A DNA stretch of 61,600 nucleotides from the NCBI GenBank assembly GCA_024275575.1, contig JAJRYV010000070.1, positions 1-61,600 of the forward strand, read 5' to 3'. A program made the translations under genes and the position numbers. The notes below the pieces were generated by a model. The model saw only the letters and a program-made list of their open reading frames with translations, had not been told where the DNA came from and did no database searches. The first letter of the stretch is position 1; every line of letters begins with the position of its first letter. Below, one piece after another: positions 1 through 61,600 of this stretch. Source of the DNA: a bacterium. GTDB taxonomy: Bacteria > Zhuqueibacterota > Zhuqueibacteria > Zhuqueibacterales > Geothermadaptataceae.

Positions 1-132
1 AGAATAATAGGAAACTGTACTGATACCGTGACGACGACATACTTCGCGAGTTGTCATGCTGCCAGATTCGCCTTCTTGCAGAATCTGGTACTTCTCTTCT
101 GCTGTGAATTTCTTGTGAGATTTTTTGCTCAT
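1..132 (-). CDS. IS3-type transposase OrfA, N-terminal part (runs off left edge)
   Basis: An open frame of 44 codons starts at the ATG complementary to 130-132 and continues without a stop to the window edge. The translation begins MSKKSHKKFTAEEKYQIL and continues with a segment containing TTREVCRRHGIS, the pattern of the helix-turn-helix N-terminus of IS3/IS911-type OrfA, which binds the element's ends. Only the DNA-binding start is visible; the DDE part (OrfB) would lie outside the window. The call rests on family resemblance, and the terminal inverted repeat could not be located in the 150 bases upstream (141-290), where I see no gene. Confidence 0.7.
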   Translation of the reverse strand, partial: MSKKSHKKFTAEEKYQILQEGESGSMTTREVCRRHGISTVSYYS

Positions 133-290
133 GGACTTACCATCTTGTCTTGCGAAACGTAAAAAGGTAATACATGAGAAGATGCTGCGCAATGTGTTAA
201 GTAAAATTAGTCAAAAAAGGACCAAAGCTTGTGAAGCAATACAAGTATCGAAAGGCTGAGAAGCAAAATTAATTCAACCTCAGGCGTATT

Positions 291-898
291 TTAGAAGCTG
301 CCGATCAACCGCCAATCGGGCAACGCGGTGACCTGTGAGTTAATCTGTAGTATTTTTCGACCAGGATAAATGAGATAACCATTTGGCACATTGGGATGGT
401 CAGATAGAAAGGACATCAGGCCGGAGATATCGCGTTTGCTTATTCAGGATGACGCTTTGATTTCGAAGGGAAGGACTTTGCCGTTTGCTTCCTAACACAT
501 TTTTATTCAATAGTTTTCCACTTTGAATAGAAATGAGCCGAACAAACTTTTCAAAAGCAGCGAGGTTTCTGATTTGGAATTGTTCGATGAGGATGGGAAA
601 AGTGTATGTGGCTAAATAATCTCGGATCCAGCGGATTCGATAGTCCCGATCGGAGGCTAATGCAGGAATTGGATTGCCGCCCCAGACCAGTATTTTATCT
701 CTCGATCGATTGATCTGAACATAGTCAATCTTATTCGGTATGGCGAGGTCGCGGACGTCAGAATCAATAAATCGATTTAATCCATAATAATTTTTCCGCC
801 ATTGATCTCAGAAAAAGAAAGCTGTGACAGGGTCAGGAGCGAAACGCGGCCGGCCAATGATTCTTTGATTTTTTTCAGGTAATCGATTAATCTATACT
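291..898 (-). pseudogene. Broken AAA_14/DUF4143 ATPase, C-terminal two thirds
   Basis: Read on the minus strand in several frames, this stretch gives a run ending LAGRVSLLTLSQLSFSEI, then WIRDYLATYTFPILIEQF and IRNLAAFEKFVRLIS, then GKVLPFEIKAS, and finally GYLIYPGRKILQINSQ up to a stop at 291-293. These are, in order, the recognisable blocks of the DUF4143 family: the link after the ATPase, the RDYxxTY helix, the NLxxFxxF helix, and the PFEIK nuclease-like motif. Frame changes and stops separate them, and the Walker A region is missing. It lies directly downstream of the intact relative at 899-2326, so this is a decayed tandem paralogue. Nothing functional is expected from it. Confidence 0.75.
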
Positions 899-2326
899 TT
901 AAAATTCAAGCCTGTTTTTCAAAGTATAGATGAGAGAACAGAACAACAGCAAGCCCCGAAATAGCGGTTCGTTGATTAACCGTGGTAGTTGAGAACACAT
1001 ATAAAGCGGGAGTGAGAGCAATTGGAATTCGATTTCTCCCTGCTTTTTCCCTGCGCTTATCCTGGTTCTGAATGTGCCAAGACTCGGTCGATCCAGATTA
1101 AAACGGAGACCTGTTTTGAGATTCTTCTCGAACAAATAGACTTGCAATGATTTCAAAGAACCGGTTTTGCCGGCTTTGACTTCTATTGGCAAAAAAGAAT
1201 TGTTCCATTGAAAGATATAATCGATTTCCGCATTGGCGTTTCGTTGTTCTCTGGTCCAGTAATAAAGTTTGGATTCTATGTAAGGAGGTGAGAGAGTCAA
1301 TAGTTCCTGACCGATAAATTGTTCTGCCAAAGCGCCTTCGTTATTTGTCATTATATTTTCCAATTCGATCAGTCGAATTGTGCTCAAGTGGTTTGCGAGA
1401 CCAATATCCAGAAAGACGGGTTTATAAACATTTTCCTTTACGTCGTTCATGAGTGGAATTCGGTTCGCATTTGTATGATGAACATGATGGATCAAACGGC
1501 TCATTTGCAGTCTTTGAAAAGCTCGCTTGAGATTTTCAGAGCGTACATTACGTTCGACATTGGTATATTTCACTTTTTTGCCAACATTGCGTGCACAATA
1601 TCGGAAAACCGACAACAAATGTTCTTGCTGTTGTTTCGTTCCATATTTAGCAAAATCATATTGTAGAGCCGTTAAAATAGTGCTGTGTATTCTTTCTACT
1701 TCCGGTAGTTGTTTTTTGTCGGCATAAGTTTTTACAGCTTCCGGCATGCCGCCGACAAATAAATATGTTCGTAAATAATTCAGTAACTTATGATGAATAG
1801 CTTGGCTAAAATCATTTTTCAGTTCAAAGTTTTCAATATAGGAAATCAATCGATCTTGCGAGAGCGCCAAAAGGAACTCTTCGAAATTCATCGGATGCAT
1901 GGTGTAAAATTCAACTCTACCGACCGGCATGGAATAATTCATTTCCTTTAAGGTGAAATCGAGCAATGAGCCGGCGGCAATAATATGTAAATGCGGTTGT
2001 TTTTCATAGAAATATCGCAATGTGGCAATGGCCTCGGGACAGGCTTGTATTTCATCAAAGAAAATCAAAGTCCTGCCCGGGGTAATCGTGGAAGAGAATA
2101 AAATTGAAAGCTCATCAAGAATGCGATCGATATCGAAATTCTTAAATATCGACTTCAGCTCGATTTGTTCTTCAAAGTTAATCTTTATGAAATTTGTAAA
2201 ATGATATCGGGCAAGTTCATCGATAGAATGGGTTTTGCCAACTTGTCGCGCACCCCTAACGATGAGTGGTTTACGGTTTTCCCGGTTTTTCCAATTGAGC
2301 AGTGCTGTATTGATTTCTCTTTGCAT
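899..2326 (-). CDS. AAA_14/DUF4143-family ATPase
   Basis: 475 residues. Walker A is GARQVGKT at residues 25-32 and Walker B is LIFFDEIQ at about 87-94. The middle carries the helical DUF4143 block (KYTNVERNV, RAFQRLQMSRLIHHV), and the C-terminal restriction-nuclease-like domain has PIEVKAGKTGSLKSL. The family is widespread and often multicopy in anaerobes and FCB bacteria; its role is unsettled, with DNA-binding or defence-like roles suggested. The last ~20 residues after the usual LLSLPLY ending are hydrophobic and may be a spurious extension caused by loss of the original stop. The start at 2326 gives the usual short lead before Walker A. It is a stand-alone gene beside a broken copy. Confidence 0.85.
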   Translation of the reverse strand: MQREINTALLNWKNRENRKPLIVRGARQVGKTHSIDELARYHFTNFIKINFEEQIELKSIFKNFDIDRILDELSILFSSTITPGRTLIFFDEIQACPEAIATLRYFYEKQPHLHIIAAGSLLDFTLKEMNYSMPVGRVEFYTMHPMNFEEFLLALSQDRLISYIENFELKNDFSQAIHHKLLNYLRTYLFVGGMPEAVKTYADKKQLPEVERIHSTILTALQYDFAKYGTKQQQEHLLSVFRYCARNVGKKVKYTNVERNVRSENLKRAFQRLQMSRLIHHVHHTNANRIPLMNDVKENVYKPVFLDIGLANHLSTIRLIELENIMTNNEGALAEQFIGQELLTLSPPYIESKLYYWTREQRNANAEIDYIFQWNNSFLPIEVKAGKTGSLKSLQVYLFEKNLKTGLRFNLDRPSLGTFRTRISAGKKQGEIEFQLLSLPLYMCSQLPRLINEPLFRGLLLFCSLIYTLKNRLEF

Positions 2327-2450
2327 TGTGAATATCTTATGGTTGGATTTTAACGTAAACTATTATAAATGACCCTCGTATTTTAACGGATTTAATGGAA
2401 AATGTCAATAGTGTTTTTGCAAAAATTGGCCTTCACTGAATGACAGGTTT

Positions 2451-2537
2451 GCTCTGGTATTTGTGCACTCGACGGTGAGCACGCAGGCCGTCCATGCGGC
2501 GTTGGCGAATCCGGTGGAGAGTTTGCGGTATGAATGA
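2451..2537 (+). pseudogene. C-terminal scrap of a MacB-type ABC permease
   Basis: In frame, 2451-2537 encodes a 28-residue tail ending ANPVESLRYE and a stop. The C-terminus of the large permease at 3415-5811 ends RNPVESLRYE and is preceded by the same TVSxQAV pattern, so this is the tail of a second, closely related permease whose remainder is gone. It indicates a former tandem array of MacB-like permeases, or a duplication with deletion, between the ATPase and the toxin-antitoxin remains. Confidence 0.8.
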
Positions 2538-2555
2538 AATTGTAAAATATACAAA

Positions 2556-2956
2556 TTACCAAATCGTTTTGTCGTAAAAATCGCGAATGGTTTTATCTTT
2601 TGATATGATCAGCTAATTTTATGAGTGCTGTGGCAGCTATGGTGTGGTCGGTGAGATCTTTATGCTCCCAATTTAATGAGATGTTTTTTATCCAAATACA
2701 TTCGTCGACAGGGATGATTTTAATCGACTGAAGAGAATTTAAACGAGTGACATAGGCGCTGATATCTTCGTTTATATCGAGCGTTCCTTTTTGATTTTAA
2801 CCCCAATCTCCCAGATTGAAATGGAGGAAATACAGGCGCCATGCTCATAAATTTGTGAACAGGCAGCGTTGGCTTTTTAAACAAGTGGATGGGATCGAGA
2901 GTCCACCAGAGTAAAGTGCAGCTATCTAAAATGACCATACTTATACGTTCATTCAT
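2556..2956 (-). pseudogene. VapC-like PIN-domain toxin, multiply frameshifted
   Basis: The first frame from 2956 reads MVILDSCTLLWWTLDP, the start of a PIN-domain RNase toxin with its first acidic residue. After a frame change the hallmark ISSISIWEIGVKIKK appears, then after another change ISAYVTRLNSLQSIKIIP, then NWEHKDLTDHTIAATALI with the distal acidic residues, and last ISKDKTIRDFYDK to a stop at 2556. At least three frame changes are needed to join the pieces. PIN toxins cleave RNA and need all acidic residues in one chain, so this gene is dead as it stands. It overlaps the antitoxin frame by 8 bases, the usual toxin-antitoxin arrangement. Confidence 0.75.
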
Positions 2957-3131
2957 CAGTTTCGGGTTTCATGATGGAGTCATCAATTTTTACGGTACCG
3001 CGCAAGTCGGCAAAAACTTCATCGACAGTTTTGTGCTTTCGGATTGGAACGACCTTTAAAGTTGGAATCTTATTATTGGTCACTGTTATTTCCTCCCCGG
3101 TTTGTTCAACATGGTGGAAATACTCCATCAT
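2949..3131 (-). CDS. Phd/YefM-type antitoxin, probably N-truncated
   Basis: 60 residues from the annotated ATG; the core EEITVTNNKIPTLKVVPI is the typical Phd/YefM strand-turn-strand, which forms the DNA-binding and dimer face, and the tail would bind the PIN toxin. Upstream in the same frame comes SELKAK, which belongs to the normal N-terminus, preceded by two adjacent stops and then MSIV (start at 3165-3167). The natural N-terminus therefore appears to have been broken, leaving a shortened product. With the toxin next to it destroyed, the antitoxin is free of selection. Whether the short form is translated cannot be judged from sequence. Confidence 0.6.
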   Translation of the reverse strand: MMEYFHHVEQTGEEITVTNNKIPTLKVVPIRKHKTVDEVFADLRGTVKIDDSIMKPETDE

Positions 3132-3414
3132 TTTTGCTTTAAGTTCACTTTATCAAACGATTGACATACTTTTTCTTCCCTGGCTTTAAGGCTCAGACTA
3201 TAGTCATGACATGGTCATAATATCTAAGGTTATATGATAGAAGTCAATTGATTTGACAAAAATTGACTTCGACAGGTCGTTTTTTGAAAAACAAGCCCAG
3301 ACAGAAAGTATGCACTGAAAATAGTCTCGCTGTGGCCTTTTAATCCGGCGAGGAGCCAATACTCCGGGTTTTGGGGTATTGGTATATTACTCAAATTGAA
3401 TAGTGGAACAAAAA

Positions 3415-5811
3415 ATGTTTAAAAACTATCTGAAAATTGCTCTACGAAATTTTACCCGCGCGAAAATGTTTTCACTGATCAATTTATCCGGGTTGGTGAT
3501 CGGACTCACTGTTTCATTGCTCATGCTGGTTTATGTTTTTCACGAGACCGGCTTTGAAGATTTTCATCAGAAACGGGAGAGAATTTACCGCATTGCCGTC
3601 GAATGGGGGGCGGAAAACCACAAAATGAAAATGGCCGGCTCCATGCCGGCCCTGGCGCCGGCTCTGAATGCCTCCATCCCCGAAGTCGAATGCGCGGCAC
3701 GGGTGCATCCGGTATACGGTGCTGTGCTCAATACGCTGGATAACCGCGAATTTACAAGTGAAAATATGTTTTTCTGCGACCCGGAGTTTTTCGATATTTT
3801 TTCAATCAAATTACTTCAGGGGAAAGCGGAAAAAGTCCTGCGCAAACCTGCAGAGGCGTTGCTCAGCGCAGCCGCTGCCCAACGGTTTTTCGGCAGTGAA
3901 AAAGTTGTTGGCCGGGTGTTGTATTTCAAAGACCAGGCTCTGCAGGTGACCGGGATTTTTGCCGATTTGCCGGTTAATACCCATCTGAAATGCGAAGTCC
4001 TCGTCTCCCGGTCGACGCTCGAAACGTTGGGGCAAAAAGTGGCTCAGCCCTGGAATACGTGGGGATAAGATTTTACTTATGTTTTGCTGCGGGAAAATAC
4101 CGGGCTGTCAGCCATCTCCGGCAAACTTGAAGCGCTTTTGCAAAAAAATGCCGGAAAAAATCTTGCTTCGTGGATGGATTTTATCATTCAGCCCCTGCAG
4201 GAAATTCACTGGGATACTGAATTGCGCGGTGATATCGGGCCAAAAGGCAGCCGCATGTATGTCTCGATTTTTCTCACCGCTGCTATTCTGGTTTTGCTCA
4301 TCGCCTCATTTAATTTTATGAACCTGTCAACTGCGCGATACTCTGTGCGCATGAAAGAAGTGGGTGTGCGCAAGGTGGCCGGGGCAAATCGCGGCAAGTT
4401 GATGACTCAGTTTTTGATCGAGTCTTTTTTGCTGACAGGAATTTCGGTTGTGCTGGGTGTGGCACTTTTTAAAGTTTTTGCACCGCAATTGTACGCATGG
4501 CTAAATACCGATATCCCATTTGATGGGGCATTTTTAAAGAAATTTTGGCTGCTGATCACCGGTTTGTTTTTCTTTGTTGCTCTGTTCGCCGGCAGTTATC
4601 CCGCATTGTTGCTCTCCAGATTAAAACCGGCCGAATCGTTAAAAGGGCAACTTCAGGGACGATCGCTGAAAATTTCGTTTCGTTCCAGTTCGGTGGTTGT
4701 GCAGTTTGTTGTTTCTATTTTTCTCATCATCAGCACGCTGATCATTTACCGGCAACTGCATTTCATGCAATATTCCAATCAGGGATTTGACCGCAGTGGG
4801 GTCGTGCTTCTGCACTTTCCTTTTTCACCCGGGGAGGTTAAAAAGCATTATGAGACATTGCAGGCAGAGCTGGCGAAAGTTCCCGGAGTCATCGCTGCCA
4901 GCGGCGCCTATACTGCGCCCGGCATTAGCAGCCAGATGAATATCGGTGTGCAGGTTGCCGGCAGGCCGGAAGAAAATTCTTCCAGCTTGCAAGCGCTACC
5001 GGTCGATTTCGATTTTATCAAAAGCATGGGGCTCGACCTTGTTCGGGGACGCGATTTTGACAGAGAATTTGCCCTCGATAACCAAAAAAGCCTGATTTTA
5101 AATGAGACCGCCGTGAGAACCCTGGCTTTGCAACAGCCACTTTCAGCCCGGCTAAAAGTGCCGCATGGTGGTGAATTTCGTGAGATGCAGGTCATCGGTG
5201 TTGTGCGTGATTTTCCGGTGCAGTCGCTGAAAAATAAAATCGCGCCGATGGTGCTGTATATCAACCCGGATATTTTTATCGTTATGGTTGTCAAAATTAA
5301 ACCCATACAACCGCAACAAACAATCGCGGCGATGCATACCGCCTGGGAAAATCTTCTGCCCGGCATCGAATTTGATTATGATTTTCTGGATGATGCCTAC
5401 GGCCGTTTTTATAAAAATGAAAAAAGAGCCGGGATGATGTTGCTGGCGTTTGCATTGCTCGCCATTACGATTTCCTGCCTCGGGCTGTTGGGGCTGGCCA
5501 CATTCATGATTTCCCGCCGCACCAAAGAAATCGGCATCCGCAAAGTGCTCGGCGCAAGTGTGGCGAACATCACGGCGCTGCTGTCCAGAGATTTTGTCAA
5601 ACTGGTGCTGCTGGCGAACGTTATCGCCTGGCCAGTGGCGTGGTGGGCGATGGACAAATGGCTGCAAAATTTCGCCTATCGCGTTGAGATTTCGTGGTGG
5701 GTGTTTCTGCTCGCCGGTGGGCTGGCGCTGCTGGTTGCCCTTGTGACGGTGAGCATTCAGGCTGTTCGTGCAGCGATAAGGAATCCGGTGGAGAGTTTGC
5801 GGTATGAGTGA
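3415..5811 (+). pseudogene. MacB-type ABC transporter permease with one in-frame TAA
   Basis: Two segments in the same frame, up to WNTWG and from DFTYVLLRENTG, are separated only by TAA at 4066-4068. Reading through gives about 800 residues, the normal length for the large FtsX/MacB_PCD permeases of this group. Order: N-terminal membrane helix (LINLSGLVIGLTVSLLML), MacB_PCD periplasmic domain, first FtsX block (LIASFNFMNLSTARYSVR), second periplasmic domain, and C-terminal FtsX block with RTKEIGIRKVLGAS. Such permeases pair with a LolD-like ATPase to move lipoproteins, peptides or drugs; none is adjacent. ATG 3415 (MFKNYLKIALRNF) fits the family better than GTG 3403. The stop may be a real nonsense mutation or an assembly error. 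Confidence 0.8.
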
Positions 5812-5952
5812 GAAACGCAGATGAGAGAATAAATTTTTCTCTGCTGAGTACGCCTTACAGTTTGAGATTAATCTTGATTCTTATACTCTAATTCATTATT
5901 ATTACCGATCTTTTCTTTGATGTTGAAGTGGATTACAAAAGGAGTTAGCAGC

Positions 5953-6057
5953 ATGCTTAACAGGACGATGGAAATCTTGCCGGATCAGGCGGTCAGCAAC
6001 AATAGTCTGCGACCGGGCATGAGTGAACATACGCAAACTCCATTTAGAATATCTTGA
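5953..6057 (+). CDS. Candidate 34-residue small protein
   Basis: An ATG at 5953 is preceded by AAAAGGAG with 8 bases of spacing, one of the best ribosome binding sites in the window. The frame encodes 34 residues beginning MLNRTMEILPDQ and ends at 6055-6057, one base before a strong terminator. The frame is also open upstream to an ATG at 5920, but the binding site points to 5953. No membrane helix, cysteine pair or known small-protein motif is seen. It could equally be the tail of a lost gene or a non-coding transcript; similarity searching was not possible here. Confidence 0.35.
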   Translation: MLNRTMEILPDQAVSNNSLRPGMSEHTQTPFRIS

Positions 6058-6058
6058 A

Positions 6059-6086
6059 ATGCACCCCTTGAGGTGCATTTTTTTTT
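6059..6086 (+). terminator. Rho-independent terminator
   Basis: ATGCACC (6059-6065) pairs with GGTGCAT (6072-6078) across a 6-base loop and is followed by a run of nine T ending at 6086. It sits directly after the small frame ending at 6057 and before the zinc-ribbon gene. Confidence 0.8.
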
Positions 6087-6229
6087 GAGTGGCATTCAGA
6101 ATTGATTGCTAAAAAAAAAAAAGAATGCAGACTCAGTTGCTTTTTTGAAATCTGGGCATAAAACTGCTGTTGAATTTTGTTTCAGCAAGAGCTGCAGGGT
6201 AGCATGAAGAATTTTTAAAACATGAGGAA

Positions 6230-6961
6230 ATGACATTGAAAGTAGCCATCGCTCATCTTCTGGACTTACAAAGTATTGACAATAAACTGCATCAGATCGA
6301 ACTGGCCAAAGGCAATTTACCGGAAAAAGTGAAAAAGGCCGAAAGCGAGCTCGAAACCGCACGTGCCGTGTTATCGAAGTGCGAATCGAACCTGAGTGAA
6401 CTGCAAAAAGAGTTGCGGCAGATCGAGTCGGAAATTGCGAAACTAAACGAAGACAAGAAAAAATATGACGAACAGTTGTATGCGGTTACAACAAATAAAG
6501 AATATGATGCGGTTACACTGGAAATCGAAAATGCTATCAACAAAATTGATGAGCTTGAAAATCGCCAGTTGACGTTATTCGATGCGGAGAAAGATGCCGG
6601 AGAAGCGTTGCAGGAAGCAAAAGAAATGCTGGCAAAGCTCGAAAAAAGTTTCCAGGAAACTTCGGTAAAATTAAACAAAACGATCGAAGCGAATGCAGAA
6701 AAAGAAAAAGCGTTAACTGCACAACGCCAGGAAACAGCGGCCAAAATCCGGCCGGAATTTCTGCGTCTTTACGAACGCATTCGCAAACCCAAAGATGGAT
6801 TGCCGCTGGTCACTGTCGAACGGGGCGCTTGCGGTGGTTGTTATACGAATATCCCGCCGCAGCGAATCATGGAGATTCGCGAGGCAGACAGGCTGATCGT
6901 ATGTGAGCATTGTGGCCGTATTCTTTTTTGGCAAGAAGAAAAGGAATTAACAATAAATTGA
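6230..6961 (+). CDS. Coiled-coil C4 zinc-ribbon protein (DUF164/CT398-like)
   Basis: 243 residues. Residues ~10-175 form a long antiparallel coiled coil rich in Glu, Lys and Leu. The C-terminus has a four-cysteine zinc ribbon: CGGC followed by YTNIPPQ, then CEHCGRILFW. This is the architecture of the zf-RING_7/DUF164 family (Chlamydia CT398, Helicobacter HP0958), which binds sigma-54 or RNA and flagellar partners in those species. The role here is not known. The ATG at 6230 has GAGG just upstream. It lies immediately before rnpB, ending about 14 bases from the RNA's first helix. Confidence 0.85.
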   Translation: MTLKVAIAHLLDLQSIDNKLHQIELAKGNLPEKVKKAESELETARAVLSKCESNLSELQKELRQIESEIAKLNEDKKKYDEQLYAVTTNKEYDAVTLEIENAINKIDELENRQLTLFDAEKDAGEALQEAKEMLAKLEKSFQETSVKLNKTIEANAEKEKALTAQRQETAAKIRPEFLRLYERIRKPKDGLPLVTVERGACGGCYTNIPPQRIMEIREADRLIVCEHCGRILFWQEEKELTIN

Positions 6962-6974
6962 ATAGATAAAGTTA

Positions 6975-7377
6975 CATCCAAAGTAGACCGGACGGTCGCC
7001 TCAGGCTGCTCAGGCGGTTTGGGGAGGAAAGTCCGAACTCCACAGGACAGGGCGGTCGCTAACGGCGACTTCGAGTGATCGGAGGAAAGTGCCACAGAAA
7101 ACAAACTGTCCCGGATTTCCGGGATGATGGTGAAAAGGTGGGGTAAGAGCCCACCGCCCCGGTGGTGACATTCGGGGGCACGGTAAACCCCGTCCGGAGC
7201 AAGACTAAATAGGTTTCGTGTTTCCCGTTCTGCGGGAAAGAAGGGTTGTCCGCCCAACTCGCTCGGCGTAACGAAATGGGTAGGTTGCATGACCCCGTCA
7301 GCAATGGCGAGGCCAGATAAATGATCGTCACCCCGTCCGCGGGGAACAGAATTCGGCTTACAGGTCTGCTTTGGATG
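6975..7377 (+). ncRNA. rnpB: RNase P RNA, bacterial type A
   Basis: About 403 nucleotides. The terminal helix P1 is formed by CATCCAAAG plus TAGACC (6975-6989) with GGTCTG plus CTTTGGATG (7363-7377). Conserved blocks are present in order: GAGGAAAGTCCGAACTCC near 7023, GGGTAAGAGCCCACCG near 7140, GGTAAACCCCGTCCGGAGCAA near 7181-7201, the AAAT-GGGTAGG segment near 7275, and AGAATTCGGCTTACAGG near 7348. These are the catalytic-core signatures of the tRNA 5'-processing ribozyme. Any open frame proposed to start at 7321 lies inside this RNA and is spurious. Confidence 0.97.
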
Positions 7378-7407
7378 TACTTTACATTGATAAGGAGTCA
7401 GGAAATT

Positions 7408-9105
7408 GTGAACTTGCAATGGCAAAGGACTGAAATCGAAGAAACAGAATTAATAAACGTACTTTCACAAGAACTCACATTGCCGCCCATCCTCGCTAAT
7501 ATTCTCTATCAGCGCGGTATTGAATCATTAGATGATGCGAAAATTTATTTTCGCTCCGGCCTTGAAGATTTATACGACCCTTTTTTGATGTTGGGGATGG
7601 AGCAGGCTGTCGATCGCATTCTGCTGGCATTAAAAAAGAAAGAAAAAATACTGATTTATGGGGATTATGATGTCGATGGCATCACCTCGACCTCCATGCT
7701 GGTGTTGATATTCCGCAAACTGGGTCACGATGTGCAATACTTTATCCCGAACCGCCTGACCGATGGTTACGGCCTGAGCCGCGCCGGAATCGAATATGCG
7801 CACGATCTTGATATCGATTTGATCATCACCGTCGATTGCGGCATCACCGCGGTTGAAGAAGTCAGTTATGCCAATGAGCTCGGTATCGATGTGATCATCA
7901 GTGACCACCACCAGACGGCGAACGAGTTACCCCCGGCATTGGCGATTCTCGATCCCAAACGCCCCAATTGTCCCTATCCATTCAAGGAACTGGCCGGCGT
8001 CGGTGTGGCTTTCAAACTCATGCAGGGCATCGTGCAAAAGTCGGAGATTGACCCTGATTTCATTTTTTCATTCCTTGATTTTGTCGCTATCGGCTCTTCG
8101 GCGGATATCGTACCGCTGATGGATGAAAACCGCATTCTTACCCGTGCTGGCCTCGAACAATTGAACCGTACTGAAAATCTCGGGTTGAAATCACTTTTGC
8201 GCAATACCAATCTGCTCGGCAAATCACTGGGAACCGGACAGATTATCTTTGTCATGGCACCGCGTATAAATGCCGTCGGCCGCCTTGGCGATGCGATGAA
8301 AGCCGTGCACATGCTTACCTCTTCTGATCCTGAAGAAGCTCAGAAAATCGCTGATTTGCTGGAAACTTCGAACCAGGAACGCCGCAGCATCGATGAGCAG
8401 ACATTCAACGAAGCTGTCGAAATGGTTGAAGAAAAGTTCGACCCGGAGAATGATTCTTTTTTTGTCCTGAGCTCGGATCGATGGCACCAGGGGGTGATCG
8501 GCATCGTTGCCAGCCGCCTCGTGGAGCGCTATTATCGCCCGACGATCATGATATCAACAGATAACGGCGTCGGCAAAGGCTCGGCGCGCAGCATCCATGG
8601 TTTCAATATCTACGATGCCCTGGAATCATGCAACGATATCATGCTGGCCTTCGGCGGCCACAAATATGCCGCAGGCCTGAGCATCAACAAGGAAGAAATC
8701 AATGCATTGCGAGCCCGGTTAAATGGTTATGCAGATACAAAACTGACTGAAGAAATGCTCATTCCGGTTCTCACTGTCAGCGGGGAAATTCGGCTTTCGG
8801 ATATCGACAAAAAGTTCCTGCAAGTACTCAAAATGATGGCGCCTTTCGGGCCGCAAAATGCACGCCCGGTTTTTACCAGCAAAGGCATCAAAACGGTAGG
8901 TTCGCCAGCCATCGTGGGAAATAACCACCTGCGATTCCGTGCCTCTCAGGATAATGTGGTCATCGATGCTATCGGTTTTAATCTCGGTGGATTGCTGCAT
9001 CGCTTGCGCAGCAGTAATGATGATATCGAGATCGCCTACTACATCGAAGAAAACGAGTGGCAGGGGCGGATTACGACGCAGTTGCGCATTCGGGATATTC
9101 GTTAA
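7408..9105 (+). CDS. recJ: Single-stranded-DNA-specific 5'-3' exonuclease RecJ
   Basis: 565 residues from GTG 7408, chosen because AAGGAG lies 10 bases upstream and because earlier in-frame starts fall inside rnpB. The DHH phosphoesterase motifs are visible: GDYDVDGITS (about residues 85-94), DCGIT, and SDHHQ (about 164-168). The DHHA1 domain has FGGHKYAAGL, and an OB-like C-terminal domain follows. RecJ degrades single-stranded 5' ends in RecF-pathway recombination, base-excision and mismatch repair, using two Mn ions held by the Asp and His motifs. The length is normal and all motifs are intact. Confidence 0.95.
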   Translation: MNLQWQRTEIEETELINVLSQELTLPPILANILYQRGIESLDDAKIYFRSGLEDLYDPFLMLGMEQAVDRILLALKKKEKILIYGDYDVDGITSTSMLVLIFRKLGHDVQYFIPNRLTDGYGLSRAGIEYAHDLDIDLIITVDCGITAVEEVSYANELGIDVIISDHHQTANELPPALAILDPKRPNCPYPFKELAGVGVAFKLMQGIVQKSEIDPDFIFSFLDFVAIGSSADIVPLMDENRILTRAGLEQLNRTENLGLKSLLRNTNLLGKSLGTGQIIFVMAPRINAVGRLGDAMKAVHMLTSSDPEEAQKIADLLETSNQERRSIDEQTFNEAVEMVEEKFDPENDSFFVLSSDRWHQGVIGIVASRLVERYYRPTIMISTDNGVGKGSARSIHGFNIYDALESCNDIMLAFGGHKYAAGLSINKEEINALRARLNGYADTKLTEEMLIPVLTVSGEIRLSDIDKKFLQVLKMMAPFGPQNARPVFTSKGIKTVGSPAIVGNNHLRFRASQDNVVIDAIGFNLGGLLHRLRSSNDDIEIAYYIEENEWQGRITTQLRIRDIR

Positions 9106-9540
9106 TTCCGTTTTGTTTTGTGCCGGCAACTGCGAAAACAGCGTCGGTATTGAGCTGTTGTTTGGAAATAAAAAAGGAAATTATTAGATTCAGCGGCTTT
9201 AAAAAAAGACGCCCGGAAATTTTTGTATTTGGCCTTTAATATTTTCGCAGAGACGCAGTGATGCAGAGAAAAACAGTACAAGATTTTAAAAAACAAAACT
9301 TTGCGTACTCTGCGAGAGATTTTTTATAAAAAATTAAATTCCTAATTGAACTAAAATCAAAACAGATAGTTATAAAGGCCAATTTGTAACTGTTTAGCCT
9401 GCACAGTTTGTAAAGATAGAGCAGAGGCGTTCTCGCCGAGCAGCACGGGCGTTACACTCAGCGGGGACACTTTCGCTGCTATTTTATCGAGGGAGAGGCT
9501 AAACATAAATTTAAAGATTTGTGAATAATGCAGGTTAGAG
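9106..9540. repeat. Gene-free stretch with two inverted-repeat segments
   Basis: No coding frame is convincing. An imperfect inverted repeat has arms CGCAGAGACGCA (9246-9257) and TGCGTACTCTGCG (9302-9314), bounding a 69-base AT-rich centre. A second pair, GTTTAGCCT (9392-9400) and AGGCTAAAC (9496-9504), is a perfect 9-bp match bounding 113 bases. Both look like short non-autonomous palindromic elements rather than terminators, since no T-run follows. No promoter for the gene at 9704 could be assigned with confidence. Confidence 0.4.
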
Positions 9541-9656
9541 TCAATCCGGGAACGTACCCTTTTTCGTCATTCCCGCATGCTGTCAGCGGAAATCCACAAC
9601 GTGTTGTGCTCAGCGAACAATGGATTCCGTCTAAAAACATGATGGAATAACGCTTG
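9541..9656 (+). repeat. Dispersed repeat, copy 1
   Basis: This segment aligns over about 115 bases with the reverse complement of 48927-49040. The best block, 9621-9652 (starting TGGATTCCGT and ending GGAATAACG), matches its partner at 29 of 32 positions. Another shared block is TCATTCCCGCAT. It contains no open frame and resembles the short palindromic extragenic repeats common in environmental genomes. It lies just upstream of the carboxyltransferase gene. Confidence 0.75.
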
Positions 9657-9703
9657 CTCGGTTAGACTCTGATTGGTTAACGTTCGCTTGTTCAGGGAAA
9701 GGA

Positions 9704-11368
9704 ATGAAAAAGTACCAGACAAAACTGGATTTGACCAGTGATGAATTTATCCGGCGTAAAGCCGATATGGAAACGATGTTGGAAACCCTTGCGAACAGGC
9801 GTGAGGAAATCCGGCGGAATACCGCAGCTTCGATCGCGCGATTGCAGAAAAGGGGAAAATACCCTGCCCGTATTAAAATTGAAAAAATCATCGACCCTGG
9901 AACAATATTTCATGAAATAGGGCTGTTTGCCGCTTATGAAATGTACGACGATATCCCCGGCGGTTATCCTGCCGCCGGAACAATCACCGGCATTGGCACG
10001 GTCTGCGGAAAAAAAGCGGTTATCGTTGCCAACGACCCACTGGTGAAATCCGGCGCCTGGGTCGAGATGACCTGCAAGAAAAATTTGCGCGCGCAAGAGT
10101 TGGCTATGGAAAATAACCTTCCCATCATTTACATGGTGGATTCTGCCGGAGTGAACCTTGAGCGGCAGGCGGAAATTTTTCCCGGCCGTGATCATTTCGG
10201 TCGTATTTTTCGCAACAACGCCAAAATGGCGGCTATGGGCATTCCGCAAATCTCCTGTGTGTTCGGCTTCTGTGTTGCCGGCGGCGCCTACTTGCCGGGC
10301 ATGTCCAGCGACCTCGGCATGGTTACCGCCAACGCCAGCATGTTTCTCGCCGGGCCATTTCTCGTGCGTTCCGCTCTCGGACAGGATGTGGATATGGAAA
10401 CTCTCGGCGGCGCCACCATGCACAACGAAATCAGCGGCGTTGCAGATTATGAATTTGCCGATGAAGATGAAGCGCTGGACTGGATCCGCGACCAGATGGC
10501 GGCGATCGGCTCCGGGAAAAGCGTACCTTTCGACCGTATCGCCGGCGAAGACCCGGCATACGATCCGGATGAACTCCTCGGTATTTTACCAGAAAATCTC
10601 AGCAATACCTATGAAATTCGGGAAATTATTGCCCGGCTCGTCGATGGCAGCCGCTTTACCGAATATAAACCCAAATTTGGCCTCACACTCGTAACAGTAT
10701 TTGCCCGCCTGGGAGGATTTTCAGTCGGCATCATCGCCAACCAGGGGAAGGCTGTTAAGAAGAAAATGCCACCGGATAACCATGGCCGCCCGCAACCGCC
10801 GCAAATTCAGCTCGGCAACGTCATTTATAGTGATTCTGCTAACAAAGCCACTCAATTTATCATGCTCTGCAACGAACGGCATATTCCGTTGATTTTTCTG
10901 CAGGATGTCACCGGTTTTATGGTGGGTAAAATGGCGGAGAACAACGGCATCATTCAGGATGGCGCCCAGTTTGTCAATGCCCAGGCCAATTCCATAGTGC
11001 CGAAATTTACCGTCGTTCTGCGCAATAGTTACGGCGCCGGTAACTACGCCATGTGCGGCAAAGCCTACGATCCACGGCTCATCTATTCCTGGCCTACCGC
11101 CCGCCTCGCTGTGATGGATGGCGGTATTGCGGCAGACACGGTTTTGTTGACAAAGAAAAAATTGAGCGAAGAAGAGCAGGCTGCATTCCGGGCCAAACTG
11201 GTGGAAAAATATGCCCGCGAAGCCTCGCCCTATTTTTCCGCCGCCCGTCTCGTCGTCGATGATATTCTCGACCCGCGGGAAACGCGCCCGGCGCTCATCA
11301 ACGGTCTGGAAATGGCAGCGCATAACGCATCGCTTCCACCTTACGTTACCGGAGTGATGCGGATGTAG
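9704..11368 (+). CDS. Acyl-CoA carboxylase, carboxyltransferase (beta) subunit, MCC-like
   Basis: 554 residues with two crotonase-fold carboxyltransferase halves. The N half has VANDPLVKSGAW, LRAQELAM, YMVDSAGVNL, RDHFGRIF and CVAGGAYLPGM. The C half has LQDVTGFMVG, then RNSYGAGNYAMCGKAYDPR and YSWPTARLAVM. These match 3-methylcrotonyl- and geranyl-CoA carboxylase beta subunits better than propionyl-CoA ones. The usual MGGEQAA of MCC is replaced by MDGGIAA, so the substrate may differ. The enzyme moves CO2 from carboxybiotin to an acyl-CoA and needs a biotin-bearing alpha subunit, which is not in the window. A GGAAAGGA site precedes ATG 9704. It opens the acyl-CoA cluster. Confidence 0.85.
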   Translation: MKKYQTKLDLTSDEFIRRKADMETMLETLANRREEIRRNTAASIARLQKRGKYPARIKIEKIIDPGTIFHEIGLFAAYEMYDDIPGGYPAAGTITGIGTVCGKKAVIVANDPLVKSGAWVEMTCKKNLRAQELAMENNLPIIYMVDSAGVNLERQAEIFPGRDHFGRIFRNNAKMAAMGIPQISCVFGFCVAGGAYLPGMSSDLGMVTANASMFLAGPFLVRSALGQDVDMETLGGATMHNEISGVADYEFADEDEALDWIRDQMAAIGSGKSVPFDRIAGEDPAYDPDELLGILPENLSNTYEIREIIARLVDGSRFTEYKPKFGLTLVTVFARLGGFSVGIIANQGKAVKKKMPPDNHGRPQPPQIQLGNVIYSDSANKATQFIMLCNERHIPLIFLQDVTGFMVGKMAENNGIIQDGAQFVNAQANSIVPKFTVVLRNSYGAGNYAMCGKAYDPRLIYSWPTARLAVMDGGIAADTVLLTKKKLSEEEQAAFRAKLVEKYAREASPYFSAARLVVDDILDPRETRPALINGLEMAAHNASLPPYVTGVMRM

Positions 11369-11419
11369 ATTGACGTGAAAGTGATTTTTTTATTTTAAAG
11401 TCGATGGAGAACAAACAAA

Positions 11420-12551
11420 GTGGCAGTGAATAATAAGTCCGTTGCGGAAAAGCGTAAATATTCTGTATTGGATGTAAAGCTTGCAAAGGAAGTAGCCCGG
11501 CTCTGGTTACATAAAACCCAGCTTGAAAATGCAGCAAATTTTGGCTTGCCGGAGATTGATGATCGATACCATTATTGGCGCGTTCCAATTGTAAACACGA
11601 AAAAAAAATAGGCGAGATTGTAATTGAAGCTGTTCGAAGTGTTGTACTTGATATACTAAGCGGGAAAAATTTACGAGATTCAACAGAATACATCACTCGG
11701 CAGCGAATATCATTTCTTTATTTATCCTTATTTGAAATGCTGGTTGACAGCTCTGCCAGGAACACAATTTATGAACTGATCGACCAATCAGTTGAGATAT
11801 TACAAAAAAAGAGAATTCCCAAATCAGAACGTTGGTTAGCGCAATGGATACTTGGCTTGACTGATAAAGCTTTTCAAGATATTTTAAGGGATGATGCACA
11901 GGGTTTAATTTTTAATAATCAAAAATATATTGATTCATGCGATGAAGTTATTAAAAATTTTTAAGATAAGCATGGGAGCCTATCTTGTGCAGTGAACTAT
12001 GGACAGAATAAAAAAGCAAAACTTGGTTGGTGTTTGCTGGCCTATTTGTTAAATACGATTGGCGCTGAAACTTTAACTATTCGCGGTTCAGCAAAATCTT
12101 CATATGGCAAATTATTTGAAAAATTAGTATTAGGCTTCCTCCTGCATATTTTGGGTTTAAATTTGTTTCATCCTCGGAAATTGAAAATCTGGATAAAATA
12201 TTCTGGCTTTCTTCCCGTGGTGAGCGAAGAGAAAGCGATGCCACATTGATCTACGGCGCTGGTAAAGGCGTACGCTTTGATATTGGATTTATTGGCAGAG
12301 GAAATCCTGAAATATCACTTGATAAAGTAAGCATGTTTGAACGTGAAATTACACTTGGACGCTCAAAATGGTTTATGGCTACTATTATTCTCGTAGACCG
12401 TATTGGAGTAAAAAGCCGAATTGAGACACTGGCAAAAAATATTGGAGGTAACATTATTCAAATGAGTATGAGATATTGGCCGCAGGATGTTGCCAAAATA
12501 TTGGAAAATGCATTAGGGTATCAACATAAACTGGCTTCAATGAGCCACTAA
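11420..12551 (+). pseudogene. Degraded type II restriction-endonuclease-like gene (possibly CfrBI family)
   Basis: Four pieces joined in order make one protein of about 375 residues: GTG 11420 to VNTKKK; then IGEIVIEAVRSVVLDIL after a slip in a run of A near 11600; then, past an in-frame TAA at 11962-11964, TIRGSAKSSYGKLFEKLVLG; then, after a shift near 12155, ENLDKIFWLSSRG and YGAGKGVRFDIGFIGRGNP, ending at 12551. The pattern SYGKLFEKLVLG and the D...E/D-x-K-like spacing near SDATLIYGAGKG recall restriction enzymes of the CfrBI type; that name is from memory and unverified. No methyltransferase is nearby. The piece is more AT-rich than the metabolic genes it separates, consistent with transfer followed by decay. 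Confidence 0.5.
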
Positions 12552-12640
12552 ATTCTTATCGCAAGAAATTAAAAAAGTTCCTCTTGAAAGTTTCATTGGA
12601 ATTGAACCTAAGTAAACATTTACTTTAAATGAAATAAATT

Positions 12641-14014
12641 ATGAACTCAAAAAAACAAACTGTCCGCATCTCCAACGGTCAGGGATTTTGGGGTGATTCC
12701 ATCCTTGGCCCGGTTCGTTTGCTGCGTGAAGGCCCGATAGATTATCTGACGCTCGATTATCTCGCAGAAGTCACCATGAGCATCATGCAGAAGTTGAAAA
12801 CGCGCAATCCGCAAGCCGGTTATGCAACGGATTTTATCAAATTACTCGAGCGAATTTTACCTGAAGCACAGGAAAAAGGCGTGCGTATCATCGCCAGCGC
12901 CGGCGGGGTGAACGCACAGGCCTGCCTCGAAGCCGCCGGCGCTGTCGTTAAAAAGCTCGGTCTTTCCGGAGTGAAAATCGCTACCGTCACCGGTGATGAT
13001 ATATTGCACCGCATCGATGAACTCGAACAAGCCGGTGAAAAATTTGAAAATATGGATACCGGCGCCAACTGGGCGACCGTGCGCCATAAAATATCCTCCG
13101 CTAATGTTTATCTCGGCGCAGCAGGCATTGTGGAAGCGCTCGATCGTGGCGCAGATGTTGTCATCTGTGGCCGGGTCACCGATCCGGCGCTGGTGCTCGG
13201 CCCAATGATTCACGAATTCGGCTGGTCCTTTGCAGATTACGACAAGCTGGCCGCCGGAACAGTAGCGGGCCATATTGTCGAGTGCGGTGCCCAGTGCACC
13301 GGCGCAAATTACACCAACTGGCGAAAAATCGAAAATTTCGCCATGATCGGTTATCCCATCATCGAAATGCAGGCTGATGGCAATTTTTACATCACCAAAC
13401 ATCCGGACACCGGCGGCGAGGTGAGCATCGAATCGGTGACTTCGCAATTGATGTACGAAATGGGCGACCCGCAAAACTACATCACCCCGGACGTCGTGGT
13501 GGATTTTACTACGGTGCAATTGCAGCAGGCAGAAAAAGACCGCGTGCGTGTGTTTGGCATCCACGGCAAAAAAGCCACCGATTTTTTAAAAGTCTCCGCC
13601 AGTTTCAGCAATGGTTTCAAAGCCGTCGGCCAGTTGACCATCGCCGGGCCGGAGGCGCTGGCAAAAGCGCAACTTTGCGCTGAAATCATCTGGCAACGGC
13701 TGGCCTATGAGAACGTCCATTTTGCTGAAAAGCAGAAAATTGCGGAATATCCCGGCGCTGCGGTATGCCACGCCGGTATCGCTGAAATTCCTGCAAACAG
13801 CAATGAAATCGTCTTGCGCATTGGTGTGAAAGACGCCGACAAAGCGAAAGTTGAACGCTTTGCTATGGAGATCGTACCGCTGGTCACCAGCGGGCCTCCC
13901 GGTGTCACCGGTTTTGCCGGCGGTCGCCCGAAAGCTCAGGAAATCGTCAGCTACTGGCCGGCTTTGATCGATAAACGGCATGTCAGGCAAGTCGTGTTTG
14001 TTGAAGAATTTTAA
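12641..14014 (+). CDS. AtuA-type protein (DUF1446, acyclic terpene utilisation family)
   Basis: 457 residues. The opening VRISNGQGFWGDS and the following EGPIDYLTLDYLAEVTM are diagnostic of the DUF1446 family. Further in are ASAGGVNAQACLEAA, CGRVTDPALVLGPM and GAQCTGANY. AtuA is needed for citronellol/geraniol breakdown in Pseudomonas, but its reaction is not established; relatives are common in leucine and branched acyl-CoA gene clusters. Classical AtuA carries an extra C-terminal ferredoxin-like-fold domain. Here that domain is absent from this chain and encoded separately at 15579-15920. The start is ATG 12641. Confidence 0.85.
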   Translation: MNSKKQTVRISNGQGFWGDSILGPVRLLREGPIDYLTLDYLAEVTMSIMQKLKTRNPQAGYATDFIKLLERILPEAQEKGVRIIASAGGVNAQACLEAAGAVVKKLGLSGVKIATVTGDDILHRIDELEQAGEKFENMDTGANWATVRHKISSANVYLGAAGIVEALDRGADVVICGRVTDPALVLGPMIHEFGWSFADYDKLAAGTVAGHIVECGAQCTGANYTNWRKIENFAMIGYPIIEMQADGNFYITKHPDTGGEVSIESVTSQLMYEMGDPQNYITPDVVVDFTTVQLQQAEKDRVRVFGIHGKKATDFLKVSASFSNGFKAVGQLTIAGPEALAKAQLCAEIIWQRLAYENVHFAEKQKIAEYPGAAVCHAGIAEIPANSNEIVLRIGVKDADKAKVERFAMEIVPLVTSGPPGVTGFAGGRPKAQEIVSYWPALIDKRHVRQVVFVEEF

Positions 14015-14059
14015 ACTGGAATTTTCATCCTTTGTGCTTATAGTTCCGGAGTGGAAATA

Positions 14060-15565
14060 ATGGAAAATAATATAAAAGAAATCGCTGCACATCTGAAACG
14101 GCTATCGCGCCCCCTGAATTATAATGATAAAAATATTGCCATCGTGCTCTCGGCCGGACATGGCAAGCGCATCAAATCGGAAACCTCGAAAATGCTACAC
14201 AAAGTCTGGGGAATTCCCACGGTGATGCGGGTGGCGCGGGCGGCGCAACACGGCCTCGAAAGCGATAACCAAATCATCGTCGTCGGCATTAAAGCCGTCG
14301 ATGTTGCCAATGCCTGCGGCTCCCGCAATAATCGCAGTTTTGCATTTCAGGCAGAGCAGTGCGGCACCGGCCATACAGTGAAAATCGGCTTGCAAATTCT
14401 CGATGGCCATATCCACGATGGCAACATCTATGTTTTCCCCGGCGATGTCGGTTTATTGAGCAGGGATGTCGTTGCCAATTTCCGCCAGGATTTTGAAAAC
14501 ACCATTTGTGACATGATGGTGCTGACCAGTTTGTTCCGCGGTAAACCGCAAGACAATTATTATGGCCGTATCGTCCGCGTTCCGGAGAAAGATGACCTGG
14601 GAGAAAAATCTCCTGAAGCCGGCATGGTCATCGAAATCAAAGAGCATAAAGACATTCTCGCTCTCGCCGATGATGAGATCTACACCATATGTTATCATCA
14701 CCGGAATTATTCTTTTACAAAACCGCAGCTTATCGAAATTAATGAATTCAACACCGGCCTGTTTGCCTTCAAAGCAAAAGCCCTCATCGAAAAAATCGAT
14801 CTTCTGAAAGAAGACAATGTACAGGGTGAACTCTATATCACCGACCTGATCACGATCTTCAATCAGGATGGTCTGACCGTGGGCGCATCAGCGACAGAAG
14901 ACGAAAATGCCGTTCTCGGTTTCAATGTCAAAAGTGTGCTCAAACAGATGGAAAATATCGCCCGTGACGCGGTCTATGAAAAATTAAAAGATATTATCAC
15001 CATCGCTGATCGCGATGATTTTTTCATCGCCGATGAAGTGGTGGAGCAAATCCTTGAGATGGACAAAACCTCGAGCCCGCTCGATATCGAAATTGGACGT
15101 GGTGTTTATATCGACCCATATGTGAAGCTGGCCAAAGGGGTTGTTATCAATAGTGGTGCCCGACTTGAGGGACATATCATTCTTGGCGAATATGTCATCA
15201 TCGATCAGAGCGTCAATCTCAGCACCTATGATCATCAGGTGATGCACGTCGGAGGAAATACCGAGATTTTTAAAGGTGATATCATCAAAGGCAACCTGGT
15301 GATCGGCAATAACTGCCGCATCGAAGCTGGGGTAAATATAACCGGCTCCGATGAATATCCGACACGCATCGGTAATAACGTGCTCATCAAAGGCACTTCG
15401 CGGGTGTTTGGCTGTACCATCGAAGATGATGTTTATATCGAACACTGTGTTTTGAAATACTATTATGTCGAGCGCACAGTGCGTAAAGACGGTACGATTC
15501 AACCCATTCGCTGGGTGCTGGCACAGCCGCAGGGTCTTGATTCCATTCGTCCGATCAATAAATGA
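14060..15565 (+). CDS. GlmU-like nucleotidyltransferase with left-handed beta-helix tail
   Basis: 501 residues. ATG 14060 is preferred to GTG 14051 because GGAG sits 9 bases before it. The N-terminal Rossmann-like domain has VLSAGHGKRIKSETSKMLHK (residues ~29-48), matching the nucleotide-binding loop of GlmU/GlmU-like uridylyltransferases, and AEQCGTGHTV, the UTP/sugar contact loop. The C-terminal third is a hexapeptide left-handed beta helix (INSGARLEGHIILGEYVIID, IGNNCRIEAGVNITG). The GlmU acetyltransferase signature with NYDG is not seen, and the tail ends differently, so acetyl transfer is doubtful. It probably makes an activated sugar; why it lies inside an acyl-CoA cluster is unexplained. 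Confidence 0.75.
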   Translation: MENNIKEIAAHLKRLSRPLNYNDKNIAIVLSAGHGKRIKSETSKMLHKVWGIPTVMRVARAAQHGLESDNQIIVVGIKAVDVANACGSRNNRSFAFQAEQCGTGHTVKIGLQILDGHIHDGNIYVFPGDVGLLSRDVVANFRQDFENTICDMMVLTSLFRGKPQDNYYGRIVRVPEKDDLGEKSPEAGMVIEIKEHKDILALADDEIYTICYHHRNYSFTKPQLIEINEFNTGLFAFKAKALIEKIDLLKEDNVQGELYITDLITIFNQDGLTVGASATEDENAVLGFNVKSVLKQMENIARDAVYEKLKDIITIADRDDFFIADEVVEQILEMDKTSSPLDIEIGRGVYIDPYVKLAKGVVINSGARLEGHIILGEYVIIDQSVNLSTYDHQVMHVGGNTEIFKGDIIKGNLVIGNNCRIEAGVNITGSDEYPTRIGNNVLIKGTSRVFGCTIEDDVYIEHCVLKYYYVERTVRKDGTIQPIRWVLAQPQGLDSIRPINK

Positions 15566-15578
15566 AAGGCAGAATAAA

Positions 15579-15920
15579 ATGAAAATAAAATTAGGTGAAA
15601 TTGCTTACGCCCGTTCAGGTGATAAAGGCGACGGCAGTAACGTCGGTATCGCCGCATATACGGATGCTGGTTATGAATTTTTAAAAAACCTGCTGACACC
15701 GGATCGTATTAAAACGCATTTCAGCAGCATCTGCTTCGGTGAAGTCGAACGATATGAAATGCCCAATATTCGGGCTTTAAATTTTATTCTGCATGATTCG
15801 CTGGGCGGCGGTGGTTCCGAAAGCTTGAAAACCGATGCCCAGGGTAAAACCCATGGCCTCGGTTTGCTCTACATGGAAGTGGATGTTGATGATGTTGAAA
15901 AAATGCGCTATCAAAACTAA
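15579..15920 (+). CDS. AtuA-like ferredoxin-fold small protein
   Basis: 113 residues from ATG 15579, with AAAGG upstream; longer in-frame starts run into the previous gene. It opens with LGEIAYARSGDKGDGSNVGI, the conserved block of the C-terminal domain of AtuA proteins, and continues with YEMPNIRALNFILHDSLGGG. This is the second half of a classical AtuA, here a separate gene, and it presumably works with the DUF1446 protein at 12641. The Asp- and Lys-rich GDKGDGSN loop suggests phosphate or CoA binding, but no function is proven. It is 21 bases upstream of the crotonase gene, so the two are likely cotranscribed. Confidence 0.8.
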   Translation: MKIKLGEIAYARSGDKGDGSNVGIAAYTDAGYEFLKNLLTPDRIKTHFSSICFGEVERYEMPNIRALNFILHDSLGGGGSESLKTDAQGKTHGLGLLYMEVDVDDVEKMRYQN

Positions 15921-15941
15921 CTTATCGCAAACTCTTTTGAA

Positions 15942-16715
15942 ATGATACAGATCGAAATAGAAAAAAATATCGCAATTCTCACGCTGAACCGGCCGCCCGT
16001 CAATGCTTTGAATCGACAAATGGTTGCTGGATTACAGCAGGCAGCCCAGGAATTGAAGCAGAAATCCCTCACCAGCGAAGTGCGATCGGTGATAATTCAG
16101 TCGGCCGCCCGACATTTTTGCGCCGGTGCGGATTTGCAGGAAAGGCGGACGATGCCGATGGAAAAGATCGCACCGACGGTGCTAAAAATCCAGCAGGCAT
16201 TTTCAGCCATCGCCGCGATCCCGGTGCCGGTGGTTGCCGCAATCAATGGTTCGGCAATCGGTGGCGGCCTGGAACTGGTACTAGCAGCAGACTTGCGTTT
16301 TGCCAGCGAAAATGCAAAACTGGGGTTGCGCGAGACGGCGCTGGGCATCATCCCCGGCGCCGGCGGGACACAGCGGCTCACACGCTTAATCGGCTATGCA
16401 GCAGCGCTTTACTGGATTAATTCAGCGAAAATATTCTCAGCGGAAGAAGCTTTGAACTGGCGCGTTGTGCAGGGCGTCTTGCCCACTAAGCTGCTTGCCG
16501 ACCATGTGTTCAATGTGGCTGCCGATTTTGCCGCGAATGCGCCGGTGGCGGTGCGGGCAGCAAAACGGGCTGTTTTGCAAGGCCTGGAGCAACCCCTCGA
16601 AACGGCGCTCGCCACTGAACATGAATTTTACAAAACGACCATCGAAACGCATGACAGGCGGGAAGCGCTCGCTGCTTTTTTTGAAAAACGAAAGCCCCGT
16701 TTCCGCGGAGAATAA
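15942..16715 (+). CDS. Enoyl-CoA hydratase/isomerase (crotonase) family protein
   Basis: 257 residues, normal length. The oxyanion-hole segments are HFCAGADLQE and INGSAIGGGLELVLAADLR. The first catalytic glutamate is likely E131 in LRETALG, followed by PGAGGTQRLTRLIG. By alignment to hydratases, the second catalytic glutamate position is occupied by Tyr157 (ALYWINS), so a plain hydratase reaction is not certain; isomerase, hydrolase or decarboxylase activity is possible. In a leucine-type pathway the expected role is 3-methylglutaconyl-CoA hydration. It is the last gene before a likely terminator. Confidence 0.85.
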   Translation: MIQIEIEKNIAILTLNRPPVNALNRQMVAGLQQAAQELKQKSLTSEVRSVIIQSAARHFCAGADLQERRTMPMEKIAPTVLKIQQAFSAIAAIPVPVVAAINGSAIGGGLELVLAADLRFASENAKLGLRETALGIIPGAGGTQRLTRLIGYAAALYWINSAKIFSAEEALNWRVVQGVLPTKLLADHVFNVAADFAANAPVAVRAAKRAVLQGLEQPLETALATEHEFYKTTIETHDRREALAAFFEKRKPRFRGE

Positions 16716-16742
16716 TTGCTCTTCAATTATTTGTTTTGTTTT
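16711..16742 (+). terminator. Probable AT-rich terminator after the crotonase gene
   Basis: AATAATTG (16711-16718) pairs with CAATTATT (16724-16731) over a 5-base loop, then TGTTTTGTTTT. The stem overlaps the stop codon and is AT-rich, so it is weaker than the other terminators here. Confidence 0.45.
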
Positions 16743-17103
16743 AGGTTTTTGAGAACAATTAACGTAATTTATAAATAGTTTTCATTTATTGCTGGTATTC
16801 TTTTAGGGGTTTCAGGCGAAATATGTTGACTTTGTTCAGTTTTTTTCATGCCTGTATCTTGTAGTTTTTCTGAAATAAAAGCGAATTATTATCATTTTTA
16901 ATCTTGTTGTTTTATTTGAAAATCCTAACTTACAAAACTGTTGATGAATTGATGTGAAGATATGAAATTGCCAGGCGAGATGTCCGGGTGGGCATCACAA
17001 CGAAGGTCTTTGACGATGATGAAAAAATTTCTAAAATGGCTCTGTTAAATTTTTATGATGGAGCCTGTTTCATTTTTAATGGATCGTAAAAATGGAGAAC
17101 CAG
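16743..17103. other. Gene-free stretch before the first acyl-CoA dehydrogenase
   Basis: About 360 AT-rich bases without a convincing frame on either strand. It probably holds the promoter of the downstream genes, and TTGACT occurs at about 16823, but no -10 box at correct spacing is clear. No riboswitch-like fold was recognised. Confidence 0.4.
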
Positions 17104-18249
17104 ATGGCCGGTTTCACTGAAGAGCAAATCATGTTGCGCGATACAGTGCGTGAGTTTACTGAAAATGAAATCACCCCCGTCGCTGCTGAAATTGATGAAA
17201 GCTGTGAATTTCCTTTGGTGAATTTGCAGAAAATGGGTGAGCTCGGATTTCTCGGAATTCCCTTCTCTGAAAAATATGGCGGCTCCGGATTTGACATGCT
17301 CTCCTTCGCCTTGGCGATGGAAGAAATCGCTGCAGGCTGCGGCGCAACGGCGCTGAGCGTTGCCGCGCATGTTTCACTCTGTTCCACCCCCATCTATCTT
17401 TTTGGAAGTGAAGAACAAAGGAACAAATACCTGCCGGATTTGCTCAGTGGTAAAAAAATCGGCGCTTTCTGCCTTTCCGAACCGGGCTCAGGCTCGGATG
17501 CCGGCGCTATGCTGACCCGTGCTGAAAAAGATGGCGATCACTATGTGCTCAACGGTGCCAAGCAGTGGGTGACAAACGGCGGCTATGCCGATGTTTTTGT
17601 CGTTCTCGCAAAAACAGACACCATATCAGGCGTAAAAGGTATCAGCATGTTCGTGGTTGAAAAAGATGCCGAAGGTTTTACCCCCGGTAAAAAAGAAGAT
17701 AAGATGGGTCTGCGTGCCAGTGATACGCGGCAGATTGCCATCGATAATGTGCGCATTCCGCAGGAAAATTTGTTAGGTGTAGAAAATCAGGGCTTTTTGC
17801 AAGCGATGAAAACCCTCGATGGCGGTCGTATCGGCATCGGCGCCATGGCTGTCGGGCTGGGACGCTCGGCGATGGAACATGCCGCCGCCTACGCCAAAGA
17901 ACGCGTGGCTTTCGGCAAAATGATCGCCGATTTTCAGGCGATCAAATGGTATCTCGCTGATATGGCGACCGAACTGGAAGCCGGCCGGCTTTTGGTACAT
18001 CAGGCCGCCCGCCTGCGTGATGCCGGTAAAGGCTATTCCAAACAGGCGGCGATGGCAAAACTATTCGCCAGCGAAGCCGCGATGCGCGGCGCCACAAAAG
18101 CTATCCAGATTTTGGGTGGCTATGGCTACGTTCGCGAGTATCCGCTGGAACGTATATTCCGCGATACTAAATTGACGGAAATCGGCGAAGGCACCAGCGA
18201 GGTTTTGCGAATAGTTATTTCGAAGCATCTGTTGAATGAGGTGAAATAA
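17104..18249 (+). CDS. Acyl-CoA dehydrogenase
   Basis: 381 residues from ATG 17104, chosen because GGAG lies 6 bases upstream; ATG 17092 gives four more residues without a good site. Family motifs: FTEEQIMLRDTVREF at the N-terminus, FCLSEPGSGSDAGA (FAD/substrate loop), WVTNGGYADVF, and QILGGYGYVREYPLERIFRD near the end. The catalytic base is in the SCAD-type position, E362 in EIGEGTSEV; isovaleryl-CoA dehydrogenases have Ala there and use another glutamate. So this is more likely a straight-chain, glutaryl-type or unassigned acyl-CoA dehydrogenase. It would pass electrons to ETF, which is not in the window. Confidence 0.9.
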   Translation: MAGFTEEQIMLRDTVREFTENEITPVAAEIDESCEFPLVNLQKMGELGFLGIPFSEKYGGSGFDMLSFALAMEEIAAGCGATALSVAAHVSLCSTPIYLFGSEEQRNKYLPDLLSGKKIGAFCLSEPGSGSDAGAMLTRAEKDGDHYVLNGAKQWVTNGGYADVFVVLAKTDTISGVKGISMFVVEKDAEGFTPGKKEDKMGLRASDTRQIAIDNVRIPQENLLGVENQGFLQAMKTLDGGRIGIGAMAVGLGRSAMEHAAAYAKERVAFGKMIADFQAIKWYLADMATELEAGRLLVHQAARLRDAGKGYSKQAAMAKLFASEAAMRGATKAIQILGGYGYVREYPLERIFRDTKLTEIGEGTSEVLRIVISKHLLNEVK

Positions 18250-18281
18250 ATTTTATTTACTGACTGAATTTGTCGTCCTTC

Positions 18282-18380
18282 GGCAGGCTCAGGATACAGC
18301 GCGATTTTGGCGGCTGAGCCTGCCAAAGTCGGAGCATTTTTTGATTTGTAGTCTGAAACGTGCCCTGCCGCTTCGGCAGG
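18282..18380. repeat. Pair of REP-like hairpins
   Basis: GGCAGGCTCAG (18282-18292) pairs perfectly with CTGAGCCTGCC (18314-18324). A second hairpin, CCTGCCG / CGGCAGG (18364-18370 / 18374-18380), follows. Neither has a T-run. They share the core CGGCAGG and resemble palindromic extragenic repeats between two genes on the same strand. Confidence 0.6.
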
Positions 18381-18435
18381 CGCGCCATCAGTGTGTCAAA
18401 TGTAATTTTCGCTTTAAAAAAGATTAAAGGTAAAT

Positions 18436-19278
18436 ATGAAACTGGGTTCTTTCGAAATTTCAATTCTCTCCGACGGCCGCTTTTTGCTCGATGGCGGTGC
18501 TATGTTCGGTGTGGTGCCGAAAGCCTTGTGGAACAAGTTGGAACCGGCGGATGAACACAACCGCATTCTGCTGGGACTGAATTGCCTTTTGCTCGAACGC
18601 GGCGATGAAAAAGTCCTCATCGACACTGGCATCGGCGATAAGTTCGATGACAAATTTGCCCGTATTTTTGGCATCAAACGCGAGAAAACGCTGCTCGATC
18701 GATTAGTCGAAAAAGGCATTGGCCGCAGCGGGATTACTGCAGTGATCATGAGTCACATGCATTTCGATCACATCGGCTGGAATACGATGTATGATGAAAA
18801 CGGTAAACTGGTTGCGACTTTTCCCAATGCGAAATATTTTGTACAGCAGGGCGAGTTTGAAATTGCCGGCAATCCTGACCCGCGCAGCCGCGCCAGCTAT
18901 CTTGTGGAAAACTGGCAGCCGTTAGTGGAAAACAGGCAGCTGCATCTTTTGCAGGGCACTGGTGAAATATTGCCGGGAATAGAGTCGGTCGTCGTTGGCG
19001 GGCACACAAAAAACAATACGATTATCAAAATTGACACCGGCGCCGGTCTGGTTGTTTTTCCCGGCGATTTCATCCCGACACCGTCGCATCTGAAAACAGC
19101 ATATGTGATGGGGTATGATTTGTATCCCGGCGAAACGATGGCGGCAAAACCTGCTTTCCTGCAACAGGCCGCCGATGAAAAATGGCTGCTGGTTTTCGAA
19201 CATGCAGCCGAACCAACCGCTGCTTATGTTATGCAAGACAGCAAGCAATGGCTGCTGAAGAAAATTGAAATCAGTTAA
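18436..19278 (+). CDS. Metallo-beta-lactamase-fold hydrolase
   Basis: 280 residues. The zinc motif is SHMHFDHIGW with His107, His109, Asp111 and His112. Later metal ligands are likely in VVVGGHTKNNTI and FPGDFIPTPSH, and FEHAAEP near the end fits the last ligand. The family includes lactonases, thioesterase-like hydrolases and glyoxalase II relatives. Inside this cluster it may hydrolyse a CoA thioester or lactone, but the substrate cannot be told from sequence. AAAGG lies a few bases before ATG 18436. There is no signal peptide, so it is cytoplasmic. Confidence 0.85.
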   Translation: MKLGSFEISILSDGRFLLDGGAMFGVVPKALWNKLEPADEHNRILLGLNCLLLERGDEKVLIDTGIGDKFDDKFARIFGIKREKTLLDRLVEKGIGRSGITAVIMSHMHFDHIGWNTMYDENGKLVATFPNAKYFVQQGEFEIAGNPDPRSRASYLVENWQPLVENRQLHLLQGTGEILPGIESVVVGGHTKNNTIIKIDTGAGLVVFPGDFIPTPSHLKTAYVMGYDLYPGETMAAKPAFLQQAADEKWLLVFEHAAEPTAAYVMQDSKQWLLKKIEIS

Positions 19279-19353
19279 AATATCGACAATTGATATTGCG
19301 ATCTCGCTGTGCAAAATGACAAGCATTTAAAATTTAAAATTACGGAGTCCTAA

Positions 19354-20544
19354 ATGAGTGGAGATTTTCGTAAAACTGTAATCGCCGCGGCCAATCGTAC
19401 ACCTGTCGGCGCATTTAATGGTTCTCTCGCAGGGGTTAAAGCAACTGATCTCGGTGCTTTGGTGGTGAAGGAAGCAGTCCATCGTGGAAAAATTGCCGCA
19501 GATAAAATCGATGAAGTCATCATGGGTTGTGTCCTGCCGGCGGGTTTGGGGCAGGCGCCGGCGCGGCAGGCAGCGCTGGGCGCGGGATTGCCCGCCAGCG
19601 TCACCTGCATGACGATCAACAAAGTGTGCGGCAGTGGTCTGAAAGCCGTGATGCTGGCCTCGTTATCCGTCGCAACCGGTGATGCGGATATCATCGTTGC
19701 CGGGGGGATGGAAAACATGAGCCAGACACCGTATTTGCTCGATAAGGTTCGTAGTGGTTACCGACTTGGGCATGGCAAAGTCATCGACAGCATGATCAAT
19801 GACGGCTTGTGGGATGTGTACAACGATTTTCACATGGGTAACGCTGCTGAATTGTGTGCCAGAGAACATCATTACAGTCGTGAGGCGCAGGATGAATTTG
19901 CAATTGCAAGTTATAAAAAAGCCATTGCTGCGGTTAAAAACGGATTTTTTGCTGCGGAAATTACTGCTGTGCCTATTCCCCAACGCAAGGGTGATCCCGT
20001 TCTCATCGCTCTTGATGATGAACCCGGCAAAGCCAATTTTGAAAAAATGTCTGCATTGCGCCCTGCGTTCGAAAAAGAAGGCACGGTAACGGCGGCAAAT
20101 GCATCCAAAATAAATGACGGCGCAGCAGCGATGCTGGTGCTGGGCGAAGACGTTGCGCAGCGCCAAGGTTTAAAACCTCAGGCGCGAATCATCGCGCAGG
20201 CCTCGGCGGCGCGGGAGCCGGAATGGTTCACTGTCGCGCCGGTCGATGCGATGAAAAAAGCGCTCGACCGCGCTGCAATGCGCATCGAAGATATCGATCT
20301 TTTCGAAATCAACGAAGCATTTTCGGTCGTCACGATGGTTGCTATGGATCAGCTTTCGATCCCGGCGGAAAAAGTCAACGTTAATGGCGGCGCAGTGGCG
20401 ATCGGCCATCCCATCGGCGCCAGTGGCGCGCGTATTTTAACGACACTGCTTTATGCTTTGGAACAACGGCAGAAACGTTTTGGTTTGGCAACCCTGTGTA
20501 TCGGTGGTGGTGAGGCTTCAGCTGTGATCGTTGAAAGAATTTGA
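19354..20544 (+). CDS. Acetyl-CoA C-acetyltransferase (thiolase)
   Basis: 396 residues, normal length. The nucleophile is Cys92 in NKVCGSGLKAV. GGMENMSQTPYLLD, NEAFSVVTM, the base His in NGGAVAIGHPIGASGARI, and the second Cys in CIGGGEASA are all present. It condenses two acetyl-CoA or, in the catabolic direction, cleaves 3-ketoacyl-CoA. Motifs are those of biosynthetic/degradative type II thiolases rather than SCP-x types. GGAG precedes ATG 19354. It is followed closely by 3-hydroxyacyl-CoA dehydrogenase, forming the last two steps of beta-oxidation or the acetoacetyl-CoA branch. Confidence 0.93.
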   Translation: MSGDFRKTVIAAANRTPVGAFNGSLAGVKATDLGALVVKEAVHRGKIAADKIDEVIMGCVLPAGLGQAPARQAALGAGLPASVTCMTINKVCGSGLKAVMLASLSVATGDADIIVAGGMENMSQTPYLLDKVRSGYRLGHGKVIDSMINDGLWDVYNDFHMGNAAELCAREHHYSREAQDEFAIASYKKAIAAVKNGFFAAEITAVPIPQRKGDPVLIALDDEPGKANFEKMSALRPAFEKEGTVTAANASKINDGAAAMLVLGEDVAQRQGLKPQARIIAQASAAREPEWFTVAPVDAMKKALDRAAMRIEDIDLFEINEAFSVVTMVAMDQLSIPAEKVNVNGGAVAIGHPIGASGARILTTLLYALEQRQKRFGLATLCIGGGEASAVIVERI

Positions 20545-20595
20545 GGCAAAATTAATTGATTAAGTTTATGGTTGGTTTCAATTTCAGGAGAATGC

Positions 20596-21450
20596 ATGGA
20601 AGTTAAACGAGTAGCTGTGGTCGGTAGCGGTACGATGGGCAACGGCATTGCTCATGTTTTTGCTGCCAATGGTTTTGCTGTTGAACTGATCGATATCGCC
20701 GCCGGGGCGCTGGAAAAAGCGCTGGCGACGATCGAAAAAAATTTGCAGCGACAGGTGAAAAAGGGCATAATTACGGAAAATGAAGTCACCGCTACGCTGG
20801 CGCGAATTCACACCGGCAGCGATTTGCGGAACGCTGCGGATGTACAACTGGTAGTCGAGGCAGCGTCGGAAAATAGTGAGGTAAAAAAAGAGTTATTTCA
20901 GGAACTGGATTCTATATGTCGCGCCGTGACTGTGCTCGCCAGCAATACTTCAAGCATCTCGATTACCGAAATTGCCGCTGTGACAAAACGGCCGGAGAAA
21001 GTGATCGGCATGCACTTTTTTAATCCCGTTCCCATGATGAAATTGGTCGAGGTCATCCGCGGGCTGGCAACCTCTGCTACTGTTTTCGATGATATTATGG
21101 ACCTGAGCCGGAAATTGGGCAAAGAGCCGGTGGCTGTGAATGATTTTCCTGGTTTCGTCTCAAACCGTGTGCTCATGCCGATGATCAACGAAGCGATCTA
21201 TTGCGTGATGGAGGGCGTCGCCGAGTCGGAAGCCATCGATATGGTGATGAAACTGGGCACGGCGCATCCCATGGGCCCGCTGGCACTGGCTGATTTTATT
21301 GGCCTGGATGTCTGTCTACACATCATGGAAGTGCTTAATACCCAACTTGGCGATCCCAAATATCGCCCCTGCCCTCTGCTGCGTAAAATGGTGGCTGCCG
21401 GGTATTTGGGACGAAAATCAGGGCGTGGGTTTTATGATTATTCAGCATGA
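20596..21450 (+). CDS. 3-hydroxyacyl-CoA (3-hydroxybutyryl-CoA) dehydrogenase
   Basis: 284 residues from ATG 20596, which has AGGAG about 6 bases upstream. The Rossmann fold is [18 protein letters not shown] near the N-terminus. Next come [13 protein letters not shown], then [17 protein letters not shown] with the catalytic His, and [19 protein letters not shown]. The C-terminal helical dimerisation domain ends with [14 protein letters not shown]. It oxidises 3-hydroxyacyl-CoA with NAD. The size matches single-domain 3-hydroxybutyryl-CoA dehydrogenases rather than fused FadB. It sits between thiolase and acyl-CoA dehydrogenase with gaps under 65 bases. Confidence 0.93.
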
Positions 21451-21511
21451 TTTGAAAAGAAACGGCTGGTTGGAAAATTCTGGAATTAAATAATGATTAA
21501 CCGAGGATAAA

Positions 21512-22654
21512 ATGGATTTTCAATATAGCGAAGAACAGCAGCTTCTCCGGCAAACAGTGCGTGATTTTGCTGAAAAAGAATTGGCCAAAGATGCCCGGGA
21601 GCGCGATGCTGCCGAAAAATTTCCCACCCAACATGTTAAAAAAATGGGCGAACTCGGGTTTATGGGATTGCAGATTGCACCGGAATGGGGCGGTGGCGGC
21701 ATGGATACCGTGGCCTATTCCATTCTCATCGAAGAATTGAGCCGGGTCGATGCAACCGCCGGTGTTATCGCTTCGGTAAACAATTCTCTCGTCTGTTACG
21801 GGCTGGAAAAATATGGCACCGATGCGCAAAAAGCAAAATTCCTGCGGCCGCTGGCAAATGGAAAAAAGCTCGGCGCATTCTGTCTTTCCGAACCGGCCAC
21901 CGGCTCCGACGCCTCAGCATTGCAGACGACATGCAGGAAAGACGGTGACGACTGGATTGTTGATGGCAGTAAAAATTTTATCACCAACGGCACGCAATCG
22001 CAGGTTTACATCGTTTTTGCAACTGAAGATAAATCGAGTGGATATGCCGGTGTTCGTTGTATCATCGTCGAGCGCGATACTCCGGGGTTCAAAATCGGCC
22101 GCAAAGAGAAAAAATTGGGTATTCGCAGTTCCGATACCTGCTCGTTGATGTTCGAAAATTGCCGCGTACCGCAAAGTAATACTCTCGGCCCGGCGGAAAA
22201 AGGATTCCCCATCGCCATGAATGTACTGAATAAGGGCCGCATCGGTATCGCTTCTCAGGCGCTGGGGATTGCTGTGGGCGCTTTTGATGCTGCTGTTTCT
22301 TACGCAAAAGAACGGGTGCAGTTTGGCAAGCCGATCGCTGCGCAACAGGCGATTCAATTCATGCTGGCGGAAATGGATGTGCGCATTCATGCGGCGCGCT
22401 ATCTCATTTACGACGCGGCCAATACCAAAGACCGCGGTGGTGATTTTACCATGCAATCAGCACGGGCAAAACTTTTTGCGGCCGAAACCGCGATGTTTTG
22501 CGCCGATAAAGCGGTGCAAATTCATGGCGGTTACGGTTACATCAAGGATTATCCGGTCGAGCGCTTTCTGCGTGATGCGAAAATCACGGAAATTTATGAG
22601 GGCACCAGTGAGATTCAAAAACTGGTTATCGGGCGTGGCGTATTGAAAAAATGA
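21512..22654 (+). CDS. Acyl-CoA dehydrogenase (short-chain/butyryl-CoA type)
   Basis: 380 residues. It opens MDFQYSEEQQLLRQTVRDF; FCLSEPATGSDASAL, NFITNGTQSQVYIVF and IHGGYGYIKDYPVERFLRD are the family motifs. The catalytic glutamate is E363 in EIYEGTSEIQ, the SCAD/butyryl-CoA position. It would introduce the alpha-beta double bond in a CoA thioester and reduce ETF. GAGG lies just before ATG 21512. Together with the thiolase and hydroxyacyl-CoA dehydrogenase just upstream it forms a compact beta-oxidation unit. Confidence 0.93.
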   Translation: MDFQYSEEQQLLRQTVRDFAEKELAKDARERDAAEKFPTQHVKKMGELGFMGLQIAPEWGGGGMDTVAYSILIEELSRVDATAGVIASVNNSLVCYGLEKYGTDAQKAKFLRPLANGKKLGAFCLSEPATGSDASALQTTCRKDGDDWIVDGSKNFITNGTQSQVYIVFATEDKSSGYAGVRCIIVERDTPGFKIGRKEKKLGIRSSDTCSLMFENCRVPQSNTLGPAEKGFPIAMNVLNKGRIGIASQALGIAVGAFDAAVSYAKERVQFGKPIAAQQAIQFMLAEMDVRIHAARYLIYDAANTKDRGGDFTMQSARAKLFAAETAMFCADKAVQIHGGYGYIKDYPVERFLRDAKITEIYEGTSEIQKLVIGRGVLKK

Positions 22655-22771
22655 TATTTTTTATTCGCAAACCCAACCAAGTATTGTTTGCCGGGAAATT
22701 CCTGATTATATTGTCATGAAATTCAATATAAATAACATAAAAAAAATAACGACAAGCACTGAGGTCTAAAA

Positions 22772-23692
22772 ATGGCATTCGATGAAAACAGCACCCTGTG
22801 GTTTAATGGAGAATACAAAAAGTGGCGTGATGCCACGATCCATGTGATGTCTCATGTCATCCATTATGGTTCGAGTGTGTTTGAAGGCTTGCGCTGCTAT
22901 CCTAATACCGGCAGCGGCGCCAGTATACTCAGATTGCATGAACATATCGACCGCTTGTATAAATCAGCCAAGATTTACCGCATGCAAATTCCCTTCGCCG
23001 CAGACGAACTCTGCGAAGTATGTGTTGAGGTTTTGCGCAAAAACAACTACCACGACGCTTATATCCGGCCATTTGCATTTCGGGGATACGGCACCCTGGG
23101 CGTCGATCCCCGGCCCAACCCGGTTCAAGTCGTCATCGGTGCCTGGAAATGGGGCCAATACCTCGGCAGCGAAGCGCTGGATAGCGGTGTCGATGTACGG
23201 GTTTCTTCATGGCAGAAACCTGCCGGTGTGCCTTCGCTTTCAAAAGCGGGCGGTCATTATCTCAATAGCCAATTGGTCAAAATGGAAGCGGCGATGGACG
23301 ATTATGTCGAAGGGATTTTGCTCGATCAAAACGGATTCGTCAGCGAAGGTTCCGGGGAAAATATCTTTGTCATCGTTGACGGCCGCTGCTATACTTCACC
23401 GATTTCCTCTTCGATTTTAAAAGGCATTACCCGCGATTGTACCATCACCCTGTTGCAGGAGAAAGGCGTCGAATTGCAGGAAACATTTATCCCGCGTGAA
23501 ATGCTATATCTTGCCGATGAAATATTCTTTACCGGCACTGCTGCTGAAATCACACCTATTCGCACCATCGATAAGGTTGAAATCGGCAACGGCAAACCCG
23601 GAGAAATCACGAAATATGTACAAAAGCGCTATTTTGATATCATCACCGGCAAAGCTGAAGATCGATATAACTGGTTGACACGCGTCTATTAA
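22772..23692 (+). CDS. ilvE: Branched-chain amino acid aminotransferase
   Basis: 306 residues, class IV PLP fold. Motifs: VIHYGSSVFEGLRCY, YIRPFAFRGYG, PSLSKAGGHYLNSQL with the PLP lysine K158, and FVSEGSGENIFVI. It interconverts leucine, isoleucine and valine with their 2-oxo acids using glutamate/2-oxoglutarate. Placed at the end of the acyl-CoA cluster it could feed 2-oxo acids toward branched acyl-CoA breakdown, or simply serve biosynthesis. The gap to nusB is one base, so the two are almost certainly cotranscribed. Confidence 0.93.
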   Translation: MAFDENSTLWFNGEYKKWRDATIHVMSHVIHYGSSVFEGLRCYPNTGSGASILRLHEHIDRLYKSAKIYRMQIPFAADELCEVCVEVLRKNNYHDAYIRPFAFRGYGTLGVDPRPNPVQVVIGAWKWGQYLGSEALDSGVDVRVSSWQKPAGVPSLSKAGGHYLNSQLVKMEAAMDDYVEGILLDQNGFVSEGSGENIFVIVDGRCYTSPISSSILKGITRDCTITLLQEKGVELQETFIPREMLYLADEIFFTGTAAEITPIRTIDKVEIGNGKPGEITKYVQKRYFDIITGKAEDRYNWLTRVY

Positions 23693-23693
23693 A

Positions 23694-24137
23694 ATGAGCA
23701 GCAGACGAAAAGCGAGAGAAATCGCACTGCAGGCGTGTTACGCCTTTGAGTTTTCAGGCAATACGCCGCGGCATGTTATCGAGACGACGATTCTGGTGAT
23801 GGATGAACCGGCAGCCGTCATCGATTTTGCCATCGCACTTTTTGAAAAGACTATCTCGCAAAAAGAAGAGTTCGACAAGCTCATTATGGCACGGGCAACG
23901 AACTGGGATTTTACCCGCATCGCCGTGCTCGATAAAATCATACTGCGATTAATTATTTGTGAGTTTTTGAACTTTCAGTATATTCCGCCGAAGGTCTCCA
24001 TCGATGAGGGGATCGAGATCGCTAAAAAATTCAGTACCGAGCAAAGCAGCCGTTTTGTCAACGGTATCGCTGATGCGATTTTAGCCGATTTAAAAGCGAG
24101 GGGGAACATCGAAAAATCTGGAAGAGGTTTAAATTAA
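23694..24137 (+). CDS. nusB: Transcription antitermination factor NusB
   Basis: 147 residues, all-helical. It opens with SSRRKAREIALQACYAFEF, the Arg-rich RNA-binding N-terminus of NusB, and ends with the conserved FVNGIADAILADLKA. WDFTRIAVLDKIILRL and PPKVSIDEGIEIAKKF are family helices. With NusE (S10) it binds the boxA sequence of rRNA leader transcripts and prevents early termination. It starts one base after ilvE and is followed by 184 bases before secA, where a GCTTCG/CGAAGC hairpin (near 24179) is the only structure noted. Confidence 0.93.
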   Translation: MSSRRKAREIALQACYAFEFSGNTPRHVIETTILVMDEPAAVIDFAIALFEKTISQKEEFDKLIMARATNWDFTRIAVLDKIILRLIICEFLNFQYIPPKVSIDEGIEIAKKFSTEQSSRFVNGIADAILADLKARGNIEKSGRGLN

Positions 24138-24321
24138 TATATGTTTCAATAACCTGGCACCGGTTTGAACATCATTTTTGCTTCGATGCAAGCATAAACG
24201 AAGCTATGCTGTTTCATACCCGGGGCGGATTTTTGCAAACCGGCAAAGCTGGGAAATCAGCAACCCGATTCGAGAATGACCAGGAATCACAATTTCACAT
24301 TTTCAGGAAAGAACAATTTAA

Positions 24322-27300
24322 ATGTTCAACACATTGCTTGAGATAGTTTTCGGCAACAAACACGAAAAAGACATTCGCAAAATCGAACATTACGTTGACG
24401 AAATTAATGCAATTTATGACGATCTCGCGACACTATCAGATGATGAACTGCGGCAAAAGACAGAGGTTTTTAAAGAAAAAATCCGCATGGCGACGGCAAG
24501 TGTTCGTGAAGAAATCGAAAAACTTGAACTGCTGCTTCGCGATGAAGAAGCCGCTGCTAATAGCGAATTCCGGACCGCTGACGATATTCGGGATGAGCTG
24601 GCGGAAAAACAAGAAGAAGAGCTCGATATCATTAACGAGGTGCTCGATGAGATTTTGCCCGAAGCCTTTGCCGTCGTAAAAGACACCTGCCGCCGTCTTG
24701 TCGGAAAGGAGTGGGATGTCATCGGCCAACGAACGCGCTGGGATATGATTCCCTACGACGTGCAGCTCATCGGCGGCATCGTTTTGCACCAGGGCAAAAT
24801 TGCGGAAATGGCGACCGGCGAAGGAAAAACGCTGGTGGCCACGCTGCCGCTCTATCTCAATGCCCTGGCGGAAAAAGGTGTGCACCTCATCACCGTTAAC
24901 GACTATCTGGCGCAACGTGATTGCCAGTGGATGGGGAAAATATTTGAATTTCTCGGACTGACCGCGGCCTATATCACCAATGATCTCGATCCCGGCGACC
25001 GAAAAGAGGCTTACAATGCGGATATCACCTACGGCACCAACAACGAATTTGGCTTCGATTATCTGCGGGATAATATGTCCACCAGTCTGGAAGACCAGGT
25101 GCAGCGTACACATAACTATGCGATTATCTATGAAGTTGATTCGGTACTTATCGATGAAGCGCGCACACCGCTGATTATTTCCGGCCCGGTAGAATCTTCA
25201 AATCAGCAATACCTCGAAATGAAACCGCGGGTTGAAAAACTCGTGCGCAGCCAGACCATGCACGTCAACAAACTGGTCGCTGAGGGGGAGAAATTGCTCG
25301 AAGATGGGCGTGAAGAAGAAGCCGGTGTTTTGCTGTTGCGGGCCAGTCGTGGCGCCCCGAAAAATAAACGACTGATGAAATTGATGAACGAGAAAGGTGT
25401 CAAACGGCTTATTCGCAGCGTGGAAAGCGAGTTTATCCGCGACAAACGCATGCCGGAAATTGACGACGACCTCTATTTTGCCATCGATGAAAAAGCGCAC
25501 ACCATCGATTTGATGGACAAAGGCCTCGAGGCGCTCTCGCCCAACGATCCGCAGATGTTCGTGCTTCCCGATTTGAGCCAGACTGTACATGCAATCGAAT
25601 CAGACGAGGAGATGTCTGATGCTGAAAAGATTGAGAAACGCGAGGCTTTAAACCGGGAATACAGCGAAAAAGCGGAGCAATTGCACAGTATTTCACAACT
25701 GCTGCGTGCCTATTCTCTCTTTGAAAAAGATGTGGAATATGTGGTTTCCGAAGATAACAAAGTGATGATCGTCGATGAATTTACCGGTCGGCTGATGACT
25801 GGGCGACGTTACAGCGATGGGCTGCACCAGGCCATCGAAGCTAAAGAAGGGGTGAAGATCGAAAAAGAAACCCAGACGATGGCGACCATCACCCTGCAAA
25901 ATTACTTTCGCATGTATTCCAAATTAGCGGGAATGACCGGAACTGCCGAAACGGAATCTTCGGAATTTTGGGAGATTTATAAACTCGACGTTGTCGTCAT
26001 TCCCACCAATCGCCCCATCACACGGATTGATCATGAGGATTTTGTCTACCGCACCAAGCGGGAAAAGTATAATGCCGTCATCAACGAGATTGTGGAATTG
26101 CACAACCGGCGTCGACCCATTCTCGTCGGCACAACTTCAGTTGAAGAATCTGAAACTTTAAGCCGCATGCTCAAACGCCGGGGGGTAAAGCATAATGTAC
26201 TCAACGCGAAGCACCATAAAAGCGAGGCGGAAATCATTTCCAATGCCGGCCAACCAGGTGCCGTAACCATCGCCACCAATATGGCAGGGCGCGGAACCGA
26301 TATCAAGCTGGGCGCCGGTGTGGTCGATAAAAATGATCCGGAAAGCGGCCTGCAGATCATCGGCACCGGACGCCACGAGGCCCGACGAATTGACCGGCAA
26401 CTGCGCGGTCGTGCCGGACGCCAGGGTGATCCGGGCTCATCGCGTTTCTTTCTCAGCCTTGAAGATGATTTGATGCGTTTGTTTCAGTCCGATCGCGTTG
26501 CTTCGGTAATGGACCGGCTGGGTCTGGAAGACGGCGAAGTCATCACCCACAGCATGGTGACGAAAAGTATCGAACGGGCGCAAAAGCGGGTTGAAGCACA
26601 CAACTTCGATATCCGCAAGCATTTGCTGGAATACGACAACGTTATGAACCAGCAGCGCGAAGTTATTTACGACCGCAGAAAACATGCGTTACGTGGTGAA
26701 AATCTAAAAGAAGATATCTTTCAAATAATCGCCGATCAGGTCGATTCGATGTTAGAAATGCATTTGCCTGCAGAATCCTATGCCGATGACTGGGATTTGC
26801 CGGCACTGCGTCTGGATTTTCAGAAAATGTTTCTCGCCGACTGGGGATTAACTACGGAAGAATCTGAGAGCCTGAATGCGGCTGAAATTGCAGAAAAACT
26901 ACATGCTGCAGCCCGGCAGGCTTATGAAAATAAGGAAATCGCGGTATCGCCACAGATAATACGCCAAATGGAACGATTTGCCATGCTGCAGACCATCGAT
27001 GTAAAATGGCGTGACCATCTGTATGAAATGGATCAGCTCAAAGAGGGCATCGGTTTGCGGGCTTATGGGCAAAAAGACCCGCTGATCGAATACAAGGCTG
27101 AAGGTTTTCGCGCATTTAAAGCGAAGATCGAGAGTCTTAACCGTGAAGTCGTCGAATTGCTTTTTAAAATGCAGGTGCAAACCGAGCCAAGCCCGGCGAT
27201 GCGGCAGCGCCAGCAAATGTTGGCACGGATGACCGAGAGCCATCAGGATGCGACTGGCATGGGCTTGAGTGGCGGCCCCGCCCCGCAAAATGCGCCGGTT

Positions 27301-27408
27301 GCAGGTAAGAAAAAACCGGTAGTCGTGGAACAAAAAGTCGGCAGGAACGACCCCTGCCCGTGCGGCTCAGGCAAGAAATACAAGAAATGTCACGGGGCAA
27401 CAAATTGA
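24322..27408 (+). CDS. secA: Preprotein translocase ATPase SecA
   Basis: 1028 residues, longer than the ~900 of E. coli. Walker A is [11 protein letters not shown] (around residues 163-172) and the DEAD motif is [14 protein letters not shown]. The second ATPase half has [13 protein letters not shown] and [20 protein letters not shown]. Extra length lies near residues 55-105 and in the segment after [14 protein letters not shown], including a helical region with [16 protein letters not shown]; similar insertions occur in Bacteroidetes and relatives. The C-terminus is a SEC-C zinc motif ([14 protein letters not shown]). SecA drives export of unfolded proteins through SecYEG. AGGAAAG precedes ATG 24322. 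Confidence 0.96.
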
Positions 27409-27518
27409 CATTATTTCATCGCTTGCCAGTGTTAAATAATAGTAAAATACTTGATTTTAGCGGGGATTTTATTAGATTGCTTGCAATTATGGAGAGGTGA
27501 GGAAATAAGGAGTTTTCA

Positions 27519-27989
27519 ATGAATGAACGCGTGGTTGAAATTCTAATGTTTATCATGAGTCAACTTCGTGGGGGAAAACAAGATTTCGACAATCTGGATT
27601 TACTCTCACAGGATTTGCTGAATCGCGGATATTCACAGAATGAAATCAGCTCGGCATTTTCTTGGCTTTTTGAAAGAGCTGATCGGGAAGTCGAAGAAAT
27701 CTTGCGCGATGGGGAAAGTGACATATCTCAATCATTTCGTGTCCTGCATGAACTGGAAGAAATGATTATCTCCGCCGAGGCTTTTGGCTATCTGCTTCAA
27801 ATCAAGCAACTCGAAATCCTGAGTAATTTCGATGTTGAGCTCGCCATCGAAAAGGCGATGATGCTGGGCACATCGCGGGTTCAGATCGAAGATATGAAAT
27901 CGATCGTCGCCGCTATTTTAACAACCCGAAGCACAAATTTTCAGGGGAATTTTCCGCTTGATAGCGATATGGATGCTATAATCCATTAG
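27519..27989 (+). CDS. Smg/DUF494 family protein
   Basis: 156 residues, acidic. NERVVEILMFIMSQLRGG at the start and LLNRGYSQNEISSAFSWLF are the family's helical core. The middle is rich in Glu and Leu, and the tail has VQIEDMKSIVAAIL. Smg proteins are common next to topA or dprA and have no established activity. AAGGAG lies 6 bases before ATG 27519. Its immediate neighbours, a topA relic and a Xer recombinase, are the expected order for this gene family, so the context is ancestral rather than disturbed by insertion. Confidence 0.85.
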   Translation: MNERVVEILMFIMSQLRGGKQDFDNLDLLSQDLLNRGYSQNEISSAFSWLFERADREVEEILRDGESDISQSFRVLHELEEMIISAEAFGYLLQIKQLEILSNFDVELAIEKAMMLGTSRVQIEDMKSIVAAILTTRSTNFQGNFPLDSDMDAIIH

Positions 27990-28062
27990 AACAGTTGCTT
28001 ATCGTTCTTTCATGATTCGCGTGCGTCATTGAACCGCGGGTTCAATGCAACAGGTGCTGTGT

Positions 28063-28844
28063 ATGAAAAAAACTCTGCTCATTGTCGAGTCTGCAGCGAA
28101 ATGTAAAACAAGCAGCAGCATTCAGGGTCCGGGTTTTATTACAGTCGCTTATTACTGGTATATTAAAAACCTGCCCCGCAACAGACTTGGCATCGATGCT
28201 ACTCAAAATTTCTTGCCTGAAATTGAAGTTCTTTGTGTGAAGAAAGAACACATCGAAAAATTGCGCCTGCACACCGAAAATGCCTCCCATATTTTTATTG
28301 CAGCCGACACGGACCGTAAAAGTGAAGTGGTTGCCGGCCATCTTGCCAAACTTCTGCATTTACAAAAATCACGATTCAACCACATTCGATCTCGTTTCCC
28401 CGGATGGACTCGAAATGACCCTATTCTCGCAAGCCGGAAAGTCCGGTGGATAATCGTTCGGTTATGGGCTTATGAAATGAGTGCGACTTTACATTTTATC
28501 GTAAAAAGAGAAATGAATCGTGCCATCCAAAAGGCATGTTTACTGCGGAATATTGCTGCTGGTCTTCATCTCATTGGCGACAAACGGACAATAGCGCGGT
28601 TTTTTTGTCACTTCGCGAACACGTTTGTTTTGCTGACAAAATTTTTAAATAACAATTCAAACCGGATGACAAAACAAATCGTCCAAAATATAATAGCGGT
28701 CACCTTTGAAAAGCTTCAATTGATCGACGGATATCGGCAGGTTTGCAGCGGTTTTCTGTGCATGAGCTCATCGCGGCTTTGCATGAGAAAGGCATCGAAC
28801 ATAAAGATGCAATAAACAATTATCTTTGTATGTTAAAATTATAA
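28063..28844 (+). pseudogene. topA: DNA topoisomerase I (topA) relic with internal deletion
   Basis: The start MKKTLLIVESAAKCKT mirrors the TopA start (LLIVESPAKAKT), and LPRNRLGIDATQNFLPE matches the next conserved block. The metal-binding DxDREGE of the TOPRIM domain has become DTDRKSE. Weakened counterparts of the following helices continue (ILASRKVRWIIVRLWAYEMS). After about residue 215 the active-site YxTYPRTDS block and domain II are missing, and a frame change leads to RFSVHELIAALHEKGIEHKD, equivalent to the region near GIGRPSTY, ending at 28842-28844. A frame of 250 codons stays open, yet catalysis is impossible. A working topoisomerase I must be elsewhere in the genome. Confidence 0.8.
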
Positions 28845-28875
28845 ACAACCCGGTCGATTTTAAAGTTATCAATAT

Positions 28876-29805
28876 ATGAATAAAATGCAAAAAACATTAG
28901 TAATGCATAATTTTGATCGTGCTTCGGCAGCTTTTCTAAAGCATCTTCGGCAACAAAAGCGTGCATCTGAACTAACGATCGAAGCTTATGCGACTGACCT
29001 TGAATTGTTCAGGGGCTATTTGCAGGAGAACCGGATCATTGGGGGAATCTGCCGGGCCCATGTGCGCAAATATATTCACTTTCTGTCTCCCATTCGCCTG
29101 TCCGCTAAAACGATCAATCGTAAAATTTCCACATTGCGCAGTTTTTTTCGTTTTTTAAGAGAAGAAAATCAAATAGAAAATAATCCAGTAGCCAATATTA
29201 ATTCGTTGAAGGAACCGGTGGCCTTGCCCAAGTTTTTGCGCCAGGAGCAGGTGACCGCCGCACTCGCACAGCTTGATGAATCGGAGGAAGAAAGCCTGCG
29301 GAATAGTTTGATCATATTGTTTTTATATGGCTGCGGTCTGCGTATAAGCGAACTCACACATTTAAAAATAATCGATCTTGACCTCTATCAGGATCAGGTC
29401 AGGGTTTTGGGGAAAGGGCAGAAACAACGCATCGTGCCTCTCCCGAAATCTATAAAAAAGAAGACTGTTAACTGGCTTGATTTACGTCGAAAATGGCTGG
29501 GCAACAAAGCTGGTATGACAGAAAATCTGTTCATCGATAAAAAAGGAAAGGAGCTTTCAAGAAACAAAGTCTATTCAATCGTAACCAAAGTCCTGGGAAG
29601 TGTAGCGGAAAAGGGTAAAAACCATCCTCATGTTCTGCGGCACAGTCATGCGACGCATTTGCTGGATGCAGGTGCGGATTTGATGGCTGTGAAAGAGCTT
29701 CTCGGGCATCTGAGTTTGAACACGACTCAGATTTATACTCATATCTCGTCGAAACGATTAAAGGATACATATCAAATCGCTCATCCGCGAGCAAGGTTGA
29801 AATGA
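28876..29805 (+). CDS. xerC: Tyrosine recombinase XerC/XerD
   Basis: 309 residues. The N-terminal SAM-like domain (FLKHLRQQKRASELTIEAY) is followed by the catalytic domain. Catalytic residues: Arg ~155 in GCGLRISEL, Lys in GKGQKQRIVPL, His/Arg in HVLRHSHATHLL (about 251-254), His in LLGHLSLNTTQ, and Tyr ~286 in QIYTHI. It resolves chromosome dimers at dif together with a partner recombinase and FtsK. Whether it is XerC, XerD or a single-recombinase form cannot be decided from this copy alone. No strong ribosome binding site is seen before ATG 28876; ATG 28903 is an alternative. Confidence 0.9.
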   Translation: MNKMQKTLVMHNFDRASAAFLKHLRQQKRASELTIEAYATDLELFRGYLQENRIIGGICRAHVRKYIHFLSPIRLSAKTINRKISTLRSFFRFLREENQIENNPVANINSLKEPVALPKFLRQEQVTAALAQLDESEEESLRNSLIILFLYGCGLRISELTHLKIIDLDLYQDQVRVLGKGQKQRIVPLPKSIKKKTVNWLDLRRKWLGNKAGMTENLFIDKKGKELSRNKVYSIVTKVLGSVAEKGKNHPHVLRHSHATHLLDAGADLMAVKELLGHLSLNTTQIYTHISSKRLKDTYQIAHPRARLK

Positions 29806-29867
29806 TTTGCTGAATTCTTTATTTATAAGACGAGTCATCCGTTCATCACTTTTTTAGGAGGTATGCC

Positions 29868-30215
29868 ATGCGTACAGTCTTCACCGCACGTCATTATAAA
29901 GCCCCGGACGATTTGAAAAACTTCGCTGAAGGGGAAGTGCTACGACTGAAGAAATATTATGATGGCATCATTGATTGCGAAATCATTCTTGACTACGAGA
30001 AACAAACTCAGATTGCTGAAATTAAGGTTTCAGTGAATGGGCAAACGCTTAAAGCAATTGAAAAAAGTGAAAATATTCGAAAATCAATAACTTTGGCGAC
30101 CAATAAACTCGAACGACAACTAAAAAAATATAAAGGGAAATGGAGTCCCAAAGGTGCTGCGAAACCTTCTCTGGTGGAGAGCATTGAGGAAGCGGCCATT
30201 TCTGAAGAAGTATAA
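29868..30215 (+). CDS. hpf: Ribosome hibernation promoting factor (HPF/RaiA)
   Basis: 115 residues, short form. MRTVFTARHYKAPDDLKNF, then the central strands (CEIILDYEKQTQIAEIKVSV) and a Lys-rich helix (KLERQLKKYKGKW) fit the S30AE fold, which binds the decoding centre of stalled 30S/70S ribosomes. No C-terminal dimerisation domain is present, so it resembles short HPF/YfiA rather than long HPF. TAGGAGG lies upstream of ATG 29868, the best site in this run. A strong terminator follows 15 bases after its stop, before hprK. Confidence 0.93.
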   Translation: MRTVFTARHYKAPDDLKNFAEGEVLRLKKYYDGIIDCEIILDYEKQTQIAEIKVSVNGQTLKAIEKSENIRKSITLATNKLERQLKKYKGKWSPKGAAKPSLVESIEEAAISEEV

Positions 30216-30229
30216 CAGACCCATATCTG

Positions 30230-30260
30230 AAGGCCTCCTTCCTGGAGGCCTTTTCTTTTT
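30230..30260 (+). terminator. Rho-independent terminator between hpf and hprK
   Basis: AAGGCCTCC (30230-30238) pairs perfectly with GGAGGCCTT (30244-30252) across a 5-base loop and is followed by TTTTCTTTTT. The hprK start lies only 18 bases beyond, so either hprK uses read-through or its promoter overlaps this region. Confidence 0.9.
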
Positions 30261-30277
30261 GGACGAGAGGAAAGGCT

Positions 30278-31306
30278 GTGCAAAAGTTAGATTTAAAAAC
30301 TATGTATACGGACAATGCCGACCACCTGGATCTGGAGTTGCTCAACGGTGAGCTGAGTTTTAATAAGGAAATTGTTGAACCTGATTTGCATCGCCCGGGC
30401 CTGGCATTGACGGGTTTTACTGATGTATTTACCCATCGACGGGTGCAAATTTTCGGCAATACGGAGATGGCTTATTTATCGAAACTTTCCCTGGCTGAGA
30501 GAAAGCAATCGCTACAATTTGTCATGGAGTTCGACATCCCCTGCATTCTGGTGACCGAAAGCAATGACGTTCCCCCCGAGATGGTGGAGATTGCGACTAA
30601 AAACAACATTACCGTCATGCGAACCCATTTCACCACAACACAGGTGTTGCATCTTCTTGGTGAGTACATGGATATCGTTTTTGCTGCAACGACCACAGTC
30701 CATGGCAGCCTGGTGGATGTTTATGGCATGGGCGTGCTTTTTACCGGGCGTTCGTCGATCGGAAAAAGTGAAATCGCACTCGACCTGGTGGAACGTGGCC
30801 ATCGACTGGTCGCGGATGATGTCGTCAATATTTTTAAACTCGCCGGGGATGTTCTGCTCGGCCGTGGCAGTGAATTGCTGCAGCATCACATGGAAATTCG
30901 CGGTCTGGGTATTATCGATGTCAAAAGCTTGTTTGGTATCAACTCGATCAGGATACAGAAGCGCATCGAAGTTGAAGTGCAACTCGAGCAATGGGATAAC
31001 GATGAAGAATATGAGCGCATCGGTCTCGATGAGGAATTTATTTCTCACCTTGGCGTTAATATCCCCGTCGTCCGTCTGCCGATTTTTCCCGGGAAAAATA
31101 TTACGGTAATCGCTGAAGTTATCGCTCTGAATCAAATGTTGAAAGTTTACGGTCAAAATACTGCAAAGCTGTTCAGCGACCGTTTAATTCAAAAAATTCA
31201 GGCAAAAGGAGAGGAAGCGAGAACCTTGAATACTCGGCACCCCAGCGATTCTTTTATACCTAATGCGGCGAGAATTCAACGCTACTTACGCAAAGATTAT
31301 GAATAG
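30278..31306 (+). CDS. hprK: HPr kinase/phosphorylase
   Basis: 342 residues from GTG 30278, with GAGAGGAAAGG just upstream. The N-terminal DRTGG-like domain covers about residues 20-140. Walker A is FTGRSSIGKSEIALDL (around 155-170), followed by RLVADDVVNIF and MEIRGLGIIDV, the HprK signature loop. The enzyme phosphorylates and dephosphorylates Ser-46 of HPr. No PTS protein is seen in the window; in FCB bacteria HprK often occurs with incomplete PTS chains, where it is thought to regulate rather than transport. The motif set is complete. Confidence 0.93.
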   Translation: MQKLDLKTMYTDNADHLDLELLNGELSFNKEIVEPDLHRPGLALTGFTDVFTHRRVQIFGNTEMAYLSKLSLAERKQSLQFVMEFDIPCILVTESNDVPPEMVEIATKNNITVMRTHFTTTQVLHLLGEYMDIVFAATTTVHGSLVDVYGMGVLFTGRSSIGKSEIALDLVERGHRLVADDVVNIFKLAGDVLLGRGSELLQHHMEIRGLGIIDVKSLFGINSIRIQKRIEVEVQLEQWDNDEEYERIGLDEEFISHLGVNIPVVRLPIFPGKNITVIAEVIALNQMLKVYGQNTAKLFSDRLIQKIQAKGEEARTLNTRHPSDSFIPNAARIQRYLRKDYE

Positions 31307-31389
31307 TCTTTGAAATCCGACTAAAATATTGTTATTTGGGGACTGGTGCAGAGTCGATCGAATTGAAAAAAAAATGATGAGTCGAAGGA

Positions 31390-32319
31390 ATGAGTCGCAG
31401 CAATCTTGAACTGAAAGTAGGTATAATTAGCGTGATGGGGATAGTCATCCTCGTTGCCGGATCGATATGGGGCAGGGACGTCAAACTTTCATCGAGCTAC
31501 AACCGGGTATCATTCGTTTTTAGTCACAGCGGCGGTTTGCGTCCTGGCGATCCGGTGACCGTCAACGGCATTAAAAAGGGGCGTGTTGAGACAGTAGAAT
31601 TAAACGATCGGGAGGTCGTTGTCGGTATCACACTGAGTTCGAAAGTAAAATTATATCATGATGTTTCAGCTCATATTTCGATGCTTGATCTGATGGGCGG
31701 AACAAATCTCGAAATCAGTCCAGGCGTTGGGATGCAATCCCTAACGACGACTGAATTGCAGCAGCCGATTCGCGGCAGCGGGGTGACGAACCTGGGGCTG
31801 CTTATCGGCGAATTCCAGGGCTTGAAACTGAAAACCGATACCTTGTTGAGTGCCATGAATCAGTCGGTGAATAGTCTCAACCACATGTTGGACGAGAACA
31901 CGCTTGTCCGGCCGCTGAAGGAAAGCGTCGCCCAACTCAATAGTGCCACCCGGCTAATGAACAAAGTTTTAAGCGAAAATGAAAACGCACTTGTCGGATT
32001 GATTAAAAATTCCAGTAGCGCCTCAAATGAATTGCGGCAGTTGCTGGAGAATAAACGCAAAGTATTGGAAAAATCGATCGATACTTTCGCAAGGATGACC
32101 GGTAAAATGGATACGGTTAGCACAGAATTATCAGCTATCAGCCGGCAATTCCATAATCGCAAGGGCAGCCTTGCCCGGTTGATTTACGACGATCAGATTT
32201 ACGATGATCTGCAGAAAACCATAACTGGTGTTGATAGCCTGACCATCACGTTGAAGAAAGACCTCGGTCGATTTCTTCAAAATACAGATGTGAATTTGCT
32301 CAATCTGATCAAGTTTTAA
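31390..32319 (+). CDS. MlaD-like MCE-domain lipid transport protein
   Basis: 309 residues. One N-terminal membrane anchor (VGIISVMGIVILVAGSIWG) is followed by an MCE domain: FVFSHSGGLRPGDPVTVNG, KKGRVETVEL, YHDVSAHISMLDLMGGTNLE. A long helical C-terminal part (about residues 140-300) contains repeated N/L-rich stretches, as in proteins forming periplasmic lipid tunnels. MlaD partners the MlaE permease and MlaF ATPase; neither is adjacent, so the gene is orphaned in this window. It most likely acts in phospholipid trafficking between the membranes. Confidence 0.85.
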   Translation: MSRSNLELKVGIISVMGIVILVAGSIWGRDVKLSSSYNRVSFVFSHSGGLRPGDPVTVNGIKKGRVETVELNDREVVVGITLSSKVKLYHDVSAHISMLDLMGGTNLEISPGVGMQSLTTTELQQPIRGSGVTNLGLLIGEFQGLKLKTDTLLSAMNQSVNSLNHMLDENTLVRPLKESVAQLNSATRLMNKVLSENENALVGLIKNSSSASNELRQLLENKRKVLEKSIDTFARMTGKMDTVSTELSAISRQFHNRKGSLARLIYDDQIYDDLQKTITGVDSLTITLKKDLGRFLQNTDVNLLNLIKF

Positions 32320-32378
32320 AAATTATATATTTGCAGCAAGATGCGTTTCTCTGTATCAAAATTTATTTCAAAATTTCC

Positions 32379-32407
32379 TTGCAAAGGATTTGATTTCTCT
32401 TTATATT
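32379..32407 (+). promoter_or_regulatory. Sigma-70-type promoter for the tRNA pair
   Basis: TTGCAA (32379-32384), a 17-base spacer, and TATATT (32402-32407). Transcription would start near 32414, about 26 bases before tRNA-Phe. Confidence 0.55.
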
Positions 32408-32439
32408 TACCGCCTTGTTAATGACGCGCCTGTAGAAAA

Positions 32440-32512
32440 GGGCAGGTAGCTCAGTCGGTAGAGCAATGGACTGAAAATCCATGTGTCGGCAGTTCAATTC
32501 TGCCCCTGCCCA
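32440..32512 (+). tRNA. tRNA-Phe (anticodon GAA)
   Basis: 73 bases forming a complete cloverleaf. GGGCAGG (32440-32446) pairs with CCTGCCC (32505-32511), with A as discriminator. The anticodon loop is CTGAAAA, giving GAA. The T arm has GTTCAATTC. The CCA end is not encoded. Confidence 0.97.
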
Positions 32513-32519
32513 CGTTTTT

Positions 32520-32560
32520 AAATATGCTGCCAATATCACTTCCGGCAGCATATTTTTTTT
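32520..32560 (+). terminator. Strong terminator between the two tRNAs
   Basis: AAATATGCTGCC (32520-32531) pairs perfectly with GGCAGCATATTT (32544-32555) and is followed by T to 32560. It separates tRNA-Phe from tRNA-Thr, so the latter may have its own promoter or depend on read-through. Confidence 0.9.
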
Positions 32561-32569
32561 GGTGGAAAT

Positions 32570-32642
32570 GCCACCTTAGCTCAGATGGCAGAGCGGCTCA
32601 CTCGTAATGAGCAGGTCGCCGGTTCGATTCCGGCAGGTGGCT
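32570..32642 (+). tRNA. tRNA-Thr (anticodon CGT)
   Basis: 73 bases. GCCACCT (32570-32576) pairs with AGGTGGC (32635-32641), with T as discriminator. The anticodon loop is CTCGTAA, giving CGT, which reads ACG. The T arm has GTTCGATTC. CCA is not encoded. The PorV-like gene starts 38 bases beyond; a frame beginning inside this tRNA is spurious. Confidence 0.97.
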
Positions 32643-32680
32643 TTAAATTGACCAATGCTCACGTTTACTCTGAAGGCCTC

Positions 32681-33604
32681 ATGAAAAAAACATTTCTTTT
32701 CTCACTCCTGTTTTTTCTCATTTGTATTAACCTGAAAACCCTTTCAGCGCAAACCACCGGCTACGCCTTCTTAAAACGAGTCTTGTCTGCGAGAGCTGTT
32801 GCAATGGGCGGCGCCCTGCATGCCATCAGCAACACCCCGGATGCAATTCGAACCAACCCTGCTGCTCTGGCGGGTATTACCCGGCGCATGGGAACTTTCT
32901 CCTACGTCAATTATATCCTTGATGTTAATGGCGGTGAAGGAATTTATGTCCATCCTTTGGAAAATGGCAATATTGCCGGCTCTTTTTTCTTCCAGGATTA
33001 TGGTTCATTTGACGGTCGGGATGAGCTCAATAACTCACAAGGTGAATTCTCGGCAAGTAGTCTCATCCTGAACGCAACTTATGCCAGCCAATATAAAGCT
33101 GCAATCTGGTATGGTGCTTCGGTTCGTTATTTTCGCTCTGAAATTTCCTCCTATAATTCCGACGGATTCGCTTTTGATGCAGCATTATTTTATGAATCAC
33201 GTTTGCTCAACAACCTGAAATTCGGCCTCGGCATTTATAACCTTGGCACGGTGCGCACCCCGTATATTGAATTTAAAGATGATATTCCCACCAGTATCGA
33301 ATTCGGCATGTCGAAAGTGCTGGCTCATTTGCCGCTCGAGTGGTCTCTGGCGCTGAAGAAATATTTCAATGAAAACCTTGTAGTTGCGCTCGGTGGAGAA
33401 TTTACGCTGCGGAAAAATGTTTTTTTCAGGCTGGGATATGACTCAAAAGGGCTGGATCAGAAAGTGACCTTCGGCTCGAACCGTCTCTCAGGGATCTCAA
33501 TTGGCGGTGGGCTGATTTATAAAAATTATACCATCGATTACGCCCTTGCCTCGATGGGTGGAGTGGGTAGTGTCAATCAGTTTACGATGGGGATGAGTTT
33601 TTAA
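32681..33604 (+). CDS. PorV/PorQ-like outer-membrane beta-barrel protein
   Basis: 307 residues from ATG 32681, whose signal peptide (KKTFLFSLLFFLICINL, then cleavage after SAQ) makes it the natural start; longer in-frame starts lie inside the tRNA. After the signal comes GYAFLKRVLSARAVAMGGAL and DAIRTNPAALAG, the hallmark opening of the UPF0164/PorV family. The rest is alternating beta strands, ending SVNQFTMGMSF with a terminal Phe typical of outer-membrane barrels. PorV members shuttle or anchor type IX-secreted proteins in Bacteroidetes; related proteins exist where no type IX system is present. No sorting-signal protein is seen here. Confidence 0.8.
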   Translation: MKKTFLFSLLFFLICINLKTLSAQTTGYAFLKRVLSARAVAMGGALHAISNTPDAIRTNPAALAGITRRMGTFSYVNYILDVNGGEGIYVHPLENGNIAGSFFFQDYGSFDGRDELNNSQGEFSASSLILNATYASQYKAAIWYGASVRYFRSEISSYNSDGFAFDAALFYESRLLNNLKFGLGIYNLGTVRTPYIEFKDDIPTSIEFGMSKVLAHLPLEWSLALKKYFNENLVVALGGEFTLRKNVFFRLGYDSKGLDQKVTFGSNRLSGISIGGGLIYKNYTIDYALASMGGVGSVNQFTMGMSF

Positions 33605-33851
33605 CATTTATCAATAATCGTCAAACATCGATCGTTCTGTGTTATTCCGCGTGTCTCACATCCTTGAATATTTATGGCAACATCGGTTTGTCTTTTTTGT
33701 TGCAGGAAATTAATGAATCCGATTTCTGCTCACCTTACTTTTCCTTCATAAATTTTACAATTTGCCTCCTCACAATTTATTATTTCTCCCCGATACCACT
33801 TTATAAACAGCCAGCTGGGAATATTCATTTTTTAAAGTGGTAGTGTGAGAA

Positions 33852-35162
33852 ATGTTAAAAAAAATGTGGTTCGGTCTATTTTTCGTTTGCATGATCAATT
33901 CATTCGCCTTTACGGCAAATGATCGGGATGGTAAAGAGAAAACAGCCGCGGTTGCTTTCTCAATAGATTATGCATGTTTTAAAGGTAATGAAAAACAAAC
34001 ATATATCGAGATATACAGCCAGGTCGATTTAAGCGCCCTGGAAGTCGCCAGGGAAGGGATGACTTATTTCTCAGAGTACAGGATGAAATATGTGATTCGC
34101 GACAACGGCAAGGTCGTCAAGGAATATGATTTCGATGACATGGTTAATTATGACAGTAATTTAGACCGCTCCAGTAAAATGCGTTTGAGCGTTCAGGGGA
34201 TTTTGTTACAACCGGGATACTATAGTTGCGAAGTGCAGTTGACCGATCGTGTGGCACAAAAGGCGGCTTCGCAACCCATATTCCTGGATGTACCCGATTT
34301 TGCCGTAACAAATTTCATTCTTTCTGACATCCAGATCGCCAGTTCAATCTATGCTTCAGATCAACAAAGTGCGTTTGTAAAAAATGGTCTTTTTGTCAAA
34401 CCCAACATCAACCGGTTATTTAATTATTTCACCGGCGAGTTTTTTATCTATTATGAAGTCTATGGCTTGACTACGCCTGATGGGACTGCTGATTATGCTG
34501 CCGACCTGCTTTGTAAAGTTAAAGCTGACGACGGCACCCTGAAAAAAACAGTTCAACACTCGGTAAATCATCCGTCTGCAGATGGTGTACATTCGGTGCG
34601 TATGTCGATCCTGGAATTGTCTCGCGGACATTATGAACTGGAAGTCCAGGTGAGAGATCGCAACTCTGGTCAGGTTGCTATTAACCGTACTGATTTTTAT
34701 ATTGGCTGGTCCGATGAATACAATAAAAAAAGTGTTGTTTCCGATCTCATCAAACAGCTAAAATATGTCGCACCACAATGGAATTTCGACAGCATGCATG
34801 AACTTTCTACAGAAATGCAGCGCACCGCGATTCTTTCTTTTTGGAAATCTCGTGATCCCTCGCCCGAAACGCTTGAAAATGAACTTATGGAAGAATTCTA
34901 TAAACGCATTTCATTTGCTAATGCCAATTTCAGACATTATGAGGGCAAGGGCTGGAAATCTGATCAGGGTAAAGTCTATATTCAAAATGGCAACCCCGCC
35001 AATGTCTACCGCATGAGTTCGCGTTCGGGCAAGGACGCCTATGAAATCTGGAAATATGATAAGACGAAGCGCTGTTTCATCTTTATCAATCGCAGAAATT
35101 TTGGTGATTTTCGCCTGTTGCCGCAAGGCGCTCCCGAGTACTATGAACTGGCCGGATATTAA
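33852..35162 (+). CDS. Secreted GWxTD-domain protein
   Basis: 436 residues. The N-terminal signal peptide is KKMWFGLFFVCMINSFAFTA. A beta-rich region follows (residues ~30-280). The C-terminal GWxTD domain begins at about 340: a helix FWKSRDPSPETLENELMEEF, then YEGKGWKSDQGKVYIQNGNP, YEIWKYD and FIFINRRNFGDFRLL. This domain is largely restricted to Acidobacteria, Gemmatimonadota and FCB bacteria and has no known activity. A strong terminator follows. The gene stands alone, 250 bases from the PorV-like gene, and may depend on it for export or surface display. Confidence 0.85.
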   Translation: MLKKMWFGLFFVCMINSFAFTANDRDGKEKTAAVAFSIDYACFKGNEKQTYIEIYSQVDLSALEVAREGMTYFSEYRMKYVIRDNGKVVKEYDFDDMVNYDSNLDRSSKMRLSVQGILLQPGYYSCEVQLTDRVAQKAASQPIFLDVPDFAVTNFILSDIQIASSIYASDQQSAFVKNGLFVKPNINRLFNYFTGEFFIYYEVYGLTTPDGTADYAADLLCKVKADDGTLKKTVQHSVNHPSADGVHSVRMSILELSRGHYELEVQVRDRNSGQVAINRTDFYIGWSDEYNKKSVVSDLIKQLKYVAPQWNFDSMHELSTEMQRTAILSFWKSRDPSPETLENELMEEFYKRISFANANFRHYEGKGWKSDQGKVYIQNGNPANVYRMSSRSGKDAYEIWKYDKTKRCFIFINRRNFGDFRLLPQGAPEYYELAGY

Positions 35163-35186
35163 GCCTTTTCCCGGTTTCTGAACAAT

Positions 35187-35236
35187 AAAGGAATGGTCAT
35201 GCATGCCCGGGAAAGATCATTCCTTTGATTTTCTCT
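35187..35236 (+). terminator. Terminator after the GWxTD gene
   Basis: AAAGGAATGGTC (35187-35198) pairs with GATCATTCCTTT (35215-35226), one G-T wobble, with a 16-base loop, then GATTTTCTCTT. The remaining 35237-35503 contains no recognisable gene or promoter. Confidence 0.75.
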
Positions 35237-35503
35237 TGCTAATCTTCGCCCATCCTGCTATATTCATCTTTTTATTAAAGTTAGCGTTTTGCTTCAGCGC
35301 AAAATCCGGAAAGTGGTTCCATCGGTTTTGTGCGAATTTGTTATGACCTTCCGGGCGACAATCTCAGGGAACGATGCGCGTTTCTGACGAGTTTATCAGA
35401 AGTCTGCCGCGGGAGTTTTGCCTTTTGTGTTCGGCGCCAACTGCAGCGATAAAATAGATTCGTCATCAACGTGCCCATATAAAATTTGATCTTTTATGGT
35501 TGA

Positions 35504-36649
35504 ATGGTAATGCCCAAAAAATACACAGGAATTTATCTCGATTACGCCGCTTCGACCCCTGTCGATCCGCAAGTTGCACTGGTCGTCGCAGAAACGATGC
35601 AACAGGTGTACGGCAACCCCTCAAGCATCCACGGGTTTGGATTACGCGCCAAATCCATTTTGGATGAGGGACGAAATCTGATCGCGGCAATACTGCACGC
35701 CCGGCCGGATGAAATTTTTTTCACCAGCGGCGGCAGTGAATCCAACAATCTCGCTATTCAGGGTGTCGCTGCCGAGTGCCGCAAACCGGGAAATATCATC
35801 ATTTCGGCAATCGAGCATCCGTCGACTCTGCAAACCTGCCGTTATCTGAAAACCCACGGCTGGGAAATCACCCAATTACCAGTGAATGGCGACGGCCAGA
35901 TCGACCCGGCTGAACTGGATCGAACGATTCAGCCGGAAACTGCACTCATCAGTATCATGCATGTGAACAATGAGATCGGCTCCATAAATGACATCGAAAC
36001 CTGCGCGCAAATCGCCGCACGAAAAAATGTTTTGTTTCATACCGATGCAGTGCAGAGTTTTGGCAAAATGCCTGTCGATTTAAGTAAAACGCCGATTTCC
36101 CTGATGTCTTTTACCGGGCATAAAATTTACGGGCCCAAAGGGGCGGGTGTTCTTTTTAAAAGAAGAGCGGTGAAAATCGCCAAAATGATTCACGGCGGTA
36201 GCCAGGAAAGCGGTTTGCGCGCGGGAACGGAAAATATTCCTGCGATCGCCGGCTTGTGTAAAGCCGTTGAAATTATTCAGCAGCGACAGAATGAGGACCG
36301 AGCGCTGGCGCAAAAACTCGGCCAGCAACTGCGTGAACTGATGCATTTGAAAGTTCCCCGGGCGCAACAAAACGGCAGCCCGGCAGGGTTGCCGGATATT
36401 CAGAATTATGCGATCCCCGGTATCGATAATTTGAGCTTTTTGATGGGAATGGACCTGGCCGGTATCGCAATTTCCAACGGCTCCGCCTGCAGTTCCGGCG
36501 ATATCTCACCCTCGCATGTTCTGCAAGCACTGCATCTGCCGGAAAAATTGCAAAATGCCTCGGTTCGGATCAGTTTTGGCCGTTTTACTTCCAGCGAAGA
36601 AATCGAGACAGCGGTGCAGGCGTTTGCCCATTTTCTGCAGAAAAAGTAA
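35504..36649 (+). CDS. Cysteine desulfurase (NifS/IscS family)
   Basis: 381 residues. IYLDYAASTPVDPQV, VYGNPSSIHGFG and FTSGGSESNNLAI mark the PLP fold. The PLP lysine is K207 in FTGHKIYGPKGAG, the base His lies in HTDAVQSFGK, and the catalytic cysteine is C329 in SNGSACSSGDISPSH. The loop around the cysteine is the longer group I form. It moves sulfur from cysteine to IscU/SufU-type scaffolds or tRNA-thiolation enzymes; ThiI at 53456 is one possible recipient. ATG 35504 and 35510 are alternatives, and no strong binding site is seen. No IscU, IscR or MnmA lies next to it. Confidence 0.93.
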   Translation: MVMPKKYTGIYLDYAASTPVDPQVALVVAETMQQVYGNPSSIHGFGLRAKSILDEGRNLIAAILHARPDEIFFTSGGSESNNLAIQGVAAECRKPGNIIISAIEHPSTLQTCRYLKTHGWEITQLPVNGDGQIDPAELDRTIQPETALISIMHVNNEIGSINDIETCAQIAARKNVLFHTDAVQSFGKMPVDLSKTPISLMSFTGHKIYGPKGAGVLFKRRAVKIAKMIHGGSQESGLRAGTENIPAIAGLCKAVEIIQQRQNEDRALAQKLGQQLRELMHLKVPRAQQNGSPAGLPDIQNYAIPGIDNLSFLMGMDLAGIAISNGSACSSGDISPSHVLQALHLPEKLQNASVRISFGRFTSSEEIETAVQAFAHFLQKK

Positions 36650-36674
36650 GACCAATTATACGCACAAACCAAAG

Positions 36675-37250
36675 ATGAAAATACAAACACTGAAATTGAC
36701 GGTCACCGCAACATTCATCGCCATCGGAGTGGCTGTGGGTTATGCGCTGATATTTCTTCCCAATGTCGAACTGGTTACACTGTTGATTTTTCTTGGTGGT
36801 TATAACCTGGGTTGGAAATCAGGCGCATTCATCGGTTTTACAACGGAATTTATCTATTCGAATTTTAATCTGTTTGGACCGGCACCGGTTCATATTTTGG
36901 CTGCCCAACTTCTCGGTATGCTGCTGGCGGGAATTGCCGGTGCAATCGTCAGGGAATTCGTTACGCCGGATTCTCCGGGCCGGGCGGCGAGATTTTTTTT
37001 TGCATTGACAGCGGTCATCATAACGGCCGTTTTTGATTTTCTCACGACGTTGGCCGATGTTCTCATCATTGAACCCGGACCTGGTTTTTTAGTGGCGCGA
37101 CTTGTCGCAGGATTGCCGTTTTTTGTTTTGCATATCGCCTCCAATGGCCTGATTTTTTTCTTTCTTGCACCGGCGCTTATACAAATTCTGCAAAAGTTGC
37201 CGCCGTTTGAACGTCTCGCAAAGCAGCGACCGATGATGACCGGAATGTGA
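36675..37250 (+). CDS. ECF-type transporter S component (substrate-binding membrane protein)
   Basis: 191 residues from ATG 36675; longer frames overlap the desulfurase. Six hydrophobic segments are visible, including TFIAIGVAVGYALIFLPNVE, LVTLLIFLGGYNLGWKSG, ILAAQLLGMLLAGIAGAI, AVIITAVFDFLTTLADVLI and VARLVAGLPFFVLHIASNG. The FIGFTTEFIYSNFNLFGPAP segment resembles the substrate-facing loop of ECF S components, which bind vitamins such as riboflavin, biotin, cobalamin precursors or metal cofactors. The energising EcfA/EcfT subunits are not in the window. It is 28 bases upstream of an outer-membrane receptor-like protein, suggesting a two-membrane uptake route. Confidence 0.75.
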   Translation: MKIQTLKLTVTATFIAIGVAVGYALIFLPNVELVTLLIFLGGYNLGWKSGAFIGFTTEFIYSNFNLFGPAPVHILAAQLLGMLLAGIAGAIVREFVTPDSPGRAARFFFALTAVIITAVFDFLTTLADVLIIEPGPGFLVARLVAGLPFFVLHIASNGLIFFFLAPALIQILQKLPPFERLAKQRPMMTGM

Positions 37251-37278
37251 ATATCGACCATAAACAGTTTATCAATTT

Positions 37279-39201
37279 ATGAAAATTTTTAATTCAATCT
37301 TTTGCCTGTTTTTTATGATCGCTGCTCTTGCGGCGCAGGAAAAGCAGGTTGCACGCGACAGTTCCGGTATAAGCAACAATGAGCCTGGCGATTCCACGGC
37401 AACGGCAAATGCGAAGCCGGTTTTTCAGTGGCAAAAATTTCCGCACCTGAAAGACCCGGTTGTTTTTTCCGTTTCTCCGGAGACTATGCGGGAAATAATC
37501 TACGAAGACGGGGCGGAACTGCTGAGCCAATTCCCTTTTCTGCAAATTTGGCGTGATGGTGATAGCGGTCTTTTTTCCCACCTCGGTATCAATAGTGCGC
37601 CACCGCGTTTCACTGAATTTTTTATCGATGATCTGCCTGTTCCTGCCGGCATCTGGGGACAGAGCGATCTGACATTTCTACCTGAAACGACCCTCGAAAA
37701 TGTCGTGATCAATCCCTGGGAAGCCTCGATCGCTTTTGAAATCAACAAAACGATCGGCAGACGGCCCCAAACGCTGTTCGAATTTGTGCTCGGCCCCTAC
37801 GGCAGTGATGCGGTGCGCCTGCGCTTTAAACGACGGCTCACTAAAAACTGGCGCATCAACTGGGGCGCAACTTTCGCCAATTCAGAAGGGCAGTGGTACA
37901 CGCCCGACTATGGCCCCTTTGAGGCGAATCGGGTGCACGGCCTGGTCGTGCGGAATCTGCGTCCGGACCTGGAAATCCGTTACCGGTTTCTGCAGAGCGT
38001 CAATAAAGCAACCCAAAGCCAGCCGTTTTTTCTCGATGAATATCCACAAATAATTGATTCAAAGCGCGACCAACGGCGCTTTATGAACAGCCTGGAAATC
38101 GCCCGCCTCGTCAGACCGGCTGACTCCAGCAAGCAAGATATAACTTTCGATAAATGGCGCATTCGCCTGTTCAACTGGCATTTGCAGGAACAATATTCAG
38201 ATGGTGGCGTTGGATTTGGCCCGACGCGTTTCATAAAACCGCAGTCAAATTATCGCGGTATGTCGGCATTTTTTCGTCAGCAATGGCGCGGCTTGAATTT
38301 AAAATATCAAGCTCTGGTTGAAAATGACCAACTCGATAATAAATATTTCCCCGGCCTGGGGAATTATCAGCGCGCCAATTTCTCTCTTTCAATGCGCTGG
38401 AAACGGCGGGATAAAATTGAGCTGAGCAGTTCCGCCGGTTTGAAATATCACAGCGATTTTTCAATACGACCGGTGTTGAGCACTTCGTTAAAATATCATT
38501 TAAATACTGAAAATTCATTGCAAGTTGCGGCTACAACGAAACCGCAATTTCCGCAACCCGGGGAATATTCACATACAAATGACAGTATTCTGGCGGCTAA
38601 TTCAAATTTGCGGGAAATGCAATTTGCACAAATCGGCGCCGGTTACATGTTGCAAAAAGATGCGGTGCAGTTTTTTTTAACCGCCGGACAGGCCATCATT
38701 CGCAATCCGTTTTTACCGGGTCTGCAGGACAGCCTTTTTCGCTTTGAAAACAGTGAAGCGAACATTCGTTATCCTTTTGTTTCACTCGCGGTGGAAATGC
38801 AGGTTTTTTCAAAATTTAAACTGAAAATTCTGGGAAATGCAAGATTCTCAACACCGGACAGCAGCTATCTTTTTGCTGAAATGCCGGCGGTGGCAGGGCA
38901 GGCCGAACTTGCTTATTCCCGTATGTTTTTTCAGGGAGATTTGTTGGCGCAGGTGTTGGTGCGCGGGCGCTTTTGGCTCGATCGCTATCATTTCTATAAT
39001 TATCAGCGGGGTCGTTTGCCGGATGTTTGGCAGGGTAACGATAGTGCGATGCTCGATGTCGAAGTTCGTGGTTTTTTCCGTGATGCTATGATTTTTATGA
39101 AATTTGAAAATGTGATGGGCGCCGATGACTTCTGGCGACCAAATGTCCCCATGCGCTGGCGCACGATGAAATGGGGCGTCTCCTGGAAGTTGTGGGATTG
39201 A
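37279..39201 (+). CDS. TonB-dependent-receptor-like outer-membrane protein
   Basis: 640 residues. The signal peptide MKIFNSIFCLFFMIAALAA is followed by a low-complexity stretch, then a plug-like region (IIYEDGAELLSQFPFLQIWR, then FFIDDLPVPAGIWGQSDL and LENVVINPWEASIAFEIN) as in TonB-dependent receptors, where the plug carries the VxIDGxP pattern. A long beta-barrel region follows with alternating aromatic strands and ends VSWKLWD. No clear TonB box is seen, so coupling to TonB is uncertain. It may feed the ECF-S protein just upstream. It ends 6 bases before the cytochrome gene. Confidence 0.75.
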   Translation: MKIFNSIFCLFFMIAALAAQEKQVARDSSGISNNEPGDSTATANAKPVFQWQKFPHLKDPVVFSVSPETMREIIYEDGAELLSQFPFLQIWRDGDSGLFSHLGINSAPPRFTEFFIDDLPVPAGIWGQSDLTFLPETTLENVVINPWEASIAFEINKTIGRRPQTLFEFVLGPYGSDAVRLRFKRRLTKNWRINWGATFANSEGQWYTPDYGPFEANRVHGLVVRNLRPDLEIRYRFLQSVNKATQSQPFFLDEYPQIIDSKRDQRRFMNSLEIARLVRPADSSKQDITFDKWRIRLFNWHLQEQYSDGGVGFGPTRFIKPQSNYRGMSAFFRQQWRGLNLKYQALVENDQLDNKYFPGLGNYQRANFSLSMRWKRRDKIELSSSAGLKYHSDFSIRPVLSTSLKYHLNTENSLQVAATTKPQFPQPGEYSHTNDSILAANSNLREMQFAQIGAGYMLQKDAVQFFLTAGQAIIRNPFLPGLQDSLFRFENSEANIRYPFVSLAVEMQVFSKFKLKILGNARFSTPDSSYLFAEMPAVAGQAELAYSRMFFQGDLLAQVLVRGRFWLDRYHFYNYQRGRLPDVWQGNDSAMLDVEVRGFFRDAMIFMKFENVMGADDFWRPNVPMRWRTMKWGVSWKLWD

Positions 39202-39206
39202 TCGAT

Positions 39207-39614
39207 ATGCTGAATCAAATGAAAAATTATAAAAATATGATATTACTGTTTTTCCTGTTGGCTTCTGCCTGTGCACCGGAACCGCCGGAGTGGATGACCG
39301 ACCCCGGTGAAATTATTTATCAGGGTTTTAAAAGCGTTGATTCCAATTGCTCACGTTGCCACGGTCGGGATGGCAGAGGAGGAATGGAAGGGAAAAATAT
39401 TCGTAATGCGTTGCGGGATCTGGGTGAAAAAGAAGTTTTTGAGATCATCATGTTTGGCAAGGGTGATGATCTCGACGGCATGCCGCCGCTGAAAGGCGAA
39501 CTGTCGCAGATCGAAGCCGGCCAGGTCATCGATTACATGCGCCGCTGGCTGCCGGATGGCTCAATAAACACCAGCGCTGATTCCCTCGCCGGAAGTGAAA
39601 GTGGTAAACAGTAG
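39207..39614 (+). CDS. c-type cytochrome lipoprotein
   Basis: 135 residues. A lipoprotein signal (MILLFFLLASAC, lipobox LASAC with Cys22) is followed by one heme site, CSRCH at residues 48-52, and a likely methionine ligand in DGMPPLKGE. The size and spacing are those of small class I cytochromes c. It is probably anchored in the outer or inner membrane facing the periplasm and could pass electrons to or from a terminal oxidase or reductase outside the window. ATG 39219 is an alternative start. The partners in the preceding two genes are not known to need heme. Confidence 0.85.
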   Translation: MLNQMKNYKNMILLFFLLASACAPEPPEWMTDPGEIIYQGFKSVDSNCSRCHGRDGRGGMEGKNIRNALRDLGEKEVFEIIMFGKGDDLDGMPPLKGELSQIEAGQVIDYMRRWLPDGSINTSADSLAGSESGKQ

Positions 39615-39635
39615 TCGGGCAAGCATAGTGCCCGA
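39615..39635. terminator. Hairpin after the cytochrome gene
   Basis: TCGGGCA (39615-39621) pairs with TGCCCGA (39629-39635) over a 7-base loop, directly after the stop. There is no T-run, so it is probably an RNA stabiliser or a factor-dependent terminator. Confidence 0.45.
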
Positions 39636-39787
39636 ACATCAAACGAAAGCGTGCCCATCGATTTGCAATGGCACAAATCCATCAGGTTGAATTTATTTGT
39701 AATATTATATTTTTGACGTATATTTACCTTCCGCAAGGGGATTGATGAAATCATTTATAGTTGATTCATTCAAATTTGCGAGAAAAA

Positions 39788-40486
39788 ATGCCAGGTTTTC
39801 AAATCGAAGATATCGAACGAGAAATATTTGCCCGCCGCAATCTTGATTTAGCGCCACAACTGCAAAAAAGATTTAATACAACGCTGCAGGTTGCCGGTTT
39901 ATCCGCCTCGGCGCGAATGGATATCCTGCACAAAATCCACAAAAATCTGCCGGCCAGGGATGATGAATTCTTGTGGCTCAATTTACTGCATGAGCTCTGG
40001 GAGAGTCACTGGTTTGAATGTAAGTTACTCGCTCTGCAGCTTCTGTTCATCCAAAATGAGCTGGTTGACGCCAATATCTGGAGTACGCTTGATCGCTGGA
40101 CGGATGATATCGATACCTGGATTCTCGCTGATTGGCTCGGGCATATCCGTTCCATTGCCAATAAAAAAATGCCCTATCTCGTGATGCGTCTTGCTTCGTG
40201 GCTGCAGAACGAAAACCCGTTGCGCCGGCGTTCGGCACTGGTCAGCTTGGTCTGCATCGGTCCGGAAAAGGACACGCTGAATCTGATTCTCAAACCGCGG
40301 GAAGTCTTTGCCTTCATCGAACCGGTGCTCGATGAAGCTGACCGCAATGTCATTCCGGCGCTTTCCTGGGTTTTGGGATTAATCCGGCAACAATCGCCGC
40401 AGCAATTTGAAGATTTCTACCGCAAGGTTCACCCCCAGCTTCATCCCGGTGTGCATAAATTTCTTTCCCCAAATGCAGTGAGGTAG
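39788..40486 (+). CDS. AlkD-like DNA alkylation repair HEAT protein
   Basis: 232 residues from ATG 39788; the longer in-frame TTG start at 39761 has no support. The protein is a stack of helices: FLWLNLLHELWESHWFECKL, WILADWLGHIRSIANKKMP, ENPLRRRSALVSLVC and NVIPALSWVLGLIRQQSP. This fits the DNA_alkylation family, in which AlkC/AlkD enzymes remove positively charged alkylated bases. The family's active-site Trp/Asp arrangement is plausible (W in ADWLGH, and RRRSALVSL equivalent to RRAAIVAL). It stands alone. A non-enzymatic HEAT protein is the alternative. Confidence 0.7.
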   Translation: MPGFQIEDIEREIFARRNLDLAPQLQKRFNTTLQVAGLSASARMDILHKIHKNLPARDDEFLWLNLLHELWESHWFECKLLALQLLFIQNELVDANIWSTLDRWTDDIDTWILADWLGHIRSIANKKMPYLVMRLASWLQNENPLRRRSALVSLVCIGPEKDTLNLILKPREVFAFIEPVLDEADRNVIPALSWVLGLIRQQSPQQFEDFYRKVHPQLHPGVHKFLSPNAVR

Positions 40487-40655
40487 ATACTTTCACGTTT
40501 AGCTTTTTAGCGTTCCCAATTTTTTCCCGCCAGGCAAAATATTATTTTACAACTATTGATTTCACTGCTCAATGAATTCATTTTCACGGTGCTGTGTCGA
40601 TAATGAGATAAATGTTATCAGAATGGATCACGCCTGAGTTTAAAGGAGGCCAGCG

Positions 40656-42119
40656 ATGAACAGAAAATGGATTTTCATTGGCTTAATATTTGTTTTCAAT
40701 TTTTTTAGCAACCCGGCACAGGGGCAATATAAACGCGGTATTTTTTCTATCGGCATTCAGGCCGGGGCACAGGATTATTTCGGTGATGTCGAACGCAGTT
40801 CTCTGGGGCCGGCGGTCGCTGGTGTTGCGCGTGTGATGCTGCGCCCCTATCTTGGTTTGCAACTCAATACCGGTTACAGTGAGTTGCGGGATGATGTGAA
40901 ATATCGTTCATTTTTTACCAGTCTGCTCGACGCCAAACTGAATCTGGTTTTTATGTTTTACCAAAACGCCCGGGTTGCCCCGATGGTTTATTTGGGGGCG
41001 GGTGGCTTTCGTTATCGGGCTTATAAAGGCAATCGGGTCGATCTTTTGAAAACCAGTGACGGAAGCGAGGCCTACGGCTGGGAGGAAGTCGCTGTTTTAG
41101 GGCTTGGCGTCGAAGCGTTCCTCACGCCGATGTGGAGCTTCCAGTTCTCCGGTGATTATCATTATGCTTTTTCCGACAAACTCGATGGCCAAATCGCACG
41201 CAACGATTACGATGGTTTTCTCAATGCCCGGGTTACCTTGCTGTTTAATTTTAAAGGTGACCGGGATACGGATGGGGACGGAATTTTTGATCGGGAAGAT
41301 TTCGAACCTAAAAAAATGGAAGATTTTGATGGTTTCCACGACTGGGATGGGGCGCCTGATCCGGACAATGATGGCGACGGCATTCTGGATTTTGCTGACA
41401 CTGCGCCAAATGAACCTGAGGATTTTGATGGATTCGAAGATTATGATGGTGCTCCGGATACGGATAATGACCGCGACGGCATTCCTGATGAAAAAGATTT
41501 AGCCCCGAATGAGCCGGAGGATTACGACGGCTTTCAGGATGAGGACGGGAAGCCGGACCCGGATAACGATGGCGACGGCATCCCGGATTTACGTGATGGC
41601 GCACCGAATACGCCGGAAGATTTCGATGGGTTTGAAGATGAAGATGGCATACCCGATTGGGATAATGATGGCGACACGGTGCCGGATTCCATCGACGGCG
41701 CACCGTTGCAAGCTGAAAACTTCAACGGCTACCAGGATGAGGACGGCATTCCGGAAAAAGACCTGTGGATGAAAATTGGTGAAAAGCAGATTTTACAGGG
41801 TATCAGCTTTAATAGCGGCTCGGCCACATTGACCAGCGCCAGTTATCAAGCACTCAATACGATCGCCGAAAAACTGGCCGCCGATAAGGCAATTTTTCTC
41901 GATATTCAGGGATATACCGACGACCGCGGCCATGATACGGCCAACTTGAAATTATCGTTGAAAAGGGCGAACAGTGTTCGCGCCTTTCTCCTGAGCAAAG
42001 GGATTCAGGGTAACCGGCTGATGGCGACAGGTTTTGGCGAAGCCAATCCTATCGCTCCGAACGATACCACAGAGGGACGGCGGGCAAATCGCCGAATCGA
42101 AATTGTGCGCATTAAATAA
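40656..42119 (+). CDS. OmpA-family protein with thrombospondin type-3 repeats
   Basis: 487 residues. A signal peptide (KWIFIGLIFVFNFFSNPAQG) is followed by an eight-stranded-like barrel region to about residue 200. Residues ~205-360 carry Ca-binding TSP3 repeats with cores such as DTDGDGIFDREDFEP, DPDNDGDGILDF, DTDNDRDGIPDEKD and DPDNDGDGIPDLRD. The C-terminal OmpA domain (~370-487) binds peptidoglycan: DIQGYTDDRGHDTANLKLS and RLMATGFGEANPI, ending GRRANRRIEI. It links the outer membrane to the wall. AAGGAGG before ATG 40656 predicts strong translation, and the terminator at 42141 closes it. Confidence 0.93.
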   Translation: MNRKWIFIGLIFVFNFFSNPAQGQYKRGIFSIGIQAGAQDYFGDVERSSLGPAVAGVARVMLRPYLGLQLNTGYSELRDDVKYRSFFTSLLDAKLNLVFMFYQNARVAPMVYLGAGGFRYRAYKGNRVDLLKTSDGSEAYGWEEVAVLGLGVEAFLTPMWSFQFSGDYHYAFSDKLDGQIARNDYDGFLNARVTLLFNFKGDRDTDGDGIFDREDFEPKKMEDFDGFHDWDGAPDPDNDGDGILDFADTAPNEPEDFDGFEDYDGAPDTDNDRDGIPDEKDLAPNEPEDYDGFQDEDGKPDPDNDGDGIPDLRDGAPNTPEDFDGFEDEDGIPDWDNDGDTVPDSIDGAPLQAENFNGYQDEDGIPEKDLWMKIGEKQILQGISFNSGSATLTSASYQALNTIAEKLAADKAIFLDIQGYTDDRGHDTANLKLSLKRANSVRAFLLSKGIQGNRLMATGFGEANPIAPNDTTEGRRANRRIEIVRIK

Positions 42120-42140
42120 TCGCACTGCCGGATTGATGGG

Positions 42141-42171
42141 AAAAAAAGCGACCGCGCAGGTCGCTTTTTTG
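42141..42171. terminator. Bidirectional terminator between convergent genes
   Basis: AAAAAAGCGACC (42142-42153) and GGTCGCTTTTTT (42159-42170) form a perfect stem with a 5-base loop, with T-runs in both directions. It serves the OmpA gene on the plus strand and the RND operon on the minus strand. Confidence 0.93.
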
Positions 42172-42173
42172 TT

Positions 42174-45100
42174 TTAAGCTTCGGAAAGTTCGGGTTGGGG
42201 CAGGGATGCTTTACCATTCCCGGGATCGTCGAGGGTTTCTCTTTCGCGTCCGGTTATTTTGTGGAACCAGCGTGTGCTATCATCAAATAACGAATAGGCG
42301 ACAGGTACGACGATCAGGGTCAGAAATGTCGCGAAGGCCAGCCCGAAAATTACAGCGATGCCCATGGGACCCCACCATTGCTGGTTTTGCCCGCCATAGC
42401 TGAAGGAAAAATTGAAAAAATCGACATTGAGACCGGTGGTTAGCGGGATCAATCCGAGAATGGTCGTGACGGCTGTGAGGATGACCGGCCGAAAACGGGT
42501 TCTCCCGGCTTTGACGATTGCCTCCAGTTTGGCGTAACCACGTTCGCGCAGTTTTATCGTATAATCCAGCAACACGATGGCGTTGTTGACCACAACTCCG
42601 GCCAGTGAAATCACCCCGATGCCCGTCATCATTATGCCGAATGGTGTGCGCGTTATCATCAGGCCAATGAGCACGCCGATGAGTGACAGAATCACTGAAA
42701 ACATGATAATGAAAGGTGTGGCGACCGAATTAAACTGATAGACAAGCACGATAAAAATAAGGAAAATGGCGATAAAAAAAGCTTTGCTCAGGAATGCCAT
42801 GGTTTTTTCCTGTTCCTCATTTTCACCGGTGTAACTGATGTTATAACCCGGCGGCAGCGGAAAAATCGCCAGTGAGTCCTGCACTTCAGCAAGAATTTCG
42901 TTGGGCAGGCGACCTTCGGTATTGGCTGAAACAGTTACAACCCGTTTGCGGTCTTTATGTAAAATGTTAGCCAGCCCGGTGCTGAATTCGATTTTAGCGA
43001 TTGATGTGAGCGGGATTTGTGTGCCTTCTTCAAATGCGACGAGCTGGTCGATATCGGTGATCTGGTCGCGCCATTTTTCATTCAGGCGCACGGTGATATC
43101 ATATTCTTCCTCATTGACACGAAAAGTTGAGGCCTCCGAACCATTGATCGCCGTGCGCACCATGCCTGCGATTTTTTGTGTATTCAAACCATACAGGCTC
43201 GCTTTTTCGCGGTCGATGACAATGCGCAGCTCCGGTCGGCCTTTATCATAATCGTCGCGCAAATCGACAATACCGTCGATTTTGCGGATTATGCGCTGTA
43301 TCTTTTCGGCGAGATTTCCCAAGACGGTAAAATCATCGCCGGCGATTTCAATATTGACCGGAGGGCCGGTTGGTGGTCCCATTTCCGGTTCGTTAACTTC
43401 GATGCGCGCCCCAGCTTGGCCTTTAATGGCGTCCCGAATTTGATCTTTGGTCTTTTTCGACGATTGCTCACGGTCTTCCTGATCGATAAATTCCAGCGTC
43501 ACCCGGCTTTTATGCGGTGTGCCGCCGCTGCTGCCCTCGCCGAGATTCATAGCCTGTGCATAGCCGACGTTGGTGGTGAAGGATTTGACATCACCGAGAA
43601 ATTGCGGTAGGTCTTTTTCGATTGATTTCAGGATGACATTCGATTCATCAAGATTAGTGCCGGTCGGCGCCGTGACATCGATATAAAGCTGAGCCGGATC
43701 GACCGCCGGCATAAATTCACAGCCTTTACCGACAAAACCGTAAAGAATGATAAACAAAACCAGATTGGCAAACGATATGCCCAGTGTCCTGCCTCGCCAA
43801 TTTAGCACAAAGCGTAATGCTTTTTCATAGATATCGACGACTTTGTTCATCAGGTGTTCGAAGCTGGAGGTCTTCTCTTTTTTCGAAATCACCATAAATT
43901 GGGCGGCGATGACCGGATTAAACACCAGCGCTACGAACAGGCAGCTCGTCAGTGTGATGATCAGGGTCGCAGGCAGATAGCTCATAAATTCACCCATAAT
44001 GCCGGGCCAGAAAAGCATAGGTGAGAAGGCACATAATGTCGTCACTGTGCTCGCGGTAACGGCGCCGCTCACTTCTTTGGTCCCCAGAAATGCCGCCTGC
44101 ATCGGGGAGTAACCCTCTTCGCGGTGGCGATAGATATTTTCGATGATGACAATGGCATTATCGACCAGCATGCCGAGCGCGAGAATCAGGCTGAACAGGA
44201 TGACCATGTTGAGTGTGTAGCCCAGTATATCGATGACAAGAAAGGATATAAGCATCGAAAGGGGAATGGAGATGGCTACGAACGCAGCATTGCGGCCGCC
44301 GAGAAAGAAAAACAGCACGATGACGACCAGTAACAACCCGGCGATGATGTTATTTTCCAGCTCGTTAACCATGCGGTGAATCTCTTTCGATTGATCGGCC
44401 AGAATATCGATGTGGGTGCCGGCCGGCAATTGTGGCAGCGCCGCAGCAATTTCCGCTTTCACTGTCTGCGCGATGCGGATAAGATTCTCACCCGATCTTT
44501 TTTGCACACTCAGCGTAATGCATTCACGACCATTTTGACGTGCATAACTTTCACGGTCTTTAAAACCATAAACCACCTCCGCGATATCGCGAATGAAAAT
44601 CGGCGTGCCGTCCATAACTTTGACGACGAGGTCTTTGATGATATCCGGCTCCTCGAATTCACCGGGAATGCGAATGAGGTATTTCAATTTCCCTACTTCG
44701 AGAGAACCGCCGGGTATCGTTTGGTTTTCGTTGTGAATGGCGTCGGTTATATCTTTAAATGAAATATTGTAGTACTTCAATTTGGCAAGATCGACATTGA
44801 CTTTAACCTCCCGTTCGAGTCCGCCGGTAATGTTGACATCGAGCACGCCAGGGATGGTTTCGAAGCGATCTTCCAGTTCTTCGGCTACATCTTTTAATTT
44901 TACCAGACCATAATTTCCTGAAATATTAACCAGCATAATTGGAAAATCAGAGAAATTGATTTCGTTGATCACCGGGTCTTCCGCATCAGCGGGCAGTTCC
45001 GCTTTGGCGAGGTCTACTTTTTCGCGAACTTTTTGCAGTGCTTCGTCGATGTCGGTTTCAGGATTGAACTCAACCTGAATAGAAGAAATACCTTCCGCCG

Positions 45101-45362
45101 AAGTCGAACGGATGACTTTCACGTCGGTGATTTCTTTTAACTTCTTTTCTAAGGGCAGTGTGACCAGAGTTTCCATATCGCCGGGCGCGACGCCGATATA
45201 TGGCGTGGTGACGATGATCAGCGGAATGGTGATGCTTGGCGAAGATTCGCGCGGTAAACTGTTGTATGACATCAATCCCATAATGGTCAGCAATATGATG
45301 GCCATGAAGATGACCGGTTTGTGCAGGAGTGAAAAACGTGTGATATCCATTTCTATACTCAA
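42174..45362 (-). CDS. RND-family efflux transporter permease (inner membrane)
   Basis: 1062 residues, the usual length. It opens DITRFSLLHKPVIFMAIILL, carries two large periplasmic domains and 12 expected membrane segments. The proton-relay helix reads LILALGMLVDNAIVIIENIY: the AcrB Asp-Asp pair is here Asp-Asn, as in many FCB RND pumps. The second half has GVISLAGVVVNNAIVLLDYT. It exports drugs or small molecules with the adaptor at 45392 and the channel at 46539. The order on the minus strand is tetR, tolC, adaptor, permease. The tail ends LPQPELSEA, and the terminator 42141 follows. Confidence 0.93.
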   Translation of the reverse strand: MSIEMDITRFSLLHKPVIFMAIILLTIMGLMSYNSLPRESSPSITIPLIIVTTPYIGVAPGDMETLVTLPLEKKLKEITDVKVIRSTSAEGISSIQVEFNPETDIDEALQKVREKVDLAKAELPADAEDPVINEINFSDFPIMLVNISGNYGLVKLKDVAEELEDRFETIPGVLDVNITGGLEREVKVNVDLAKLKYYNISFKDITDAIHNENQTIPGGSLEVGKLKYLIRIPGEFEEPDIIKDLVVKVMDGTPIFIRDIAEVVYGFKDRESYARQNGRECITLSVQKRSGENLIRIAQTVKAEIAAALPQLPAGTHIDILADQSKEIHRMVNELENNIIAGLLLVVIVLFFFLGGRNAAFVAISIPLSMLISFLVIDILGYTLNMVILFSLILALGMLVDNAIVIIENIYRHREEGYSPMQAAFLGTKEVSGAVTASTVTTLCAFSPMLFWPGIMGEFMSYLPATLIITLTSCLFVALVFNPVIAAQFMVISKKEKTSSFEHLMNKVVDIYEKALRFVLNWRGRTLGISFANLVLFIILYGFVGKGCEFMPAVDPAQLYIDVTAPTGTNLDESNVILKSIEKDLPQFLGDVKSFTTNVGYAQAMNLGEGSSGGTPHKSRVTLEFIDQEDREQSSKKTKDQIRDAIKGQAGARIEVNEPEMGPPTGPPVNIEIAGDDFTVLGNLAEKIQRIIRKIDGIVDLRDDYDKGRPELRIVIDREKASLYGLNTQKIAGMVRTAINGSEASTFRVNEEEYDITVRLNEKWRDQITDIDQLVAFEEGTQIPLTSIAKIEFSTGLANILHKDRKRVVTVSANTEGRLPNEILAEVQDSLAIFPLPPGYNISYTGENEEQEKTMAFLSKAFFIAIFLIFIVLVYQFNSVATPFIIMFSVILSLIGVLIGLMITRTPFGIMMTGIGVISLAGVVVNNAIVLLDYTIKLRERGYAKLEAIVKAGRTRFRPVILTAVTTILGLIPLTTGLNVDFFNFSFSYGGQNQQWWGPMGIAVIFGLAFATFLTLIVVPVAYSLFDDSTRWFHKITGRERETLDDPGNGKASLPQPELSEA

Positions 45363-45391
45363 CAGGCTTTATATCGTTGTTTTAGTCAGAA

Positions 45392-46459
45392 TTAATTAAG
45401 AATGCTGATCGCTTCTCCGGAAACGAGCTCACGATGGCCGCGGATGATGATTTTATCGCCGAAATTGAAAGCGCCTTCAACCAGTGCCAGGTTGCCGTCG
45501 ATGGCGATGACGGTGATTTCCTGACGCAGCGCACGATCGTCGCGGGCGAGAAAAATCGCTTTCCCTGTTTCGGTTTCAATCAACGCGTCCCGCGGGATGA
45601 CGAAACCTTCAGGATATTCCTTGCGTTTGATGCGCAGTTTGGTGAACATATTTGGCTTTAATGCGCCGTCGCGGTTGTCGAGTTTTATTTCCACCGGAAA
45701 TGTGCGGTTCGTAGGGTGGATCGTCGATCCGATGAAGGTGATATTGCCGGTAAAAACTTGTTCGCCGAGAATGTCGACAGTCACTTCAACTTCGGAATTC
45801 AGACGCACATCGGTGATATAGCGCTCGGGAATGCCGGCTTCGATCTTCACGACATCGGTTTTGATGATGTTGACAACCGGCGTTCCCGGCGAGATAAATT
45901 CGCCGAGCTCCACATAGCGCGCATCGATACGGCCATCGATGGGGCTGGTAATTTTCGTTTTGCCAAGGCGCGCTCGCAGACCTTCAAATGCAGCTTTGGC
46001 CTGTTGATATGCAAATTTTGTATCGAGGAATTGTTGCTCGGCAATAGCTTTTTCCGCGATCAGGTTCTTCTGTCGTTCAAAACGCTCGCGTGCTGCGTTG
46101 TAGGCAGCTTCCGCGCCACGATACGATTCCAGCATAATTTCGGCATCGAGTTCGATGATGGTCTCACCGCGACGCACGGCGGCGCCTTTATCGCGCAGAA
46201 TGCGTTTCACCACTCCGGCCTCCTCAGCGCTGATTTTGGCAGCAACATCTGCTTTGACAACACCCGGCGCTTCCACATATTCCGCAAATTTCGTCGGTTT
46301 TAATGTTGTCGTTTCGACATTAACGGTGGATTCCAAATCTTTTTTTGCCTCGAATTTCTCTAACGAAGAGGCATCGCTCTCGCTGCTGCAAGCCGCAAAA
46401 TAACTACCTGCCAAGGCTGTTGTTACGGCGATGGCTGCAAATTTTAAATATCGGTGCAT
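45392..46459 (-). CDS. RND efflux periplasmic adaptor lipoprotein
   Basis: 355 residues. Lipoprotein signal with lipobox FAAC and Cys24. The membrane fusion protein order is complete: barrel-sandwich lipoyl part (KADVAAKISAEEAGVVKRIL), helical hairpin (NAARERFERQKNLIAEKA), lipoyl return (KTKITSPIDGRIDARYVELG), beta-barrel and membrane-proximal domains (NMFTKLRIKRKEYPEGF). Adaptors form a hexameric ring between permease and channel. It is 29 bases upstream of the permease and certainly in the same operon. Confidence 0.93.
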   Translation of the reverse strand: MHRYLKFAAIAVTTALAGSYFAACSSESDASSLEKFEAKKDLESTVNVETTTLKPTKFAEYVEAPGVVKADVAAKISAEEAGVVKRILRDKGAAVRRGETIIELDAEIMLESYRGAEAAYNAARERFERQKNLIAEKAIAEQQFLDTKFAYQQAKAAFEGLRARLGKTKITSPIDGRIDARYVELGEFISPGTPVVNIIKTDVVKIEAGIPERYITDVRLNSEVEVTVDILGEQVFTGNITFIGSTIHPTNRTFPVEIKLDNRDGALKPNMFTKLRIKRKEYPEGFVIPRDALIETETGKAIFLARDDRALRQEITVIAIDGNLALVEGAFNFGDKIIIRGHRELVSGEAISILN

Positions 46460-46538
46460 TTTTTTCCTTTAATTTTATATTTCGGTTCATATTCACAGGG
46501 CTCTCTTTTTGCCTCTTGATCAGCACATTGTTGTGATT

Positions 46539-47864
46539 TTACAGCACACCCATGGCCCGGTCGATGCGGATTTTAACCATTAAATAGGAGGTCAATATGC
46601 GGTAATAATTGGACTTTGCCTGATTCAAAGCAAGAACTGCATCTTCGAGATCCAGCGTTTTCGCCTGGCCTTCACGGTAGCGCAGTTCAACCAGTTCCAG
46701 CGCACGTTTGGCTTGTTTTAAATTGCTGCGCTGTGCCCAGATGCTCTTTTCGGCTTCTCTGGCATTGTTCAGTAAGGATTTGATTTCCACCTCAACCTGG
46801 TCGCGCAGCTTACTTTCGTCATAAAGGGCATTGCGATATTCCGCCCGCGCTTTATCGACCTGTGCATAAGTTCTAAAACCATCAAAAATCGGAATCGTCA
46901 GTTGAACGCCGGCGCTGGTGCTCTTGACAAAACCGGCCTTGCCGAAATCCCATTTGTCACTTTCCGCCTGCGCCCGCCAGGTGCCGATCAAGTCAACACT
47001 CGGCAAGATTGCTGCGCGTACAATACCGATATTCTGTTGCCGCATCGAGGCTTCAAGATTGACCATTTTGAGTTCCGGGCGGTTTTCTTCCGCTTTGGCC
47101 ATAGCAGCCGTTAGACCCGGAATTTGCTGCGGACTGTATTTTAATGAGTCCGTCAGCGTGAGTTCATCCGACTGATCGATACCGATGATGTTTTTCAGAT
47201 TATTCAGACTCACCTGCAAAGTATTTTGACTGTTGAGCAAAATCGGTTGCGTATTGATGAATTCAACAAATTGGCGCAGCGTGTCATACTCGGCGACTTG
47301 CCCCTGTTGAAACAAAATACGCGAATATTCCAGATGTTTGCGCGTGAGTTCGGATGTTTGCCGATTGACCTGCAGGACTTTTTGCGCCAGCAGAACCTGA
47401 TAATAACTGTCGTGTACATTGACGATAACATCGCCACGAATACTTTTAAAACCCTCGCTGGAATAGTTTTTAAACAACTTTGCCACTTTTAGCGCCCGGC
47501 CGATTTTCCCGGCGCGGAACAACGGTTGCACCACACTCACCATGGCCGCATAGCTGTTTTCACTGCCGACGCGAATGGCCTGCTGTTCACCCGGATTGGT
47601 AAAACTCGGGAAAAAGAAAACCGGCAGATCGAGGTTACGTGTGTATGAACCGGAAAACGAAATATTAGGTAATGCATCCGCCCGCGCTTCACGTATCTGT
47701 GAATTGGCGGCAGCGAGGTTGTTTTTCGCTTTCAGAACATCTTCATTTTTTTCCAGCGCAATTTTAAGTGCTTGCGCCAGTGATAATTCATGTACTTGCT
47801 GGGCAGCGACGGTGTTTATAAACAGAAGGGCAAAAAGACCGTATAATTTTGCTGAAATTTTCAT
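46539..47864 (-). CDS. TolC-family outer-membrane efflux channel
   Basis: 441 residues. Signal peptide KLYGLFALLFINTVAA, then the two outer-membrane efflux repeats: EDVLKAKNNLAAANSQIREA with SNPNISFSG-like (DALPNISFSGSYTRN), and the second with ALYDESKLRDQVEVEIK and KRALELVELRYREGQAKTLD. TolC proteins trimerise into a periplasm-spanning tunnel. Gaps to the neighbours (79 bases to the adaptor, 154 to tetR) are compatible with one transcript. Confidence 0.93.
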   Translation of the reverse strand: MKISAKLYGLFALLFINTVAAQQVHELSLAQALKIALEKNEDVLKAKNNLAAANSQIREARADALPNISFSGSYTRNLDLPVFFFPSFTNPGEQQAIRVGSENSYAAMVSVVQPLFRAGKIGRALKVAKLFKNYSSEGFKSIRGDVIVNVHDSYYQVLLAQKVLQVNRQTSELTRKHLEYSRILFQQGQVAEYDTLRQFVEFINTQPILLNSQNTLQVSLNNLKNIIGIDQSDELTLTDSLKYSPQQIPGLTAAMAKAEENRPELKMVNLEASMRQQNIGIVRAAILPSVDLIGTWRAQAESDKWDFGKAGFVKSTSAGVQLTIPIFDGFRTYAQVDKARAEYRNALYDESKLRDQVEVEIKSLLNNAREAEKSIWAQRSNLKQAKRALELVELRYREGQAKTLDLEDAVLALNQAKSNYYRILTSYLMVKIRIDRAMGVL

Positions 47865-48018
47865 TTTTGTACAGTCATTCCATTATAGCGTTATTAATTT
47901 TGGGTAAGCCCAGGCCTGACCCGGTGTTTTGATCGATGCAAATTGATAATCGTCTGAAAAACAGCTTATCAGGATTTCTTGTATGTTCGAAAGATTGATA
48001 AGTTGCACGCGGTATCAA

Positions 48019-48645
48019 TTATTTTAACAAACCGTGCAGAAAAAATGTTTTAACTATATCTTCAGCCTGCTGAAAGTCGATATCCTGATCCAGACAATGC
48101 GCACAAACCTGACTGTGGATAAGCGCTTTTAAGGCTAAAGCAGTTTGCATCGGCGGCAAGTTTTTAAATTTGTTTTGCTGCATGCCGGTTTCCAGCAAAC
48201 GGGCGATTTCCTGCAAATCCTCATTTATCAATTTTTTCAGACGGCCGCCAAACTTGTCCTCAAAGCGCGATGAGTGGCTCATCTCCGACATGAAAAGGCG
48301 AAACTTGCTCTCGTGTTCTCGCATAAATTGAAAAGCCAATTCAATAAAACGTTCAATCTTTTTTCCGGCATCGCTGATGCCCTGTAAATTTTCCTGCATC
48401 CTCTTATGCAATACACGCTTGCCCTCCTCAAAAATGCTGACAAAAATATCTTCCTTGTTAGAAAAATAGAGATAGAGCGTGCCTTTGCCAAATTCCGCCG
48501 CTGCAGCGATTTCGTTCAGCGTCGTTTTTTCAAAACCCTTGTCTGCGAATATCTTCGCCGCAGCTTCGAGAATCTCCTGACGCCGCCGGTTGCGTTCCCG
48601 CTCTTTGCGGGTTAATTCAACAGTATTATTCATTATTAAACTCAT
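48019..48645 (-). CDS. TetR/AcrR-family transcriptional regulator
   Basis: 208 residues from ATG 48645 (48633 is an alternative). The N-terminal helix-turn-helix is RQEILEAAAKIFADKGFEKT and LNEIAAAAEFGKGTLYLYFS with NKEDIF, as in AcrR/QacR-type repressors. The ligand-binding C-terminal domain is helical, ending VKTFFLHGLLK. It heads the RND efflux operon and most likely represses it through the palindrome at 48658-48688, located 12 bases upstream of its own start, so the repressor probably controls itself as well. The inducer is unknown. Confidence 0.92.
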   Translation of the reverse strand: MSLIMNNTVELTRKERERNRRRQEILEAAAKIFADKGFEKTTLNEIAAAAEFGKGTLYLYFSNKEDIFVSIFEEGKRVLHKRMQENLQGISDAGKKIERFIELAFQFMREHESKFRLFMSEMSHSSRFEDKFGGRLKKLINEDLQEIARLLETGMQQNKFKNLPPMQTALALKALIHSQVCAHCLDQDIDFQQAEDIVKTFFLHGLLK

Positions 48646-48657
48646 GAGTCAGTTTGT

Positions 48658-48688
48658 GGCCGATCAGTCATTATTTGACTGGGCGGCC
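48658..48688. promoter_or_regulatory. 31-bp palindrome, likely TetR operator
   Basis: GGCCGATCAGTCA (48658-48670), TTATT centre, then TGACTGGGCGGCC (48676-48688). Eleven of 13 arm positions are complementary. It lies just upstream of the tetR start on the minus strand, the usual position for autoregulation by this family. Confidence 0.7.
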
Positions 48689-48926
48689 AGATGATACGAT
48701 TGTTTTCCGGGAAATGCAAGTGTATTTTCCATTTTTTCAATTAAATTGCAGAATTGACGAACTGTTGATTTAATTACGGAGGATGGGCAAAAAATTTCCG
48801 GTCAAATGAATATTATTTTAAAAATCAATCGCAGTTTTCATTGAAAATTATCTCGTAAAACACTATCATAAAAAAGGTTTCCTGAAAACCTGGTTGACCA
48901 TGGAAATTAAATAGTGCGCATCAGGG

Positions 48927-49040
48927 CGAGCGTCATTCCGTCATGTTTTTAAACGGAATCCAGTATCTTCCCGCCTCAACGTGTTACTGATTCCCGCAAC
49001 AGTATGCGGGAATGACTAAAAATGGCGTGTTTCCGGACGG
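48927..49040 (-). repeat. Dispersed repeat, copy 2
   Basis: Reverse complement of this segment aligns with 9541-9656 over its whole length, with 29 of 32 matches in the core (48931-48962). A palindromic inner part reads ATTCCCGCA ... TGCGGGAAT (48990-49013). It contains no open frame. It lies in the gap between the efflux operon and the TIR gene. Confidence 0.75.
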
Positions 49041-49054
49041 ATACTAAGATAAAC

Positions 49055-49192
49055 AATGTCATTAAGTTAGATGATGTTGACCTTGCAAGGTTCGAAAAAT
49101 CAACAATTTAATTTCAAAGTATGTTGTTATATCATAACTTCCATACTTCCAGCAACTTCGCAAGGATGCCCACGGCTTAACTTAACGACATT
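49055..49192. mobile_element. MITE-like element with terminal and internal inverted repeats
   Basis: AATGTCATTAAGTTA (49055-49069) and TAACTTAACGACATT (49178-49192) are complementary at 14 of 15 positions. Internal arms CCTTGCAAGGTT (49081-49092) and AACTTCGCAAGG (49154-49165) add a second partial pair. The 138 bases contain no coding frame. Size and structure suggest a non-autonomous element mobilised by a transposase elsewhere. No clear target-site duplication is visible. Confidence 0.6.
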
Positions 49193-49272
49193 AACTACCA
49201 TAGAGTGAAGCGGAAGTTGTAAAATCAACACAATTATTACGGTATATTCCTTTCAAGTATCTGGGACATTGT

Positions 49273-50211
49273 ATGCAAGATTTAGCGCGTCTCCATCTTT
49301 TTTTGATTTATGCACGCGAAGAGATAGCGGTCGCGAGAGAACTGAAATTTGAAATTGCACAATTAGGTGTGCAGGTTTGGTTTGATGAGAAACCGCGGCG
49401 CGACCGGCATGTTTTCCCGGCGCATGTTCGTGATGCATTAATTAAATGTGATGCTGCCATCGTCGTTTGGTCGCAGGTCGCGGCAGAGTCAATCTGGGTT
49501 GAAGGGGAGTGTATCGGGGCAAGGGAACTCGAAAAAAAAATAATTATTCTATGTCAGGATAACACGCCAATTCCCCTTCACCTCAAGCCGAATTTCATCA
49601 TTTCATTCGATTCTCAGCAACAAATGCGCACCTTGTTAAATGGCGTTCTTAAAAAAACTGACTTTGCGGCATCAAATACACAAACCGACTGGCAACCGCT
49701 TTATTCGCCCGGCAATCTTCGTGAGTTACCGCTGACAAATTTTACCCATTTGGACGTCGAGCATAGTGCGCGGCAACTGGGTTTTTTTGAAAAAAGACTC
49801 AACCCCGCAGCAAACGGACTGCGGCATGAATATGATACTTTGGAAAATCTCCGCATTATCCATGATTATGCAACCGGTCTGGCCTGGCAGGTGGCCGGTT
49901 CGGCGCACACGGTAAATCTGCCGGTGGCCAGGATTTTTATCGATGATTTAAATCGCGAAAGGTATGGTGGATACACAGGATGGCGGTTGCCCACAAGCGT
50001 TGAGGTTTTGACGCTGCTCGATTCAACCTGTTTTGCGCACGGTTTGCATTTAGACCCTGGTTTCAGCAGCTTGCAAAAATGCATCTGGACTGCGGATAAT
50101 TTGAATGAAACGCAGTATTGGTGCGTCGATTTTAAGCAGGCTCTTTGTTTTTTAGAACCGACATATAATGAAAATTTCGTCCGTGCAGTGCGCACCCTGG
50201 AGGTGCTCTGA
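49273..50211 (+). CDS. TIR-domain protein fused to a DUF1566/Lcl-type domain
   Basis: 312 residues. Residues ~6-125 form a TIR domain: LHLFLIYAREEIAVARELKF, VQVWFDEKPRRDRHVFPA, then CDAAIVVWSQVAAESIWVEG with a likely catalytic Glu79 in the SxWxxxE pattern, and KKIIILCQDNTPIPLH. Residues ~190-310 match the DUF1566/Lcl C-type: TGLAWQVAG, GGYTGWRLPTSVEVLTLLDS, CIWTADNLNETQYWCVDF. Many bacterial TIR domains cleave NAD or signal in immunity; DUF1566 is a formylglycine/lectin-like fold of unclear role. No signal peptide, so cytoplasmic. It ends 24 bases before the oxidoreductase at 50235 and lies beside a MITE-like element. Confidence 0.8.
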   Translation: MQDLARLHLFLIYAREEIAVARELKFEIAQLGVQVWFDEKPRRDRHVFPAHVRDALIKCDAAIVVWSQVAAESIWVEGECIGARELEKKIIILCQDNTPIPLHLKPNFIISFDSQQQMRTLLNGVLKKTDFAASNTQTDWQPLYSPGNLRELPLTNFTHLDVEHSARQLGFFEKRLNPAANGLRHEYDTLENLRIIHDYATGLAWQVAGSAHTVNLPVARIFIDDLNRERYGGYTGWRLPTSVEVLTLLDSTCFAHGLHLDPGFSSLQKCIWTADNLNETQYWCVDFKQALCFLEPTYNENFVRAVRTLEVL

Positions 50212-50234
50212 AATGAAACTGCTGATGGCCTGCA

Positions 50235-53156
50235 ATGATGTCTGATAAATCCGCTCTGCCGGATTTTTTTCATGCACTCGCCAGAGTGACACGTAGCAAA
50301 TTGCTGTGCGATCGCTACAGTATCATCCTCTATAGTACCGACGCCAGCATTTATTCGATCCCGCCGCTCGCGGTTTTTATTCCCGAATCCATCGATGATA
50401 TTCAGGCTGCAGTTGAGATTGCTGCAGACTATAAAATCCCCATTCTGCCGCGCGGCGCCGGAACCTCACTCGCCGGACAGGCCGTCAATGAAGCGCTGAT
50501 CATCGATTTTAGCCGCCACTGCGATCACATCCTGGAGATCGATCACAAGGCAAAATTTGCCCGTATTCAGCCTGGTGTAGTTCTTGAAACCCTCAATAAC
50601 GCAACTCAAAAATCTGGTTTGAAATTTGGCCCCGACCCGGCCAGCGCCAACCGCGCCCTCATGGGTGGGGTGATCGGCAATAACGCTACCGGCAGCCATT
50701 CGATCCTTTACGGCATGAGTGTCGATCATGTTCAGGAAATGCGCGTCGTTCTGGCCGACGGCAGTGTGGCTGAATTTGCCTCATTCTCGGCAGCACAACT
50801 CGATTTTAAGCAGAAGTTGAACAGTTTTGAGGGGAATATTTATCGCTCAATTGCGCAAATTATTAAAAATGGTGCAGAGATCATTCGGGAAAAAACGCCG
50901 TCACACTGGCGCCGCTGTGGCGGATACAATCTCGACCGTTTTGTCGCCGGGCTGAATTTCCACAAAACCCGCCGGCCTGATTTTAATCTCGCCAGTCTCG
51001 TTTGCGGTGCCGAAGGCACGCTGGCCGTGATGACGGAAATCAAAGTGGGGCTGGTGCCGCTGCCACGCTTTACGGCACTGGCTGTTTTGCATTTTTTACA
51101 GCACAGAGCGGCGCTGGAAGCTGCAGAAATCGTTATGCAAAGCGCGCCCGATGTGGTTGAACTTTTCGACGGCTGGTGCCTGGCGCTGGCAAAAAATGCG
51201 CCGCAATATGCCCGTCTATTGCAGACCTTTGTCGAAGGTGAGCCGCAATGCCTGCTCATTGTCGAGGTTTCCGGCGATAGCACAGCAGAAATTTCCGCTA
51301 AACTAACAGGGCTCAGGGAACACTTGCAGAAGTTTCATGTCAATTGCACTATCAGCGAAATCACTTCTCCGCAGCAACAACAGCATGTCTGGGCTGTACG
51401 CAAGGCCGGTCTCGGTTTATTGGCGAGCCGCCATGGTGATTACAAACCCATACCATTCATCGAAGACGCCGCCGTACCACTTCCGAACCTTCCCGGTTAC
51501 ATTGCAGCAATCGAAAAATTCTGCGGGCAAAATAAAGTTGAACTGGCCTACTACGCCCATGCCAGCGCCGGTTGTCTGCATGTGCGCCCGTTTTTAAATT
51601 TGAAAAACCGAATGGATCGAAGTTTTATGCACGAACTGGCGGCATTTTCTGCAGAACTTGTACGCAAACGCGGAGGTGCACTGTCGAGTGAACATGGCGA
51701 TGGGCGCAGCCGCAGTTGGCTGAATGCCTCCTTTTTTGGTGCAGAGCTTTATGATTTTTACTGCTGTGTTAAAAAAACCTTCGATCCTGAAAATTTGATG
51801 AACCCCGGCATCATCACTGCCGGACAGCGGATTGCTGAGAATTTGCGTTTTGGTGAAAACTATCGGCCACAACCTGTTGCGACCTATTTCAGTTTTAAAG
51901 AAGAAACAGGATTTGCCGGCGCCGTTGAAATGTGCACCGGGGCGGCAGTGTGCAAAAAACTCAATAGCGGCACCATGTGCCCGAGCTTTATGGCGACTCG
52001 TGAGGAAAAACACAGCACCCGAGGCCGCGCCAATGCCTTGCGGGCTGCGCTGGCAACGGGATTGCCGGAGTCACTCGATCGTGAACTCTACGAAATTCTC
52101 GATTTATGTGTCGAATGCAAAGCCTGCAAGGCCGAATGCCCCTCGAAAGTTGACATGGCCAAACTCAAGTTTGAATTTCTCAGCCAGTTTAATGCAAAAA
52201 ATGGCATACCCCTGCGCTCCCGTCTTTTTGCCGAAATTGCCATTTTGAGTCGGCTTTTTTCCGGGCGTACGGCTGGTTTGTTTAATGCTTTAATCGGTGC
52301 TAATATTTCTCGTCAATTATTGGCTATGGGGTTGGGTATCAGCGCAAAACGAAAAATGCCGCTTTTCGCCCCTGAACCATTTGAAAAATGGTTTGCCAAA
52401 GCAGGCGTCGATTCTGTGGCCATGGTGCCGAAAGTAGTACTGTTTCATGATACATTCAATTCCTGTTCCCAACCGCAAGTTTTAATTGCCGCAACGAAAA
52501 TTTTACGCCTTGCCGGATTCGAGGTGTTGCTATCACAACACGGGTGCTGCGGCCGGTCGATGATTTCCAAAGGACTTTTTCCTCGGGCAAAAAAAATGGC
52601 CCGGACTACGGTGCAGCATCTCACTGCATTTGCGAGTGAGAATATCCCGATCGTCGGGCTCGAACCAGGTTGCCTGCTGAGCCTGCGCGATGAATATCGC
52701 GATCTTTTGTCCGGTGATCCGCGGGTTGAGAATATCGCTGCCAATGCTTTTTTATTTGAAGAGTTTATTATGCAGCGTGCTGATCTTGACCTTTTGCAGC
52801 AAAAATTGCGACCACAGGAAATGAAAATTTTGCTGCAGGGCCATTGCCACCAGAAAGCGTTGGCGGGCACTGCTGCAACAAAATCCTTTCTCGAGCTCAT
52901 TCCCGGTGTTTCCTGCGAGGAAATCGATTCGGCTTGTTGTGGCCTGGCCGGTTCGTTTGGTTATGAAAAAGAGCACTACGAAATATCGATGGCCATGGGT
53001 GAACGGCGGCTGTTTCCTGCGGTTCGTGTCGCGGCTGTTACAACTATAATTGCGGCGCCGGGTTTCAGTTGCCGGCAACAAATCGAACATGGAACAGGAA
53101 GAAAAGCCCGGCATCCGGTACAAATTTTCACTGATTGTTTGAAAACCGGAGTTTAG
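50235..53156 (+). CDS. Fused FAD-binding and Fe-S oxidoreductase (GlcD/GlcF-like, YdiJ type)
   Basis: 973 residues. The FAD-binding domain (about 40-270) has PILPRGAGTSLAGQAV and GGVIGNNATGSHSILYG; the substrate domain follows with HASAGCLHVRPFLN and SSEHGDGRSRSW. A ferredoxin-type segment has CVECKACKAECPSKVDM (about residues 623-640), with a second cysteine cluster in CTGAAVCKKLNSGTMCPS. Two CCG-domain motifs, HGCCGRS and CCGLAGSFG, end the chain. Such fusions oxidise D-lactate, D-2-hydroxyglutarate or glycolate and pass electrons to quinone. The substrate is not decidable here. ATG 50235 and 50238 are equivalent starts. Confidence 0.9.
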   Translation: MMSDKSALPDFFHALARVTRSKLLCDRYSIILYSTDASIYSIPPLAVFIPESIDDIQAAVEIAADYKIPILPRGAGTSLAGQAVNEALIIDFSRHCDHILEIDHKAKFARIQPGVVLETLNNATQKSGLKFGPDPASANRALMGGVIGNNATGSHSILYGMSVDHVQEMRVVLADGSVAEFASFSAAQLDFKQKLNSFEGNIYRSIAQIIKNGAEIIREKTPSHWRRCGGYNLDRFVAGLNFHKTRRPDFNLASLVCGAEGTLAVMTEIKVGLVPLPRFTALAVLHFLQHRAALEAAEIVMQSAPDVVELFDGWCLALAKNAPQYARLLQTFVEGEPQCLLIVEVSGDSTAEISAKLTGLREHLQKFHVNCTISEITSPQQQQHVWAVRKAGLGLLASRHGDYKPIPFIEDAAVPLPNLPGYIAAIEKFCGQNKVELAYYAHASAGCLHVRPFLNLKNRMDRSFMHELAAFSAELVRKRGGALSSEHGDGRSRSWLNASFFGAELYDFYCCVKKTFDPENLMNPGIITAGQRIAENLRFGENYRPQPVATYFSFKEETGFAGAVEMCTGAAVCKKLNSGTMCPSFMATREEKHSTRGRANALRAALATGLPESLDRELYEILDLCVECKACKAECPSKVDMAKLKFEFLSQFNAKNGIPLRSRLFAEIAILSRLFSGRTAGLFNALIGANISRQLLAMGLGISAKRKMPLFAPEPFEKWFAKAGVDSVAMVPKVVLFHDTFNSCSQPQVLIAATKILRLAGFEVLLSQHGCCGRSMISKGLFPRAKKMARTTVQHLTAFASENIPIVGLEPGCLLSLRDEYRDLLSGDPRVENIAANAFLFEEFIMQRADLDLLQQKLRPQEMKILLQGHCHQKALAGTAATKSFLELIPGVSCEEIDSACCGLAGSFGYEKEHYEISMAMGERRLFPAVRVAAVTTIIAAPGFSCRQQIEHGTGRKARHPVQIFTDCLKTGV

Positions 53157-53455
53157 AGGCTGGTTGGCGATTCCCACTAACAGCATGAGGAAATGATACG
53201 CACGGATAAGTTGTCGGTCAGACAGCAGATATTGCTCTCGTGCGCTTCACATGTTGCACCCATTTTGCGGCTTTGCGTGAAATAAATGCTTTGAACCCGG
53301 AAAAGCTCATATAACGGGGGACATTCGAAGCAAATTTTCATAAATCTTGCTTTTCTCCTCCTGTTTATTTATTCTGTATGTTTCGCATTTCCACCATTTG
53401 TTTAATGATCCCAGTTTCATTTAAACTTGCAAAACCTGCAGACAGGCTCATTTCA
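53157..53455. other. Gene-free stretch before thiI
   Basis: About 300 bases with no convincing frame, terminator or riboswitch on either strand. A longer in-frame start for thiI at 53378 is without support. Confidence 0.4.
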
Positions 53456-54630
53456 ATGAAATACAATTGCTTTATCATCCATTATGCCGAAGTGGCTTTA
53501 AAACGGGGCAACCGGCCATTTTTTGAAAAGAAACTGGTCAAAAATATCAAAGCGGCAACGCAGGGCTGCGGACCGTTGGAGGTCGACCGGCGCTGGGGGC
53601 GAATTCTGCTGGTCATCACAGAAAAAACTGACGTAGACCGGGTGATCGCGGGGTTGAAAACAGTTTTCGGAATCGCCTATTTTGCCCCCGGGCGTATCGT
53701 CGATCAGGAGATCGAAAGGATTACCACGGCGGCTTTGGCGGCCATCGAGGGGCAGGAGTTTGATACCTACAAAGTCGCGACACGGCGCGCCAACAAACAT
53801 TTTCCCATGAATTCGGTTGAAGTGAACATCCACGTCGCAGATGAGATTTGGGAAAAAACCAAAGCGGGCGTCGATCTGAAAAACCCTGATTTCACCGTGC
53901 ATATCGAAATTTTTGATGATGTGGCACTGGTTTTCGGGCAACGTTTTGAAGGGCAGGGTGGACTGCCGGTCGGCGTCAGTTCCCGGGCTGTTTTGTTGCT
54001 ATCCTCGGGCATCGATTCGCCGGTGGCCGGGTTTCGCATGATGAAACGCGAGGTGCGTTTGCTTTTCGCGCATTTTCACAGCGCGCCATACACCAGCGCC
54101 GCCTCGATTAAAAATGCTGAAAAACTGGTGGAAATTCTCACCAAATATCAATTTAACAGCACCTTGTATATCGTGCCTTTTCTCCAGATTCAACAACATA
54201 TCACCAGTGTTGTGCCGGGGCCGTACCGGGTAATCATGTATCGCCGGCTGATGTTCGAACTGGCGGAACGAATCGCTGAAATGACACGTTGCGACGCCCT
54301 GGTTTCCGGTGAAAATGTCGCGCAAGTGGCTTCACAGACATTGCCGAACATCCAGGCGATCGCCGAAAAAGTCAAACTGCCAATATTTCGGCCTCTGTGT
54401 TCTTTTGATAAAAAAGATATCGTTGCCGAAGCGCGGCAAATCGGCACCTTTGAAACCTCCATCGAACCTTATGAGGATTGCTGCACCCTTTTGTGCCCGA
54501 TAATCCCGAGACGCGCGCCAGATTGTCGCTCGTTCAGGAATATGATGAAAAACTCGACATCGAGCCGTTCATCGCGCAGGCATTAGAGAAAATGGAGGTC
54601 AAAACATTTAAATTTGAAAACGAATTTTGA
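53456..54630 (+). pseudogene. thiI: tRNA 4-thiouridine synthetase ThiI, frameshifted near the C-terminus
   Basis: From ATG 53456 the chain has MKYNCFIIHYAEVALKRGNR, a THUMP domain to about residue 165, the PP-loop LLSSGIDSPVAGFRMM, and ALVSGENVAQVASQT. Near 54488-54492 one T is missing: the frame reads CCTLLCP, whereas the other frame continues FVPDNPETRARLSLVQEY and ends at 54630 after KTFKFENEF, the family's normal C-terminus. The restored length is about 391 residues, the short form without rhodanese domain. ThiI sulfurates U8 of tRNA and can supply thiazole sulfur. The broken chain has 377 residues with a scrambled tail, so activity may be reduced. The lesion may be an assembly slip in the T-run. 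Confidence 0.85.
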
Positions 54631-55484
54631 TGACCGAAAGAAAAATGATTTTGCAGGCCGGTGATCCGGTCATTTTCCTCGATAAAAAAGAACGCTCGTT
54701 TTACGCCATCCTCGAAAAAGATAAAATCCAGAACATTCGCGGCGATTTTATCGCCCACGATGAGGCCATCGGCAAGGCGGAGGGCATCACCCTTTTTTCA
54801 CAGCGTGAAAAACCGGTACGCATCTTCCGCGCGACGCTTTCCGAGCAGGTTTTGTACATGCCGCGCGGCGCACAGGTGATCTACCCGAAAGATATCGGGC
54901 TCATCATTGCTTATGCCGATATTTTCCCCGGCGCCAAAGTGGTGGAAGCCGGGCTCGGCTCCGGGGCGCTGACTTCGGGATTGTTGCGCGCCGTCGGTGA
55001 AAAAGGCCTGGTTGTGAGCTATGAAATCCGAGAGGATTTTATCAATAATGCGCGAAAAAATTTACATCATTTTTTCGGTGGCGCCCCCGAAAATCACCAG
55101 ATAAAAAATCTCGATATTTATGAAGTATTCGAAGACCGAGACGCCGACCGGCTGGTATTCGACTTGCCTGAGCCGTGGTTGGCCCTGGAAAAATGTGTGC
55201 CGGCACTGCGGCCGGGAGCTATCATCTGTTGCTATATTCCAACTATTTTGCAGGTCAAAGCCTGTGTTGATACCATGAATCGTTTACGCTGCTTTAATCA
55301 GATCCAGATTATTGAGGCGCTGGAGCGAGAATGGAAGGTGGATAATGTCAGTGTACGCCCCAGCCAGCGCATGGTGGGGCATACTGCTTTTCTGGTTTTT
55401 GCCCGGCGTGTGGCTTTTGGTGTGAAACCGCTACAGCCAGCGAAAACAGCCCGGCTGGCCGCCGCAGAAGATAAAAAAGAATAA
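54630..55484 (+). CDS. tRNA (adenine-N1)-methyltransferase TrmI
   Basis: 284 residues from ATG 54630, whose first base is the last base of the restored thiI stop (TGATG), a translational-coupling overlap. The N-terminal beta domain has EQVLYMPRGAQVIYPKDIG, then SAM motif I VVEAGLGSGALTSGLL, then RLVFDLPEPWLALEKCVPAL and RMVGHTAFLVFAR, all typical of TrmI. It methylates A58 of the T loop of tRNA as a tetramer. Being coupled to a tRNA thiolation gene suggests shared control of tRNA modification. Confidence 0.92.
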   Translation: MTERKMILQAGDPVIFLDKKERSFYAILEKDKIQNIRGDFIAHDEAIGKAEGITLFSQREKPVRIFRATLSEQVLYMPRGAQVIYPKDIGLIIAYADIFPGAKVVEAGLGSGALTSGLLRAVGEKGLVVSYEIREDFINNARKNLHHFFGGAPENHQIKNLDIYEVFEDRDADRLVFDLPEPWLALEKCVPALRPGAIICCYIPTILQVKACVDTMNRLRCFNQIQIIEALEREWKVDNVSVRPSQRMVGHTAFLVFARRVAFGVKPLQPAKTARLAAAEDKKE

Positions 55485-55545
55485 ACGGCAGGTGTTAGCG
55501 TAACTTCACAAAAGAATTATGAAAACATGCCGAAAAATAGAACAA

Positions 55546-55739
55546 CTTCAAGATGCAGCCGGCAGGTGGATCAGATTTTCTGGTGTGGAATCGATTCTGG
55601 AGCTGGAACCGAATTTGATGCTGAAAATGAATGAAATATAATTTCATATAGATGTGAGTGGTCTCAATCTATCATACCTCGACCGAATTCGAATTTGACT
55701 TTGAACACGACTATGGATTAGCCGGGCTGCATCTTGAAG
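55546..55739. repeat. Long-spaced inverted repeat after trmI
   Basis: CTTCAAGATGCAGCCGGC (55546-55563) and GCCGGGCTGCATCTTGAAG (55721-55739) are complementary along their full length except one inserted base, with a T-run after the right arm. Between them lie 157 bases without a gene and a small palindrome ATGAAAT / ATTTCAT near 55630. It may be a non-autonomous mobile element, or a bulky terminator between convergent trmI and arsR. Confidence 0.55.
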
Positions 55740-55775
55740 TTTTTTTTAGAAACAATACGACCTCCCGCCATCGCC

Positions 55776-56138
55776 TTATTTCCCGCCGCTGTTTTCTTTC
55801 TTTTCAAACGGATTTTTAATATCTGCCAGTTTAGAAAAACCAGCCATATTCTCCTGTAATTTTGAACAAACAATCGAACACAGATCGAATATCGAATCGT
55901 CGACGATGTGATAATAAACGCTGTTGCCGTCCTTGCGCCGTGCGACAATATTATATTGTGCCATCGCCAGCATGATTTTGGAAACGTTTGCCTGCTTTAA
56001 GTCGGTTTCTTCAATTATCTTGCCGACATTTTTCTCTCCGGACTTCAGGCAGTTCAACACTTTCAAACGATTGGTATCCGCAAGAATTTTAAAGCGGTTC
56101 GAAATCAATTCGAGTAAAGCATCATTATCATAGTCCAT
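55776..56138 (-). CDS. ArsR-family transcriptional regulator
   Basis: 120 residues. Winged helix: NRFKILADTNRLKVLNCLKS, then EETDLKQANVSKIMLAMAQY as recognition region, then RRKDGNSVYYHIVD as wing. The metal-binding ELCVCDL of ArsR/SmtB is absent; two cysteines in LCSIVCSKL could sense redox or electrophiles instead, as in BigR/SqrR types (inference). It is transcribed divergently from the exporter at 56340 and likely binds the twin AATATAA/TTATATT sites at 56280-56320. The coding tail ends KKENSGGK. Confidence 0.88.
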   Translation of the reverse strand: MDYDNDALLELISNRFKILADTNRLKVLNCLKSGEKNVGKIIEETDLKQANVSKIMLAMAQYNIVARRKDGNSVYYHIVDDSIFDLCSIVCSKLQENMAGFSKLADIKNPFEKKENSGGK

Positions 56139-56267
56139 TACTTTTCCTTTATAAACCTCTAAAACAATATGAATTATTCACCGCCCCGACAGGCTATTGC
56201 CGCCAGCCGTTTTGGCGAGTGCTTTTAACCGCACCAGGTACATGAACTGAAAATATAAAAAAAGGGC

Positions 56268-56320
56268 TTGACAAAATCAAGTAATATAATTATATTCCAA
56301 TTGAGTAATATAGTTATATT
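56268..56320 (+). promoter_or_regulatory. Promoter with two AT-rich palindromic operators
   Basis: TTGACA (56268-56273), 17-base spacer, TATATT (56291-56296). Two near-identical 17-base repeats, AGTAATATAATTATATT (56280-56296) and AGTAATATAGTTATATT (56304-56320), start 24 bases apart. The first contains the perfect palindrome AATATAATTATATT, and the second differs by one base. The first overlaps the -10 box, so an ArsR dimer there would block the promoter of the exporter operon. Confidence 0.8.
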
Positions 56321-56339
56321 TTAACCTTTTGGAGAATTT

Positions 56340-59285
56340 ATGAAAACTGCCCTGATCCGGTTTGCCATGCGCAAGCCCAAGCTGATCATCACTTTAATTG
56401 CTTTATTTACGCTGCTGACCCTTACTCTGGTTGGCGTCCGCATCATCAATAATCCCCACGGCATCATCGACACTGATGCTGAAAACATGCTCGATGAAAA
56501 AGAACATGTGCGGGTATTTCACAAATTGACGAAAGACAAATTTGCCCTTTTCGATATGGTTGCGATGGGTGTTTACCACCCCGGTGAAAACGGCGTTTTT
56601 ACACCGGAAATCCTGCAGGCTGTGAATGCGATAACTGATGAAATTATGGCGCTGGAGAGTAATGATTATGTTATCGATGCCAAAGGTGATACATTTTTTG
56701 TCGATTTGACGGCTGAATCGATAAATCCGGCGGGGAACAATGAGATGTCCCATGGCGTCATTTTCGAAGACATGATGGCATTGAATCAGATTGAAGATAT
56801 CAATGGTGAAACCGGTGATCTGGTCATCAAGACATTGATGGCAGAAGCGCCGACGACCCTTGATGGGGCGCAGGAAATTAAAAAACGCGTTGATCTCAAT
56901 CCGCTGCTGCGAGATAAAATGGCCTCTGTCGATGGTAAAATCGTTGGCATTTATATTCCTGTGACCAGTAAAAAAATATCTTACGATTTATCAAAAGTCC
57001 TGGAAATTCTGGCGGAAAAATATCTGACACCGATAACGGTTGACGGTGCGCCTTTTTTCGGAACAAAGGATAAACCTCTAGGGGAGTACATCGTGGCCGG
57101 CATTCCGGTGGCGCAGGATACTTTCGGCAAATATATGTTTAAGCAGATGGGCGTTTCAGCCCCTCTCGCCGGTCTCGTTATTTTTATCCTGCTCTTTGTT
57201 TTTTTCCGGCGGGTTAAAGTTATCATTGCCCCCATGATTTTGGCGATTCTCGCCATCACCTGGACTATGGGCTTGCTCATCGGCACAGGATTCACCGTGC
57301 ATATCATGAGTTCAATGATTCCCATCTTTCTTTTTCCAATCGCGGTTTTGAACTCGATACACGTGATTTCATCTATTCACAAGCGTTATGCAGAGGGTGC
57401 TGGCCTGGAAGCGACGATTTTGATGTCTTATGAAACCTTGTTCATTCCCATCCTGTTCACCTCGATCACGACTGTCGTAGGATTTGTTTCGCTCATTTTG
57501 ACTTTCATCCCGCCGGTGCAGGTTTTCGGTACCTTTGTCGCGATTGGCGTGGCGTTTTCCTGGCTGCTTTCGGTTACGTTTTTGCCGGCTTATCTTGTCC
57601 TCGTCGGCAAGAAAACTTTTGAAGATTTCGGCCATGCCGATGACAGTGAACATCATTTCCTTGGCAGGGTTGGCCGTCTGTTACAATTTGTTTCGCAGAA
57701 TTACAGCAAAGCCGTTATTGTCGTCACCTTTGTTCTCTTCATCATCTCCGCTATCGGTATTTCGCTTATCGAAATCAATGATAATCCGGTGAAATGGTTT
57801 AAACCCGGGCATCCACTGCGGCATGCTGATGAATTGATGAATGCCCATGTTTCCGGAACCTATATGGCGAATATCGTTTTTACTTTCACTGAAAAAGCAC
57901 CGCAGGGCATGGAGGGAAATTTGACGACCGTTGAACTCGCTGCTCTCGCCGAAAAAAATGAAATCAATACAGCATTTTACATACGCCCGCAGGGCCGCAT
58001 CTGGGGTGAGTTGGTCAACGGTGAAAAGTATGCTCTGACCCTGGAGAATAGCCCCGGGCTGATAACCACATTTTGGACGGCATTCGAAAAAATGCTGAAA
58101 AAAAACAAAATAAAACTGCTGCGAAAAAGTGCTCCGGAAGCGGTCTTTGATAATTATGATGAAATCGAGTTTTCGCAATTACAGGAAATTCTCACTGATT
58201 CCCGGTTAAAGAAACTGTATTGGGATGAAGAAAATCAGGTCATCTTCGGCCGTGATAAAATCAGTGATCTGGTGTTTTATGCCGAAGTTTCGGAAGAGGT
58301 GATCATCAACGCCATTTTTGATCAGATATTGCAAGACCTGCGCCAGCGTCCGGTGAAACTCGTCGATGCCTTTGAGCCTTTCAAAACACCGGAGTTGCTG
58401 CAATATATGAAAAGTGTCGAAGAAATTGCCCTTGATGATTCAACGATTGTGGGTTCAGTCTCTTCAGTCCTCGATATTTTGCGCAAGGTTTCATGGGAGT
58501 TGCGCAAGCGCGACGATACCTATTTCAGATTGCCGCAAAGCAAAGCAGAAGCCGGTCAGTATATTTTTCTCGCCAAAGGTGGAGAATCGCCCGACGATCT
58601 GCACAAGTTTATCACACGTGATTATGATGCTGCGCATCTTTGGTTACATTTGAACACGGGAGACAACAAAGCCATTGAAGGCGTGGTTGCACGGGTGAAT
58701 AATTTTATCAGTGAAAATCAGCCGCCACCCGGTGTTGAAATCGACTGGGCTGGTTTGAATTACATCAATACCGTGTGGCAGCAGAAGATGGTCGGCGGCA
58801 TGGCAAATTCGCTCATCGGTGCATATATCACTGTTTTCCTGATGGTCATTCTGCTCTTTCGATCCCTGCGCTGGGGGCTGATCGCAATGATACCAATCAC
58901 CCTGACCATCGCTTTGATTTACGCCATGATCGGTTATTTCGGCAAACCCTACGATATGCCCATCGCTGTGTTATCTTCATTAACACTGGGTTTATCCATC
59001 GATGTTGGTATTCACTATATCGAACGATCGCGGCTTCTGCACAAAACCACACGAGATTTTGACACCACCATGGGGCTTGTTTTCGGCGAGCCGGCCACGG
59101 CAATGCTGCAAAATACAATCGCTATCGCAATCGGATTTGTGCCGCTGTTTTTTGCCGATCTGGTGCCGTATCTGACTGTCGGTGCGTTCTTTTTTGCTAT
59201 CATGCTGATTTCAGGTTTCTCTACCTTGATCATCTTGCCGGCGATTTCCAGACTGTCACATGCAAAGCTTTATCCGGTGAGTTGA
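56340..59285 (+). CDS. MMPL/HAE3-type RND exporter
   Basis: 981 residues. It opens KTALIRFAMRKPKLIITLIA, has two long periplasmic loops and two groups of membrane helices; TSITTVVGFVSLILTFIPPV and ITVFLMVILLFRSLRWGLIA are examples. The second sensor region reads LSSLTLGLSIDVGIHYIERS. HAE3 exporters move hopanoids, carotenoid-like lipids or other hydrophobic molecules to the outer membrane. GGAG lies 5 bases before ATG 56340. The following LolA-like protein and DUF1302-like porin form a common three-gene partner set. Confidence 0.92.
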   Translation: MKTALIRFAMRKPKLIITLIALFTLLTLTLVGVRIINNPHGIIDTDAENMLDEKEHVRVFHKLTKDKFALFDMVAMGVYHPGENGVFTPEILQAVNAITDEIMALESNDYVIDAKGDTFFVDLTAESINPAGNNEMSHGVIFEDMMALNQIEDINGETGDLVIKTLMAEAPTTLDGAQEIKKRVDLNPLLRDKMASVDGKIVGIYIPVTSKKISYDLSKVLEILAEKYLTPITVDGAPFFGTKDKPLGEYIVAGIPVAQDTFGKYMFKQMGVSAPLAGLVIFILLFVFFRRVKVIIAPMILAILAITWTMGLLIGTGFTVHIMSSMIPIFLFPIAVLNSIHVISSIHKRYAEGAGLEATILMSYETLFIPILFTSITTVVGFVSLILTFIPPVQVFGTFVAIGVAFSWLLSVTFLPAYLVLVGKKTFEDFGHADDSEHHFLGRVGRLLQFVSQNYSKAVIVVTFVLFIISAIGISLIEINDNPVKWFKPGHPLRHADELMNAHVSGTYMANIVFTFTEKAPQGMEGNLTTVELAALAEKNEINTAFYIRPQGRIWGELVNGEKYALTLENSPGLITTFWTAFEKMLKKNKIKLLRKSAPEAVFDNYDEIEFSQLQEILTDSRLKKLYWDEENQVIFGRDKISDLVFYAEVSEEVIINAIFDQILQDLRQRPVKLVDAFEPFKTPELLQYMKSVEEIALDDSTIVGSVSSVLDILRKVSWELRKRDDTYFRLPQSKAEAGQYIFLAKGGESPDDLHKFITRDYDAAHLWLHLNTGDNKAIEGVVARVNNFISENQPPPGVEIDWAGLNYINTVWQQKMVGGMANSLIGAYITVFLMVILLFRSLRWGLIAMIPITLTIALIYAMIGYFGKPYDMPIAVLSSLTLGLSIDVGIHYIERSRLLHKTTRDFDTTMGLVFGEPATAMLQNTIAIAIGFVPLFFADLVPYLTVGAFFFAIMLISGFSTLIILPAISRLSHAKLYPVS

Positions 59286-59370
59286 ATTTGAAAAATTTAC
59301 GCAATTATCGATGTTCAAAAGAAGTTTGGTTATAATTAATATTTAAAAGATCAAAATACAGGAGATAAAA

Positions 59371-60159
59371 ATGAAGTCAGTCAAAACATTAATCGTAACA
59401 CTTTTTTTCCTGGCAAGCAGCAGCGGTTTGTTTGCCCAGGATGCCGAAGCGCTGATGAAAGAAGCGCATCTGAATTATAATTATGCCAAAGATGACGGCA
59501 AAGCGAAAGTTGTGATGACTATCGTCAGCAGCAAAGGCAGCACCAAAACCAAAAAATTCACCATGGTACGCAAAGACCTGCAGGATGGCGGCGACCAGCT
59601 ATATTTCATCTATTTCAAAGCGCCTTCCGACATTAAACGCATGACTTTTCTGGTAAAGAAACATATCGACCGCGATGATGACCGCATGTTGTACGTGCCG
59701 GCCATCGATCTGGTGAAAAAGATCGCGGCAAACGACAAAGCCAGCTCCTTCGTCGGGTCCGATTTTTCTTATGAGGATGTTTCCGGCCGTTCGTGGACGG
59801 AAGATGTTCATGAGCTCATCGGTGAAGAGAATATCGGTGAGCTGGCGGCTTATAAAATTAAATCGACGCCGAAGAAGGAAGACTATTTTACCTACAAAAT
59901 CAGTTTTATCAGCAAAAAAGACAAGCTGCCGTTGCGTGAAGAATATTACGATAAAAAAGGCAATCTGACTCGTATCTTCACTGCTGAAAAGCTCGAATAC
60001 ATCGAAGGTGTGCCGACGATTACCGTGCGTAAAATGGAGAATATTGCTAAAAAACAGTATACGCAAATCGAATTTGTCAGCATCAAGTATAATATTGGTG
60101 TGAAAAAGAAATATTTTTCCGAACGCTATCTCAAAAAACCGCATGCTGTTTTAAAATAA
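59371..60159 (+). CDS. Outer-membrane lipoprotein-sorting (LolA-like) protein
   Basis: 262 residues. Signal peptide TLIVTLFFLASSSGLFAQ, then an incomplete barrel of the LolA-like family: VVMTIVSSKGSTKTKKFTMV, YFIYFKAPSDIKRMTFLV, DRMLYVPAIDLVKKIAAND, SFVGSDFSYEDVSGR. This family is found beside HAE3/MMPL exporters and likely carries the exported hydrophobic molecule across the periplasm. It is 86 bases after the exporter, with AGGAG upstream of ATG 59371. Confidence 0.88.
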   Translation: MKSVKTLIVTLFFLASSSGLFAQDAEALMKEAHLNYNYAKDDGKAKVVMTIVSSKGSTKTKKFTMVRKDLQDGGDQLYFIYFKAPSDIKRMTFLVKKHIDRDDDRMLYVPAIDLVKKIAANDKASSFVGSDFSYEDVSGRSWTEDVHELIGEENIGELAAYKIKSTPKKEDYFTYKISFISKKDKLPLREEYYDKKGNLTRIFTAEKLEYIEGVPTITVRKMENIAKKQYTQIEFVSIKYNIGVKKKYFSERYLKKPHAVLK

Positions 60160-60227
60160 CTGAAAATATATCTTCCTCACGCGGATACTTCGTGTGGGGA
60201 AGCGAACTATCTAAAAATGAGTGAGAT

Positions 60228-61592
60228 ATGAAAATAAGACAATTCACAATTTTACTGATTCTTCTGCAAGGCATTTTATCTGCGCAGGAATGGAACGGAT
60301 TTGTTGAATTTTCTCTGTCCCCGAAATTTTCTCAAAATAAATTGATTCAATCGGTCTCAGCCGTACCGGCCAATGGCCGTTATTATGCCCTGGGTGAGCA
60401 GCGTTTGCAGCTCAAATTTGAGCATGCCTCCGACCGCGGTGATCTGTTTTTCAAGATTGATTTTATCAACGATAACGTGCTGGAAAATACAAAACTCGAT
60501 GTACGGGAAGCTTTTTTTACCACAACCCCTGTCGAATGGATGGATTTGAAAATCGGCCGTCAGATTCAAACCTGGGGTGTGGGTGATCTGATGTTTATCA
60601 ATGATGTGTTTCCGAAAGACTGGATATCTTTTTTTGCCGGCCGGCAGGATGCCTATCTCAAAGCGCCCAGCGATGCAATACGCTTCAGCCTGTTTCCGGG
60701 TCTTTCCGCGATCGAAGCCATCGATATTTCGCTGATGCCTTTTGCACAGTCTGATTTGAACCTGATGACCGAGGGGCGTTTTGCCTCAAGAGACCCGTTG
60801 CTGGGGCAGCTACTGCGTGACGGCCGGTTAACACCGACGCAAACAACTTCCACCGAATGGAACAATGCTGAATTGGCGGCACGGCTCCAGTTGGGCGCAG
60901 TTAAAGGATTTACCACTGCACTTTATACATACAAAGGTCGCTGGAACAATCCGCTGGCCATGCGTTTGGACTCGCAGACTTTTACTTTTTCGCCTTATTT
61001 TGCCAAATTGCAGGTCTACGGCGCATCCAGTCGCGGCGCCGCTCTCGGCGGTATCGTTTCGGTTGAAGGCGGTTACTACTATTCCGAAGAGGATGAGAAT
61101 GGCGATAATCCGCTGATTCCGAATTCATCATTGCGCTATCTCGCGCTCTATGAACGCTCGTTGACCACGACACTGGATATCGGGGTACAGTATTACGGTG
61201 AGATGATCCGCAATTTCTCCTCGATTGAAAAAAATTACCAGCTTCTGCTCGCCGGTAATCTGCAACTTCTGGATAGCGAGGCATTTAAGGATTAAAAACG
61301 CCATCTGTTGACTCTGCGGCTGACGAAAAAAATGATGAACGAGGCCCTGTGGCTGACGTGGTTCAGCTATTTTTCTCCATCGGATCAGGATTATTATTTT
61401 CGTCCCAAAATGGTTTATGCCTATTCCGATGAAATTCGTTTTGAGTTGACAGCCAATATTCTCGGGGCATACGGTGACAACAATGACGAATCCACGATAC
61501 GTGACGGGATGTTTCCAAACTATCTCAACACGATGTTCGGGCAATTTAAAGATGATTCAAATATCAACTTTACCGCCCGCTATATTTTTTAA
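60228..61592 (+). pseudogene. DUF1302-like outer-membrane protein with one in-frame TAA
   Basis: 355 residues, then TAA at 61293-61295, then 98 more codons in the same frame to 61592 (first M at 61308). The full product would be about 450 residues: signal peptide IRQFTILLILLQGILS, then beta-strand repeats with REAFFTTTPVEWMDLKIGRQ, QTWGVGDLMFINDVFPKDW (the DUF1302 hallmark WGxxDxxxxxDVxxPKD), and a final strand ending FTARYIF with the C-terminal Phe needed for outer-membrane insertion. The stop removes the last strands, so an unmodified product should not insert. It is the third gene of the exporter module. Confidence 0.8.
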
Positions 61593-61600
61593 TTCGAACA

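Follow-up and report, generated by a model that had tools for sequence, protein, structure and literature searches.

C-type-lectin-like (CLec) domains are found in the variable proteins of described diversity-generating retroelements (DGRs). In cyanobacterial DGR CLec proteins (Vallota-Eastman 2020, PMC7517822) a signalling domain lies N-terminal to the CLec domain, and TIR-like domains have been reported among these variable proteins. Their paralogs are dispersed away from the DGR, and some homologs are no longer matched by a template. In Thiohalocapsa PB-PSB1, DGRs diversify putative antigen sensors (Dore 2024, PMC10907252): CLec sensors are tied to NACHT, nSTAND, CHAT, kinase and TIR effectors, and the TIR appears to be encoded mostly by a neighbouring effector gene. 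Among the Pfam domains of DGR targets, DUF1566 has been reported to be the commonest (PMC6642488). The same family, Lcl_C (PF07603), includes the C-terminal domain of Legionella Lcl, a trimeric adhesin of the cell surface that has a collagen stalk; this domain (8q4e) is C-type-lectin-like (PMC11162425). The TIR NADases SPARTA TIR-APAZ, AbTIR and SARM1 have a TIR fold and an invariant Glu, and carry sensor partners other than Lcl_C.

Here we analysed a TIR-Lcl_C gene within a bacterial DNA stretch of 61,600 nucleotides (the window). Its product resembles the cyanobacterial proteins in having the signalling domain N-terminal to the lectin-like domain, and resembles some of their homologs in no longer being template-matched. 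It differs from them in that its CLec domain is Lcl_C/DUF1566, its relatives belong to KSB1/Calditrichota, and both a template and the codon signature are missing. Unlike most of the Thiohalocapsa TIR effectors as described, TIR and lectin occupy one 312-aa chain; unlike in the Legionella adhesin, Lcl_C sits behind TIR. The preliminary description did not recognise this architecture and missed its precedents: the protein is a further TIR-CLec protein of DGR kinship, a kind already known. What is unusual is that the chain is single and short, that this lineage uses Lcl_C as the module, and that the copy has clearly retired from diversification.

Domain content of the TIR-Lcl_C protein

The gene and its parts are as follows.

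49273-50211, plus strand: 312-aa TIR-Lcl_C (DUF1566) fusion protein, present once in the genome
49294-49611, plus strand: TIR domain, presumed NADase effector (residues 8-113; TIR_2, profile and Foldseek matches)
49507-49509, plus strand: codon of E79, presumed catalytic Glu (invariance; region aligned with the conserved Glu of SPARTA TIR)
49657-49746, plus strand: flexible interdomain linker (about residues 129-158; pLDDT below 50 at residues 133-144)
49759-50196, plus strand: extended Lcl_C domain, C-type-lectin-like sensor module (residues 163-308; Pfam, profile, Foldseek 8q4e)
50134-50193, plus strand: counterpart of the relatives' DGR variable region, KQALCFLEPTYNENF then VRAVR (alignment; codon signature lost)

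The frame runs from the ATG at 49273 to the stop at 50209-50211 and is intact. Both halves of the proposed fusion are real, with Pfam matches to TIR_2 at residues 10-113 (34.9 bits, cut-off 28) and to Lcl_C PF07603 at residues 195-307 (60.2 bits, cut-off 34.9). The gene is the only Lcl_C match in its genome, and its G+C content (0.47) is the same as that of the window. A model built from 20 relatives (mean pLDDT 80.5, pTM 0.55) shows two folded halves, with a linker between them that is weakly predicted.

In the TIR half, the suggested catalytic residue E79, within SIWVEGE, is invariant in all 20 TIR-Lcl_C proteins of one alignment and in 26 of 26 distinct proteins of a larger set; no homologue in either set substitutes it. 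A PDB search with the profile of the fusion family matched SPARTA TIR-APAZ, Cat1, AbTIR and SARM1, with E79 falling within the aligned segment that contains the conserved Glu of SPARTA TIR, and the modelled TIR half resembles SPARTA TIR-APAZ and SARM1 in Foldseek. With both the TIR fold and the conserved Glu of TIR NADase effectors, the domain is presumed to be an NAD-cleaving effector. Searches of known anti-phage systems gave unconvincing scores (best PADLOC E 0.006; best NCBIfam E 0.048, scoring 12.5 bits where the cut-off is 220), and identity with a known defence system was rejected.

The extended Lcl_C profile alone aligns nearly end to end with the Legionella Lcl C-terminal domain (8q4e_A, E 0.001), which was also found by a Foldseek search with the TIR-Lcl_C model. 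The window domain shares with it both the PF07603 family and the C-type-lectin-like fold. As in DGR variable proteins, the C-terminal lectin-like domain (residues 163-308) holds the stretch at the 3' end that is variable in relatives. Against viral models, Foldseek returned TIR-fold look-alikes, deoxyribosyltransferases, phage DUF1566 proteins and nothing else.

TIR-Lcl_C proteins and their partners in related genomes

The window protein has a match in 29 of 60 related genomes. In many genomes several proteins carry Lcl_C, and matching places number up to 20 per genome. Most of the named loci belong to candidate division KSB1 and Calditrichota; some belong to Planctomycetota (Scalindua, Brocadia), Deltaproteobacteria and further groups. 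The fusion is found elsewhere too: there are 26 distinct TIR-Lcl_C proteins. The window protein is 25-33% identical to its TIR-Lcl_C relatives, including the DGR targets L029:5968-7053 and L039:4884-5876, to which it is homologous over the whole sensor domain and whose effector-sensor architecture it shares. No ortholog of the exact window copy was found, and a single-protein search of genome and viral contigs for close relatives gave no match, nor did a search of phage records; plasmids yielded partial, single-domain matches only, mostly to TIR.

Lcl_C was C-terminal in every protein inspected. Its N-terminal partners in the same class include TIR, NACHT with NNH1, nSTAND1, nSTAND3, caspase, CHAT, Ser/Thr kinase, and Shedu together with TIR. 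The last is a triple fusion of Shedu SduA_C, TIR and Lcl_C with a DGR-like variable stretch (L030:5578-7209, 543 aa, genome G019). The same genome has four tandem Lcl_C genes (L035:4521-8897) in which the N-terminal part is charged and coiled-coil-like, with a membrane segment and no known effector. Another genome (G027) carries a tandem array of three TIR genes, two of them TIR-Lcl_C genes (L023:5369-8200), and a DGR reverse transcriptase was not found in it.

On a poorly resolved tree of 116 Lcl_C domains, from which the variable end was left out, the TIR label changes 17 times, at least four of the changes being forced by well supported branches; partners have therefore been exchanged repeatedly. 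The window domain has the longest branch of all (2.61, median 0.38), and because of this long branch and the poor resolution we claim no placement for it. The idea that sensor and effector are joined in one chain is well supported by the many effector domains that precede Lcl_C in relatives and by the invariant Glu, which together suggest that the window protein would act in this way.

DGR diversification in relatives

Two related genomes carry TIR-Lcl_C genes next to a template. In contig 110 of G013 (L029/L094), three genes are arranged around a 98-bp repeat: one for a TIR-Lcl_C protein, one for a reverse transcriptase, and a second gene for an Lcl_C protein, whose N-terminal half is long. 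All 13 mismatches between template and TIR-Lcl_C gene lie at template A (27 of the 98 bases are A; chance about 5e-8), as do all 15 mismatches to the second gene. In G028 (L039/L114) a single template matches four Lcl_C genes, two of which are TIR-Lcl_C genes with 13/13 and 19/20 mismatches at template A; the other two have 11/11 and 19/19. These four genes lie in a row (L039:1-8126), and in one of them the variable stretch has apparently lost 3 bases. The reverse transcriptases beside these genes carry the DGR motif GNxTSQ and YVDD, and that of G013 (L029:7010-8533) has a C-terminal MutS_I-like domain. A candidate template in G008 (L028) was discarded, as 17 of its 26 mismatches are not at A. 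At the level of sequence, the TIR-Lcl_C genes of G013 and G028 are shown to be bona fide DGR targets, whose 3' end is rewritten by template-directed adenine mutagenesis. In the literature searched we found no description of DGRs in the group to which these genomes belong.

Loss of diversification in the window copy

Across 58 Lcl_C sequences, C or T is the last base of 88% of codons in the variable stretch and of 49% elsewhere, the pattern that AAY templates would produce. In the window gene only 8 of 15 codons of this stretch end in a pyrimidine (53%; own background 52%), with a binomial P of about 0.001 in a test that treats codons as independent, and four residues (K, Q, E, E) are unreachable from AAY codons. 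Four other copies (L027, L055, L057, L058) have a codon pattern like that of the window. No second match of note to 50060-50225, and hence no template for the gene, was found in its own genome. From the missing template and the background codon composition, we reject the idea that the window gene is itself an active DGR target.

The genome contains two reverse transcriptases only, and an intact cognate DGR reverse transcriptase was not found in it. One, on contig C21 (L073:211-2562), is apparently fused to Cas1, with neighbours that we take to be type III CRISPR (Cmr) genes. The other belongs to a broken DGR of another class (L072:4125-6680, contig C96), with these parts:

L072:5423-6517 (contig C96): DGR reverse transcriptase frame with an in-frame TAA
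L072:4890-5008 (contig C96): variable repeat, with a stop, of a frameshifted FGE-type DGR target
L072, about 6490-6608 (contig C96): template of the FGE-type DGR, about 11 of 13 differences at A as read from the alignment

Single-base assembly errors could fake the stop on C96, but not the codon pattern of the window gene. With no template, no intact DGR reverse transcriptase and no template-made codons, the specificity of the window protein would be fixed, and we infer that this copy is a retired member of the DGR kin. Descent from a DGR target is the simpler reading than mere common ancestry with such targets.

Against a working sensor-effector stand the long branch and the low identity, which could also mean relaxed selection, and a sequence after FDE that deviates from the family consensus. 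The copy might be a decaying, nonfunctional relic whose sensor has drifted since DGR loss. Consistent with this are the place of its branch as the longest of 116, the background codon composition of the variable stretch, the broken DGR of its genome and, in the alignment, a DWRLPTLEEAMSLMEP motif that is partly lost. A relic would not be expected to have kept a 312-aa frame free of stops, E79 together with the Lcl_C core residues W, R, L, P and T, and both domains above their Pfam cut-offs, and we consider decay unlikely.

Genomic setting

The gene is flanked by an RND efflux operon, a TetR regulator, an FAD/4Fe-4S oxidoreductase, ThiI and TrmI. Upstream lie two repeats, reported beside the gene in the preliminary description; both are genuine and dispersed.

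48907-49020: dispersed repeat upstream of the TIR-Lcl_C gene, 12 further matches in the genome
49044-49203: MITE-like element with imperfect 26-nt inverted ends, 9 further matches in the genome

The oxidoreductase has the efflux genes and TetR next to it in G003 and G005 and TetR in G004, and in G001, of the same genus, it is retained together with ThiI and TrmI. None of the four genomes has the TIR gene at this place, and the window gene is therefore accessory at the TetR/oxidoreductase junction. This synteny rejects inheritance together with the oxidoreductase, which the preliminary description had named as grounds for refuting its reading. The neighbours are efflux, regulatory and housekeeping genes rather than the accessory-defence surroundings that had been supposed, and a PADLOC tally of the 43 window proteins gave no defence cluster by the TIR-Lcl_C gene. 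The strongest PADLOC matches in the window come from a protein at 902-2326 (candidate family PDC-S01) and from cysteine-desulfurase look-alikes (SspA/DndA). The PDC-S01 match is strong (E 4e-151); its gene is on the minus strand, 47 kb from the TIR-Lcl_C gene. In G001 (L086) an OmpA-like gene directly adjoins the oxidoreductase, while in the window (40656-53156) the two are separated by the RND efflux operon, TetR and the TIR gene, so more than one block of genes has been gained or lost at this junction.

The oxidoreductase gene, which is D-2-hydroxyglutarate-dehydrogenase-like, has its ATG 23 bp after the stop of the TIR-Lcl_C gene, and the two may be co-transcribed. This would suit a non-defence role, in which TIR serves as a scaffold or in signalling tied to the oxidoreductase while Lcl_C senses a metabolite or glycan. 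The conservation of the oxidoreductase in relatives that lack the TIR gene, and the different neighbours of TIR-Lcl_C genes in other genomes, DGR cassettes included, make such a role improbable.

Discussion

The evidence best fits a one-chain sensor-effector, and we regard it as probable that the window protein couples a lectin-like sensor to a TIR NADase that it triggers, and that it is an accessory relative of DGR targets with its specificity now fixed. The C-type-lectin-like Lcl_C domain would bind a ligand, such as a molecule of a phage or a competitor. Either this binding or a clustering of Lcl_C may bring the N-terminal TIR domains together, and the assembled TIRs, judging from their family, would cleave NAD+ with Glu79 and cause growth stop or cell death. 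Such a protein may act against phages or rivals.

That the gene is still diversified in trans, as a remote target with its template and reverse transcriptase left out of a draft assembly (144 contigs, 97.7% complete), has a precedent in the remote variable proteins of cyanobacteria (PMC7517822) but is very improbable, since the missing pyrimidine-ending signature and the unreachable K, Q and E residues are independent of assembly gaps and the sole DGR-type reverse transcriptase of the genome has a stop and serves another target class.

Building on the one-chain sensor-effector, a bolder scheme is possible, though rather unlikely: in this lineage DGRs may yield hypermutable one-chain TIR-lectin sensors that are later fixed, when a gene that has reached a useful specificity leaves its DGR, spreads as an accessory gene and is inherited like a germline-encoded innate receptor. 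The window copy would then be a fixed specificity that selection has kept since the DGR in its genome broke down.

TIR-Lcl_C proteins would represent a minimal diversifiable immune-type receptor of about 310 aa, with effector and hypervariable sensor in one chain and without an NTPase. Diversified and retired copies occur in related genomes, so the fate of DGR-made specificities becomes testable in this group. If the TIR part is an NADase, the step from sensor to effector could be examined in a system of just two domains.
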